A stretch of DNA of 64,000 nucleotides from Boletus sp. NGJ (lineage: Eukaryota; Basidiomycota; Agaricomycetes; Boletales; Boletaceae): assembly GCA_019096195.1 (NCBI GenBank), contig JAGTXK010000073.1, positions 806,001 to 870,000 on the forward strand. The letters are read 5' to 3'. How positions within the stretch are numbered: position 1 is the stretch's first letter; the number at the start of each line of letters is the position of its first letter. The position numbers were made by a program, and so were the translations under genes. The notes beneath the pieces are model-generated. The model was not told the DNA's origin. It did no database searches and was given only the letters and a program-made list of their open reading frames with translations. This document shows positions 1 through 64,000 of the stretch, piece after piece.

Positions 1-743
1 GCACAGGGAAAGTTAGAGGTGAGTTCAGAAAATTCCAGGCTACATGTTGCTTACGAGGGGGAGCCTCTACAGAACCATCCAATTCCGGTTCTGGGAATGT
101 CTCAATGTTGGGAATGTCACAAAAGTTATGTATCTGACCCTCTGTGATTGTCGCTTCAGACGGCTTGATCAACCTGCTACTCTTTGCTCTCTTCGGTGTC
201 CGGGAGATATTGACGGATTTGGTGACGGCACGAGCACCAGATCCACCTGCTATTACTGGACGTCCCACACCAAGCCTATACTGGGTTTGCTTCGCTTTCC
301 TTGTGCGCTGGGCTAGTTGTTCGTGGGGTTTAACTTGATGGTGGCATTGGGGAAGAGTGGGTTCTGCTTCGTCCTCTGAGCCGTGAACGATGACCGAGCT
401 AGTGGATTGCCTCCTAGGTCTGGTTCCTGCGAGGGTTGGTATTCTGGTTGAAGGCAGGCGTTGTGGTGCTTGTGGAGGATTATGCCGTGGTGCTTGTGGT
501 CTTGGCCGCGGTTAGAGGAGATGACGGAAAAAGAAGCCAGCTCAGGCTTACTGTGAAGCATCCAGTAAAAGATCAATGAGTGCCTCGGTCTTGAGATTTG
601 CCTTTACGCCGTAATCCTGTGTAACATAATGGATGAGATCCGGGACGAATTACAGGGGAGAAGGATGAATATACTTTGCACAGTTTCTGGAGGTCTGCAC
701 GTTTCATGGCCTCGAGGGCTTCTCTTCTTAACGCTGGGCTCAT
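1..743 (-). CDS. SAP-like DNA-binding-type protein, N-terminal part (runs off left edge)
   Basis: The start codon is at 741-743. The first exon encodes MSPALRREALEAMKRADLQK and a GT-AG intron (about 614-673) follows. The next exon continues into YGVKANLKTEALIDLLLD. Together these give the helix-loop-helix pattern of a SAP motif (residues about 15-45), a DNA/chromatin-binding fold. After a second intron comes a basic, Ser/Pro-rich region with clusters such as PRRQS and RTPKRAKS that look like nuclear localisation signals. The frame stays open to base 1, so the C-terminus is missing. The gene is divergent from CYB2. The SAP assignment rests on pattern only. A chromosome-associated role is inferred and the exact function is unknown. 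Confidence 0.6.
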
Positions 744-912
744 AGCGATGGGGTGGTGGAGGTCGTGGTTTGAGTGCAAGACACAGAGTCACAGACAATA
801 AAGCCAACCAAACAACGCGACGTCACATGATCAGCGTGCACTCTTCCCCTCCGTGCGGCCGGGCCGGTTCAATAAAGTCACGCCGCCAGCGCAGGTTTCT
901 CTTGAGCGCTCC
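744..912. promoter_or_regulatory. Shared divergent promoter, SAP-like gene / CYB2
   Basis: The 169 bp between the two start codons must hold both promoters. It contains a GACGTCACATGATCA stretch near 820-836, which resembles a CRE/bZIP half-site next to an E-box-like CACATG. No TATA box is visible. Regulation by these motifs is inference. Confidence 0.4.
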
Positions 913-3023
913 ATGCCAACCTACCACCTCGCGCAGATCGCTCAACACAACACCGTCGCGTGCGCATCCTCACTTTCCACCCAAAAATCTCATTCATTCT
1001 CTACACAGTTCCTGCTGGGTCATCATACGAAACAAGGTCTATGATGTCACTGACTTTCTATTCGTACGTCTCTATCTATCCCTCCCCTGCTCGCATCTCA
1101 CCCCGTCTAGGATCACCCCGGAGGACCTCAAGTGATTCTAGAGTTTGGCGGACGAGATGCTACCGCATCCTATGTACCGATCCATCCTTCCGATGCACTC
1201 GACAAGAATATTGCCCCCGAAAAGCATCTTGGCGATCTTGACCAAGCCTCGATATTCGAACTGAGACAGGCAGTGAAGAACCAGACTAAGACAAGGGATG
1301 AGCTCCGTGTGGAGGAGGCTCTCAAGAATAGACCCCCTCTCAGCCGGATAATCAACGTCCAGGACATGCAGGTAGAGCATACACTCCCACAAAAACCTAG
1401 CTCTTCTTAATGCTGGCATCCCCCTAGGAAACGGCCAAAAAGCTTCTTCCTTACAAGGCTCTGGCCTACTATGCGTCTGCCGCAGATGACTCTATATGTA
1501 TGTCCCAGTTTCTGCGTAGTCATCCATGTCACCGAAGAAATACCTAAAGCGCACATGGAAAACGCTCGTGCTTTTAGTCGCTTTTTCTTCCGCCCTAGAG
1601 TCATGAGGGCTGTCTCTGGCTGTGATACCTCGTCAACCATGCTTGGTTACAGAACGCCCATACCAGTGTATATCAGTGGTTCTGCATTAGCTCGACTGGG
1701 TCATCCTCTCGGGGAAGTCAATCTTACACGCGGCGCCTACAAGACTGGGATCATCCAGATGGTTTCCACCAATGCTTCATTGTCCTATGGCCAGATTGCC
1801 ACTGCTCGAGGTTCACCCGATCAGCCCATCTTTTTCCAGTTGTACAAACACAAGAATGACGCCACCGCCGCCCAACGCGTTCAAGAAGTAGAGGCACTGG
1901 GCTACAAAGCGATCTTCCTTACCGTCGATGCGCTTGTACCGTCAAATCGAGAGTTGGATACCCGCGCCCCTCATTACCTGGAGGATTTTGAGAATCAAGG
2001 AATTAAACGTCCAACATATTCCAAGGATGATGAAGAGAAAATCAGCATATTGGGCACCGCTGGTGGACTCATTGTCAATAACGATGTTGACATGACTTGG
2101 GAAAGGGTGGGTCCTTTTACAATGTGATTGCATTCAATTCACATCGGTCTCTAGACCATACCGTGGATGCGAAGCATCACGAGGCTTCCCATAGTTATTA
2201 AAGGTACGGCTTTTTATGTGTTTTCCTCACGCACTGACAACGATGTAGGGGTTCAATGCGTTGCAGTAAGATTGTCTCTGTTTCATCGCCGCTAAGTTTT
2301 AACAGCAGCAAGGATGCCGTTCTCGCTGCAGAGGCTGGTTGCGAAGGCATCGTGTTGTCGAACCATGGTGGTGAGCTCCAACCTTGCAAACTGCGGACGT
2401 AATTCATTTTCACTGTCCCAGGCCGTCAGCTTGAATAGTGAGCAACCAATCTGATTTATAAGATCTAAAGTACACATAGTGAAATGTAGCTCGCTTCCGC
2501 CCATGGAAGTGCTTTACAAACTCCACAAAGAACGTCCCGAGGTGTTCGAGAAGACTGAAGGCACGTAATACACCCTGTTGTTTAAGACGGTCCTACCTGA
2601 AGACACTACCGCAGTCTATATCGATGGCGGCATCCATCGCGGTACTGGTGTGTGAACAAATCATCGGATTCATCACCTTTTAATTCACGTTACTCCTTAG
2701 ATGTACTCAAAGCTCTCTGCCTCGGTGCAAAGGCTGTTGGACTTGGCCGCGCCTTCCTCTACGCACAGAGTGTAAGTACAAGGTTTGTGTGGAATACGTT
2801 CGGTTCATACTTTCTCAGGCATACGGCGAAGCTGGCGTCGTTCATTTGGTGCAAATCCTGCAACGCGAAATCAAATTCGGTATGGAGTCCCTCGGTGTCC
2901 GGTCAATCGACCAACTTTCGCCAGAAATGGTGAGTGCCCAAATACCAAGCGAGATTTTACATTGAGGGGTCAATTGAGGTTGAGCGCGTTGATTGGCAAC
3001 CCGCTATACCTGCCAAGCTATGA
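913..3023 (+). CDS. CYB2: Flavocytochrome b2, L-lactate dehydrogenase (cytochrome)
   Basis: Oxidises L-lactate (or a related L-2-hydroxyacid) to the keto acid and passes electrons via FMN and heme b2, normally to cytochrome c in the mitochondrial intermembrane space. The N-terminus is a cytochrome b5-type domain: CWVIIRNKVYDVTDF, then the heme-loop HPGG, with the second heme His expected in PIHPSDALDK. The FMN domain follows with YISGSALARLGHPLGE, the FLTVDA strand, the catalytic-His motif SNHGGRQLE, DGGIHRGTDVLKAL and GLGRAFLYA. It ends in VERVDWQPAIPAKL. About ten introns cut the gene, with micro-exons of 17 nt (2249-2265) and 16 nt (2422-2437) around the catalytic motif. No clear mitochondrial presequence precedes the b5 domain, which starts about 10 residues in, so a cytosolic form or a missed upstream exon is possible. 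Confidence 0.93.
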
Positions 3024-3335
3024 GAGTATCTATCCTACCGTTCATGTGCCAAACCAATCCGACGACAATGACAATTTCCACTAGTACCCGTACCTGTACC
3101 CGCGGGTATTGTGTGATGTCGAGTATGAGTATGCTTGCCTGGTCGTCACAACGAGTCGAGGTGAATGCAAGAAACAAGTCTTTCACATTCAGATTGAACT
3201 CCGACCGCTTTTCAACTTTTGGGTGGTCATTTCCAGATCGGGCAGGCCGCCCCTTGGAAGTTGCAAGTTGAACTCTTGACCCATTCATTTCAGATTTCGT
3301 CCTCAGTCTTATAAACTCGCACCATCGGACATTAC
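3024..3335. other. Intergenic, CYB2 3' flank and LIM gene promoter
   Basis: No gene is seen. The sequence TTATAAA at 3309-3315 lies only about 20 bp before the LIM start codon, which is too close for an ordinary TATA box unless the leader is very short. A GTACCCGTACCTGTACCC run of short imperfect repeats sits near 3085-3102. Confidence 0.4.
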
Positions 3336-6318
3336 ATGGGATTCTGTCGCAGATGCGGTGACATTGTCACTGGAACGCGTTGCAAATGTGGCGGTACCGC
3401 AGTCGGTTTGTCTGTCACTGATTAGTCTTTCGATATCGTAGCTGAGGTAGTCTAGCACCCGTATTACAGTGGTCATCCTCCAAATGTCAGACAGTTGACA
3501 AGTGGTCGCAGACTTACATTTCGAGAGACAAGTCCCCGACACGCTCACCCATTCAGGTCGACAGCTCTTGTCCTGCATCGCAGCCAAACGTTGCACTGAC
3601 TGGACTAAGTGCTGAACCAGATCAGTGCATCCCACATCCTGCTACCGGCCGCTTCCCTCGCCCAAGTTCATCACCCCTTTCTCCTTCCATCTCAAATCGG
3701 GTCAATTCACACATCAGCTCCACGACTCTCCATCGGTCTCCATCGAAGCGGGCGTTCGACACGGACGAGTTCAGTCCACCTTCTTCGCCGACTACTCTCG
3801 CGGCTGGAGTTGGTATTTTGCAAGCACCGAACGCGCCAGAGCTTTCCAAAGCATATGGTTCGGTCCTGCAGCCAAAGGAATCTCTTGCAACATACTCCTG
3901 TGCAATCTGCCTGACCGAATTTCAACCGGACGCGACAATCTTTCCAGATCCCTCCGCATCCGAGCTATCTGATCGGTTTTTGTGTCGACCATGTTTCGTC
4001 ATCAATGGCGGGTCGAAGGGTGACTGTCCGGTCTGCCGTCGCCCTGTCCTCATTTTGAAAAGTGAAGGAGGCTTTGTTGAAACGTCTGGTCGCGTCTGGC
4101 ACAAAAAATGCTTCAGATGTGAAGGGTGTCACAAGAACATCGGCGATACTCCTATGGTTGACTTGTTAGGGCAACCCTCTTGCGCTGATTGCTTTGACAA
4201 TTGTTTGAAGCGAAGCAGCACGCCAAGGAAGTCTCATCCATCGCCCAGCTTGGAGAAAGCTGAAAATCGAACACCAGTTACTCTTTTCAAGGATTCAAAG
4301 AGCCGGGAGGGAAGTCCCGCAATCGATGAACTCGAACAGAGGCTTGGTATTATGAAGAGTAGGGAGGGTAGCCCTGTCCTTGAAGAACTCACGCAACGAT
4401 TGAATGCGGTCCTTAATCGTACACCGCGTGACTTCTCTCCGTCAACGTCTTCCTCAACCTCCCTTCTGAATAAGGATGACCGGGAGAGTAGCCCACTTGC
4501 ACACCGTACCATGGGGAGGAAGAAGTCGGCCACGCTTCTCGCTTCTCGTCATGGGATTGATCCTGTTGATATCTTGACTGATGCAGACTCTCTCGGTGAA
4601 ACGAGGACATCTACACCCCGTCAGGCAATCCGTACAGACAGCCCACATCAAGACCATGTCCCCTCGTCGACGCGGCCATCCTTTGACGCGATAGAAGAGA
4701 TGAAAAGTCGGCTCATGAACCAAGTCACTTCGTCACCTGTGTTGTTCACAGAACCAATGTCTTCCCTAGGTTCGCTGCCGAATTCCACCATCACGAATTC
4801 ACCGGCGTCTACCTCATCACGTATTCCCCGTATGTCCAGAACTAATGGTTCCCCCGGACTACGACACGCTGTGAGCACATCGAGCTTGCGGTCATCGCGA
4901 ATATCATGGACACCTTCTACCCCTGATCTGATTTCAGACATCTCCGATACTCTAACACAGTCGTCAGGCCCTTCCTCCCCGCCGGTTTTCAGCCCTCAAA
5001 TACATCTCCGTGACGATTTTGGCAGCAATTTCAAAGAACATACTCCAACTAAAGATGTATCTCTTGAACGTCCTGCCTCAGGCATGGCAACCCCAAAGCA
5101 TAGGGATTGTCTCAGTAAATCTTCGATACCGACTGCCACTCTCTCCTCTGGTTCTCTCTGCGCCAAATGTGGTGGGTCATTGTTTGCCACTGGAGGAAGT
5201 GGTCGCTTCGTCACGGTTCCCGAACTCAGCGCTGGTGGACCTCCGAAAACCTATCACACAGAGTGTTTCCGCTGCGTCATGTGTGATGGACCCTTCAGAG
5301 AAACAGCCAATGGACAAGCAGTCTTTGTGCGGGGGGAAGGAGGTGCTTGTCATATAGAGGTCAGTCGAGTAAATTAGACTCGAGATCCACGAGCCCTCAT
5401 TTCAAAATGGATTGACTAGTGTGCACCAACGGAGAAGACCCGGACCAAATCTATAGTTGCCCCGAGCCCCATCAAGTCTGCATCCACAGACCCAACTCTC
5501 AGTCCGCCTCTTGTACCGCTTACTAACACCATCCAAACTGCACCGAAGCTTAGTACAGGGGCAAGCCATACTCAACCACTCAAGGGTTCACTCCATCACG
5601 GTAACAGTCTATATTCATCTTCCCGATACGAACGGCCACCTCCGTCGGCGCCGTCACCTTCGTCACCATCCTCTCGATTCGGTAGTTCGGCTGCTTGCCC
5701 TGGATGCGAGAAAGCGGTCTCACCGATGGAGATGGGTGTTGTACCTGGTCCTCAAGGGTCAAGGTGGCATGCCACTTGTTTGGTCTGTGGGGGAAGGGGC
5801 ATGGGAAAGGGTAGGCGAGATAAATCGCAACCAGGATGTGGTAAAAGGTTAGATTCTGCTGCAAAGCGAGATACACAAGGCGGCGTATGGTGCAGAGAGT
5901 GTCTCGTGAGTATTCAACAATTCCGTCCGTAATTCACACCAATTTGATCCAGCTTCTGCTTCCATTGCACATGAGAAACGCCCAAGTGGAAACAACAGTC
6001 AAACCGCTCATACCATCGTATACGGGCCGCAGTGCAGGGAGTGGGCCTTTTATTGCTCCTCAGTTGACGGGTACGACCACCATTGCGCGCCAGTTCACGG
6101 GACGGGGTGGGGGAGACTCGGGTATCTTGCGGCAACTCACTGGAGGGGGATTGAGTCCAACAAGGCAGCTCGCTGGGAGCCCGACGAAGCAATTGGGACT
6201 CGGCACACCTCGACCTAGACCAAAGAGTGTGATTGGGATGAGAAGCAGCAAATCAAATGATGAGGGGAGGGGGATGTATCTGGTGCGACAAATGACAGGA
6301 GGCGCCAGTGGTAGCTAA
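3336..6318 (+). CDS. LIM-domain protein (paxillin/cytoskeletal-type), three zinc-binding modules
   Basis: The protein starts MGFCRRCGDIVTGTRCKCGG, itself a small Cys cluster. After at least one intron, a Ser/Pro-rich linker leads to CAICL...CRPCF...CPVC and a LIM domain with WHKKCFRCEGCHKNIGD and CADCFDNC (about 3895-4210). A long disordered region with repeated SREGSP motifs follows. Then come a second LIM module (CAKCGG...YHTECFRCVMC, about 5160-5365) and a third Cys-rich one (CPGCEKAV...WHATCLVCGG...WCRECL, about 5695-5905). The tail carries repeated QLTGG/RQLAG motifs. Such proteins act as actin or cell-polarity scaffolds in fungi (Pxl1-like); that role is inferred. Introns are visible at 5360-5419 and 5907-5952. 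The first intron boundary is not resolved. Confidence 0.8.
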
Positions 6319-6681
6319 CTTTGGCTGTTGCCATGTCACATGAGGTTGCCATGTATACATTGTTTCACCGACTCCATGATTGTAGTTCAAAATGTTGAGA
6401 TCATGTCGTTCACACAATCCCACTCGTCCACTCACCCACACTCCTACCCTCTCCCAGAGGTCCTTTCCATTCCTTTGGATGCGTACTGTCCCTGTCCCAT
6501 CCACTCGCTGGTGACAAGCAGATCCCAGCCGCTCATTTCGCAGCTGGCTGTGCTCATCTCAAGTTCGCAGCGGTTTATTCGCTGCGCTCTATTCCCCGAG
6601 GGAATATTTTCCTTTCCTTTCCACTATTCTTCTTGATGGCAGACAATTCTTTGTCTGCTTGTGATTCCACAACTAGTTGGT
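6319..6681. other. Intergenic, 3' flank of LIM gene and promoter of membrane-protein gene
   Basis: Pyrimidine-rich CT tracts (about 6400-6640) typical of basidiomycete promoters lead up to the next start codon. No gene or clear element is seen. Confidence 0.4.
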
Positions 6682-9402
6682 ATGGCTTCATCTACCCTCT
6701 TTCATGGAGTAACAACTGCGAGGTCAGTACATTCCTGCGCTATGCGAGCCGAGACTGACAACAATAGGTTGCGCAAGTGCTCTCGGACATCCCGTTCATA
6801 TCTGTGGGGATCCTCGTATTCGGTATATCAGTATTGTTTCTCGGTCTGAAAAGAATATCCCTGTGAGTACTGTGATATTGCTTCCCGTCTAATGCTTATC
6901 CCCATCCTCTCCTTCCCCGTAGATCAGCAGTCTGGCTCTTTTTTTCCGTCTTGCTAGCCTTCGTCGGCGCGGTCCTGGGGTTGGGCCGAACCCTTGCCGA
7001 TGAGATGGCTATGTCCACGACCTTGGTAGCCAGCGAACCTGCTATCAGAGCGAGGGAGGTCTTGTTTGCGTTCTCCATCGGCTTTCGTTTTCTGTTCTAT
7101 TGGTCATACGTCGCAGAGCCCCCTCTAAAGGCTCGATGTGCAGCACCTACCCAAAGCGCCCAAAGATTCAAATTTCTTACCCTTGAACGCACCCTGGAGC
7201 CTCACAGTGCAAGTTGGATGCGTCGGGGATTACCGGGAAAACTGCTTGGCATTTTCTTGTTGATAGTCGTCATAATCATCACGGCCCTGCAAATTGTCTG
7301 GCGTGTGGTTCCCCGATTCCATCAATACAGCAATGTCTATGCTGCAGACGTTGCACTGGAATTACTCGTGTCTTTTTTACTTCTCCTCAAGTTGTTGTTG
7401 AATACTGTCACTTTCGACTCTCCCGATAGTATGTTAGTGCATACGTTTAGGGAGTGTCTCGCGCCAATTTCCGGGCTCCTTGTCAGCTTCGTCCTCGGAG
7501 TAGGGGATCTTCTTTACTGTGAGTGATCGTAGCCTTTCTCCTTCAGGTGATCTTACCTCTTCCACAGTCGCATTCACTGAATCAACGGTGGGTCGCCTAC
7601 TTCAAGCCTTTGAGGTCTATATTCTTGTTGTGTTCGTCGTCATCATCGCCTTGCTCAGGCATCGCAATACCCTCCTTTCCACTGCCTCGTCACAAGGTAA
7701 AACACTCAGAGATATCGCGTTCACACTCCCCGAACCCCCTCGCGAATCCACATTCAGAATCACCCCGCCGCTTATCGAGACGCCACGTATGTCCTTGGTC
7801 CTTGGCACCGCAACTCAAAACAAGGAGTCAACTCGGGAGGTGCTCCGCCGTTCAGCGCGTCGTTCGCTGAACCAAGTATCATCGTGGTTGTCCTCCAGGG
7901 TCTCAAGAAACCGGCCGCATTACGAAGATGAAGAGGTTAAGCTCTGGAATGCCGAGCGAATAAGAGTGGACCCCCCGTACACTGGAAATATAGACACGGA
8001 ATTGGGATCCACCATTGTGTCGTTAACGCACGAACCCAAAGAATGGACTGGATTTGTACGCGATGCATCCGCCAATCACATGTCGATCACTTCTGCTTTA
8101 GATGCTCAGTCTGCAATTGCACAGTCTACGAAAGGTTCCATTCATAGTGACCAAACTATGCATCCTTATCGAGCGGACGCTCCGCAACGCACGATTCCGC
8201 TTCAAGCTCGAACAAGCTCAGTCCCTATTTCGTCTGTTCATCCATTAATTTCCTCTGGAGCGAAGCACGTGGGAAGGATGGAGGCATCGGAAGCTGCCCC
8301 CGTATACGGCCTCGGCGGTATTCAATCGCCCGCAAGTGCTTCCGACTCGCGAACGTCGTTAGACGAGCTTCTGAGACAGCAGAACCAGCTAGACCAGAGC
8401 ATAGAGGCACTCAAGTTGTTCTCCACAAGGACGTCCATCAATTCCTCGTCTTCTAATTCTGTCTTGAGTCCAGAAGGCGCGCAATTAACTCGCTCACCTT
8501 CCACTGGCCAAAGAACTGTTTGTTCTGACGTTTCCTTGAGTAGCTTCCCCGTTCCTCCTTGGTTGACATCCCCTATTCCATCACACCCATCACCCCGCTG
8601 GTCGTCTATGAAGCGCATTCAAGGGGATAGACGTGCTCGCCTTGCTGCTCGGCCAACTCCAGTTCAAGACACATATGCTCTACTCCCCCCAAAGAGTTTA
8701 GCGTCCCTTGTTGACATCCCAAGCTCCCCACATTCCGATAGCATTCCACGCTCTCCCATAGGGGAAGAGAATGAATCTCTTCCTTCAAAAGCCGGCAAGT
8801 CTTCTCTTTCTGACTCTGGCGGAATGCGATACAACGTGACTTCGTTTATTGGCGGTAGGCTGTTCGCCGGTTCTAGTGGTAGCCTTTCTAACATCTTTAA
8901 AGGTCTAGCAACTCCTGGTGAACCTAGACAAGAAAACCGAGAGAGGTCTCGGTGGCCCACGGAGAGTGAGTGCAGTGTCGGGGAAATCCAAACTAGTTCA
9001 AGCATGGAGAAACTTCCTCCACGCAAGCTACTCGTGCCCCCACGGCCCGGGGGACTGCCGGCTTCGCCTGCTGCGACCAGGCTTTCGCCGCTCGTTCGTT
9101 CCGCAAGATTGTCCCGAGGAGATGTCGTAGATGAGCCTGCGCACGTCATGCAACATCGGATTGACGACCGGACATATCACTCTCTGACGATCGCCCTTTC
9201 CGCACAAACGCCTGTGATGGACGATGCTGAGAGAGGTACGTCGATGCCATCGACCAGACTTCAACCTACGCGAGAGACGGGCTCACGTGTAAACGTGTCG
9301 GTAGAGGGAGCTGATCGAGCTCAGAGGACGTTCATACGGCCAAGACCCCCACCACTTGCTCTACCTTCATATGACACCGCGGGTACAGGTGCTGGCGAAT
9401 GA
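6682..9402 (+). CDS. Seven-segment membrane protein with long Ser/Pro-rich cytoplasmic-type tail
   Basis: Start ATG 6682. A 59-nt intron (about 6709-6767), a second near 6863-6921 and a third near 7519-7566 connect the exons. Hydrophobic stretches in order are: ISVGILVFGISVLFLGL, WLFFSVLLAFVGAVLGL, LFAFSIGFRFLFYWSYV, LLGIFLLIVVIIITALQIVW, ALELLVSFLLLLKLLL, LAPISGLLVSFVLGVGDLLY and YILVVFVVIIALL. That makes seven, with short loops and a very short N-terminus. About 580 residues of hydrophilic, Ser/Pro/Arg-rich tail follow, with many SP and RSxS sites. I do not recognise a family. The topology is that of a G-protein-coupled receptor, but no class-specific motif is seen, so a receptor role is only a possibility. 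Confidence 0.75.
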
Positions 9403-9619
9403 CTAGACATACTTGTTTTTCTGTGTGCGTTGTACCATTACATCGCAGTGCGGCTTGTAGTACGATTTTGTAGTACTTGTTGTTTCGATTTCTATTGTAC
9501 ATATTGCAGGGCAATCACGTGCTTTCCTTGATCGTGTGGGTAGTGCAACATTTGATCGAAATGACTGCGGGCGCTGAGCAGCATGTTGCAACTTGCTCTC
9601 TCTCTCTTACACTCCCATC

Positions 9620-10550
9620 ATGTCCGCGTTTCCTGACTACTACAGTATCCTTGGCATACAGAAATCAGCATCTCCTGAAGAGATCAGGCAAGCCTACAGG
9701 AGAGAGTCTTTGAGGTGATCAACGTCAGCCCCTCAATGACGTGCCGTCTGCTCATCCTGGTCTCGTAGGACGCATCCCGACAGGCTGACAAAGGCAACTC
9801 ATGCTGAGAAGAAAGCTGCCACAGAGAAATTCCAGGTAGTCCCTTGCTCTCCAGGATTATTAGTATCTACTCTCAGAGTCAGCTCATCTCTACCTCGTTT
9901 TCACCATTACTAGGCAGTTGCAGATGCATACTATGTCCTCTCCGACTCTATTCGAAGGAAGGAATACGACACACTCTATTTTTCAAAATCTCAGACGGAC
10001 AAGAGCGCTGACCCCAAGGCCTCATCCAACTTCTTCGGCCAGTTTGCCAGTATGTTTGGCAGTCCACCCACAGACAATGCATCCCAGAACACCGGGCACA
10101 AGCAGAGGCCTGATGCTGAGAATGTCTTCGCCGATGTTTTTGACGAGGTACGCGGTCGGTTTGAAGAACATCTTTTGTGGTCGGCTGAATCTGGCCAAGC
10201 TCCTTCGCCCCGAAGTGGAACGGCACACACCGTGGTGGTCTTACCTCGGTGCTGCATGTGGTGGAGGTGAGTCAGCTCCGTATAACATGTGAATTACTCC
10301 TTCACTTCATTCACAGGTCTAGGTTTCATCGTGGCCAATGTACCAGGCCTTATGGTTGGTGCGTTTGCCGGTAACCGAATAGGTGCAATACGAGATGCCA
10401 AGGGCAAAAGTGTTGCTGCAGTATTCTCGGAACTTGGAGCAACCCAGAAAGCAGAGGTATGCAATATTTATCCTTCTCCCGAGACGAGACAGAATATTCG
10501 TCCAGATTCTCCGCGCACTCGCCATGAAGGTGTTGGGTTCCGCTCTGTAG
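9620..10550 (+). CDS. J-domain (Hsp40/DnaJ) protein with glycine-rich membrane-like segment
   Basis: A J domain co-chaperone that would stimulate an Hsp70 ATPase. The N-terminus reads FPDYYSILGIQKSASPEEI, then after an intron THPDRLTKATHAEKKA with the essential HPD loop, then YYVLSDSIRRKEYDTL (residues about 5-75). Downstream are FFGQFASMFGSP and an acidic VFADVFDE. After two more introns comes a Gly-rich stretch with WWSYLGAACGGGLGFIVANV and PGLMVGAFAGNRIG, which could be a membrane-associated hairpin. The C-terminus, after a last intron, is ILRALAMKVLGSAL. Five exons are needed. No zinc-finger or CTD domain of type I/II Hsp40s is present, so this is a type III J protein. Its Hsp70 partner and location are unknown. 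Confidence 0.85.
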
Positions 10551-11139
10551 CTGGGATGATATTTGAGGATACCTGGTAGCTAGTATGGTCTCCAATGTTG
10601 TATATTACTTCACGTACATTATTATATTCATGTCACAAATTCACACATGGAAGAAACAAACGATTACTTGCCGTCCTTTTGTAAAACGCAACCTTGCCGC
10701 GTGCCACCAACGCGTATTGCTACTACTTCAAGTTAGCCAAACAGGACTGACCTAAAACCGACTGGATTCCTGCACAGAGCGAAAGACCACAAACCGCGCT
10801 TCAAGCGTACCCGTAAGTCGACGAGAAACTTCGGGGCTAGGTAAGTAAATCATAACATGCCACTCCCCACGACATCTGTCGCATTGTTCGTCATCGCAGT
10901 GTCTTTACGATCGAAGAAATCGAAATCGAGTGAGCATACACATCCGTGGGGTCTGCAGAGGTCCTTGATGATCTATAGAGTTCTCATTCTTGGATGTCGA
11001 AGGCATACCAGCGTCCAGCTTGCCAATTATCGTGATTCGTGAGCACGGTCCTCATAGCGTTGATCAGTGGTCTAACTCGACTCGTAGCTCGCAGCGCGAC
11101 CGTGACTCGTCCTTTTGTACTACATCCCAAGCGGATTGC
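10551..11139. other. Intergenic or unresolved 5' exons
   Basis: Holds the 3' flank of the J-protein gene and the upstream region of the next gene. The downstream reading frame is open back to about 10990 without an ATG, and a separate short frame with ATG at 10857 has a possible splice site near 10900. An upstream exon of the next gene is therefore possible. Nothing else is recognised. Confidence 0.35.
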
Positions 11140-12540
11140 ATGGCGGAGCCAATTGCTGACACCAGTGAACAGCGTCCTCAGAAGAGACGCAAAAGATCGT
11201 CGTCCACTCCCGCTGCACCCAGGTCGTCTCAACTCTCCGCACAGCTACAATCACGTAGACGTTCTCAATCGAGGGTTGGTTCGCCCACAGCTGATGCAAA
11301 TCGGCCATCACGAGTTTCCGCCCGACTTGCGCGCAAGATCCATCCTTTCATCAACAGTCGTAGCTCAGATATTTATATGCATCTAGCGGATCCGGATGAT
11401 GCGAGAAACCTTCTGAACGAACCGCCTGCTGGCTCTGTCATGTTGTCCACTCCAAACGATATGGTTGGTCCACAGCCCAGGGGACGCCGAAGAAAGTTCG
11501 TCGATCTTGCAGACGAGAATGCAAAAAAACATTTCATGGAGGAATGGGCTCGACTGCGTCAATCTCAAGGTGCTCTTCCACTTTCAGGGATAGATGAAAA
11601 TGCTTGCTTCAGCCAGATGCTTTTGCGCGACACCCGGAAAGGCGACGAGTCTGTTTCATCTATGCAGCTCGAAGTGGTACCCCGGAGAAATACCCCCGAC
11701 GCTGACCTCGTGAGGAACGAAGCAACGTCCATCACCAACATTACACCATCACAAGAAACTATACTCGACGTTTCCCCAAGGGATTCTTTTTCGACTCAAA
11801 TGGATTTTGAGACCTTGCCCGCGGGTACGGACGCCTCGGGGGAAAAACTAGATCACAAGGGCTTGGTACTGTCTTATGACAGCGGAGCTAAGCAGCCCAT
11901 TGTTGCTGGCGTAGACGTGGAAATTCCATCAACATCCATTCCCGACCCCCATATGGACGAAGCCTCTCCCAGTGACGAACTGGCTGGCGTTCCAGAAATC
12001 GCACATCATCTTGACTTGCCGCAATGCTCCGGATCCTCTCAGCCGACACTTTCCGCCTTGTCTTCACGAGGGGATTCTGTTCATATCAGACATATGCATA
12101 TGAAATTGACAAACTTGCCCAATGAGCAGGTAGAGGCTGTGGGCCTCAATAATCCGTCGAAGGATAGTCACTCAGTGACCTTCCCCCAGACGTCCTCCTT
12201 TGACAGCAGCAGTATTCCCCTGGATTCTGACCAAGAGTTCTACATGCTCGACATCCCGGAAATCTTCACCTTACCTTGGGTGTCCGTGGCCTCCCATCTT
12301 TATGTACCGCCCAATCTCGGGAAGCTCATTTCTGGTAAGCAGCGTTCTTGTCATCTCGGAATCGACTTCATCAGTTTATAATAAGGGATGAGGGGACAAT
12401 TGGTGATAGAGGCACGAGCTCGTCGAAGGGCGGAAGAACTGCATCAAGCAGAGTTGAGCCGGCGTGTATCGGGTGAAAAAATCATAGCAGAATTGCGGAT
12501 AAAGTTGGAGGAAAGGCAGAAGGACTTGTCTACTTGTTGA
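11140..12540 (+). CDS. Uncharacterised basic/acidic protein with C-terminal coiled coil
   Basis: Start chosen at the first in-frame ATG (MAEPIADTSEQ); upstream exons cannot be excluded. The N-terminus is strongly basic (QKRRKRSSS, SRRRSQSRVG), suggesting a nuclear localisation signal. A conserved-looking block, SARLARKIHPFINSRSSDI then PRGRRRKFVDLADENAK, follows. A long disordered acidic region comes next. A GT-AG intron (about 12334-12383) joins it to a final exon, MRGQLVIEARARRRAEEL...ISEKI-type heptads, which reads as a charged coiled coil ending KLEERQKDLSTC. No known domain is recognised. A nuclear role is inferred only from composition. Confidence 0.6.
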
Positions 12541-13000
12541 GCCTCGAGAAGATGGCTCGATGGGATATCGTATACAAGGGGAAGATATGCCATTCTGTCG
12601 GATCCACAGATAGAACAAACCAAAACCCCAAGGTTCATGTTCTCCTATTCAAGTTACAATACATACAGGAGTCTTCAGAGGACATATCGAAAGAGAAAAG
12701 AAAGCATACTACACGGTAATTTATTTGCTTTGCAACCCGAGAATGAGATTTCAGGGAACCAAAAGTTCGTGATGGTATAGACAAATTGGCTTTGGGCTGG
12801 ATACAACAAGATGCTTGATATTAACGCAGTATGACGAGCCAGTATTTCTTGGGTCCATGTACAAGCGCCCGATCGACGATTAGGAATAAACAAGAATTTT
12901 GTCGACAGTGAAACTTCGTTGTGGATGGACCAGAGTGGTTGCCACGAGTTTACGAAGTATACTTTGCAATATGCAATAGAACCGGCGGGTGCATGAGCAT
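12541..13000. other. Intergenic, convergent 3' ends
   Basis: Lies between two genes that face each other. It should contain both 3' UTRs. No open frame or repeat stands out. Confidence 0.4.
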
Positions 13001-14293
13001 TCAATGCCACAGTTCTCCGACTTGTGATTCGTCTGCTAACGAAACATTCAATGCTCTTACTGCCTCATAGTCTCCGAGGCTGCCAGCTCCATTCCCCATT
13101 GCTAAAGTAAGGGCTGCTATTGCCTTCTCCGTGCTAGAAGCGGAGGTTGAAATAGCACCAGCTGATAGATGACAGGGTGACTGAGGTGGTGAGATCATGG
13201 GTGAGGATGAGGGGTACTCTGCGCATGAATTTGATAGAGGCACGTCCGCTGTTGAAGCGAGAAAGTCGGAGGAGGAACAAGACAAGGCTGATTTGAATGC
13301 ATTGGTATGGAAAGGATTTGTAAAGTCAAAAGATGTGCTGAATGAGGTGGACAGTTCCGTTGACTGATTGCTGATGTTAGGGTGAACATGCGATGCGTAG
13401 TGAGCGAAAGGGAAGGGATGGAAGATGCTAGAAATGGGGGAGAGGCGACCAGATGAGTTGGCCTTGCCGTGCAACTGGAAGTTGCTATCGTCCATTGCTC
13501 CCATGCTGGACGAACGCTTTTGTCTTGAATGGAACGGTTGAGCACCGAGAGCGCTCGAAAGGATCAAGACATCATCGTCATCGTCTGATACACTACTCTT
13601 TCCGGTGCTGGTTATAGGTACGCTGGGGGAATAGCGCTTTCTGCGACGCCTCTCGACGCCTCTTGCGCGAAAGTGTTGGGCGGATTTAGAGCGCGAATCT
13701 TCGAATTCGCGCATGCGCTTGACGAACCCCTCGCCATTCTCCTGGACACTTCGCTGAAGCTCTGAGAAGGCTGCCGATCTGAGGCGGGAAAGTTCCAATT
13801 CAGAGGATTCGCATTGATCATCGTGGAGAAATGACACTGCAGAAGAGGGGCTACGGGGATTGCGGGTGGACAGATTGCCTCCGCAGAGGGGATGACTGGG
13901 AAAAAGAAGGAAGTCTGCCGACGACGCAGGGAAGAGGGGCGTATGTGGGGTAGAGGAGCTGGAGCTCGCAGTACGACTGTCCGCAGAGGCGGGCGTGGAG
14001 CTCCGAGTTGCTTGAGCAGGCTGGAGAGGGCGACGGCGAGGTGAGGGGTACGACGACAAAATGAGGCACAAGGAAACACGTACGGAAATGTCTCGACGAA
14101 GCCTCTTTCCGGTCCTCCAGATATCGAGGTGACATCGCTGCGAGTCAGGGAGCGTGGGGGTGTCACGGTGGGACGAATGGGCTCGCTTGTGGGCGGGTCG
14201 CCACGAAGAGGCAGGCGCTGGGGACGGGGACGGCGAGGACGCTGAGTGAGATCGACGACGGTAGCTGAGCGCGAACGGCGACGACATCAACAT
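13001..14293 (-). CDS. Uncharacterised Ser/Pro-rich basidiomycete protein
   Basis: Start MLMSSPFALSYRRRSH at 14293. One GT-AG intron (about 14021-14083) removes a segment rich in PSPRRRP, joining RLRRDIS to PAQATRSSTPAS. The mature frame then runs to 13001. Visible blocks are SSELELSRLRSAAFSELQR with VKRMREFEDSRSK, which looks helical, RRRRKRYSPS, a likely nuclear signal, and an acidic SDDDDDVLIL patch. A Ser/Phe-rich middle ends in EKAIAALTLAMGNGAGSLGDY near the C-terminus. I do not recognise the family. Composition suggests a nuclear regulatory protein. A CRE-like inverted repeat lies 54-84 bp upstream of the start. Confidence 0.6.
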   Translation of the reverse strand: MLMSSPFALSYRRRSHSASSPSPSPAPASSWRPAHKRAHSSHRDTPTLPDSQRCHLDIWRTGKRLRRDISVRVSLCLILSSYPSPRRRPLQPAQATRSSTPASADSRTASSSSSTPHTPLFPASSADFLLFPSHPLCGGNLSTRNPRSPSSAVSFLHDDQCESSELELSRLRSAAFSELQRSVQENGEGFVKRMREFEDSRSKSAQHFRARGVERRRRKRYSPSVPITSTGKSSVSDDDDDVLILSSALGAQPFHSRQKRSSSMGAMDDSNFQLHGKANSSGRLSPISSIFHPFPFAHYASHVHPNISNQSTELSTSFSTSFDFTNPFHTNAFKSALSCSSSDFLASTADVPLSNSCAEYPSSSPMISPPQSPCHLSAGAISTSASSTEKAIAALTLAMGNGAGSLGDYEAVRALNVSLADESQVGELWH

Positions 14294-14320
14294 CGACAGC
14301 GACAGCGACGACGACGACGA
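14294..14320. repeat. CGACAG/CGA trinucleotide tract at a start codon
   Basis: Two CGACAG units are followed by about four CGA units directly upstream of the start codon at 14293, so the repeat is in the 5' leader of the minus-strand gene. Confidence 0.7.
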
Positions 14321-14347
14321 GTAATCTTGTTCGGAGCCAGACCGTGA

Positions 14348-14377
14348 TGTGACGTGACACTAGAATGTCACGTCACA
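14348..14377. promoter_or_regulatory. Perfect 12-bp inverted repeat with CRE/bZIP-like cores
   Basis: TGTGACGTGACA, a 6-nt spacer CTAGAA, then the exact reverse complement TGTCACGTCACA. Each arm carries a GACGTGA/TCACGTC core like sites of fungal bZIP proteins. It lies 54-84 bp upstream of the minus-strand gene starting at 14293, a natural promoter position. Binding by a bZIP dimer pair is inferred; a stem-loop in RNA is an alternative reading. Confidence 0.6.
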
Positions 14378-14464
14378 CCCCTGTTATGTACAACACATGA
14401 GAGAAGCTGTCCAGTCTACAAAACACTAGCTCATATTCACTCTTCTCCCTCCTCGTCTCCCCAT

Positions 14465-17382
14465 TCATCTTTGGCTCCCCGTCCATCTGTGTCTCATAGT
14501 CAGCCATGCAGACAGCTTCATGCACTTATGCGCACACACCTCCCGTAGCATCCTCCTTGCTGTCGACGAGAGTCTGCGTTTCAGCAATGCGTCGTATCCG
14601 TCACACGTCGAATTCTCTCTGCTACTCAGGGACCGCAAAACATTGCCAAGCGCTGATATCCTCGCGTTTGCCCAGGTGTATACCCCTAGCAGATGCTCGG
14701 TAACGTTGCTCTCCCTATGAATTAGTGCTTACTGGTGGTATCGTCCCTGTGCTCTAATAAGTGCGCCAATGCATCGCATATTGTGGGCAGGACGACCAGC
14801 GCCAAGGGTTCATCCTCGCGAGGACAGTGCCGTGAACATATCAGTAAGGCCATATCTAGCAAGTGCTCCAAACCCTCTAGATAGGTCAGCGGCTCGACAC
14901 TGACCAGTGCAGAGGTGATGTACAGCGAAAAAGCAGCTAAGCAACTCTGAATTCAGCCTGATCTTGTATTTGATCCATCACCATGCGTACTTACATGCTA
15001 GGAAGAGGTTCACATCTCCGCTACACGTCCCGAGGCGCCATATAGCCTCGTCGTCGGCAGCCACGTTGACTTTGCTGAGTGGAAAGTCAATTCCGGATAA
15101 ATTTGCGGTTGCGAGACATATGAGGAACGTCTCGCAAAGGAACCCCCGATCATTCAGAGGCATTTCAAGGACTCGTACCCCAACTGCTTCTATAAACTCG
15201 ACAGATGCATCCAGGTCTAATGGCTGAACTCCCTTGGACATCATAACGACAAGGAATTGCATCAGTTGTGCCGCGTAAATTTCCCTGGACTTTAGGTGAT
15301 CATCCCGGGACAACGTCCTGCGCCAACTCAATTGTGACATGGCAGGATGATCATTTCTTTCCGAATGCTTACGTCTTTGTCTGTATAAAACCTGGATTCG
15401 TTCAGTGTCTTATCAATTCAGAGAAAATAGGAACATACTTTGACCAAGAGCTTCAAGAAAGGAAAACCCATCATCCTCGGCAGCTGCCTTCCAAGCTTCG
15501 CGAACGCACTGTCCCCTCATAAGCACCAGGCACTCGATGACTAGCTCATTCACTGCTGACGCCTCTATCATATGTCCCGAAGCCGAAATTGGATACTCAC
15601 AAGCAAAATGTTGTTCATTCTGGGATAAGTAGCCAAAGAGAATAATCAATGCTTTACAGCATTCCTTCGAATTTTGAATTCCACATGAGTTCCGATTCAT
15701 CCATTCAGAGATCAATCGACAGCTTCCATGAAGTACGCTCATCATGCCTGTCGAGAGCTGCTTGGAATGTCCGCCAGCGGAGAGCATCGAAATGTACCGA
15801 AAGAGAAGGTCCTAGAGAATGTCAGTGGCATGCCCCACTGTATAACATGCCGTCTCACGATCATCACGCTGATCACCGCTGCTTGGTTACTCGACCTGCT
15901 GTTAGTAGACACCAAATTCGAGACTTCCAATAACGCCTCCAGGCCTGCTCTGTGGTGTTGAATGTACGCCGTGGTCTGAAGCCCTGAGATGTGCTCGTTT
16001 TCAAAAAGAAAATGAACGTACAAGGCACATGATCGTGTCCGCATGCAGGCTACGGTATTCAAGCCAAATGTTCCATGTCCACTGTGGAACAATCCCCCAT
16101 CGTATGATGACGCTTGTGGGAATATCTAGATGATCCAAAGGACTCAAAACGTTCGTTAATTGGGTGGTATACCCCCCCTCATTCAGAGCAAATCGCAGAA
16201 GCTGCATGGCGGCGGTCGTCGTTTGGGGACGGAAGGCAGCCGCACGCTCAGGGTTAACGGTTGAATCTTGTGCAATATCAGCGGCCTGAGATGGTTATTT
16301 AAACATCAACTATCATGCAAAGCTCGCTCACCGCGAACAGGGAGATTGCCATTGCGCTGGTGAGACGCTCCTGTTGCACGAGATACCGTAGGCCAGGTCC
16401 CGATGCTGAACACAGCCCGTCCACGCGGGTCACACTTCGTTGTACAAACTCTGAAAGCGTAGAAAGCAACTTGTGTATGCTGTGAAAAGCGCTGTGATCT
16501 AATATTACTCCGGTTGTGCTTTATAGGTGACTGACGTATTGTCCACACCCACTTGTCCCGACAGTGCGGGAAAGAGAATATACCGTCCTAGCATCAACCT
16601 TACGGTCAATCGTTTTGCGGCAACTGACACGCGCTCTGACAAGAGCACAGATGGAAGCATATCCCAGTTGTCTACGTCGCGTGAGATATAATACTCATAT
16701 TTCGGTAGAACATGTCCCACCTGGTAGCTGTATTGCGGCACGAAGGTTATCTTCTTCCCTCTGGGCCTTCAAGGACTCGGGAAGTGACTGGTCGGGGTGA
16801 TACCCATCAAGGCCTGCCGCTATACATGCAACGACGTCGCCGAGCTTAGCCAAAATGACGTCCACCCAACATACAATCGCCAGGGGTGCAGAGTTCAGTT
16901 TGAAATCCCGCGTTGCGAAGACACGAAAGAGTCGGCGGTACTGAAAGAGAAGATGCAAGAATGATGGTCTGACTGCATTCGTCAGGGAAAATGAGCGGGT
17001 ATAGGGGATGGGGTGAATTGGGTGACGCACGTATGCTGGCGACGTCTGGGATGAAACCGCACGAGCTATCGGTGGCTGCTTCCTGCTGGAGCACAGCATT
17101 GAACAAGGCCAGTATAATGCTAGCACAATCTTGAACGAGACCATGCAGCGCGGTATCCTACACATGGGTTCACAGAGGCACTATGAGATTACGATGGTAT
17201 ACCTTGCGGACAAGTCGAAAGTCAAGGGTCTCGAGGTTGTCCACGGCCCAGCTGACAGTCCCCTGGCCTGTTGGAGCCTGGCTTGGTCGCGTCGCGGATA
17301 AATGGGCGAATGCTGTCAAGCTAGAGACGGTGTCAGGAAGGAGCTCGGGCTCGGGCTCTGAGTCGGTCTCGCTGGTGGACAT
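14465..17382 (-). CDS. Large helical-repeat-like protein, function unknown
   Basis: Start MSTSETDSEPEPELLPDTV at 17382. At least eight exons connect by GT-AG introns. Exon 1 ends FRLVRK and joins DTALHGLVQDCASIILALF. The last exons read SAFSLYITSALVSVEPLTYL, then VYTWANARISALGNVLRSL, ending HRWTGSQR at 14465. Nearly every exon is amphipathic helix: LIILFGYLSQNEQHF, LVIECLVLMRGQCVREAW, AAQLMQFLVVMMSKGVQPLD. This is the look of ARM/HEAT-type repeats, though no single repeat is clear. No catalytic motif or membrane segment is seen. It is followed on the same strand by the unknown 13001-14293 gene. A scaffolding or nuclear transport-like role is only a guess. Confidence 0.65.
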
Positions 17383-17513
17383 GATGGAGAGGACAAAACT
17401 TGTGGCTGCGTGCGTGAGAGCTGATGCGGATCAAGGTCACAGTACTACGCTCAACGTTAACGTTTAACCCCATCAACTTGAAGTTCATCATTAGCAAGTA
17501 GTACGGGTGGAGA

Positions 17514-18460
17514 TCACAGTTCCTTTATCGATTTCAGATATGAAGCAATCTCCGTTTTACATTCGAGAAGGCCGTTGTTTCGCGAGAATATGGACTCGAA
17601 CACTGCGTTGGAATCTGCTGTCTGCGTAGTGCGTTAGAGAGAACAAGGTGACCCAACAAGTGTAGTATGAGCACCTCTCCATCGCAAAATTGGACAGGCT
17701 GCCATGGTTCGTCCTCCTCGGCCCTTATGGCGAGCAACATTTCTCGCCGAGCGACTGACATCCCGCCTTGAAAGCCTTTGTCGTCTCCTGATTTGCGAGC
17801 AGAGACCTGCACCTCTTTTGCCTCCGCCGCCTTCTTCTCTTTCTTCGGGGCAGTGACGACTGGGAGGACCTCATCCGGATCTGGGGGTGCGCCATCGTCA
17901 CTTTCAGAGTCGGACCCCCCTCCCCTTGAATGTCGCGCCTTTCGAGACATGATGTCAAGGTAAGTCAAGGTCGGTCGAAACTGGTGTGTTTCGCTGATAG
18001 GCACGAGGTGTAATCGGCCTTGCGACTCAATCAGAAAGGAGCACACCATCCCCTTGGGCCTCTCACCGTCTCGCACGACTCCAAGCATATAAGCACCACA
18101 TTGCGGAATGGCGTCACTCCGCAATCGGCTGTCTGTCAACCTGGGTTCTCCCCCTTCCCTCTGCTTCAATTGTTCGTCTTGATTCTTCTCGCGGTCATCC
18201 TCGCGCTGTGCAGCCCCAAGATCTTTACTTTTCTCGTGATTCCATACTTCAGGGCGCGCATCAACTGGCACATGAATCTCGATCTTGCGAGACGCGGGTT
18301 TGACGCGGGCGCGGATCCATTTTCCACTGACGGTTGCTGACGGGGGTGCTTGGAGGGGTCGATTTAACAGTGGGAATTGATGAATGTGCACGTTCGGACT
18401 CAACCTGTCCGAGTAGTAGACAGGGAGGATGCTCACGAGCTCGTCATTCTCAAGTTCCAT
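17514..18460 (-). CDS. RPC37: RNA polymerase III subunit RPC5/Rpc37 (Sin-like)
   Basis: Subunit of the TFIIF-like Rpc37/53 heterodimer of RNA polymerase III, needed for initiation, termination and re-initiation on tRNA and 5S genes. The start MELENDELVSILPVYYSDRL leads into the typical N-terminal block LYLLNRPLQ-like: FPLLNRPLQAPPSATVSG, WIRARVKPASRKIEIHVPVD. The middle has GAYMLGVVRDGERPKGMV, and LHLVPISETHQFRPTLTYLD, the conserved signature of the family. A basic/acidic linker rich in Lys and Glu and the block WQPVQFCDGEV follow. A GT-AG intron (about 17632-17685) joins it to TADSNAVFESIFSRNNGLL, ending SYLKSIKEL. Length (about 285 aa) fits yeast Rpc37 (282 aa). Confidence 0.88.
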
Positions 18461-19956
18461 TGTAGAGATATCGTGGGAAAATAGCGGTAAAATGAAAAGA
18501 AAAGCTCTTCTAGAAGCGCGAAGGTTATAGATTTTCTATGCTCAGTGTGTTTGAGAAAACGATACAGTATGGGTGAAAACATGTTTGACATGCAGCTCAT
18601 TGACGCTGCTGACGAATGTAAATCTCCCCGCGAAGAGTAAGCCAATCCAGAGAACGAACGACACACGTACAGCCAAAGACAACCTAGTCGGTGGTGCTGA
18701 TGCCGCCTGCGCTCCTGATCTCAGCGATGACGGCAGTGTAGCATGTCTATAGTGGCATGTAAAGTCAGAATATGACCAGAGTGACCTTATTTGATATACC
18801 TCATTTCTCATGACCGCCCGGAAGAGAGACGTCACAGGAATGTAACGGGTGAAACGGCTTATGGAAGAATGCCCTGAAGAAGTTGGTCATTTAACGGGTG
18901 CAGCTACCACTGGGGTAAACGGACAGATTGTAGTCGGCATTCTAACCGTCCGAGAGCGAGGAGCAGGGGTGTGAGCGTACCGTTCCTGAGAGGGGGTGGA
19001 ATTGGACGTTTCGAGTCCTGAACTGTATCTGCATTGTCCGGTGTATTATAGCTGTACGTCTGAAATCCAGTATGAATGAATGCGATGCTAGGCGCTCGCG
19101 ATAACGTTGAAGGCTGACGGATTCGCGGTGTTGAGGGAAAATGGTTGGTAGATGGTCCAACGTTGGACCAGCGATTCGAACAGAATCTGTATTTTCCTTT
19201 CTAAGCTCGGTTGGTTGGCTGTGAGACTCTGGCATCGTCAAGTAAAAGTCGAGCGTAGGTGGGACCTCGGACCACCGCGGGGCCATGTGATTTCCACACC
19301 GCACACAGGACTAGTGTTGCGAGACGACCACAGATTTCGTGAGGATGGTAAAGATCACCAACAGCATGCGCAAATGAAGGGCGACTCGGTAAGCAAGAAC
19401 ATGACATATATGGGGAAAAAAACAGCTGGCGGTCTAGATAACAACGCCATATTCGAGAGTAAACTGCCGGAATGGGGTCCTGCATTATGGGAGCGTGAAC
19501 GTTAATCACGTCTAGGATGAGCACTACACGGTGCAACCAAACAGCCTGAGACAAACCGATTATTATCCAGGCGCCTATCTGCTTTGACGCTTAATATGCA
19601 GTAATCTGCAGAAGTGCTGGTGAGTCTGAAAGGTAATGTTTGGGAAGTTGAACAAACCAATAACGACAGCAACATGCCAGTGGTGCTGAGGGGACTGTTT
19701 GGATGAGTGCTGGAATCGCGACGCGGTGCGACTTGCAGACCTGCTGAACTAGGCGACAATAATGGGAATGCATGATGGCTAAGTAAAGAAGAACTTTCTT
19801 TTTTTACTTTAACCCCCCCAAAGGTAGATTGCTGCCTTGCAGGTATTGCGGAAACAAGTGACACGAGGAACATGATATTGAGCCTGAGGAAACCACGGAG
19901 AGTGTCAGCAAGTGCATAGTGAGACGAAAGCATTCGGTGACTAAGTAGCTAGTTGG
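18461..19956. other. 1.5-kb region without a confident gene
   Basis: Between RPC37 and cyclin H starts. It must hold both divergent promoters but is much longer than other intergenic gaps here. The minus strand has a 120-codon open stretch (18942-19304) with a plausible upstream exon containing ICACC/SCVRCG Cys pairs, but no recognisable domain. A short minus-strand frame at 18542-18835 has one hydrophobic segment (LAVRVSFVLWIGLLFAG). A small gene or a non-coding transcript could be present; neither is supported well enough to call. Confidence 0.35.
19153..19170. repeat. Perfect 18-bp palindrome
   Basis: TGGTCCAACGTTGGACCA equals its own reverse complement over all 18 bases. It is immediately followed by CGATTCGAAC, itself near-palindromic. 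It lies about 800 bp upstream of cyclin H and 690 bp upstream of RPC37. Confidence 0.8.
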
Positions 19957-21212
19957 ATGGAGCAAGCAACACTAGTACTGTCAGCACTTCCTATGTCATC
20001 CCAGCCCGACACGACTTCTTTGCCAGAAAAGACACCATTGTACGAGGCCAGCACACAGTTCAAGAGCTGGCGATTTTCACCAGAACGGTTGGCTGTTGTT
20101 CGCGGAACATTGAATTCTGCTGCCGTCGCAGCAATCAGGAATGCATTCGAGGCCGACGAGGTATCTCTGTGTCAGCGCACACCACGCAATCGTACCAACT
20201 GAATTGTGCAGCCCGGATCTTCAGCCAATGTCTCCTTTCTTGATGCTCAGGAGGAACACCTCCTCGTCAAATTGTACATTGCCAAGGTTCCCCAACTATG
20301 TGGGCACTTCCGGTTCCCTGAGGAAGTCGAGGCTACCGCGATATCCTATCTCAAACGCTTCTATCTCAGCAACACTGTCATGGACTGGCATCCCAAGAAT
20401 GTCATGTACGTTTGTCTGTGGTGTTATTTTTCCTCTCACTACTGACGAGGCGACTGCATCCAGGCTGACAGCGTTATTTTTGGCGACCAAGACGACGAAC
20501 AACCCTATATCTCTGGACTCATACACGTCCAACATCCCTCGAACATCCCCTTCCGACGTTCTTGACCTCGAGTTCCTCGTCGCTCAAAGCCTGAGTTTCG
20601 ATTTTGCAGTATGGCACTCCCATCGTGCATTATGGGGCCTCTGGCTTGACCTCCAGGTGCGACGCCCATCAGTCGTCCACTTTTCAGCTCATACCCTTCC
20701 AGTCATTGTCAGATATCACGGAGGACCAGACGTCACGGGACGTGTACGAGACAGCGCTCAAGCACGTCCGTACCTCGCGTTTCACTGATGCCGAACTCAT
20801 CTACGCGCCATCCCAAATAGCACTCGCAACGCTGTCGCTCGCTTCACCATTGCTTGCCCAGAAATGGGTCGACTCCAAATTACCAGGGGTTAGCGAGACA
20901 TCGCCAGAAGCACTTCAGAATGCTGTCAACGCGATCAAGATCCTGATTACGCACACAGGATATCCACCAGACGTTGAAGCGGTCCGGGAAGTTGATCGTA
21001 GGCTCAAACTATGCAAGAATCCAGAAAAGGTGGTTGGAAGCAAGGCGTATCTCGCTCGGAAAGCGGAAGTAGAACGTAAAGCAGAGGCGAAACGCAACAA
21101 AAAGGCTGAAGACGTACGCCGTGCCCTGGAAGGCGACGATCCCTTTGGTAGTGCACTCGACGAGGGACAACGTCCACAGCGTACAGGGGAATTTGATGAT
21201 GACGATGATTGA
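19957..21212 (+). CDS. CCL1: Cyclin H homologue of the TFIIH kinase module
   Basis: Partner of CDK7/Kin28 in TFIIH, which phosphorylates the RNA polymerase II C-terminal domain. The N-terminus has the helix typical of cyclin H, YEASTQFKSWRFSPERL. The first cyclin box reads EEHLLVKLYIAKVPQLC, then FPEEVEATAISYLKRFYL, DWHPKNVMLTALFLATK. After introns, PSDVLDLEFLVAQSLSFDF and HRALWGLWLDLQ begin the second box, with FTDAELIYAPSQIALATL. The C-terminal helix is KAYLARKAEVERKAEAKRN, and the tail is acidic (DDDDD). Introns are at about 20161-20211, 20406-20462 and 20659-20690; the last is only about 32 nt. The length of about 370 aa is within the usual range for fungal cyclin H. Confidence 0.92.
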
Positions 21213-21649
21213 CATCAATGTTAGTTGTTTCGTGTGGCTGTCTTTGTATGCTCGCTTTGTCCATCAAACGAGTTTGATCATCATTCACAAATCTGGTAGA
21301 ATACAAGGTTGGCTGAGGAAATGTTGCCCACAGATTGGGATTAAAGTACCATCCCAAGCGACAGATGATGTTCGATAGGGAGGCAAAAGGGGTGGCATGA
21401 TGTTGGCTACATATTGACCTTGCAGACCATGGCCACCTGGGCTGGATCAGCAGGCTTCGATAGAGCCGAGAAAGTCGAGAGCCATCGTTCCATCTATTAC
21501 GTTCGGGGTGTGTTAGCGCGTCTCGATAATTCTTACCCCCCGAGAGCTGGTCCTGAGAAGAAACGTTGCAACGATAGTTGAACTGAGCCAATAATGGATA
21601 CAAGGAATACAATTGTGCATTTTGCATGATATGGGTACTGGGTAGCCGT
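21213..21649. other. Intergenic, convergent 3' ends of CCL1 and DUF1764 gene
   Basis: No gene is seen. Both flanking genes end here and the strands converge, so this should be mainly 3' UTR. Confidence 0.4.
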
Positions 21650-22116
21650 TCAGAAACCTGTGGGGATGGGGGTAAGGAGGAAGCTGGGTGTAGACATTGG
21701 AGACTGACAGCATTGGCAATCAAACGGACAAAGAGGGGTGTCTGGACAAGATGGATTGAGAACAGAGTGAGGAGGGATTGGGTGAGATGGTGACCTCCGC
21801 CTGTGGTAGAGATGCCTAGCTCGTCCTCCTTGTAGATATTGTAGCCATCGACTGTTTTGCGACCTGGAGGCAATTGGCAAGATGAAGATAAGGAAACGAG
21901 GGACGCACGAGGGGCGGATCCCCTGGAATCTTTGAAGCGGTCGTTGTCTGGGTTTTCTCGACGTCGTTTTCTTGGGAGCTGCTTTTTGGACGGGTCGAGG
22001 ATGGGCTCTGGATGGTGGGTCTTTGTAGAAATCTTTTGTTGTTGTTCAGAGAGCGAAGTTTTTGTTTTTTTCTTTGAAGGTGCGGCGAATATGTCGTCGA
22101 TTTCTGAGTGGGGCAT
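21650..22116 (-). CDS. DUF1764 family small nuclear-type protein
   Basis: Start MPHSEIDDIFAAPSKKK at 22116. A Lys/Arg-rich N-terminal half (QLPRKRRREN) leads to the family core, RKTVDGYNIYKEDELGIS. A first intron (about 21750-21802) then joins TTGG to DTPLCPFDCQC. A second intron (about 21658-21708) lies inside the following Cys codon. Splicing it gives the invariant C-terminus DCQCCF and a stop at 21650-21652. Reading through instead gives an unrelated tail, so family conservation decides the splice. Members are about 110-150 aa, small and basic. Their molecular role is not established. Confidence 0.88.
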
Positions 22117-22173
22117 GCTCGCGTGCGCGGGAGAGTTTGGACGCGTGAGACAACCACGACGACGACGACGACG
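22117..22173. promoter_or_regulatory. 57-bp bidirectional promoter with (ACG)6 tract
   Basis: Only 57 bp separate the DUF1764 and SWI1 start codons. The right end is six ACG units (22156-22173) directly abutting the SWI1 ATG. Either promoter elements overlap the coding sequence of the partner gene or the two leaders overlap each other. Confidence 0.7.
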
Positions 22174-25100
22174 ATGCTGTGAGTGTTCTTCTCCTCCTCG
22201 TCCCCGTCCCCCACCGCTCACTTCACAACGCAGGCCCCAGCAGCCACGAAACCAGACCCCGCAGAACGCGAGCGTACCGCCCTTTCCAACCTTCACTGAG
22301 CCCTTGTTCAATCTCGACTCCAATGCCGCCGCAAAACAGATGGCCGCCCTCAACGTTGTCAATATGCAGCGTCAGCTCACAAACGCTTACCCGCGTCCCC
22401 CCGCGCCGTCTCCGTCTCAGATCCCACTGGGCGGAACAACTCCGGCATCATTTCTGGGCGGAATCTCTTCCCCTTATAACCCCTCAGGCTCGTTCCAACC
22501 CGCCATTCTCGACGCCCCCGCCGCCATGCAATTCTCCCCCCATTCCACTCTCCAGCCCGCCTTCCTTCCCGTTCACACCCTCCAACCCAACCCTCCATCG
22601 CTCGAGCCATCTTCCAACGTCCCACCCCGGCATCCCCCGAACGTGGCAATGATAAGGAACAAGCAGCGCAATTTCTTGGTCGGCCTCGCCAACGTTCATC
22701 TCAACAGAGGCACTCCCCTTCCATCCGCCTTGACCACCGTTCCATGTCCTCCCAACTACGACCTCGCATCCTCACAATGGAAAAACCTGGAATGCTCCCC
22801 TGAAGTCGGCGCATTTCGTTTGGCGGGAAAGGACGTTGACTTATTCAAACTATGGGGCATCGTATGGCAGCTCGGTGGCGGCCAAAAGGTATCTTTATCA
22901 ATGTCGTACATCATCCGCCGTAAGTTAATCATCATCCACACAATTATCTAGGTAACGCAACAGAACGCGTGGTCACAACTTCTCCCACACTTCGACCTTC
23001 CTGAATATCACCTGGCCCCTATGCCCATTGGACAACGCGCAACCTCTGCAATCTTGGCTCATTACTATAATGCCATCATCCAACCTTTCGAAGAGGTTTA
23101 TCGTCGCAACGTCCAGGACACCAATCGCAAGGCAATGATGACAACGGGCCGTCCCCCCGGCGCACCCGTGGCCCCAAACAACCCTCCACAAACACCAAGT
23201 TCGGCACTCCCAGGCCCCTCTTCTCAACTATCTGGTTCTGTTAACAACATGATGGGATTGCTGAACCAGTCCGTATCAGGCGGGCAAAACACGTCGGTCT
23301 CGATCACCGGTAGTCCCACTGCCCCTGCATCACAAATATTACCACAGAGTCCCCACCCACAGCATGGAGTACCTCACACATCCCTCTCAGGAACGCATGG
23401 TTTCTCGGACTCTTTAACCGGCCACTCATTGGTGCCCCCGCTGAGCAGCAGCAGCAGCAGCGGGGCCCTTACTAGCTCTGCAGGCAGTGAGCACCACGAG
23501 CAAGATGCTCCGGGAATGAAACGAAGGTTCGAGTCCGAGGAACTCGATGGAAAGCGTGCAAAGTTGAAGATGGGTGAGTTTAATCCATAACGTTTGATGT
23601 ACGTAATCAGTGACATTGAGCGGCCGATAATAAGGTGGGGCAGAATTGCCAGACGTCGTCAGCGCTTTCTATTCCCCTTTCTTTGAGTCCTCTAACCACC
23701 GTCACAGTTGCCCTCCATGGCAGCGTCGATGGACAGGTCGCTCCCCCAAAACCCAACAACCTCGGTAGCACCTCCCGTCTCGTCTCGTCCGCGTTCTCAG
23801 TTCACGAGGACCAAAATCGAGTACATTCCGCTAGCGCGTGAAGTGGACACCTATGGAGGACGCGACCTTAATATATTAGAAGACGAGTACCTTCGTGCTC
23901 AACGTCGCCCCATGCGGGATATCAACGAATGGGGAACTGTGGACATCGAAGCGCTCACGATGTCCATCCGCTGTCGGCTAACGGTCGAATTATCATATGC
24001 TCTAACCACGCTCACCCTTCTTTCGACGATGAAGGGCCCCACGCCCGGTTCGGGCTTTCCCATTGCGCAGTGTACTGATCTGTTGGAGGAAGTGTTGGAT
24101 CTTTTGGAGGAAGAAGCATTCGATGGGGTTGCTGATACGCCTCATTATTGCCTGACAGAGGATACCCATATACCCCGCCATCGTGAACTCGTGACTCTCG
24201 CTCTCGAAACTGAGTCACTGCCATTCGCGGGATTAAAATGCGAGCAGAACTTTGGGAAGACAGGTCATGGCCACCGACATCGTTCAAGTCAAGTCATTCT
24301 TGCTGTGACGAATATCATTCGGAATTTGTCCGTCATTCCAGATAACATGCAGTTCATGGCGAGGCACGACCGGACGCTGGAGTTAGTATTGCGGATTTGC
24401 GGAGTCATTGTCCCGCAGGAGGGCGGTCCACCGAGACCCACATCACCTGCTCTCTCTATTCCTGACGTCATCAACGTCCGCAGGGATGTTCTCAATATTC
24501 TATCTAACCTCTCAGTCTTGATCTCTTTCCCCCAATCCACTCCCCCCTCCGACTCCACTACCCGCATCTACACCCGGATATTCGAACTCGTTGCATCCAT
24601 CCTCATCGAACCGGCAGATGCAATACCTCCAACGCAAATGCTGAAGCTCAGTGGCATCCCTTTTCACAACTGCAAGCCACCGTCTCTTTCAGATGTGGCC
24701 CTCGATGTCTTCACGCACATTGCCCACCTAGATCACAACCGGAAAACATTTTCTGCAGTCATTCCACAGCAGTGGTTGTGGCGTCTGCTGGAGACTCTCG
24801 TCTACCGCCTCCCAGTAAGCGATGCCGATTTCGCATTTCTCTCGCGAGAATCGTGGCTGTCATACCTTGAGAAAGCGACAATGGCGATATACGCCATCGC
24901 GTTCCTGTCCCCTCCAGAATTGAAGAAAAAAGTAAAGTCGGATCGGTCGCTCCACTTCTCGCAGATTATGCTGCGCATGGCTCAGAGGTTTGCCGCAACC
25001 AGTGCTTCACCAGAGGCTCGGCAGTGGTTCTTGAGCACTGCGCGCAGAGCAATCGAAGCAATGAAGGCCGTCGATAGTGGTGAGGATGCTTTCGACACTT

Positions 25101-25282
25101 CTCAAGCTACTCAACCGACACTTGCGTTCGGGATGGGCTTTGGAGAGTCGGGAGAAACAAAGGTGGAGAAGGGGATGGGGATGCTTGCTGGTCGTCGGGA
25201 TGCGGCATGGGAACTGCTCACGCAGAGAGATCTGGATCAGACGATGTTCGCCGAGTTGGAGAGTCTGATGAGAGTAGAATGA
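22174..25282 (+). CDS. SWI1: SWI/SNF chromatin-remodelling subunit with ARID domain
   Basis: Homologue of yeast Swi1 / animal ARID1 (BAF250), the ARID subunit of SWI/SNF. Exon 1 is only ATG CT; after a GT-AG intron (about 22179-22232) the frame reads LPQQPRNQTPQNASVPPF. The ARID domain spans about 22660-23110: RNKQRNFLVGLANVHLN, VDLFKLWGIVWQLGGGQK, an intron, then AWSQLLPHFDLPE. A Gln/Ser/Pro-rich linker with a short Ser run and the basic patch MKRRFESEELDGKRAKLK follow. The C-terminal half (about 23790-25282) is the helical ARID1-type domain, IEYIPLAREVDTYGGRDL, YALTTLTLLSTMKGPT, VILAVTNIIRNLSVIPDN. The intron between the two halves (23570-23707) may contain a short extra exon; its boundaries are not certain. 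Confidence 0.9.
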
Positions 25283-25462
25283 GGGTCCCGCATGTTTCTT
25301 TGATTTTAATGCCATGTATCTATCCTCTTGCTTGACTTGAGCACGGCAACGTTGTGGCGATCCACACAGCGCAAACCATTGGTGATATGATCTGATATAT
25401 ACACGACCACAACTACGACCAACATCAGCGGTGTATTCCAGCACTAGAGGCGTTTGGCTCAC

Positions 25463-27492
25463 ATGCCTGCTGATACTGCTCCCCCTCCCCGGTACTCTCA
25501 GCATGGCCCTGGCGATGTCCTGAGCAGTGACTGCCCATCGGATGTGTCCGGTCTCCAGCTACTCATTGTACCAGCCCTAGACGGCATAAACTTCCAGAAG
25601 GGCTATGTCGGCGCCGAAGGGGAACATGCAGCAATGGAGGGGGAAGTGCACCTCAAGGGTGCCCAACCCGGCGCATGGAAGAAATTGTCAGTCCCTCCAA
25701 TTCCTCCTTGGTGATGACCTGACCGAACCGGGCAAAAGGTCCGTGTCTTTGCGAACGATAGAGTCTGTACACGGGCGGGAAATTGACCTCTGCGTTTCTG
25801 AGATGGACGTGGCTTCATTCCCATCTGACGAAGCTATCCCGACCTCCTTCCCGTTCGCCATACCACTCATGTCGGACGTGCCGCAATGTGTCCACACCCT
25901 ACACTCCTCAGTGATGCACGTGCTAAATGCGACACTGCACCCAGCGGATTCAACCCTCTCCCCTATGTCAAGAGAACTGTTGGTACACACAAGGCGCTAT
26001 ACTTCACACACGCATACCGTTTCGATCTCACCTGAGAAGCACGTCATTCATCATCCGGTGCGCGTGGAGGCAGAGATTCCAAAGTCAACTTTCATTGCGG
26101 GAGAACCAATTCCTGTCTATATTACGGTGCCGCCTCCACCTCGCCAGGTTGTTCTGGAAGGCGGACTCAGGCTTCGCAATGTCAAGATAGAGCTCCTTCG
26201 CGTAGTCGAGGTCAAGTGTTTCGATGAGCTGGAGGGCGAGTTACAGAATCCTTCACATGAAGTTATGGGACCACCAGCAGATGAAATCAGCAATTCCCCG
26301 CTTGAGGGTCCTTCATCTGCAGCATTTGCTTCAGCTATGGAGAAATTAAACGATCCCTCATCAGGCTCTCCCTCACCTTTCACTGCCGCATATACAACAG
26401 TCATATCTCGTTCTGGGGCATCTTGCAGGTTCCATACCTCGAATCCAGTTCGACTACGCTTCGTTCTACATCAAACTTCGCCATCTGCTTCCCCACCCGA
26501 TCGTCCACGGTGTCTAGCTGAAGGGGATTACGCGTACGTGGAGAATGACCCCCAATGCATCTCCATCACACAAACAACACTTCTGCATAATGTATCATTC
26601 TTATTAAATGTCCACACTTCCTTTGTCGACATCGCGAGCAGGACGGAGACACTGTACACGATTCCGATTCCTGTCAACATTATCCCACCCCCCGCCCCAC
26701 TACCCGAGGTTGAAGAATGGGTAGATACTGCATACCAAAAGAAGCATGATCGTCCACCACTTAGGACCGTGCGACAAGAAGACACAGAAATTTCCGCGCC
26801 TTTGTATCACGAAGGAGAGGCTGGTCCAAGCTACACACAACATGGAGCTCCTCCTCCATTTGAAGACAGAGACGTTCCTCCACCACCCTTTTTTCCATCA
26901 GAAGCATCCACGTCTACTGGTTTGCCTACGTTCCAGGAATCGGAGAACGAGATATATATTCCTACCAACACAGAGGAACATTTTGCGACTCCTGTGGCAG
27001 GGACAATCATAGTCGGCGAAGGGGTCATCTTTGGCTTTTCCTCTTCCCAACAGTTCGATGGCCACACTGACCCGTTACATCGGACATCGACCCCCCCCAC
27101 CTTCGGTTGAAGAGGCGGTAGAAGACCCTGAGGTGATTGAGTTTGTCGATCTTACTCAACCACGTCGGGTCTTGGGGCTGATTGTAGAAGAGCAACCACC
27201 ACCCCCGCCCCCGCTTCTAGATGATCCATCCGACCCACCCCCTTCCATAGATTCCGTATTTAGATCCCCGACGTCGTCTGGCTCTGTTCAAACCCATCCT
27301 TCTACAGGCATACCGCATCATTCGTTCACTCATGATCGCCACTCAATCGCACAAGCTGGTGAAGTCATGGATCAAGGATCGGCCCATGTACCGGCGCCCC
27401 CACCCTATCTGACGCCTAACGACCAAGAACAGGTTGCAAGGCCCCCACCTTATGTGGACTTTGTTTCCCCACACAATAATGATCATCGATAA
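25463..27492 (+). CDS. Arrestin-related trafficking adaptor (ART-like) with C-terminal PY motifs
   Basis: Arrestin-fold adaptors recruit the ubiquitin ligase Rsp5/Nedd4 to plasma-membrane transporters. Start MPADTAPPPRYSQHG. The arrestin N-lobe reads VGAEGEHAAMEGEVHLKG, then AWKKLSVSLRTIESVHGRE across a 52-nt intron (about 25688-25739). The C-lobe begins HHPVRVEAEIPKSTFIAGEP. The Pro-rich tail has two canonical PPxY ligase-binding motifs, APPPYL and RPPPYV, near 27395-27460. Those lie in a frame shifted by one relative to the body. The shift falls at a run of eight C (27091-27098). With seven C the frame would be continuous (HRTSTPPPSVEE). This is either an assembly error in a homopolymer, a real frameshift that removes the PY motifs, or an unrecognised splice. 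Confidence 0.82.
27091..27098 (+). other. Poly-C run where the arrestin reading frame shifts
   Basis: Eight consecutive C within the arrestin tail. Upstream frame meets a stop 4 codons later; the +1 frame continues for about 130 codons, is Pro-rich in the same style and holds the PPxY motifs. Confidence 0.7.
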
Positions 27493-27709
27493 AATGTGTC
27501 CATGCGTATACCAATTAGGTGGCCTGTGTTGCTGTTTGGACGAGCAGTAACTGAGGCCACGGTTGAGTTTACTGTCCAATCACCGAGTAGAATTAAAGAA
27601 GCAATTACAAGGAGGTCTGGAGGCGTAGTCATATATGTCAAAGGTTCATACGATGGCATGGGATAAAGGACAAGATGGTAATTCTCCAGAATAATAACAG
27701 ATGAATAGC

Positions 27710-28705
27710 TCAACAATTGCAATTATTTTTGCCTTTCGTTTGGTTTTCCTCCAAGTTAACGGCACCTTCTTGCCGTGAAGTACCCGCTCGACCACCTGTA
27801 ACACCATTTCTGCCAGCACCACGGTTAGAAGCCAAGATGTGCTCGATTGGTATTTTCTTGGCTGGATAGGATCTAGTCAGGCACAAGCGGAAAGTCGGGG
27901 GAAGGAAGCAGACCGATTTCCGTGAAAATCTCTACGATACCCTCTCCGGTCTTGGCACTGGTCTCGAAGAAAAGCAAGCCAGCCTCTGCGGCGTAAGCCT
28001 GAGCTTCCTCCCGAGGAACTTGTCGTAGCGATTCCTCGCCGCCCCCGGGGCTGGGTGTTTCTCCTGGGGTTGCGGTGGCATCGTCTGCCTCGTCCTCAGA
28101 CTCGGATGCAGGGGTTGCACTTGAGAGAGAAGTAGATGGTTGGACCAAGTCAACTTTGTTCCCAGCGAGTGCGATCACGATGTTGGGGTTGGCTTGTCTT
28201 TGCAACTCCTTGACCCACGACTTTGCTTTCTCGAGACTGGAAGCTTTCGTGACGTCATAGACAACGACGGCGGCTTGAGCATTGCGATAGTACATGGGCT
28301 ATGAGAGAGAGATACAGTTAGGGAAGATAAAACGGGAGTGGCCAGACTGACAGCAAGAGAATGAAAGCGCTCCTGGCCAGCAGTATCCCAGATTTCATAA
28401 CGCAGTACACGATCCTCTAGACGACATTTCTGGGTCAAGAAGGCAGCACCGATAGTGGGTTCTTTGTTCGGCTGGAATTCGTTGGATACCTAGCGAGGGC
28501 GAGGAAATGGCGTGACCAGCCATGTTATGCAACCTTGAGATAGCGACTCACGAATCGAAGAACGACGGACGACTTGCCAACGGCAGCCTCGCCTGGTTGG
28601 ATGAGAGGTGAGGAAAAGGTGTAACGATTTGGGCACGGACATACCGAGGAGAACGAGCTTGACTTGAACAGATTTGTCCACAGAACCTGCTGCAGCATCA
28701 GCCAT
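27710..28705 (-). CDS. VPS21: Rab5-type small GTPase
   Basis: Early-endosome Rab GTPase. The P-loop spans an intron: VKLVLLG then [13 protein letters not shown] (GxxxxGKS, about 28545-28690). The effector loop is [18 protein letters not shown], the switch II motif [13 protein letters not shown], the base-specificity motif NKVDL, and [10 protein letters not shown]. Between NKVDL and the SAK motif sits an acidic Ser/Thr/Glu insert of about 40 residues ([15 protein letters not shown]), longer than in animal Rab5. A last intron (about 27869-27920) joins IFTEI to [17 protein letters not shown]. The C-terminus is NNCNC, giving a CxC-type geranylgeranylation signal, not the CC more usual for Rab5. 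Five exons. Confidence 0.92.
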
Positions 28706-28891
28706 GGTTGTCGAGAGAAAGTCTCTATGAAAAGTATAGACAACAAGTCACGGACGGCGACGACGACGACGACATAGCCTTGTCCCCTGCTGCGTTTTGC
28801 GGCTTTGTTTACACTTGTGTTCCTTTTGCTCGATCTGGCACTACTCTCTCATTCAAGTTTAGATAATATCATGCTTTAACTCTCACCTCCA
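28706..28891. promoter_or_regulatory. Shared divergent promoter, Rab5 / acyl-CoA synthetase, with CGA repeat
   Basis: 186 bp between start codons. It contains five CGA units (28758-28773), about 53 bp upstream of the Rab5 start. No TATA box is seen. Confidence 0.5.
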
Positions 28892-31545
28892 ATGCCGTCG
28901 TCTTTTGGTGCGTCTCTCCAGTTGCAGTTATAATCCAAGTCTCACCCTACAAGATTTCTCCTTTCGCCCAACTCCGGAGAGCTTACCCCCGCACAACGTC
29001 AGCTATCTGCAGAAACCCCTCCATTCAGCTCCAGTCAACTATCACCCTCTCGTACGTCGTCATACTTTGTAAATCACCGCCACCTCACCTTCGTCCACAG
29101 AACCCAATCGACTTTCTGTTGCGTGCCGCTCTCATATACCCAGACAAGCTTGCCCTTGTCCATCCCGATGCTGACCAGCCGGCTTTCTACCCATATAGTA
29201 TATGGTGATTCAATCATACATCCCTCTCAGTCTTGTTTGATTCACAGTACTTTAGGGCTCAACGCATCCAGAATCTGGCATACGCCCTCATACATGCAGG
29301 AATTCGCCCAGGTGATCGTGTTGCAATTTTGGCTCCAAATTCGTGAGTGCCCGCAGCGCTTCCTCGGAATTCTCGACTAACCCACCACTCCTGCAAGCCC
29401 AATGATTGCAGGTAAATGCCACCATCGTTTCCTAGGCCATGTCCATTGATCTAGGTTTTTAGACGCCCACTTTGGTGTTCTTGCCGCTCGAGCCATCCTT
29501 ACCCCGATCAACACGCGCCTGACTCCTCTGGAAATTGCTTACATTCTTGAGCACAGCGAATCCAAACTCATACTTGTAGACCACGAGTACTTGCATCTTA
29601 TCCCAAACACCAACGTTACTACCATCGTCTGCCACGATACCGCTAGGCTTGGGGATCCATATGAAGACTTTCTGAGCGCGGGTCGGAAATTCAGTTCTGA
29701 GAGAGGTTGGGCCGGCCTTGATGTAGAACTCAACGAAGACGCTCCTGCGGTTCTGTGTTACACGTAAGATCCCATTCCCTGACATTGGCATTACCCCAGA
29801 TTTAACCCACTCCCAGTTCCGGTACTACTGGTAGAGTGCGTGCTCGGATGTCCGACTTCCCAGATGGTCATCTGATGTTGCTTTAGCCTAAAGGGGTCAT
29901 CACTACCCTGCGAGGTCTATATTCATACCTTTTAACCATCAGTTTAATGGCTGAATTCGAGTTGCAGGATCCTACCTTGCAGCAATAGCGAACGCTTTCG
30001 AGGCAAGGTAGGTATTCGCTCTCATAATCAGATAACAATGTCAATATTTGTCTTTGAGGATCAACTGCGAGTCCTACTACCTATGGTACTGGCTCCTCTT
30101 TTCCCTTGGTGCTCCGTTAAAACGATCCGTTCTATGCAGGGTTCTCCCAATGTTCCATGCTGCAGGATGGACGTTCCCTTGGGCTAATGTTTTTGCCTGT
30201 GGAACCCAAGTATGTCTTTATCGTGCGATTTCGTCTCCGATTTCATGCCATTCACATCTCTATGTAGATCACCCTCCGACAGGTCGACTATCACCAGATT
30301 TGGAAGCATCTGCTTAACTCTGGTGTCACACATTACTGCGGTGCACCGACAGTCCAGGTCGGTTTCTCTATCAACAAGTCACCACCACACGGCAACAGAC
30401 CTCAACTAGATTGGAATCGTCAATGATGCCTCTAAGCAACCTTTACAGCAACCTGTTTCCGCCATCGTCGCTGGGTCCGCACCGACTGCTCAGTTGATCG
30501 GTCAGCTTGAGCAGATTGGGATCAAGCCAGTGCATGTATATGGCCTTACGTAAGTCTTCCTTTCCAAATGTCTGTCTTTCTGTTTGACTGGAGGTCATGT
30601 TTCAGCGAGGTACGGTATTTGGTCACTTTACAGCGACCATTGTTTACCCTGACCGCAGACTTACGGACCGTTCACGCGGTGTTACGATCAAACCTTCTGG
30701 ACATCACTCTCTTTGGAAGATCGTGCAAAGTTGATGGCGCGTCAGGGGCATAGCTTTGCCACCGCTCAAAACGTCCGAGTTGTGTATCCTCCAAGGCATG
30801 AGAACGATCAAGAACTCATTGACGTCCCCAAGGATGGAAGTACGGTGGGTGAGGTCGTGACGCGAGGAAACATTGTCATGCAAGAGGTGAAGAGATCCCA
30901 GTCGTCAAATATCGAGACTTTGTGCAAATATCACACTGTTTGACAGTATTTCAAAGATCCAGAAGCTACCCGTAAGGCGTTCAGAGGCGGCTACTTCAAC
31001 TCTGGTGACCTTGCGGTAATGCATCCCAATGGTGTTGTACAGATCATGGATAGAAGCAAAGACATCATTATCTCTGGCGGAGAGGTGAGTGCAAGGGCGT
31101 CGATTTGTATCAATGATGCTTATATTTAAATAGAACGCATCAAGCCTTGCCATAGAACTGGGTAAGGCGTACGTCCTACCATATCATTATTCCAACTCAC
31201 GGTATCAAGAACTCGCAAGCCACCCGCATGTCCTCGAAGTGTCGGTAGTTGCGAGGCCCCACCCCAAGTGGGGTGAACGCCCAATGGCTTTCGTTATCCT
31301 CCGACCAGAGTATGTTCAGACGTGGGTTGGGAATCACGCAGGATTCGAGGTGGAGTTGAAGCGCCATGCGTGCACACTCTTACCAGGATTCGCCTGTCCT
31401 GAGTGGGTCCAAGTCGTTGATAGACTTCCGGTAAACGTGTCCCATCTCGATTCATCTCGACATATACTTATGCGCACATTCGTAGAAAACATCCACTGGT
31501 AAGATCTTGAAAACTGATCTACGGAAGATAGCTACAAAATTGTGA
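28892..31545 (+). CDS. AMP-dependent acyl-CoA synthetase (ANL superfamily)
   Basis: Activates a carboxylic acid via an acyl-AMP to its CoA thioester. Start ATG 28892; exon 1 is 16 nt. Readable motifs in order: [60 protein letters not shown], the P-loop SGTTGR followed by [70 protein letters not shown], the hinge [12 protein letters not shown] and [16 protein letters not shown]. The catalytic Lys motif, [14 protein letters not shown], is in the last exon. The pattern resembles plant AAE-type medium/short-chain ligases; the substrate is not predictable. The C-terminus ATKL is close to a peroxisomal PTS1 but not canonical. More than ten introns. Confidence 0.88.
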
Positions 31546-31651
31546 ATGGTGATAGGTATCGTAGGTATCTGCATGTGTGATAGATATATAGTGAATGTCG
31601 ATGTGAAGAAAGCGAAAGACAACTAGGAAAAGAGTGGACATGAAAACGTGC

Positions 31652-34600
31652 CTATGCATCAGGACAGAGTCTTAGTATCCTAAAGGCGCCACCATTGCGT
31701 TCACATAGGTAAAGGTCATCACCGGTGCGTCCAAGAAAGATAATTTCATCAGCGAACTCTTGTTCACTGTCATTGACAACTGTGAAGTCGCCCTTGGACG
31801 GAGATTTTCCTGGGGGATAGTTTGCCTTCCGTCCCAAATAACCAGTCTTTGTCCTCGCGGACAGGGCAGTACCGCCGGTGGAAGAACCGACAGGAGTCCC
31901 TATCTTCCATACGAAAGGTCCTCGTCTGTTGACATTCGAAGGTGGAGGAAGAAAATGTGGTAAGACCGTACGTGACTCGTCTGCTGGTTTGAGCAACGCA
32001 TCGCCGAGGTCCATCGCCTCCAGACCTCCTTGGCGCATTGCAACAATCACAGAACGATCTCCTACATCAAAAGCTTCCAGCCTCTTTATGTCGCCCATTC
32101 GCGGAGCATTCAGCTGGGAATTAGTTTCCTCGTCCGTGCTCCACAGGAATTTTTCTCTAAGCACGGAACGTCCACGAGCATCAACGATAGATGTGCTGTG
32201 TCCACCCCGAGAAGAAAAGAATAATGCTGGTGGACCAAAATGCCGGGGCTGAACAAGCAGAGAGATAGGTGGAAGCAGTGGTTTGGATGCGTCAAATAGC
32301 GGTGGGGAAGGTTGCATAGCTGGGAGTGGTGGGGCTGATCGGAATGGGTGAACTGGATCGACACATTGTTGTCTGAGGTCTCTGAGCAGTATATACTCGG
32401 TGTCTTCCTCTTTGCGGACAGGGAGATCGGGCGGAAGCAAGCCGTCCTTGTACCAAGCCTGCATCAAACTCGCTTTCCAAGGTCCTGGATCATCGTAAGC
32501 ATAATTTTTTTGAAACATATCAAAAGCATGACGTACCATGGACAACACCTTTGGGATCACGATAGAACCACTTCGACGGAGGTGCTGGTGCTGGCATGGG
32601 TAAACCAGGCGGGTTAAATTGGATAGACGCGAGGTTTCTGCCATCCCCATAAGTGTCTGGCTCATGCTCAGCGCGATAACCGAGGAAATCAGGATATGTT
32701 GGAGGTATGACATAGTCGTCAGCGATAGTAGCAAGAGGGATCTTCGGCGCGAATGACAATTGCTGGAACGTTGTGTAAGATCCAACTTGGGCGGAAGCGA
32801 GGGCAACCAGTTCCTCAGCGTGCGCCAGAACAGAATCGTGTACGCCACTGCTTCCCGTTGGCGTGTTGGCGGGTTCGGGTAGATGCGCAGTGGAGTTGTT
32901 GCGCGAAAGTAGATCCTGCCCAGATCGTACGGTGACACCAATGCCAAGGCTGAGGTTGTTGTCTTCATCTTCAGGAACTTGTGGATCGGTATCAAAAAGG
33001 TCTGTCTGTCCGTTTCGGATCTCCCTCACCCTCCGCCGAGCGGCTCTTCGTTCTGCGCGCCCGATACGGACTTCCCGCACCCTCACGGTTGCAGGTTCCA
33101 GCCCGAAAACATTCTGTGAGAACACCAAAAAGACTTCCACGAGGTCATCGCCTTGCAGCTGTAGCTCGAGGGACTTGGGAGAGTCTGGAAGAATAAAAGT
33201 ACGGGAGAGGCCAAGAGCTGTTCTGTATGTTCCAGCGAACAGTTCCACTTTCTCTCCATTCTCTCCGCAGAGAATGGCGAGGAAACTACTACAAGATCAG
33301 AAGAGAATGATTTAAAGCGCGTTCACCGTACCTTTTTCTCTGGGTCTCGACCGCTTTAATCATAAGAGAACCCTTTGTTCCAGGGAGTTTTACATATTCA
33401 AGTTTTGGGGGTGGAGCTTGCAAAGTTGGCGGGGATTGGACAGTGTTCTTTCTTAAGTCCGTATCGACATTCTTGAGCGCGAGCGTCGGAGGTCGATCAT
33501 CTGACCTGCGGGTAGTGAATGCCGTGCTGAAAATCCGCGGAAAGAGGCGTTGTTGCGGTACCGACCCCAGAGTGGATGGGACAGTTGGCACAGGTGGAAC
33601 CGAGCTAGTATGTGGGGGGCGGGATCCAAATGTGGACGGTCGAGGAGTAAGACCAGTCGTAGTCGCCAAGGGTCGTCTGCGGCTAGAGAGTGAACGTGCG
33701 AGAGGTCTACCTGCACTCTCAAGTATCGTCGGAGATGGTGGTGACACAGGAGAACCCAAAGGCGTGTCGTACAAGGAAGGCGACGTTCTCATGTCTTGGG
33801 ACCCGGTGGGATTGAAAATACTTCCAAGAACAGACCAACGTCGTCGCCGTCTTTCCGGCCGACTGGAGATGCTCCGACTGTGAGTAGAAAGAGCATCTGG
33901 CAAGGAAGATGTTACAGGGAATCCATCTTCGCTGGTTGCCGGAAGTGATGCATGAATCAAGATAGGCTCCTGGGGTTGAGCGGTGCCTGCGGGAGGTAAC
34001 TCAGGGAGCCTGCTTTCCAACAGAGCTTGGACAAGCGTGATCCGTTCAGCAGGAACGGTAGTAGTGTCGTCGTCATCTTCATCGGGATCCACAGGAGAAA
34101 GCTGTCGTGGCGATGTTTCGTAAGAGGTATGAATGGCAGTACTCTGATTAATTGCCTGCGGTGAAGATTGTAAAGCCTGGCGAATGGTAAGAAAGGCAGG
34201 GGGGAGAGAAAGATCAACTGGACACACAGGACCTGCGTTCGTACAGGAAATGTTTAAATCAAGGTTTGATGGACGATTCCTCCGGTGGGACTGAATCGTT
34301 TGGCTTCGAACTGGAAGTGCGTTGGTAGTGCCATCCATGTTATCGTGTTGGCCATCGCTCCTTGGAGGTGGAATAGAACTCGTTCTCTCATCTAATGCCT
34401 GACTTCCGCTTGCACCCGCCGTTAACACGTCAATAGCCTCGTCATCGCTAGCTTCCAGCCAGTCAGAGTTCTTTGATATGTCTACTGCATTTGGAACGGT
34501 GACGGTGGCCGCACTTGCTATTGAGGGGGACAACGGTGGAATGGGAGGAACGACGACCAAAGAGAGTGACGACCGCCTGGAGGGAGTTATATTTACAGAA

Positions 34601-35965
34601 ACTGAAGATTGCTGGTTTCGTAAAGGCGGCCGGTTATCTGGCACGCTAGTGTAAGGAGGGGGCTGACCCAGAGGGGGGAATGAAGATAGTGGTTGGATTG
34701 TTGGCGGCCTCGGCTTCTTTGGTGTGGCAGGACTGGAGATTGATGGTGATCTGGAAGTAAACTTGCTGTTTTGTGGTATCTCGGCGATTGGTGGAGTCGA
34801 TAATGATAACTTGCCCCGTTTTTCCGACGAATCTCGCTGGGCAATGCTCGGGTTCCCAGAACCTGCCTTCTTGGACTCTTCTCTGCGTGATCGTTCTCGT
34901 TCTCTACGAACTTCGACATCTATGCGCCACTCGACAGCTTTCTTGACTTCTTCTAAAGCGTACACTCGAACGCCATCCCTGCGGCCCGCTATAGCTACCA
35001 ATACCCCACGATGTTCCATTACGACGACGTGCTTAAATGCGACCCTACGCACAAGAGTATATGGCTGAGAAGCTGGAGGCGAGACAAGAGGGAGCACATC
35101 TAAGCCTTGTGTGTGACAGAGAAGGAGATAATGTGGGGCTAAAAAGGCTCCGCTTGCAGGGGGGGAACCGAAGTGGGACGGGGAAAGGTCGGGTGTGATC
35201 GCGGATAATGAGAGGCCCAATTCATGGAGCGTGGGTGGGGGTAGTGGGGGCGGAGGGGTCGGTGACCGAGCGGGAGTCGGAGAGTGTACTCTTGAGCCTG
35301 TTTCGGATTGCACTGCGAGAGATGTCGCTGGCATTTCTTCCTGAGTCGAGCGAGCGTTCGCCGAAGTGATGGTGTCACGACGATGGATAAGATTTGAGAA
35401 AAAGCCAGAGAGACGATTGTTGAACCGCGATGGCTAGGTCAAAGTTTAACGTTGAAGAGTTTGCGAAGAGGTAAAGAGCACGTGAATTTACCTCCAGGGT
35501 TGAACGGCGTCTGGTCGGGAGATCTCTCACCGAATCCGCTGTCACGCTGGATGACTGGGTATGCAACTGGGAGGGGGGTGTTGCATGGGTGTCGGAGGAC
35601 GGCGGAGATCGAGCGGTTGACGGCCGCTGAGGAGAATGGACGGCAGAAAGATGCCCTACGGGGAGGCATTGGACGCTGGCTGCTTCGACAGGATCCTGAG
35701 AGGTCTGCGCGGGTGGCGGATGTGCGGCGGAAGGGTCGGGACGGGACGAGTCAGTGGTGTCCAAAGCGGGCATCGAATCCTTTGAGTTTCCGAGGGCTGT
35801 CTGGTTGGAAGGACTGGGATCATCGTCGGGTGGTGGTTGGGATTGGGCATGGATGGTGAGCATGATACCGGGTGAGGAGGAGGAGGACGGTGCTGGCACG
35901 AGAGCGTGCACGGAGGAGGGCAGGTCGAGTGGGAGAACCGTGACTTGTCCTCCCCCCCGACTCAA
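31652..35965 (-). CDS. CNH-like plus GYF-domain protein, large Ser/Pro-rich
   Basis: Start MSRGGGQVTVLPLDLPSSV at 35965, stop at 31652. An intron (about 35434-35491) and two more (about 33293-33336 and 32487-32537) are visible. Near the N-terminus is a CNH (citron homology)-like start: YLLLCHTQGLDVLPLV, VVVMEHRGVLVAIAGRRDGV. About 600 residues of disordered Ser/Pro sequence follow. CNH-like strands then resume (FLAILCGENGEKVELFAG, TFILPDSPKSLELQLQ). Near the C-terminus, KWFYRDPKGVVHGPGPW spans the intron and leads to MQAWYKDGLLPPDL, the hallmark pattern of a GYF domain (proline-rich peptide binding; Phe to Leu in the GYF triplet). The rest contains further CNH-like strands. Fungal GYF proteins act in mRNA regulation; CNH domains bind small GTPases. 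The combined role is unknown. Confidence 0.72.
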
Positions 35966-36038
35966 TATTTCCCACGATTCAGATCACGTGTCATGTGACT
36001 TAATAATTTAATTTCGGATGCGAGTTTAGCGTGTGCCC
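35966..36038. promoter_or_regulatory. 73-bp bidirectional promoter with E-box
   Basis: Between the CNH/GYF gene (start 35965) and the D-2-hydroxyacid dehydrogenase (start 36039). It contains ATCACGTGTCATGTGACT (35983-36000), that is a perfect CACGTG E-box followed by CATGTGA, making an imperfect dyad of bHLH-type sites. An AT-rich TTAATAATTTAATTT follows. Binding by a bHLH factor is inferred. Confidence 0.6.
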
Positions 36039-37901
36039 ATGTTTTTCCTCCGTCTCCTTTCCCCGTCCTCCGCTCACTTTTCTCGCAGATGGGCCCACAC
36101 CGCCTCTTCATTCGCGCATCTCAGCACCGTCACACGCGATGACCTCGCTCACTTTGCAAAGATACTCCCACCCAATGCGATCCTTTCCACCCTTCCTCCA
36201 AACTCAAACGCACCCGATGATCTCGCTCCCTACAATGTAGACTGGATGGGGAAATACCACGGACAAGCAAATACCGTCTTGCGTCCCCGCACAACACAGC
36301 AAGTCAGTGACATTGTCAAATTTTGTGCTAGTCGCCGCATTGGCATAACACCCCAAGGCGGCAACACTGGTCTCGTCGGGGGGAGCATCTCGTTGCAAAA
36401 GGAAATCGTTCTCAGCTTGGGTGCAATGAATAATGTTCGCTCTTTTGACCCTGTATCTGGCAAGTTCCCTGTCCATCTCCCGACCGAAATGCAACCCTTC
36501 TTATTTCTATCTAGGTATCCTGGTCGCAGACGCGGGATGCATCCTCGAATCTCTCAGCGACCACATCGCCCCTTACAATCACATCATGCCGCTTGACCTC
36601 GGCGCAAAAGGAAGGTCCATATACCCCTCTTGTCTTCCCTCCCTCGAACTTACATTCGTCAAGTTGTCAGATAGGTGGAAACCTTTCTACAAATGCAGGA
36701 GGTCTCCGGCTTTTGCGGTATGGTTCCCTCCATGGCACCGTACTCGGTCTCGAAGTCGTCCTTCCAGACGGTACCGTACTCGACCAGCTGTCTACTTTAC
36801 GTAAGGACAACACCGGTGCGTCACCCCCGTGTTCGAAAAGACCCTGACCATCTCAGTCCTACTGCAGGCTACGACCTCAAACAGCTGTTTATTGGTGGAG
36901 AAGGAACGCTCGGTGTGATCACGGGTGTGTCGATTCTCACCCCACCGGCGCCCCAGGCATCCAACAATATCTTCCTGGCATTGCCCCATTTTAAGAATGT
37001 CCTTCCGCTTTTCCAGACCGTGAAGCGGCAACTGGGCGAGATATTGTCCGCTTTCGAGTACATCGACCGCACCGCGTATGATATGGGTCTTGACCATGGT
37101 CTTGGACCGATCCTAAATCCGGACGAAGTAGGCGATGCACAATGTTTCATCCTTGCCGAGACAAGCGGTGGGAACCAAGAGCACGATTTGGAGGCAAGTA
37201 TATCGAAGTGTGTCAGCCGACCGCCAGCTGAACCCAGCGAACCTGGCTATCACAGAAACTGAACAACTTACTCGAAAGTTTGATGTCAGCTGACGAGCCC
37301 CTCATTTACACCGGAACTCTGTCGCAGTCTCCGGGTCAATTTGCCTCGCTTTGGGCGCTGAGGGAAGGCTTGACGGAATGCGTGCAAAAGGAAGGGAAGC
37401 CGTACAAATACGATGTCTCTGTTCCTCTGGCAGAGTTTCAGAGCGTGGTGGATGCCATCCGCGAACGTCTGATCTCCAAGGGGCTTTATGGCGATCACGC
37501 AATCTCGAAGGTGATGGGGTACGGACACGTTGGCGATGGCGAGTGTTCCTGCCACATATGGTTGGATTCATCTCACCTCGGCCCATTGCAGGGAACCTTC
37601 ACTTGAATGTCATCGCTAAGCATGGATACCGTCCTGAATTGGAGGCAGCTCTCGAGCCATTCATTTATGAGCTAGTTGGTGCGTTCTGGCTTTGCCCTGG
37701 ATGAGATGGTGAAGCTAACCACGCGAACGCTACACAGCTTCGCACACAGGTTCTGTATCTGCGGAGCATGGCATTGGATCAATGAAGACTGACGCACTCC
37801 GATACTCGAAGAGTGATGTGAGCATAGAGTGGATGAGGAAAATCAAGCGGGTGTTTGACCCGCTCAACATTATGAATCCTGGCAAGGTGTTGCCATCCTA
37901 G
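36039..37901 (+). CDS. DLD2: FAD-linked D-2-hydroxyglutarate / D-lactate dehydrogenase
   Basis: Flavoenzyme that oxidises D-2-hydroxyglutarate or D-lactate in mitochondria. The N-terminus [18 protein letters not shown] looks like a mitochondrial presequence. The PCMH-type FAD domain has [28 protein letters not shown], then [20 protein letters not shown] across an intron (about 36616-36669), and [20 protein letters not shown]. The C-terminal cap has [20 protein letters not shown] with metal-binding His residues, [18 protein letters not shown], and [16 protein letters not shown] at the end. About eight exons. The sequence cannot tell D2HGDH (DLD2/DLD3 type) from D-lactate dehydrogenase, but the length and the AEHGIG motif favour the D2HGDH group. 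Confidence 0.9.
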
Positions 37902-38037
37902 ACCACCGCAGATGTCTCTTGTCATTGAATACCAATACTTTGTGCTATTCGGTCACGTGAGTAGATGACTTCATCGATGAGCGCATACACCAGCGTTGCG
38001 ATTTCGACGACTCGGTGACGTAGCCTCCCAGAAAACA

Positions 38038-38045
38038 TATATAAG
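38038..38045 (+). promoter_or_regulatory. TATA box of the con-6 gene
   Basis: TATATAAG lies 58 bp upstream of the con-6 start codon. It is the cleanest TATA element in the window; most neighbours lack one. This fits strongly inducible expression. Confidence 0.75.
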
Positions 38046-38102
38046 CCCGACTGTGCTCGATGTCGTCCTCAGTACTCCCCCGTTAACTTTTATCGCACAA
38101 CT

Positions 38103-38518
38103 ATGGCAAACCTTGGAAACGTATGTCTTACCTCGGGCGTTCGAGCATCGTGAACTGACACATGGCGCGCTGTAGGTCGCCGGAGGCCACAGTACGCCCC
38201 GACCAACGTGCTGGTGTCGGCAGCGTCTGACTGACATTTGCAGAGGCTGCGATGGCAAATCCAAACGTCTCTGAAGAGGCCAAGGAGCGTTCGAAGCAGG
38301 CGCTCGACGAAATGGAAAGCCGCGGTGAGCTGCCCGAGCGTGGCGAGGAGGGCAAGAATATAGGTAATGTCATTGGTGGTCACAAGGTTTGCGCACCCTC
38401 TGCCAGAGTCTCGCTTGGATCTCTGCTGACGTGCACACAGGCCACATTGAAGAATCCCAACGTTTCGGAGGGAGCAAAGGAGCATTCCAGGCAAGTCTTG
38501 GAGGACATGGACGCTTGA
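38103..38518 (+). CDS. con-6: CON-6 family conidiation/stress protein
   Basis: Small hydrophilic protein of the Neurospora con-6 (conidiation-specific protein 6) family, which accumulates in spores and under stress. Four exons: MANLGN, VAGGH, then KAAMANPNVSEEAKERSKQA and, after a last intron, ATLKNPNVSEGAKEHSRQVL, ending EDMDA. The core unit NPNVSEEAKERSKQ occurs twice, as is usual in the family, separated by GEEGKNIGNVIGGHKAT. Total about 85 aa. A TATA box 58 bp upstream suggests regulated expression. The molecular function of the family is not known. Confidence 0.93.
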
Positions 38519-38615
38519 CTGCGTACGACAGAGGTATTGTAGGATAGTATCAGCATACGGAAACGTTGTCGTTTGTCCCTCGAGTCTAACGAAGCTCGCG
38601 TTTCATTTTTTGTTT

Positions 38616-39228
38616 TTACTTTCGAAGCAAGATGAAGACGGGGTCACCGAGAACGATGCCGGCCATGTGTCGAAAAGAGCCTGTGAGTGACAACAAGAGA
38701 CCACCGAACGACGCGTATACGGTCCTGTGCAAAGCATCAATGGCCGGTCCAACAGACGCTGGCGCTCACCATACACAATCTCTCCTCCCCCGTCAAACTT
38801 GTACACCTGCACCGCCGCTCGTTCACCCAAGTCTGTTCTCGTCATGATGTGCTTACCTTCCCATACATCACATAGTCGTATTCCTCCTCTAGTCCTTTCA
38901 TGCCTTTCCCATCGGGCCGCCAGATGTCTCTGTCCTTGTCTTCTCCTTCAGCACCATCACCTCCCCCGGATGGGATCAAGGACGAAGCAAGTGCCATAGC
39001 AAAACTTTGACCCTCGGCGAGAGGGAATAGCTCGACGTTGTAATCTAGAGTCATGTCCATGTCATGGTTTTTGGAGCGAGCATACAGCCGGGACACTGGC
39101 ACTCGGATCAGTATCTGGCGAACGATTGAATGGGTCTCTGTACCTCTGTCGAATTTCTTTCCCTCCTTGTCAATCGCACTGATAGTGAATATGTCGTCGA
39201 AGACGATGTTTGACGACGCTGATGACAT
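38616..39228 (-). CDS. RPB8: RNA polymerase I/II/III shared subunit RPABC3 (Rpb8)
   Basis: Common subunit of all three nuclear RNA polymerases. Start MSSASSNIVFDDIFTISAID at 39228. A first intron (about 39109-39154) joins KKFDR to VSRLYARSKNHDMDMTLDYN. ELFPLAEGQSFAMALASSL follows, then the linker GGGDGAEGEDKDRDIWRPDG and YDYVMYGK. The next exon gives VYKFDGGGEIV. After another intron comes YASFGGLLLSLTGSFRHM, ending IVLGDPVFILLRK at 38616. These blocks match the OB-fold strands of Rpb8. The last two introns are clear only from the family pattern. About 150 aa, the usual size. Confidence 0.92.
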
Positions 39229-40261
39229 GTTTTGGTTCGAGTAGTGGCGTTCAAAGCGGCAAAGTGTCAAGGGTCTGGGGCCTTGCCAGTGGCCATTCAG
39301 CATGTTGCATCTCAATCCTGCCCCTACTGGTTTGCGTCTTCCCTCTGTTAAACAAGCATCTCCTTCGTCTACACGGGTAGATTCTACACTTCTCGTGTTC
39401 TCGGACTTCTCACACACAAACTGCACTCGCTGGGAGTATGAAATAGGTAAGGTAATCAACAATAGGAATAATAGAACGCCAGCTCTCAGACCACAGACAG
39501 TCTAATGTTCAGGATTGTGTTCAAGAGCTCATCTATGCGAAGGTCCCAGATCGAATTGATCTGCAGAACTGACGAAACAAAACGACTAACACTCTTTTTT
39601 TCAGGTTCGCCAACAAAGAGATCAACGTCCAGAGCTTAAAGTCATCCTATCGAGATCGATATTCGTGCCACGCACACTTGGATTGTTGTGAGCATATTCC
39701 TTGTTGCGCCTCCCACCACTGGGTGGATACAATGTCAGTGTAATTAATACTAAGACCAACCGTTGAGTACCTACGCCTCCAAGCGACACAATGTAGCGAC
39801 AGCTTGACAATCCATAGCATCATCGCAGGACCGCTGATTTATTTCGACCTTGCCTATTCTGTGCGTGAGGCTGCTGTGGTGGATGGATGCACAATCTGTC
39901 AATCCCACGTAAACGAAATCACAGAAACATGAGCTGTGTCGATTTCACCCAGTGAAGACAGCTTCGAGGTTGACATTTCCACTAGTATGAAGACCATATC
40001 ATAATGTTGTCTGGTAGCACCGATCCCATGATGGTCAAATCTGCGGGAAGGCGTGTTTTGGAAGGGCAACGTTACTTCTCAACGTTCAACGACCACACAC
40101 TTTGTGTTTCGTCTGCATAGGCAAGTGCTATGTTGCAAAGTGCTGGATTCCACGAGAAGACGTGGGGGAATAGTATGGTGTACAATTGAGTCTAGAAAGC
40201 ATGTAACGATGTCAAGCCGAATATCAGCCACTGACAATTTGAACGGAAAACCCCGCAATCA
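39229..40261. other. 1-kb gap between RPB8 start and MMM1 end
   Basis: It should contain the RPB8 promoter. Beyond that I see no coding frame with recognisable content, no tRNA-like boxes and no repeat. A T-rich stretch, CTCTTTTTTTCAG, lies near 39592-39604. Confidence 0.4.
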
Positions 40262-41358
40262 CTATAATGACTTTGCGCCCCCACCTTGCACTCCCTTCTC
40301 TGTGACTCCAGCTACATTCCCAAGACCAGGTAGGACTACTTTCCAAGTCCCTCTGGATGTGAGTACTCTACGAACTTGATGCTCGATCAGTTCGTGCAAC
40401 TTTGGGACATCTTTGAGCATGGCTCGACTACCCATAAGAGACGTGGTCTTCAAATTAAGAGTGAACTCTGAAGGGAAAGATATTGTTATAACAGGCTCGG
40501 CTGCAAAGGAAGACGGTGGTGCAATAGTAACCTAAGGGTTCCATGAGTGGATGTACCATGGCCAGACGAATGCGGACTCGCCGATGACTCGAACAGATCG
40601 AGGGATATCGTGAGCGAAACAGGGAGCCGCGCAAAGGACGACATTGGGTAATTGAACAGATAGGCAGTGGAAAGTGATATCGAGATGCTGTCGGCATAGG
40701 ACATGTGAAACTTGACGGACTGTGGCGCGTCAGTGTCTGAACGGGACCATGGTGCAGGATACTGACGGTTAAAGCACTCGTTTCCCTTGTACCGTCCACG
40801 AGTTGGGCGCTGGACAGCAGTGGCGCCGAGTTTCCGAGGTCCACCGCATGGACAGTAATGTGGTCCTGGGTGCAAAGATACAAACGTTCAGGGAGGAAGT
40901 GACAAAAAAAAAGAAAGGGGAACAAACAAGGAAACTACGGGGGCGGATTTCATTGGCATATGCTTCTATTTGAGCCCGGGCAACCTCATTCCCTTCGGAG
41001 CCTTCTAATCCGTCTTGCAATTTTGCCCGGTAGACGTCAGCTATCTGCTCAAAGCTTATAAGACTGTGCCACATCATGGCATGGTAGGTTGACGGACCTG
41101 CCGGGCAAGGGAGTTGAACCAATTGGCCGACTCTACGTCCCTTGGGGGAATATCGGCTTCGGGCGGTGGTGAACGTGTTCGCGACGAATTATGCGGCTTG
41201 GTGAACGGATGGAAATTTGGGGTTTCTGATTCGTCACTTTGCGGGAGGAAGAAAAGGTATTTGAGGACGAGGGCAAGGATGAGTAGAATGGATAACTGTC
41301 CGAGGAGCAGGCCTTGAGTAAAAGTTGGCGTCAAGGAGAAGATGTAGTTGTTACCCAT
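40262..41358 (-). CDS. MMM1: ERMES subunit Mmm1 (SMP-domain ER membrane protein)
   Basis: ER-anchored subunit of the ER-mitochondria encounter structure; its SMP domain binds and moves phospholipids. The start MGNNYIFSLTPTFTQGLLLG at 41358 fits the family. An in-frame upstream ATG at 41457 would overlap the neighbouring gene. The single membrane segment is LGQLSILLILALVLKYLFF. The SMP domain reads ESANWFNSLARQ, IADVYRAKLQDGLEGSEGNE, DHITVHAVDLGNSAPLLS, VKFHMSYADSISISLSTAYL, NYPMSSFARLPVSLTISL, then VTIAPPSS and LNLKTTSLMGSRAMLKDVPK, LHELIEHQVRRVLTSRGTW. The intron between FESS and VTIAPP (40532-40581) starts with GC rather than GT. Four introns in all. Confidence 0.94.
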
Positions 41359-41388
41359 GAAGGACCTAGACGAGTTTGGCTTCCGACC
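41359..41388. promoter_or_regulatory. 30-bp gap between MMM1 and TTL-family start codons
   Basis: The two start codons face away from each other with only 30 bp between. Transcription start sites must lie inside the partner's coding region, or one gene starts elsewhere. Confidence 0.55.
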
Positions 41389-42885
41389 ATGGACCTCGCT
41401 CAGCCAACCATCTTCGTTGCATGGCCCAGTGCTCCCCTCACCAGCTCCCTCGTCCACGCTTCCATCGTTGGTCTTGGCCTATCATCCTCCATTCTGTCCG
41501 TTATCTCTTCACCACCACCATCACGCCTCATCCAATGGGCTAGCTACGACTGCATCAACCATGCCCTCACCGCTTCTCAGCCAGACCATGTCCTTTCATC
41601 ATCTTATACGATCAGAAAGGCACTCATTCGAAAGCACTTCTTGGCCCGGTGCATTCAATCATATCTCGTCAAACGCCCCCAATCATATCTCGCAAAAGCC
41701 GTACCCCTCACTTGGGATATTGACATCGCCTACGCAGACGAGCTTGACGAAATGTGGAGCGACGAGTTATGGGACCTCGGCAGCACCCTTGATACTAACA
41801 GCGGTGACATCAAGCGATGGTTCATTCTCAAACCGGGCATGGCCGACAGAGGGATGGGCATCAGGCTTTTCGACAGCAAAGATGCCTTACACAATATATT
41901 TCAAGAGTTCGATCGCGATCCTGACGAGGAGGAGGCAGACGAAACAACTACATCTGTCATGACATCTCAACTGAGGCATTTCGTTCTTCAGGTATCAGTA
42001 ATATTAATGTCGATACAATCAGCATCCAAACTGAGCGCCCATCCAGGAGTACATTTTTACTCCTTTACTCGTCGATCCAAACGAAGTCCCACTGTCGACT
42101 TCGGCCCGGCCATCATGCAATCTCCGGGGTCACAAAGTTATTTTTTCCCTCCGTATCTTCGTCGACTTCAAATGACGCTCGCCTGACAGTTTCATCTGCG
42201 GGTATACGTTGTTGCGTCAGGCGCCCTAACAGTATTCATGTACGAACGCATCCTCGCGTTGTTCTCCGCCGAACCCTACCACACTCCCATGCGCTCCGAC
42301 CTTGAGACGACTGTTTCCCTCACTCCTCACTTGACCAACACCTCCTTGCAAACCTATCCCAGAGAAGAGAATGTGCGTCTTTTGGATGAGCTGATCGGGT
42401 GTTGTATATTGTCTGGTGGCGAGGAATCGAGAAACAATACATTGAACACCTTAGACATCGCGGTGATCAAACAGCAAATAGCTGATACCCTCTCAGAAAC
42501 ATTCAAGGCTGCGCTCGACCAACCAATACACTTCCAGGCATGATAGTTCACTTCCTCCGATCCTTTTGGATCCTCTAATTCTTGTCTACAGCCATTACCC
42601 AACGCCTTTGAGCTCTATGGTGCTGACTTTTTAGTTTCGCACGAACCCGTTGGTTTCCAGGTTAAGTTGTTGGAGATGAATTCTGAACCTGCCATTGAAC
42701 TCACGGGACCACGCTTGACATGGATCCTGGAAGACTTGTTCAAAGCCATCGGAATTGTTTGCATACAGCCTTTTGTGCGGCGAACTAGCTGTGAACGCAG
42801 CAGTGTTTCATTGAAAGTTGGGGAAATGTCACACAATTTACGCAAGTGTCTTGACATCAAAGTTTATGCCTCTATGACATGCTGA
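41389..42885 (+). CDS. Tubulin-tyrosine-ligase family (ATP-grasp) protein
   Basis: ATP-grasp ligase fold of the TTL/TTLL family, which adds amino acids to proteins, classically Tyr or Glu to tubulin. Start MDLAQPTIFVAWPSAPLTSS; an upstream in-frame non-ATG extension exists but is not preferred. Motifs: YTIRKALIRKHFLARCI, PLTWDIDIAYADELDEMWSD, and the nucleotide-binding strand RWFILKPGMADRGMGIRLF. After two introns FHLRVYVVASGALTVFMYE and LALFSAEPYHTPM follow, then DLETTVSLTPHLTNTSLQ. The last exon has the Mg/ATP block NAFELYGADFLVS and VKLLEMNSEPAIELTGPRL. Fungal Pby1 is the nearest namesake, but the SurE-like domain of yeast Pby1 is absent. Substrate unknown. Confidence 0.87.
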
Positions 42886-43012
42886 ATGGCCTACACGCAT
42901 GATTTGCAAAAGAAGGAATGTAGAATCATTTGAGTATTTGGAAGGCAACATGGCATGAATATACATGACAAGTCAGTGTTTCCTAGAGATTTAAAACACG
43001 TTCACAAAGGAT

Positions 43013-44694
43013 TTATGCGGTCACGGACGAAGGTCCATACCTCTTCTTGTTCTTGGTTGAATGGACCGTCGCTCCCGGATCTCGTTTTCGCTTCCGAACG
43101 CCCCCGCTGGTACTTACTGACGTAGGATCAACGACAATGTTATCCGGCGAATTCCGCCGTACGAAAGATGTAGGTCTCTCTCCAAGTTTTCCAGCGACAG
43201 TCTGATTAAATGCGACACATCGAATCACGAAGCACTGAAGTTTGATGACCCCTTGCTTGTACATATTTTTGATCATCCGCATCTGGGAGGGAGGCATCAC
43301 GTCTGGAAACAGTGTTGTGCATTTTGAAAGATAATCCAATTTCTGCAAATATGTCAGTCTCTGGGCAACTCCATTCCCGTACACATGCACCTCGCGGTTC
43401 AGATATTTCAAGGTTTCTGGTGCAACTGTCATGGTACCTGGGTCTCCCACTCGTTCATATGCGCCCAGGTAACGAGATGATTTGCCTGATAAATAGCATA
43501 CATCCATCTGCTTGCCAACATCAAAAGTATTCTTGAGTTTAGTCCAAGTGCCGCCGTGGATTTTGGGGTTGTATTGAAAGGTTGGTTTGACAACGAGACC
43601 TAGGGCGATCCCGGACGGAGACCAAATTACTTCGTTGTAGTTGAGGAAGTAAGGTCCTTTACTAGGAAGATATCAAGAAGAATGAGCCTCTTTCCATGAT
43701 CAATGCGTACCAAGTGTCCATAGCATCCTGTTATTCAGTGCACTAAGTACCGTGAATTTAATCTCATGAGGTGCCTCCATACCTTGCTGAGCTTGGTGTG
43801 ACGAGCACGAGGGTATGATTGGATTGAAGACAACTCTAATTGACCTTCCACAGGTTCGTAGGGTATGTCTTTCAGAGAGTCCCTGAGATCAATTTCAGAA
43901 ACCACTGCGTTTTTTGACTGTCTTGATATCGTTAACGACTTGCTACTGACAGGGTGCCGGGCTGACCTGATCTAGTTCTTGAATACAGTTCGAGAGTGCG
44001 ACGCGAAGCTCGTTCATAACCTGTGGCAACGTTACAACTCCAGTACATGTCGTAGTGCAGTCGAATTTTACGAGCCTCATTGTACTCATGAACTTTAGCC
44101 TTCGTTCGTCTGTACTTGACTTCAAGAATTGATAGCTTTTCGTGATTCCGTGAAGCATTCTCCTGCGCGCGAGGTCTATTTAAACCCGTAGATATAGTTA
44201 AAAACACACTGCCACCTTTTCGCGGATGAGATCTTCATTTTCAGCAAGCAGTCTGGCGATTTCTCCTCTCGTATGAGACATCGGCTATAAAGGTATATCA
44301 GTCGTCCGTGGTCGACAAGCTGCTGTAGGCGTCACCACCTCCCCATATTGCAGAGGGTTGGATAAGTCTTCCTCTGACTTCATGGAGGATACTTGTGTAA
44401 GTTCATCCTGGAGTCTGGCTATCCTTTCCTGGAGGGCAGCGTTGTCCGCTTTGAGGGAGTCGTTCTCGGTAATTAGTGCCTGTGCCCTCTTATGAATGAT
44501 CCCATTCGAGGGACCACCCGTGCACGGAGTAGTGGTGGTTCTCTGGAGGTAGAGATAGTGGGCTTGAGCTCGAGGAAATTGCAGAACCGGCCTACTCTTT
44601 CAGCTTCGCGAAGTTGGGCTCGGACGGCCTTGAGCTCTTGCGCGAACAACTTGACCGTCTCTGAGGCGGTCTCTGGATCCATGATGTTGTCCAT
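43013..44694 (-). CDS. Uncharacterised coiled-coil protein with basidiomycete-specific C-terminal domain
   Basis: Start MDNIMDPETASETVKLFAQE at 44694. The N-terminal third is heptad-rich: ELKAVRAQLREAERVGRF, ENDSLKADNAALQERIARLQ, DELTQVSSMKSEEDL, RGEIARLLAENEDLIREK. A middle exon covers LSILEVKYRRTKAKVHEYNE. Several introns follow. The C-terminal domain has YFLNYNEVIWSPSGIALGLV, VGKQMDVCYLSGKSSRYLGA, YERVGDPGTMTVAPETLKYL and a Cys-containing helix IKLQCFVIRCVAFNQ. The tail is basic, RKRKRDPGATVHSTKNKKR, a likely nuclear signal. The C-terminal part resembles what I recall as DUF6697 of mushroom genomes, but I am not sure of that name. Function unknown. Confidence 0.65.
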
Positions 44695-44801
44695 CCTAAG
44701 TTCTTGGTACGGAGTGAGTTTGGATTAAATTTCGTGCAGGACCACTGCACGTGACACAACTGAGTGGTCAGTTCGTCGTGGGTGCTTCAAGTAACTTGGG
44801 A

Positions 44802-46318
44802 ATGCAGAGTTCATCGCTACCTTTGAACGCAGAGAGCACGACGACCACGCCATCACGGAAACGTTCTAAATGGGACGAAGAGGATCCCGAGGCCGAAGCA
44901 ATCCAAAGGCATCAACAATCTCTCAAACGTCGCATAAAGTCTGCTCGGAGTGCCCGCGCTCATGACACCAGTCAAATGCCTGTGGACTCTTCGTTTCAAC
45001 GATCTCGCCCAACCCATCCTACCACGTACAGTGTCTTCGTACCCCTCAGAAATTCTTATCCGCCAATCCGGCCGTCCCGTTCCGTGTACTGTTACGAGCG
45101 ACTCAATCAAATAGAAGAAGGATCCTATGGTGTTGTATTTCGCGCCAGGGACAAAGAGACTGGGGACATGGTTGCCCTTAAGAGGCTCAAGCTCGACGAG
45201 GAGAAACACGGTTTCCCAATCACCGCACTTCGTGAGATTAGCGCTCTTATGGCCTGTCAACACGAAAATGTAGTTCGAATCCGCGAAGTAGTCGTTGGGG
45301 ACACCTTGACACAGTGAGTCCAGCTTTCAGTCGCCTTCAAGGTTGCGATCAACACAATCCACCTGAAGAGTCTACGTAGTGATGGATTTCATCGAGCATG
45401 ACCTCAAGACACTCCTGACCCTGATGCCATCCCCCTTCTTGCAATCGGAAATCAAAACTCTGATGCTGCAGCTATTATCTGCTATTGCCCATTGTCATTC
45501 TAATTGGATTCTACACCGCGATCTAAAGACCAGTAATTTGCTCATGAACAACCGCGGGATGATCAAGGTAGCCGACTTCGGTCTCGCACGAAGATACGGT
45601 GATCCCGTTGGGGTAGGGGGTTTGACACAACTAGTGGTGACCTTGTGGTACCGGTATGTTGACGACGGTGGCATCTATCTTATTTTTGTCCTTTCTTACA
45701 TACGTCAATAGTGCCCCAGAAATTCTATTGGGAGCTACCAAATATTCAACCGCCATCGACATGTGGTCTGTTGGGTGCATTTTCGCGGAACTGCTTTTGA
45801 AAGAGCCGGTTTTTCAGGCTCAAGGAGAAGTCGAACTCCTTTCCATGATCTTCAAGCTCCTCGGCCCTCCCACGTGCTCCTCTTGGCCGGAGTACTCCAG
45901 TCTTCCCCTCTCCAAGACCATCACACTCCCTTCCCCACACGCTCACCAATTTCGCCAGCGATTCCAGTACATGACAACATCGGGGATTGATCTTCTAATG
46001 TCCTTTTTGACATATGACCCAGCGCAGCGCATCACTGCTGAAGAGGCTCTTCGTCACCCTTATTTTAGGTCAGTTGTCGTTGTCATCGTTTTCATCTCAC
46101 TAATAGATTACACAAAGTGAGTCACCTCTCCCCAAGCACCCAGACCTTTTCGCTTCATTCCCATCTGTCGCTGCCGGAGAAAAGTGAGTAGTGAATGTTC
46201 TTCCGAGACACAGCGCATGACCATACCGGTACCCAGACGCAAGAAGCCATTTGATAGCCCCTCTGCACCTGTGCGAGCGGCAGATTATATTAAACTTGCA
46301 GAGAACGATGTGTCATAG
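44802..46318 (+). CDS. CDK11: CDK11/PITSLRE-type cyclin-dependent kinase
   Basis: Serine/threonine kinase of the CDK family. Start [21 protein letters not shown] basic/acidic N-terminus ([15 protein letters not shown]) precedes the kinase domain. The Gly loop is [13 protein letters not shown] and the catalytic Lys is in [11 protein letters not shown]. The cyclin-binding helix is PITALRE, one change from the PITSLRE of animal CDK11. After an intron come [12 protein letters not shown], the catalytic loop [28 protein letters not shown] and the activation segment [17 protein letters not shown] across an intron. The CMGC core ends [16 protein letters not shown] and [20 protein letters not shown]. 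Two short 3' exons give [16 protein letters not shown] and end LAENDVS. CDK11 acts in transcription and splicing. Confidence 0.9.
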
Positions 46319-46398
46319 TGTGTAGCGTATGATTTATCTATTAGGGACTGCGAGTACATGTAAGAACGGCAAGTGGAGTAGACAAGAACGTCCCTTGA

Positions 46399-48183
46399 CT
46401 ACAGACCACTGGTACCATCACCAATGCTATCTTCGACACTGTTCAGTAACTGTCGCATTTTCTGAAATCGTGCCTTGGTGCGATCCATTTCACCGCACTT
46501 GTCATAGAATTCTTTCACCTCTTGTACAGTGAACCTAAATTCATTGGCTATATCACAGATTGCTTGGTCAATGCAATGAAGGGGGACCATTGCCTGTCCG
46601 TCTCCTGATGGGAATGTGATTGGTGCCGCAAAGGTATTGAAATGTGAGCTTGAACCACTATAAGGCTCTTGAGCTTGGGCTCGACTCCACCAGAGAACAC
46701 TCACATTGTTTTCGCTTTCCTTGTGATCCGTGGCTCATCGTCACCTTCGTCATCCAATTTCCGTTTCCCCCATGGTGGAGGAGATTGGTTACCAACTCGA
46801 ACGCGCCATTCCTCGCTGTCTTCACCGTCTGCCATTTCCTCTTCGTCAGGGCTTTGTCGAGCATGAATTCCAGACGTTGAAGCCGGTGGCTCGCTGGAGA
46901 TTTGGTCGGGAGAGAACAGAATGATCGGCACGGTAGTATTTGTGTTGCCATCGATGCACCCTGCAATCTGCCTTTCTGCGCGATCCGCGTGAAGCGGCTC
47001 GTCCACTGGCTTTGTGCGCTTTTTCCTCGTACGCCTGGTTTTTTCCTCCGCCTGTCGAACGTAACCATACTGCCCTTTCTCCCCGTGCGCCGGCTTTTTC
47101 TGATCTACGATTGCGGCAACCATGTTATCCAAGCGGACCGAGTTCTTCTTGTAACGCTCCCGCCATGACTGCCACGTGTGTCGAGTTACCCACGCATACT
47201 CTGGGTCGACAGCCTAGGAGGGATCAGAAGGGGATCGTTGAGCATGTCCTCGGAACCCACCATCTCACATAGTTGTTGGTACAGACGATTGCCAGTCCTA
47301 CCACCTGTTTCCTTGTAAGGAATTTTGGTCGCTATCCACTGGGATAGACGTTCTTCGTCCTCTTCAGTAAATTGAGTTCGTCTGAATGTGATAAGTACCA
47401 CCTGTGATCAACTAAGGCACCGGAAACTCACTCTTCCCCGGGACGCCGGCCTCCTGGGTTCTTGTACACCAGTGGCGTATAAACAAGTGCACCTTTCTCC
47501 ACGCATTTCTTGACCCATAAATAAGACTCGATATACTTGTCTGAGACGCCTTGATAGGACTTGACGAGGTGCTGAAAAACTTCTGTGTTCGGGTCTGCGA
47601 GGATCACACGAGCAAATTGAGGGGATGCAGTGGGGTCTCCTCCGGAATGCTTGGATCACCCAGTAAGGTCCCGGAATACGACAGCTACGACCGCAGAACT
47701 CACCATGATGCGCTGGCTGAGTGCCGCACGCGCGTTCACATTTGCGATGCTAGGATGTATGTGCATCTTGATGGGCACTCCATTCTCGACGAATATCTGT
47801 TTCAGCAGCATTCCTGCGATCTTGCAAGCCTCAACGTAGGTGGAGGGCACAAAATGACGTTCAGGGCGATCAGGACTGGTCCAACAAAGGCGAAGGCGCT
47901 CCTCTTCTGGAGTGCCGGGCTGGGTTAGAACGTAGCCTTGCCTGGGCACCTTGCCTTCTACGCGCCCACCGAGAGACTGAGCTGCACATCAAATTTATTG
48001 TCCAACCCGGTGCCAAGCGCGCTCACAGTGATCGTTTCGCATAACTCGGCCTGAATTTCTTCAGGGATATCCTTCTGTATGAAGAACTTGACGGCTAAAC
48101 CGCTCTCGTCTTGGAAAATTGGCTAGATAATAGTTGTGAGGTCTTTAGAAACCACTGTGCCAGCATGAAGGTCCGCTCACCAT
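46399..48183 (-). CDS. RAP1: Telomere-associated Rap1 homologue (BRCT + Myb)
   Basis: Rap1 caps telomeres and, in yeasts, also regulates genes. Exon 1 is just the start ATG (48181-48183); a GT-AG intron (about 48122-48180) leads to PIFQDESGLAVKFFIQKDIP. This begins an N-terminal BRCT-like domain with GGRVEGKVPRQGYVLTQP, then FVENGVPIKMHIHPSIANV. The next exon is YLWVKKCVEKGALVYTPLVY with NPGGRRPGE. The Myb domain has RTQFTEEDEERLSQWIATK, GGRTGNRLYQQLC and, after an intron, AWVTRHTWQSWRERYKKNS, the Trp pattern of Rap1 Myb repeats. A basic linker (RTRRKKRT-like) and acidic stretch follow. The last exon is helical, VKEFYDKCGEMDRTKARFQK. The BRCT-Myb order is that of fungal Rap1. Telomere-like repeats sit just upstream. 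Confidence 0.82.
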
Positions 48184-48230
48184 AAAGTACACCTTGCGGC
48201 TGCAGTGGACGTGGATAGAACCCAAGGATC

Positions 48231-48285
48231 GGGTTAGGTTTTTAAGTAAGTTGGGTTTGGGTTTGAGACCACTAGGGTTAGGGTT
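48231..48285. promoter_or_regulatory. Cluster of telomere-like repeats upstream of RAP1
   Basis: On the plus strand: GGGTTAGGTTT (48231-48241), TTGGGTTTGGGTTT (48251-48264) and TAGGGTTAGGGTT (48273-48285). The last contains two exact TTAGGG-phase units. The cluster lies 48-102 bp upstream of the RAP1 start codon, where a promoter element would sit, and directly downstream of the next gene's stop. A Myb/telobox-type binding site and autoregulation are inferred. Confidence 0.6.
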
Positions 48286-48344
48286 GTTGGATATGATGAC
48301 TAATATTATCCCCTGTACAATTTATGTTACACTTTGGTGCCAAC

Positions 48345-49723
48345 TTAAGACGCTCTCATTACTCGGAGCTCGTCCATCACATCGTCCCGATGTATGCTTT
48401 GTGTTACCCTACCATTCCAAAATCGAGTTGGTTTGTTGACCTTCACCTCAACCTCGAGCTGTGAACCTGGGGCATGATCATCGATAGCAAGATCTCCCGC
48501 TACGCTAGTAGATAAAAATCGAAGCTTCTGGGCGGTTCCGTGGGCGACAGCCGAAACATCTTCATGACCGACGCCAAAGAAGTCTGCTAAATTTTCTACA
48601 CGCCGATTCATGTCGGCTGTCGCAGGTCGCCGGGGAAGTGACCTGAATTTGGTGGAACGGAGGGAGAACGGAGAAGTTTCGCTGGAGGTCTCGACAAATA
48701 GACGGGAAGAACGCGAAAGAAGACTGTCAGAATATGTGTCCATCGAGGTCCTTTCGCGTGGAACGTCGCCATTAGGAATACTCATTAGGGGGTTCGAGTG
48801 AGTTTCCGGAGTGGTGATTGAGGGTGGTGCTGAATTTGGCTGAGTGTAAGAAATAAGAAACAGTGCAACATCTCAAGTTCCTATCTCACCATAGCTTCGG
48901 CACTGGCAATGTACTCTGTACTCGGCGGCTTAGGGGTAGTGTCAATCACGGACAACGTGGGGTGGGTATCGCCTTGCTCCTTTAGTGATTTGCTTCTCTG
49001 CAAAACTCCTGCAGAGGACACAGTGACGGATGTCCCCCGCATGGGTGGCAAAGGGTCGAGACTTCTACGTTTGTGATGAAAGCCACCTCGATGCGAGTGA
49101 ACAGGCGAACGTGAAGTCCTGCAGGATTGAAAAGTAGGGCTTAGTACCATTTCTGCAGGAATCTCCTCTCCCAGGTGCCTGGTCAACTTTGCTAGTCTTG
49201 CACGGTGCAGTTGTTCCGTGTGCCAGAGCGCAAGTACTGGATCGTTTGCTTCACGCTCTTTATCTTCTCTAGCAAGTAAGACGTCGGAAAATGGTGAATT
49301 ATTTGTGAGGCTTCTAGATGCTATGTCAAAGATATCTAGCAAAGGGACGGACGTCATTAGCGTTGCCGGTGAGTGTTGCGGTGTCGAAATGTGCGAGGCA
49401 GTCAATTGAGGAATGATGGATGTCGTCGAGGGCCGAGAAGCATGATGGCTAGCCGTTCTGCAATTCGACGGCCTACTACTGCAAACTAAACTCTTGTCTT
49501 CTACCGTCGCCTCAGCCACCATCTCCAGGCGACCATCCGTGCCGAACCGTCTTGGAAAAACAATGTGATGAAAAGCCCGTCTGAAATTTTTCAAAGTGAA
49601 CTTGGAACCTCCAGGGTGGTCGGAGGAGTGATTATTTTCCTGAAGACTAGTCAGGTGAAGGGATGGAGGGAGAGCAGGGGGTATGGTGCGAGGAGACAAG
49701 GAACTAGCACTTTCGTGTAACAT
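48345..49723 (-). CDS. Uncharacterised protein with conserved C-terminal block
   Basis: Start MLHESASSLSPRTIPPALP at 49723. An exon to about 48881 carries KFTLKNFRRAFHHIVFPRR, then DIFDIASRSLTNNSPFSDVL and LALWHTEQLHRARLAKLTRH, which look helical and conserved. Ser/Pro sequence with RSLDPLPPMR follows. An intron of roughly 90 nt leads to the last exon, with FRSLPRRPATADMNRRVENL and ADFFGVGHEDVSAVAHGTAQ, then LEVEVKVNKPTRFWNGRV. No known domain is recognised and there is no membrane segment. The stop lies only about 60 bp from the telomere-like repeats upstream of RAP1. Confidence 0.6.
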
Positions 49724-50309
49724 GTCTCGATGTCGTTGGCGCTTTTGCTTATTTCAGTGAACGGGGAAACATCGTATGGCTGGCTGGCGGCGTTCGCAAG
49801 AGGGGGACATGCCAGTTCTACATGTGGTTTTTGAACTCACAGAAGCGAATCAAGTGACTGGAAAACACTGGGATAAACATTGACATCCTGTAACCTAGAA
49901 ACGCTCAAAGGTGGGAAACTGCCTCTGGTAGGTGGGCTTTTGGGTCTACGCGGCAGTATGTGGTAGTCACCAGTTCCACAGACTCGAAAGCAAACTCACA
50001 TCATTTAGAGCTCGAGCGCGGTCCCACCGTTCAAAATGGACGGCAACACGTTTCAAGTGGCACCACACGATCCGAGGGAAATACTGTGGCTTGACTTCCA
50101 AGGGTCTCAGATGCCTGTATCTGTGAATCAAACGGATTAGATCGCGAGCTTATTTTGGTGACGTGATGACACGGCATTTCCATAAGGGTTGTTTTGCTGA
50201 AGCGAAGGAACAATTAAGTGTACGTATACCGCCTTGGTAGGGTCAAACGAAAATGGGTATACCGCCATAAAGATGAGCTTGTGATAATAAAAACATGAGT
50301 CCGATTCCG
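49724..50309. other. Intergenic, promoter of 49723 gene and 3' flank of Sec7-PH gene
   Basis: No coding frame of note is seen. It should hold the promoter of the minus-strand gene starting at 49723. Confidence 0.4.
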
Positions 50310-53300
50310 TCAAGTTCCGTAACCAACGTCCCCAACAGCAAAAGGTTGCTCTTTCAACAAATCGTTACCTTGAAGGTGATGGGGAGACTTGCCAGCGATG
50401 GCCGACATTCGCAAGTTGGATGGTAGTTTTACCAGCGAAACGCGTTTCGCCGCTCTGGTTTTGTTCCATTCTTCGGCCTGTTCCTGTGGGAAATCGAGTG
50501 CTACGGGTAAATTTTCATGCAAGGATGTGTCTGGCAGGGATTGATTGGTAGTGGATAATGACAAATATGAGGTTTCGTCAGGGGACGGATAACAGCTCGC
50601 CGGGCTATCACATCCTTGTGTGGCAGGTGAATCGGTGGTAAGAGATGGCCCCCAAAGTGAGGGTGCAGTAAACGCTTCGCCCGATGACGGCCAATCAGGG
50701 CCAAAATCCAGCGCGGAACGGAATGTTTCATAAGTGGGTGAGTCGAGGGACTGCGAGCCCGAGAGAGAAGTCTCTTCGTGGAACGAACTCTTAGGTCTGG
50801 GTTCCTGAATTGAGAATGATGACTGCGAGGTATGCTCGGAGTGGCGCTGCTGTAACGTTTCGGTTGCAGCTTGCAAAGCGAGCGAAGTTGCTTGTTTGAA
50901 ATTCCTCTCCTCAACAGCGAGATCGTTCAGAAGAATGTTGCGATGACAAATGAGTTTGGTGACATCCAAGCGCATTGCTTGTATTTTCTTGGACATGCTC
51001 TGAATAGTATCCTGCAAACGATCTCGGGTGGATTTCTGGAATGGTGTCAAGATCCCAATATTTCTCGCGATGTGCATACTAGAATTGATTTGTGCATTGG
51101 CGGCGCAAATGCGATTCTCCAGATCTTCCACCCGAGTATGTATCATATGTGATCTGGAGGCGAGACGAGGTTCTGCCCCGACCGGGTATGCTTTCTCCGC
51201 GAGTGAGATATCTCCGGCGCTAACGCGTGCGGCGGCCAATTCTGCTTTCACTGTATCAAACGTCTCTTTGAATTGTGACGCTCCCTCGATCTCGGGTGCG
51301 GATAGATCTGCCAATTCACTCTGGCAACCATCCGTGTCCGCAGAGTACCTACAGTGCGACCCACCATAAGTAGGAGATTCATCCATCCGTTCAGAAAGGT
51401 TACTGTGACCCCACGTCAGCATTCTTGGTTGACCGGAACCCGGAAGCTGCAAGTCATGAAGGTGTGACGTAGCAGCAGCTACTCCAGTGAGCTTGAGAGC
51501 ATTTCCTGCTATTCCGAGCGGTCGCATGCGTACGCCCGTGGTTTTGAAGGTGCTCGCATAGTTAATACGGGATATCCATTCATCCATCTCTTTCCGCTCA
51601 GTTGTCTGGAGGAGAATATGACGTCCATCGCGAGTGATGAGGCGAAAAGTATTCAAGTGCTGTGGTATACACAAGTGAGGATTAGATAAATGTAGCGCGA
51701 ACGGGCTCACCTTGCTATAGGATCTGTCCAAGACTGCCAGTGCATCATCCAAGGAAATAATTTCATCAGGCTTGAATAATGTTGACGATATGGAGGGTTT
51801 CCTTGGCGGATCATTCCATGAAAGTAGTGTTGATGACCATGAGAGATCGCGGAAAAGAAGAAGCTGAGATCTCGTAAGAGCGACGCTATATGGTCGCCAC
51901 TTGCGATTCAATGGCTTTTTTCCGCCTTCCAACAGATCATCTTTGCGATTGAGTACAGCGACCTTGGTGAACTTGACGGTCCATGTCTCGGACGCAGGTA
52001 GCGCTTCAGGTACACCGCCAAGGCCGTTGAGAGACGGACTTGCATTACCCCCAACACTCAGGCCAAAGAATGGAGTCGTCGATCGCATGTCCGTTGATCC
52101 TATTTGTACCACGTGCCCCTTGGCGAAAGCCAGGAGGATCTCGTCGTAGTTCCAAGAAGTACCCGTACCATCCCATCGAAACGGGCTCTCAAGTGAAATT
52201 TGACCTTCGACGTTAACACGGAGCTGATCCAACAGATTCTAAAAACGACACCTGAGGCAAACTGATGAGAACGGTGCAAAGTACTCACATTCTTAATGAG
52301 ATAGTAGGGATCAATCTTTGGTCTGCTCAACAATGTACCCCCACTTTGCATCATTGGACTTGGAAGCCCCGATGCCGTGGAAGGTCTAGTGAGGTTTCCT
52401 TCGACACTCCCTTCGGGATCTGAGGGGTCTTCGATAAAGATGAACGGTGCAAATAGGATGTTGTCGTAGAAGCACTGGGGGACTGTCATGGATGCCCCAC
52501 TGTGATGCTGGCATGATTCTACGTACATCAAGAACTTCAGGAATCAAGCCTGGGAGCGTCGTATTCCTCAAATAATCCGCCTTGGACATCTTCCGCCTGT
52601 TTGACTTGTTGAAAGCGTCCGTGTGCAACATGATCAGACTAAATGCTAAAATGTATGGGTGATCTGAAAGGAGGATCATCGTCATCGTCATCATTGTGAA
52701 TCTGCACGTCCGGTAAATTAAGGATGGCACACCTCTAGAAGTGAATAGGTCGGGGTTACACGAAAGATATCTATTCGCGAATGCTTCCATGACTCGATCA
52801 ATTTGCTGTGTCTCCCGTGGTAGACCGATATCCATCAACAGTCTACGCAACGCAACGTCCAGGGGGTCTCCATGAAATCCAAAACGTTCGATAAATAGCT
52901 TGAGCGAATCTGTATAGATAGGTTCTCCGCTGCGGAGAGGGGTTAGAACGAACAAAGACTGCCCAGCGCAATCTTACGTCGAAGCCAGGACTCCAGCTAT
53001 TTCGGCCTTGGAGACGAGGGACACCAATCTGTCAACGAAGTTCTCGGGGTCTTCACCCACTTGGGGTTTCAGAATATAGGGTGGAATCTGTGATAGAGAA
53101 GGCCGAGGAGAGCGAGAGGCTGGAGACGACGCGAATCCATTGGAAAGCAAGGGCCTATTTTTAGTGGCCGATGATGTCGCTGAGGCGAATAAATTAACAG
53201 AAAGTCGATGAAGAAGTGGTGGGTTGGTTGAGGAACGAGGTCGGGGATTGGGTGGATCAATGTTGGATTGTGGTGTGGGATTGGCAAGGAAGGGTTCATT

Positions 53301-54413
53301 GTTTGAAGAAGGGACAGTGGAATGATGTGATAAAGCAAAGAGAGAGCGGGAACGAAAGGGAATTGCGGAATCAGCCGTAGTTGGACGACGCGTGGGTGAA
53401 CGATGTGAAGCAAGAAAACACTGATCGGCAGTCGGTGGTCGAACATTGGTCCTATCTGGAGTAACCGGGGTTTGCGGTAAACTAGGAATGTTGGTACGAG
53501 CAGTCGAAGGGTGGCGAACAGCGCGTTCTGAGTGACGCCTGGAAAGTCTTGGGCCACTGGAATTGCTATGTGATCTCACAAGCGATTCTGGAGGTTCAGT
53601 GAAGTCCACGCGGAGCGGGGAGGTGGGTTTTACTGCTGGGAGCGAGGGCGACTCGACTGGGAAAGTGAGATGTTGCGGGGATGATGTCGAAATTTTGCGT
53701 GACCAGAACGAAGATTTTCGGACCAGGGGTGTAGCGCAAGGCGAAGTTGAGGCTCGTTTCGTTGTTGAAAACATTTGTGTCATTGAGATACCTCTGGTAC
53801 GCTGTTGCTCAAGACTTGTCGAGGGCTTTTCTGGCCGCAACGAATACGTACTCTTACTCTTTCGCAGGACGTTGTCAGTGCTGCTGTTCGGAAAGGATGA
53901 AAACGCAACAGAGTTAATGTGAGAGGGAGGGGGTATCATGGGCACGTTGTGGTAGACATCCAGGTAAAAGGTGGGCTGTGGAGGAGTCTCTGTTGCATGT
54001 TGAACAGAGATAGACACCCGAGCATCGTTTAGATGGGCGCTTGGTTCATGACTAGTGATGTTTGCATCGGCCTGTGGGGATGGGCTCGGGGGAAGATCCT
54101 TCTCGAGCAGCCGTCTACATGGAGTTGTACTGCGCAGATTCGCGGTGCGTTCATCTGCATGGGGTAAACCTGCAAGGCTTTTGCGCGCTGAGGAGGACAC
54201 GGGAAATATGCGGCGTGTCCAATGTGGTAGGGAGAAGAAGTGGGGACCAGCGCCGGAGGAGTTGTCGCTGTTCTCTGGGACGGACCCAGGGCAGGTCTGC
54301 TCAGCGGGCGATGGAACCGGTTTAAGATTCGCGGTGGAACCCATAGTGCCAACGCGGGGTACAATGTCTGCTGAGGGGGGGTGTCTACTTCCCAAACCAA
54401 GGATACCGACCAT
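50310..54413 (-). CDS. Sec7-PH guanine-nucleotide exchange factor for Arf (Syt1/EFA6-like)
   Basis: Activates Arf GTPases in membrane traffic or polarity. Start MVGILGLGSRHPPSADIVPR at 54413. The first 430 residues are disordered and Ser/Pro-rich. The Sec7 domain (about 52530-52970) has DSLKLFIERFGFHGDPLDVA, DIGLPRETQQIDRVMEAFAN with the glutamic-finger Glu in LPRE, YLSCNPDLF, then DHPYILAFSLIMLHTDAFNK and MSKADYLRNT. After further introns a PH domain spans about 51560-52090: ETWTVKFTKVAVLNRKDDLL, RKWRPYSVALTRSQLLLFRD, FRLITRDGRHILLQTTERKE, EMDEWISRINYASTF. A coiled-coil segment (VEDLENRICAANAQINSS) and a Ser-rich tail follow. Sec7 followed by PH fits fungal Syt1 and Yel1; I cannot choose between them. 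Confidence 0.88.
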
Positions 54414-54589
54414 GATTGAGAGTGTAATGGTGCAGTGTGAGTACGCTCAAGCGCTCACTACCAAACCCGCTGGAGAGTCGTCGAGGAGTAAAGAAACCTG
54501 CTCGCTTAACTAAGCCATTTCATCCACGCGCCACCCCCATCTTGATCGACAGCCTTCTCCTTCTCGAACTCACTCACCACTTCTTCACG

Positions 54590-54884
54590 CAGCCATGCTC
54601 AAGTTCTTATGTTCCTAGGGTTGGCTTGCATACATAACGGCCTTTGACTGGCTGGTCACCATCCTTACTGTGATCTCTGCCCAGCCACTCGATCTCATGT
54701 CTCTAGATGTGGACCGAGATCAACAAGAAACCGGTCGACGACCACAGCAAAATGTTCGCCCTTGTCATCACGCAATATTCTGATTGCCGATAGTGGAAAC
54801 TATGTTATTCTCTAAGTACGTTTGAGGCATGCCTTGATCCTCCTGCAAGCTGACTTTCGTGCAGTTCTTCGCAACCAAGCTTGA
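54590..54884 (+). pseudogene. Decayed 3' part of SMD2 (left duplicate)
   Basis: Sequence related to SMD2 exons 2-4 at 60520-60949. It starts with CCATGCTCAAGTTCTTATG versus CCATGCTCAGGTCCTTATC, then an ATGTGGACCGAGAT exon missing several codons and the GT donor that follows KMFLR in the intact gene. Identity is patchy and several indels occur up to about 54811, after which the match becomes near perfect. The fragment lacks the 5' half and cannot encode an Sm protein. Confidence 0.7.
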
Positions 54885-55179
54885 TGCCCGTGAGACGTGG
54901 CTCTTTCTTGGCCTGCACTCACCCAACCAGCTCTCCAGCATTGTACTTGCTCGATATTCGGCTGGGTAAGAATGCAGCGGTGGGTTCAAGTGTATCGGCT
55001 GCACACTACTTTAAACATACTTCCATGCTTTTCGCGGGCTGCAGCTCGGGTCTTGTTCAACATTGTGATGCTGGTATGTAACGAACCATTGACATCCAGC
55101 TTCCCTCGCGTGGATGGAGCCCACGAATCTTGTGTCAGTCAGATCTGTTCTGTGTGACTGATACGATATGGCATTTATT

Positions 55180-55513
55180 CTACAAGGCTGTGGGAAAGAG
55201 CTGTCGAATTTCTCGGTTGGCAATCCTGAGCTGGTCCTCTATTACCACCTGGGGTTGCATGAGACGGCGTGCACTGGGAGTAAGGAGACGGGCTCACGGT
55301 GTCCGTGAGGTGCTTGTTGCGTTCGATCTCTGCGCGGAACCAGAGGAGCGTCTCTGCCCGTATGCGTGTGTCGGGAATGGCTATAATATGGTGCACGCTG
55401 TAAGCGCAGAATCCAGGGAGAGACTGTAGACTCGTACAGCGTGAAGCCCTGATGGCGAAACGGTAGAGACGGAGGATGCGCTGTTGGAGTATAAAGTGTT
55501 TGAGAGAGAGCAT
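55180..55513 (-). CDS. LYRM2: LYR-motif protein LYRM2-like, left copy
   Basis: Small mitochondrial LYR-family protein; members bind acyl carrier protein and help assemble respiratory complexes (LYRM2 is linked to complex I). Three exons: MLSLKHFILQQRILRLYRFA with the LYR tripeptide, then SIPDTRIRAETLLWFRAEIE and RNKHLTDT, then VVIEDQLRIANREIRQLFPT ending AL. The acceptor at about 55451 was chosen because it keeps the frame and the family sequence RASRSIPD. An upstream in-frame ATG would extend the N-terminus by about 30 codons. This copy is intact and encodes the same protein as the copy at 61245-61578. It sits between a decayed SMD2 piece and a truncated gene. Confidence 0.82.
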
Positions 55514-55601
55514 GGCAGTTTGAATTTCATGGCTACGCCGTGGCGACTTGTTTTGCTTCGCCCGCCAGTTCTGCCTCTGCCTTCTTTCCATCAAGCCCAC
55601 C

Positions 55602-56352
55602 ATGTCTTCATCTGATAATGTTCCTCCCCAACAATCGACCCCCGTCCTTGTCATGACCGACAGCCTCACCAATCTTGCCATCCAACCTCACGACTCTTTC
55701 TCCGTTTCTCAAGACTCGCCCCAATCCCGTCAAGATTGTCCCGACTCTGGTCCCTTCATCATGTACTCTCGCTCTCAGCTCCTCTTTCTCCACAAATCCC
55801 CATTGGTCCAACTCCCCTGCGGCATGCCAGCCCTAAAAGATTGGTTCGGGTCTGTGCTCACACCCACCTCCCCCCTTCTCCCAGCAGTCTGCTCAACATG
55901 ATCTCTAGGACTGAAAATGACCAGCCAAGTTCCAAAAAAGACTCTGAAACACCCCTTCCCGTCGGTAACCCGCGTGAAAGACGGTACGTGGACTTGTCTC
56001 CCACCTAGCTCCTCTGTTGACATTGTATGCTCAGGTTCCGCCGAGAGACGGACGATGGTGGTACTTATTTCCTTTCGCGGCGCATGCGTTCTCTGACGCC
56101 ATTCTCAAGCTTCTACGAGACAATCGTTCCGCGGCGCTGCCATTACCCAGCCTTCTCAGATGGGAAATTTCAAGCACCAGTCAATTCGTGCGGCGGACCG
56201 TGACCGGGACAGAGATGGTGAGAAAGAACAAGACCGTGAAAGGGTCAAAGAAGGTCAAGAACGACTTCGCAATGCGAGTACAGATCTCACCTGAGCCGCT
56301 TCGATGTATTAAGTGTTATCATTCCAGTTATCCGACAAGTATGACCGCGATC
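55602..56352 (+). pseudogene. Truncated 5' part of eIF4E-binding-like gene (left copy)
   Basis: Exact copy of the promoter, leader and first exons of the gene at 61667, including the YSRSQLL motif. Homology then becomes diverged (56353-56409), with one extra base that breaks the frame, and stops where prephenate dehydratase begins. It could still supply a promoter and transcript start for the downstream gene. Confidence 0.75.
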
Positions 56353-56379
56353 CACCGTGTCCTGTCATCCATATCACAA

Positions 56380-57496
56380 ATGCCAGCCAAGGACAGAGAC
56401 TTGGCTCCTAAGCCCCGGTTGGCTTTCTTGGGTCCATTTGGAACCTACTCTCACCAGGTCACTGTTCAGTTTCAATTATTCTATTGTTTGCTGATAGGCC
56501 ATACAGGCCGCGTTCGAGTGCTTTTGTGATTCTGTTGAATACCTTGCTCGGCCAACGATTGCAGGTGAGTTGTGCCAGCATGTCGATCAAGGGGAGAGCC
56601 AATCGTCGTCAGATGTCCAGCAAACGTTGTCGGCTGCTGTGCCATTTGGGGTAATCCCTCACGAAAATAGCATATATGGTTCAGTTGTTGAAACTTATAA
56701 CATCTTGCGTATCCCCGTGGTTGGCCAAGAAATTTTTGTGCGGGGTGTCATTGTTTTTGAAGTGCAGCACTCTCTGGTTATCCGACAGGGGGTGAAATTG
56801 GAGAACATCGAGAATGTATTGAGTCATGAGCAAGTATGTGCCTGTGATGAAACCATCAGTGGAGTCCATTTCATGATGGTTTGTTTAGGCTTTGGGACAG
56901 TGCCGGGGGTGGTTGGCTGAACACTTGCCTCAAGCATCTTTAATGCCCACAGATTCTACTGCAATTGCAGCAAAAAGACTGCTGTCTGCCAAAGATGGAC
57001 TGGACCCAATGAAATGTGGAGCAATATGTTCATCAGTGGTTGTCACTATTCACAAGGGATTAGAAATTTTGGAAGAAAATATCCAGGATAGAACAGGCCA
57101 GTGGTTTGTCCTAAATGTTCTGGACACAACTGATCTTCCACAGAAAACTTCACTCGCTTTTACATCATTTCACATGGCCTAGATGTAGCTCTTCCAGAGG
57201 AATGTTCTCTATCAACAGAGAACATGGCTTTGCTGCGGTTTCAGGCTCCTCTTGGTAACCCAGTGAAGCCAATGTTGAACCTTCCCAGTGCAATCAGCAC
57301 ACTTGATATTATCATACTACGAATTGACAGGCGCCCATCATTCCATGGTAGACCATTTGATGATGTCTACTTTCTTGAAGTTGGTGCCATTCCAGGACAA
57401 ACCAACCTTGAACAATCATGGACAAAGCAGCTAGAGCAGGGAGTCGACAAGGTAAGGTGCATGGGTGTGGAGGTGTCAGTATTAGGATGCTGGTAG
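56380..57496 (+). CDS. PHA2: Prephenate dehydratase, start codon in duplicated sequence
   Basis: Converts prephenate to phenylpyruvate in phenylalanine synthesis. The frame begins MPAKDRDLAPKPRLAFLGPF; its first ten or so codons (56380-56409) derive from the neighbouring duplicated gene, where the matching bases read ATACGA instead of ATGCCA. The catalytic domain continues GTYSHQ / AAFECFCDSVEYLARP across an intron (56458-56509), then FGVIPHENSIYGSVVETYN, LENIENVLSHEQ / ALGQCRGWLAEHL, PTDSTAIAAKRLL, and IQDRTGQNFTRFYIISHG with the TRF motif across an intron. An ACT-type regulatory domain follows (ALLRFQAPL, SAISTLDIIILRIDRRP, DDVYFLEVG), ending SVLGCW, the usual LGxW C-terminus. It appears intact. 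Composition is AT-richer and T-ending codons are more common than in neighbours. Confidence 0.85.
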
Positions 57497-58189
57497 ATGT
57501 AAAATTTCTCATTTGATTTTATGGACATATCAGAATGTGGAATGATAATGAGCCTTTTAAATGTGTCAGTCAAGCATTGGAATTAAGCTACAATTGTCAA
57601 AGACTCATGGATAGCCAGCATATATGTATGTGGATATACTGTAGGAAATGAATATCATTTGCATGAATGGAAGTGGTGATTCTTAATGAACTTACAAATA
57701 CAAGACCTCATTCCAAACTCTGATTTGGACGATGGGATGTGCCTGGAATAATGCCAGTCTGTTTGATTAGAAATATGGTCCTTTTGATGTAAGGCACAAA
57801 GTTGACTGTGAAATGGCCTGGGCAGCTGTGTGTGCCTCCCAAAATTGTTAATGACCTCAATAGCTACAATGAAGATGAACCTAATGAGAAGGTGTGTTTC
57901 TGAGGGCTGATCTCCACCTCATCCCTTGAAAGTGCCTTTTTAATGATGTAAACTGCAAGAAGTGACAGCTGTACATACTAAAGCCATCACAGGCGACGTG
58001 GTCTTACAGCTATACCGCTTTTCGCTGGGGCTCACTACCGAACCCAAAGGAGAGATGTTGAGCACACGTGCGGAACATTGAGTATCGCGAGCGTACAGCT
58101 GGTCGCAGCAGTGCTAAATTTAAGCAGCTTAACATCTAAGTCATGGAGTAACTGTATACAGCTTGCTGTCAATATCAATCACGTCCACC
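57497..58189. other. AT-rich flank between PHA2 and NOP7
   Basis: Visibly AT-richer than the rest of the window up to about 57990, where composition returns to normal. One plus-strand stretch near 57799-57904 reads KLTVKWPGQLCVPPKIVNDL and on for a few codons, possibly a leftover of another gene, but no family is recognised. The region holds the 3' ends of two convergent genes. Confidence 0.45.
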
Positions 58190-60216
58190 TCAGTTTCGGC
58201 CTTTAATCTCTCTGCGTCTGCTCAGCAAAGTTTCGCGCTGCTCATGGGTCAGAAAATGAGATGCAGTGAATTCACCCAGACGAACCTCTGCCGCGCGTCT
58301 CCTTTCTCCGTGCTTCATTCGCTCGTAGAGTTTCCGCTTCTTGTTACTCAGCAGCATCTTACCCATGTCCACCTCGCTTTGATCGTCAGGCTGCACCTTC
58401 TGAGCTCGCTTCCTCTGCAATCTCCGCACCTCCTTCTCGAATGTGCCGTATTCCATTCCCGCCGCCTCAGCTGCCAGTTCTGCAGCACGCAGAGACTCTG
58501 CGTCGTCAGCATTGCTGATGCTCACGGTCTCAACAACCTCGCCAACACCCTCTTCTTTCTCATTTCGCTCCGAGGCTCGTTCATACTCGCTGTCGGGTAC
58601 CTCCTCCGCCGACGCTTCCTCTAAGTGGGACAGGCTCACAGTCGGATCGTAGGCTCCTGGTTTATCACCAAACGGAGATAAATGAGGGGGGAGTGTGGCA
58701 CCTTGCACATAGAGACCCTCAAGAAGGATCTTTCCTGCATTAATGCAGTCCACAACCCATTGCGGTTGGACATATTTCCGTCTTCGCTGCCGTTCTTTCT
58801 CCTCTGTCGACCCACTGGTCTTAGCGATCACGGGTCGGTCGATGATGACATGAGTGATCGAATCGTCTGATTCTGTGATGGGAGATCCACTCCCAGATGA
58901 TGACGACCAACCAACTCGACCACCAAACGACCTTATCAAGAATTCGAAAACGGGTCGGGATGTTTCGCGCGACAGGAAGAATGTATACGGAGAAAATAAG
59001 GACGTAGGTGCAGAATTGCGCGCCTCGGATAATGACTGCAGTGTAGGCAGCGATGCCGTTGCATCCGCACCAATAGAGGAGTGGAGGACGAACACTTCGT
59101 CGACTTCAGTGGGTACCGCAGTGAAATCCCTGGAGTCGACGTCAACATCTTCATTGACAGGTGATGGATCTGCAGTTATGGTTTTGATGGCTTGTCGAAC
59201 CTCCTTTGTCGAAGCGATTTTTCCAGCATTTTCGCGTTTTGGGATAGATACGATATTCTCCGCTATCTGGACACTGAATGCACCTAGTCCAGCACCTGCT
59301 TCATCTCGAGTGGTGTCCAAGGGAGGTGGATAGACAAGCCCGGCGTCCGTGAAGAGCTTGAAAAACACGAAGCCGAGCAGTGTTTGATAGAGTTCCAAGA
59401 ATGTCAACATTACTCGGACATCAACGTCTGACGGTACCTGCAAACAGGTTCTTAGCATGCCAGACAGTGTGAAACGAAGCAGAGGCGCTACATTCTGCGT
59501 AAACTGATAGGGTACGAGCCAAGTGACATCCTGATCCATGACTTCCACCTGGTAATATATTCCTTTGATGGAGAGGAAGACCTTCCTGAGCGAACGCGAA
59601 TGCATGACGTAGAGTTGCCATTCTGCAGCCAGACGAGAACAATTGGCGATCAACGACGGTGACACACGATCGTTGGAGGGTAGCGAGGCAAAGAGAAATA
59701 TCATGCAAAGCGCGTCATCGATATCTCGTACGGCGTCGATGAAGGTGGGGTATCTGATGATCGTTTGAGTCGCTCATGCTAAAATGGTAGAGGAACGCAT
59801 TATACCTCTCCTTTATGATGTGATCAAGTCGGTAAGTTGGTCTGCTGTCCTCCAGGTTCTTCGCGATACTCCATTCTCCACGGCCAAGAGCTCTGGAAAT
59901 TTTTTTTGCGAACGCCTTGTGTTCTCTCAGCTTGTTCAGCACTGGCTCATGAGCAAGATATGCGATGTCCTTAGTGTAGTAAAAAGACGTTGGGGCCGTC
60001 GACCCTTTGTTGGCTTTCTTTCTGCTTCGCGGCTCACGCGGAAATATGCCTGTTCTGCGTTATGGCTGGAGGCGAGACACGACCAAGCCACGTACCTTTG
60101 AGGATGCACAACCGCCGGAAGTCGGCCAAGGAACACTGTAATTTCTTGACCGCGGCTGACCGGGTCATGTAGGCCTTGGCTGCTCCAGCCTTGCCCTTTT
60201 GTTTTAAACGGCCCAT
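58190..60216 (-). CDS. NOP7: Pescadillo homologue, 60S ribosome assembly factor
   Basis: Subunit of the PeBoW (Nop7-Erb1-Ytm1) complex needed for 27S pre-rRNA processing in the nucleolus. Start [20 protein letters not shown] at 60216. Exon 1 ends FRRLCILK and, after an intron (about 60036-60095), [18 protein letters not shown]-type sequence and [20 protein letters not shown] follow. The Pescadillo domain continues [40 protein letters not shown] and [14 protein letters not shown]. The single BRCT domain contains [37 protein letters not shown] and [17 protein letters not shown]. The acidic then basic C-terminus has [20 protein letters not shown]. Three exons; length about 620 aa, normal for the family. 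Confidence 0.94.
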
Positions 60217-60354
60217 GTGTGCCCGCTCTAGTTTTCCGCGACGGGCAGAGTTTGTTGAGGTGAAGAGCGATATCGGGTTTGTTTGTGCAGCGTCAACACA
60301 CCCTCGAGCACCATCACCACCACCACCACCACCACCACCACCACTATCGCAAGC
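60217..60354. promoter_or_regulatory. 138-bp shared promoter NOP7 / SMD2 with CAC repeat
   Basis: Divergent gap between the two start codons. It contains about ten CAC units (60315-60344), ending 11 bp before the SMD2 start codon, so the tract is probably in the SMD2 leader. Confidence 0.6.
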
Positions 60355-60949
60355 ATGAGGTGAGCGGGACTGATGGTCCTTGAAACGTTGTACTTAGTGC
60401 TCGCATGTCAGTCAGTATGTTCATGTCCCTAAATCTGAGCTAGACGAGGCTCAGCTACGCCAGCTGGAGGAGCATGAGATCAGCCAGGGTCCCTTGTCGG
60501 TTTTGCAACAGGCCGTTCGCAACCATGCTCAGGTCCTTATCTCCCTCCGGAATAACAAAAAGTTGCTTGCACGCGTAAAGGCATTTGACCGACACAGCAA
60601 TATGGTTGGTCCCCCGTCTCATCCTTACTCGATCTGACCTTTGATCTCTTCCAGGTGCTCGAGAACGTAAAAGAGGCAAGATCGCTCGGTCTCATCTCAT
60701 ACTATTTCATTGACTACTTCTCTAGATGTGGACTGAGATACCAAAGGGTAAGAATAAGAAACCGGTCAACAAGGACCGGTTCATTAGCAAAATGTTCCTG
60801 CGGTATGTCTTCGTCCTTGTCGTCATGCAATATTCTGATTGCCGATAGTGGGGACTCTGTTATTCACTCTGTTATTCTAAGTACGTTTGAGGCATGCCTT
60901 GATCCTCCTGCAAGCTGACTTTCGTGCAGTTCTTCGCAACCAAGCTTGA
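60355..60949 (+). CDS. SMD2: Core spliceosomal Sm protein D2
   Basis: Member of the heptameric Sm ring on U1, U2, U4 and U5 snRNAs. Exon 1 is ATGAG; an intron (about 60360-60411) leads to [20 protein letters not shown]. The Sm1 motif is [38 protein letters not shown], then VLENVKE. The next intron (60676-60725) begins with GC instead of GT, as family conservation ([11 protein letters not shown]) requires. [19 protein letters not shown] follows, then the Sm2 motif. A tandem 12-bp duplication (60854-60877) puts four extra residues into Sm2, giving [16 protein letters not shown], where other SmD2 proteins have no HSVI. The last exon is TTCTTCGCAACCAAGCTTGA. A decayed copy lies at 54590. Confidence 0.9.
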
Positions 60950-62417
60950 TGCCCGTGAGACGTGGCTCTTTCTTGGCCTGCACTCACCCAACCAGCTCTC
61001 CAGCATTGTACTTGCTCGATATTCGGCTGGGTAAGAATGCAGCGGTGGGTTCAAGTGTATCGGCTGCACACTACTTTAAACATACTTCCATGCTTTTCGC
61101 GGGCTGCAGCTCGGGTCTTGTTCAACATTGTGATGCTGGTATGTAACGAACCATTGACGTCCAGCTTCCCTCGCGTGGATGGAGCCCACGAATCTTGTGT
61201 CAGTCAGATCTGTTCTGTGTGACTGATACGATATGGCATTTATTCTACAAGGCTGTGGGAAAGAGCTGTCGAATTTCTCGGTTGGCAATCCTGAGCTGGT
61301 CCTCTATTACCACCTGGGGTTGCATGAGACGGCGTGCACTGGGAGTAAGGAGACGGGCTCACGGTGTCCGTGAGGTGCTTGTTGCGTTCGATCTCTGCGC
61401 GGAACCAGAGGAGCGTCTCTGCCCGTATGCGTGTGTCGGGAATGGCTATAATATGGTGCACGCTGTAAGCGCAGAATCCAGGGAGAGACTGTAGACTCGT
61501 ACAGCGTGAAGCCCTGATGGCGAAACGGTAGAGACGGAGGATGCGCTGTTGGAGTATAAAGTGTTTGAGAGAGAGCATGGCAGTTTGAATTTCATGGCTA
61601 CGCCGTGGCGACTTGTTTTGCTTCGCCCGCCAGTTCTGCCTCTGCCTTCTTTCCATCAAGCCCACCATGTCTTCATCTGATAATGTTCCTCCCCAACAAT
61701 CGACCCCCGTCCTTGTCATGACCGACAGCCTCACCAATCTTGCCATCCAACCTCACGACTCTTTCTCCGTTTCTCAAGACTCGCCCCAATCCCGTCAAGA
61801 TTGTCCCGACTCTGGTCCCTTCATCATGTACTCTCGCTCTCAGCTCCTCTTTCTCCACAAATCCCCATTGGTCCAACTCCCCTGCGGCATGCCAGCCCTA
61901 AAAGATTGGTTCGGGTCTGTGCTCACACCCACCTCCCCCCTTCTCCCAGCAGTCTGCTCAACATGATCTCTAGGACTGAAAATGACCAGCCAAGTTCCAA
62001 AAAAGACTCTGAAACACCCCTTCCCGTCGGTAACCCGCGTGAAAGACGGTACGTGGACTTGTCTCCCACCTAGCTCCTCTGTTGACATTGTATGCTCAGG
62101 TTCCGCCGAGAGACGGACGATGGTGGTACTTATTTCCTTTCGCGGCGCATGCGTTCTCTGACGCCATTCTCAAGCTTCTACGAGACAATCGTTCCGCGGC
62201 GCTGCCATTACCCAGCCTTCTCAGATGGGAAATTTCAAGCACCAGTCAATTCGTGCGGCGGACCGTGACCGGGACAGAGATGGTGAGAAAGAACAAGACC
62301 GTGAAAGGGTCAAAGAAGGTCAAGAACGACTTCGCAATGCGAGTACAGATCTCACCTGAGCCGCTTCGATGTATTAAGTGTTATCATTCCAGTTATCCGA
62401 CAAGTATGACCGCGATC
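60877..62417. repeat. Segmental duplication, right copy (near-identical core)
   Basis: Partner of 54812-56352. Here the flanking genes SMD2 and the eIF4E-binding-like gene are complete, so this is the original locus and the left copy is derived. Confidence 0.9.
61245..61578 (-). CDS. LYRM2: LYR-motif protein LYRM2-like, right copy
   Basis: Same gene structure and identical protein as the left copy at 55180-55513: three exons, LYR in RILRLYRFAIRASR, then PDTRIRAETLLWFRAEI, and IEDQLRIANREIRQ. It sits in its likely ancestral place between SMD2 (tail to tail) and the eIF4E-binding-like gene (head to head, start codons 88 bp apart). LYRM2-type proteins are about 90-100 aa; this one is about 80-85 aa from the chosen start. 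Confidence 0.85.
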
Positions 62418-64000
62418 GTCGTGCCCTGTCGTCCATGTCGCAAATACGAGCCAAGGACAGAGAGTTGGCTCCTCATCTCCCTAATCCTTCCTCAAGGGTC
62501 GCTGCCCAAGGACACCAAACAGCTTCGTCACGTGTCAGTGACTCCCGGGACGCTCAAAGGAAGAAAGACGGGGAATCCAATGAAGATTGGCGCAGAGGTG
62601 TGTATCATCAAAAAAATTTTGTTGCACGCCACAAGAGTGACCGGCTTCGTCATGGCAGGCGCGGATCAACCCCGAACAGGCAGAGACCGTACGCACTATA
62701 GTGGTGTTCTCGATTATACGCTCACTTTTTTCGACCAGGACCAGAGAATGGTCGCAGGGACCGTGATGATCGCGAACGGCCACGCTCCAGGGTGCGAGAT
62801 TCCTCCCGGTCTCGCCGTGAAGGGTCCCCTTCCAGACGTGAGAAAGAGGATCGGCGAATGGACCGTGATGATGGATATAATTACCGGAGGGATAGAGACG
62901 ACCGAGACAGGGATTTCGAACGTGACTCCGAGCTCGAAGACCCCAGGCGATGGAGAGATGATGGGAAGAGAGATGAACGTATGGCTGCTAGGCGCGAACG
63001 AGAACTACGAGAACGCCGTGACCGACCTACGTGGGATGGAGGCGACCGCTCTGACAGACGCTGGGTTGCTGGAGATGATCGGGACAGTCGAGGAAAGAGA
63101 TCCAGTGGCAGAGATAGGAAGCCTGGTGATGATGGTAAAGACCGTGATGACCGCAAAGACCGCGAGCGAGAGAAAGAGCCTGCTTGGATGGATACTTACA
63201 TCCCAAGCAATGGCAGTGGTGGAGTTATTGGTGGCCATCGTTCTGGTGGAGAACTTGATGGTATCCAGGCGTTTAGAAAGGAAATGCAGCAGAAAGACAA
63301 AACTAACTCACCAGTGGTTTCCAGTCTCGCATTGTCACAAACCCAAGCTTCGTTCCCTGGTCAAGCTCCAGAAAACCAGCTAGACGAGATCCAGCTCTTC
63401 CGTCTGATGATGAAGAGAGAAGAGGAGAAGAAATCAGATTCCCCTATGGTCCCCCATGCAGTTCATCCTTGCAGTGAGAGTCTCTCTACAAGTCTCCACG
63501 ATGAGGAATCACAAGGTGCGCTGCAAATGGTTGGTGGATTCATTCACATTTATCGTGGTAACAGTTCGAGCGTCTGTGGAGGTCGGCTCAAATTTGACAC
63601 TTACACCTGCATTGTCGAGCGAGGATGTTTCTCGTGTGTCAACGCTTGGCGAACAGCATGAAGATCCTGTTAGCGTCAGTGTGACTACGGATTCTCCAGC
63701 GCCGATTGCGTCCAGCTCTTCTCCACAAACCTCTGCATCACTGGCTTTCAGCGGTCAAGAATCCGAACCCTCCGATAAATTGGCCCCGCAGAGTTCGCGA
63801 CTATTCTCAAGTACAGTCTCGTCCGAGCAGTCTGTAACAGCGAAACCACCTATTGACGCGGTGATTTCTGTGAACCAAGCTCCTCAATCTCACCCTCCCG
63901 GTGGATCTCGACTACTTGCGCTGGGGTCGCGGAATCCCCAAAATGCAGTTGCTTCATCTGTACGCTCGAGCTCCTCCCAAAGTCCAGCGTCGTTCGTCCA
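61667..64000 (+). CDS. Probable eIF4E-binding / 4E-T-like protein (runs off right edge)
   Basis: Start MSSSDNVPPQQSTPVLVMTD. At residues 55-61, YSRSQLL fits the YxxxxL-phi motif that binds eIF4E; HKSPLVQLPCGMPALKDWFG follows. After several introns come QPSQMGNFKHQSIRAADRDR, KEGQERLRNA, then LSDKYDRDRRALSSMSQIRA. A long region rich in Arg-Asp and Arg-Glu (about 62790-63175) leads to EPAWMDTYIPSNGSGG, GELDGIQAFRKEMQQK and LDEIQLFRLMMKREEEKK. Beyond one more intron the frame continues with PPGGSRLLALGSRNPQ to the window edge. Such proteins repress translation or target mRNAs to P-bodies; that role is inferred from the motif order. Some introns between 62095 and 62380 are not resolved. Confidence 0.65.

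What the first reader, a model, noticed from the sequence alone, without database searches (positions are those of the whole stretch)
56353..57496. Prephenate dehydratase gene with a borrowed start and perhaps a borrowed promoter
The PHA2 frame opens at an ATG (56380) that lies inside the diverged edge of the duplicated eIF4E-binding-like gene. The equivalent bases in the right copy read ATACGA, so the start codon arose by substitution. The first ten or so codons (PAKDRDLAP) are former coding sequence of the other gene, in the same frame. The complete upstream region and first exons of the donor gene sit just ahead and could drive transcription. This looks like a new chimeric gene formed by duplication.
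Basis: partly seen in the sequence, partly recalled or inferred. Interest (0 to 1): 0.75.

Follow-up and report, generated by a model that had tools for sequence, protein, structure and literature searches.

The report
Enzyme gene with a borrowed start
In a bolete mushroom, the only detected gene for a phenylalanine-making enzyme appears to have lost its own beginning and to start instead inside a partly copied neighbouring gene, a clear small example of how duplications splice genes together.

Summary
A segment of about 1.8 kb (about 54584-56409), copied from 60.5-62.5 kb, abuts the prephenate dehydratase gene (PHA2, 56380-57496). Its first 10 codons (MPAKDRDLAP) come from the duplicated eIF4E-binding-like gene ("4EBP", label recalled), in its frame. 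Close homologues start like MSISSNPEKPRL; 0 of 120 listed carry the borrowed motif. It is the only PDT match found in the genome. The next Met is codon 138, so a full-length enzyme needs a start in the copy. The protein looks functional: 0 of 71 columns invariant in 28 homologues are changed. In its CpG-depleted part, 2 of 98 possible synonymous CpGs remain, but 7 of 12 Arg codons keep CGN.

Corrections: (1) the ATG probably did not arise by substitution; 7 of 16 4EBP homologues have Met there, and parsimony (6 against 7 changes) makes the right copy's ATA derived. (2) A 1-bp insertion (56352) breaks the 4EBP frame. A message from the copied promoter would first encode a 198-aa 4EBP fragment stopping at the junction, so simple promoter capture is doubtful. 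(3) The copies differ at 1 of 1541 bp in the middle but are diverged at the edges: old duplication, recent gene conversion. A known kind of event, in an unusual place.

The parts
54584..56409 (+). left (partial) copy: 3' part of an SmD2-like gene (label recalled), intergenic region, 5' part of the 4EBP-like gene; left limit approximate
   Evidence: BLAST part 54755-56409
54811..56351 (+). tract identical to 60876-62416 except one base (55094 A / 61159 G); probable gene-conversion tract
54584..54810 (+). diverged left edge (decayed SmD2-like exons, gaps against the right copy)
   Evidence: 33 differences in 225 aligned columns, 141 gap columns in L
55490..55496 (+). TATAAAG in the copied 4EBP upstream region, 112 nt before its ATG (not shown to be a promoter element)
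55602..56411 (+). truncated 4EBP ORF, exons 55602-55849, 55909-55983, 56035-56060, 56110-56273, 56328-56411; 198 aa, stop TAA made at the junction; overlaps the PHA2 start by 32 nt
56352..56352 (+). 1-bp insertion relative to the right copy (place approximate); shifts the 4EBP frame
56215..56217 (+). upstream in-frame ATG, alternative PHA2 start
56341..56343 (+). upstream in-frame ATG (A at -3), alternative PHA2 start
56380..56409 (+). borrowed codons 1-10 of PHA2 (MPAKDRDLAP), homologous and in frame with 4EBP
56380..56457 (+). PHA2 exon 1 (junction 56409/56410)
56507..56564 (+). PHA2 exon 2
56613..56833 (+). PHA2 exon 3
   Evidence: the intron before it (56565-56612) seems retained in the annotated Lanmaoa homologue P0001
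56889..57096 (+). PHA2 exon 4; followed by a GC-AG intron 57097-57143
   Evidence: restores the conserved ENFTRFY
57144..57496 (+). PHA2 exon 5 with conserved C-terminal region
56741..57993 (.). CpG-depleted patch over most of PHA2 exons 3-5 and the 3' flank (limits approximate)
60511..62473 (+). right copy of the duplicated segment, inside SmD2-like and 4EBP-like genes; left limit approximate
61667..64000 (+). complete 4EBP-like gene of the right copy (starts 61667, ends near 65.5 kb outside the window)
58190..59704 (-). PES1/pescadillo ORF between the two copies (part of the gene)
   Evidence: PF06732 E 1.7e-47, PF00533

Best explanation
A piece of chromosome holding the 3' end of an SmD2-like gene and the 5' end of a 4EBP-like gene was duplicated and now lies directly against the gene for prephenate dehydratase, whose own first dozen or so codons and start are gone. 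The breakpoint fused the 4EBP reading frame to PHA2 at codon 10/11, and an old internal Met codon of 4EBP now serves as the start codon of the only prephenate dehydratase gene found (shown: fusion, an N-terminus unlike that of homologues, no other PDT match, no later Met before codon 138; inferred: use of that ATG or of the in-frame ATG at 56341). The enzyme stays under purifying selection. The 5' tail of PDT varies between species, so the swap was probably neutral for the enzyme and mattered because it gave back a start. Transcription most likely begins inside the copied segment; whether at the copied 4EBP promoter or at a secondary start nearer 56.2-56.35 kb is undecided. The two copies later exchanged sequence by gene conversion, which kept 1.54 kb identical while the edges, including the new start, drifted.
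For: Repeat anatomy. Other N-termini in 17 of 17 aligned homologues; borrowed motif in 0 of 120 listed. The only PF00800 matches in the genome are this gene's exons (2 candidates, 2 scored); the repeat was found elsewhere only as the right copy and a 181-bp fragment. Met positions in PHA2: 1, 138, 160, 216, 232, 295. Function: PF00800 E 2.3e-45 (on the version with intron 2 retained); 0 of 71 columns invariant in 28 homologues changed; private changes against Lanmaoa not significantly raised (chi2 0.4-3.1 with 5 outgroups). In codons 81-305, synonymous CpG 2 of 98 against 73 of 272 in PES1 (p 3e-9), but CGN Arg codons 7 of 12 against 28 of 39 (p 0.48); 0.66 would be expected at the same depletion, P(>=7) 6e-6. 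An open frame of 918 coding bases (the splice model was chosen with homologues in view) beside a left edge with 141 gap columns against a right-copy stretch of 366 bases. Edge against middle divergence 45/289 against 1/1541, p 1.6e-36. Met ancestral at the start codon.
Against: No transcript data. ATG 56380 has C at -3, a weak context by recalled rules, and 56341 has A there. Divergence does not fall significantly at 56380 (7/28 before, 3/30 after, p 0.17). The window copy has 9 changes at 138 columns invariant in nine close homologues, the second highest of ten, so some relaxation is possible. The coding model needs a GC-AG intron. The Met-ancestral inference rests on one parsimony step, and Met and Ile also alternate among the homologues. 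The selection signal is not dated to after the duplication.
Confidence: 0.75

Rival explanations
1. PHA2 came to the copy, not the copy to PHA2: PHA2 moved within its chromosome and broke into an already duplicated 4EBP fragment. The product is the same chimeric gene.
For: PDT is thus tied to this block less tightly than its members to each other. The CpG-depleted patch covers most of PHA2 and its 3' flank only.
Against: PDT shares a contig with 4EBP or PES1 in 7 of the 8 Boletaceae and Paxillaceae-type species with data (grouping recalled; the exception is Imleria badia), which fits an ancestral place on the same chromosome; moving a gene and fusing it in frame needs more steps. Adjacency itself was not seen in any relative.
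Confidence: 0.3
2. The true start lies in a native first exon upstream of the copy, near 54414-54583, spliced across it to an AG at 56411-56412 (AAG|CCC); the borrowed codons are intronic.
For: An AG precedes CCCCGG at the junction; 54414-54583 lies between a divergent gene and the copy and could hold old promoter sequence.
Against: No exon resembling MSISSNPE seen by eye in 54405-54600 (one search printed it; no search program was used). Such an intron would be about 1.8-2 kb, against 47-55 nt for the four introns of this gene model. Odds raised from 0.10 to 0.12 on checking, because an argument from predicted homologue proteins was dropped: spliced predictions say nothing about introns.
Confidence: 0.12
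3. PHA2 lost its promoter and is a decaying pseudogene.
For: CpG-depleted like other blocks of this contig; 9 changes at otherwise invariant columns in the ten-sequence set; no Butyriboletus PDT among the 120 listed homologues.
Against: Open 918-base frame, 0 of 71 invariant columns changed, CGN kept at conserved Arg codons; only PDT match in the genome.
Confidence: 0.07
4. Assembly error at the repeat.
For: The 1541-bp tract has a single mismatch, as a collapsed or copied repeat would.
Against: The diverged right edge that carries the start matched only itself and the diverged right copy in the genome search, so it cannot be mis-joined right-copy sequence; the contig is 1.74 Mb.
Confidence: 0.04

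Closest known systems
Chimeric genes from partial segmental duplication / exon shuffling (Drosophila yakuba, PMC5460883, abstract and list of sections seen; review PMC3449122, passages seen)
   Same: A duplicated 5' gene segment is put in front of another gene and shuffles regulatory and coding sequence.
   Different: Here the re-headed gene is the only copy found of a core biosynthetic gene, not an extra duplicate, and only ten codons plus the start are borrowed.
Fungal prephenate dehydratase PHA2 (PF00800)
   Same: Whole PDT domain and C-terminal region; 75-77% identity to Lanmaoa asiatica.
   Different: N-terminal ten residues come from another gene.
Methylation-type CpG to TpG decay described for fungal transposable elements (PMC4352252, passages seen)
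   Same: Loss of CpG in a patch.
   Different: Falls on a single-copy, apparently selected gene rather than on a recognised transposon; methylation itself not measured.

Membership tests
Prephenate dehydratase (PF00800) | PDT domain above the curated cut-off | tested here: met
   155 bits against cut-off 25.2 (version with intron 2 retained)
Prephenate dehydratase (PF00800) | conserved residues including the TRF motif (motif recalled) and SHEQALGQC | tested here: met
   0 of 71 invariant columns changed; N-F-T-R-F present with the GC-AG intron model
Prephenate dehydratase (PF00800) | enzyme activity | not testable with these tools
   needs an assay
Chimeric gene formed by duplication | coding sequence from two separate sources joined in one ORF | tested here: met
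Chimeric gene formed by duplication | donor gene persists elsewhere | tested here: met
   right copy 60511-62473 within a complete gene
Chimeric gene formed by duplication | chimeric structure absent from outgroups | tested here: met
   borrowed motif in 0 of 120 listed homologue proteins; no nucleotide neighbourhoods of relatives were available
Promoter capture | transcription from the copied promoter | not testable with these tools
   no RNA data; upstream ORFs argue for caution

The most novel reading that the evidence does not exclude
The only prephenate dehydratase of this fungus is made from an overlapping two-ORF message started at the copied 4EBP promoter: a 198-aa fragment with the eIF4E-binding motif (recalled) is read first and its stop codon lies 29 nt past the PHA2 ATG, so phenylalanine synthesis would be coupled to translational control. 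A fused protein read in the other frame (open from 55917, 408 aa) is also possible, though that frame is open in the right copy as well.
Probability: 0.07. Interest if true: 0.7.

Novelty: new member of a known kind. Interest (0 to 1): 0.42.

Why it matters
It is a readable case of a sole metabolic gene losing its own start and being rescued by a neighbour's internal Met codon. It suggests that the new start was already there, in frame, before the break. It gives a concrete locus at which promoter replacement, gene conversion and CpG decay with selection can be tested together.

Tried and rejected
Start codon made by substitution: rejected as the less likely order after the 4EBP homologues. 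Divergence step at the ATG as proof of translation start: not significant. The within-gene Fisher test of Arg CpG against other CpG (p 8e-7) is not used, because PES1 shows a high Arg CGN share too; the comparison with PES1 is used instead. The first PHA2 splice model with a GT-AG last intron gave stops and was replaced by a GC-AG model. The 4EBP exon 3/4 boundary was off by one; its ORF and ATG figures are replaced. Skipping exon 2, 3 or 4 does not put the 4EBP ATG in the PHA2 frame. The open alternative frame ahead of PHA2 was set aside because it is open for 367 aa in the right copy. CpG changes at the left edge are about symmetric between the copies; only the right edge leans towards loss in the left copy (4 of 5 right-copy CpGs absent), too few to build on. 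Rfam (50000-64000) and tRNA (whole window) scans found nothing. Paper searches listed nothing that I recognised as about this locus; I looked at the titles and abstract starts listed, and opened only the three papers named.

Full report
What is there. The window is 64 kb of contig C81 (1.74 Mb) of a 32.8-Mb genome. Protein matches point to the Boletaceae: the pescadillo ORF is 93% identical to Butyriboletus roseoflavus and 79% to Lanmaoa asiatica, and the dehydratase is 77% identical to Lanmaoa. The order is: a gene on the minus strand (ORFs to 54413; Sec7/PH-like by my reading, but Pfam found no family in 52974-54413), the left copy, PHA2 (+), PES1 (-), an SmD2-like gene (+, label recalled), and the 4EBP-like gene (+).

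The duplication. The left copy spans about 54584-56409 and corresponds to about 60511-62473. The middle 1541 bp differ at one base. The outer parts differ at 45 of 289 aligned bases (7 of these bases lie past the junction), and the left edge has 141 gap columns against the right copy. The contrast has p 1.6e-36. An old duplication followed by gene conversion of the middle explains this best; a repeat copied by the assembler would explain the middle only. The genome search found no other full copy of the repeat; a 181-bp fragment at 85% identity lies on contig C83.

The fusion. PHA2 is modelled with five exons: 56380-56457, 56507-56564, 56613-56833, 56889-57096 and 57144-57496, coding for 305 aa. 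The last intron has a GC donor (CAG|GCCAGT), and with it the conserved ENFTRFY is restored. The 4EBP gene also appears to use a GC donor at AAT|GCGAGT, since 15 of 16 aligned homologues read LRN or LRH directly followed by LSDK or LSEK (the exception, P0123, has five residues in between). Codons 1-10 align with 4EBP and codons 11 onward with PDT. The 17 aligned homologues have other N-termini; the closest six resemble MSISSNPEKPRL. A pattern search of the first 60 residues of the 120 listed homologues found none with the borrowed motif (one search matched 345). The genome search with PF00800 found only the exons of this gene. The next Met in PHA2 is codon 138, so a full-length enzyme must start in the copied DNA, at 56380 or at an upstream in-frame ATG (56341, 56215; also 56055 and 55917 in a spliced message).

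Origin of the start codon. At the codon that is ATG in the left copy and ATA in the right, 16 homologues have Met 7, Leu 5, Ile 3 and Phe 1. On a tree of the first 600 alignment columns, rooted on one Suillus sequence, the ancestor of the two copies costs 6 changes if Met and 7 if Ile, with or without the left copy. Three codons earlier the left copy reads Ile, as do 5 of 16 homologues (4 of them Boletaceae, grouping recalled); 8 have Leu, one each Gly and Val; the right copy's Met is shared with one Suillus. The left edge thus looks older in state at both sites, and the start codon was most likely an internal Met of 4EBP before the break.

Is PHA2 alive? PF00800 scores 155 bits. 0 of 71 columns invariant in 28 homologues is changed. 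Against Lanmaoa the window copy has more private changes with each of five outgroups (34/25, 34/21, 32/23, 35/25, 22/18), but no difference reaches significance. In a narrower set of ten, it differs at 9 of 138 columns that are invariant in the others, second to P0010 with 10 of 139. Most of exons 3-5 and the 3' flank lie in a CpG-depleted patch (o/e 0.14-0.24 in 250-bp steps from 56750 to 57999). In 20 samples of 10 kb from the same contig the 1-kb values are bimodal, with a median of 0.90 and 46 of 200 at or below 0.45; apart from the PHA2 patch the lowest 1-kb value in the window is 0.73. In codons 81-305 synonymous CpG stands at 2 of 98 possible sites against 73 of 272 in PES1, but CGN at Arg codons at 7 of 12 against 28 of 39. 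If Arg codons had been depleted alike, 0.66 CGN would be expected; P(>=7) is 6e-6. Of the seven, six lie at columns that are Arg in 18 of 18 rows and one at a column that is Arg in 14 of 18. This is what selection on the protein in a C-to-T-prone stretch would leave, though it does not date the selection to after the duplication. The open frame beside an edge with many gaps argues for selection afterwards as well (inference).

Expression. The copied upstream region has TATAAAG at 55490, 112 nt before the 4EBP ATG. The extra base at 56352 puts the 4EBP exons out of frame with PHA2. A message spliced like 4EBP would encode 198 aa, of which the first 179 equal the right copy's protein, and stop at TAA 56409-56411, which the junction creates. 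Ten ATGs, that of 4EBP included, precede 56380 in its coding part. PHA2 would thus be an overlapping second ORF. I therefore favour a start within the copied segment but leave open whether it is the copied promoter; RNA is decisive.

Which piece moved. Using contig length as a fingerprint, PDT and 4EBP share a contig in 8 of 15 Boletales, PDT and PES1 in 11 of 18, and 4EBP and PES1 in 9 of 10 (10 of 11 with Pisolithus sp. B1, recounted). In 7 of the 8 Boletaceae and Paxillaceae-type species with data PDT is on the contig of 4EBP or PES1, but adjacency is not shown in any.

Verdict. It is a member of a known kind of event (PMC5460883, abstract seen; PMC3449122, passages seen), notable because it re-heads the only gene found for a core step.

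Noticed in passing
56741-57993: Sharp CpG-depleted patch on most of PHA2 exons 3-5 and the 3' flank in an otherwise CpG-normal window; the first 300 bp of PHA2 are normal.
   Followed up: partly
55602-56411: Left copy keeps an intact 198-aa N-terminal 4EBP fragment with the eIF4E-binding motif (recalled); it could act as a small translational repressor (inference).
   Followed up: partly
L005 1501-1681 (G000:C83:8920-9100): A third, 181-bp, 85% fragment of 4EBP exons 3-4 on a 16.8-kb contig; nothing else in the 9.9 kb read around it matches the window.
   Followed up: partly
54811-56351 / 60876-62416: One mismatch in 1541 bp between otherwise diverged copies: recent gene conversion or assembler copying.
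   Followed up: partly
57097-57143 and 56274-56327 (also 62339-62392): Apparent GC-AG introns in PHA2 and in both 4EBP copies, supported by homologue alignments.
   Followed up: yes
54452-54484 and 58030-58062: Short similar stretches GCTCACTACC(A/G)AACCC...GAGAG on the two sides of the PHA2 segment, seen by eye; not listed by the window self-comparison.
   Followed up: no
Butyriboletus roseoflavus has a listed PES1 (93%) but no PDT or 4EBP among the best 120 listed in each search; missing annotation or odd-length models are possible.
   Followed up: no
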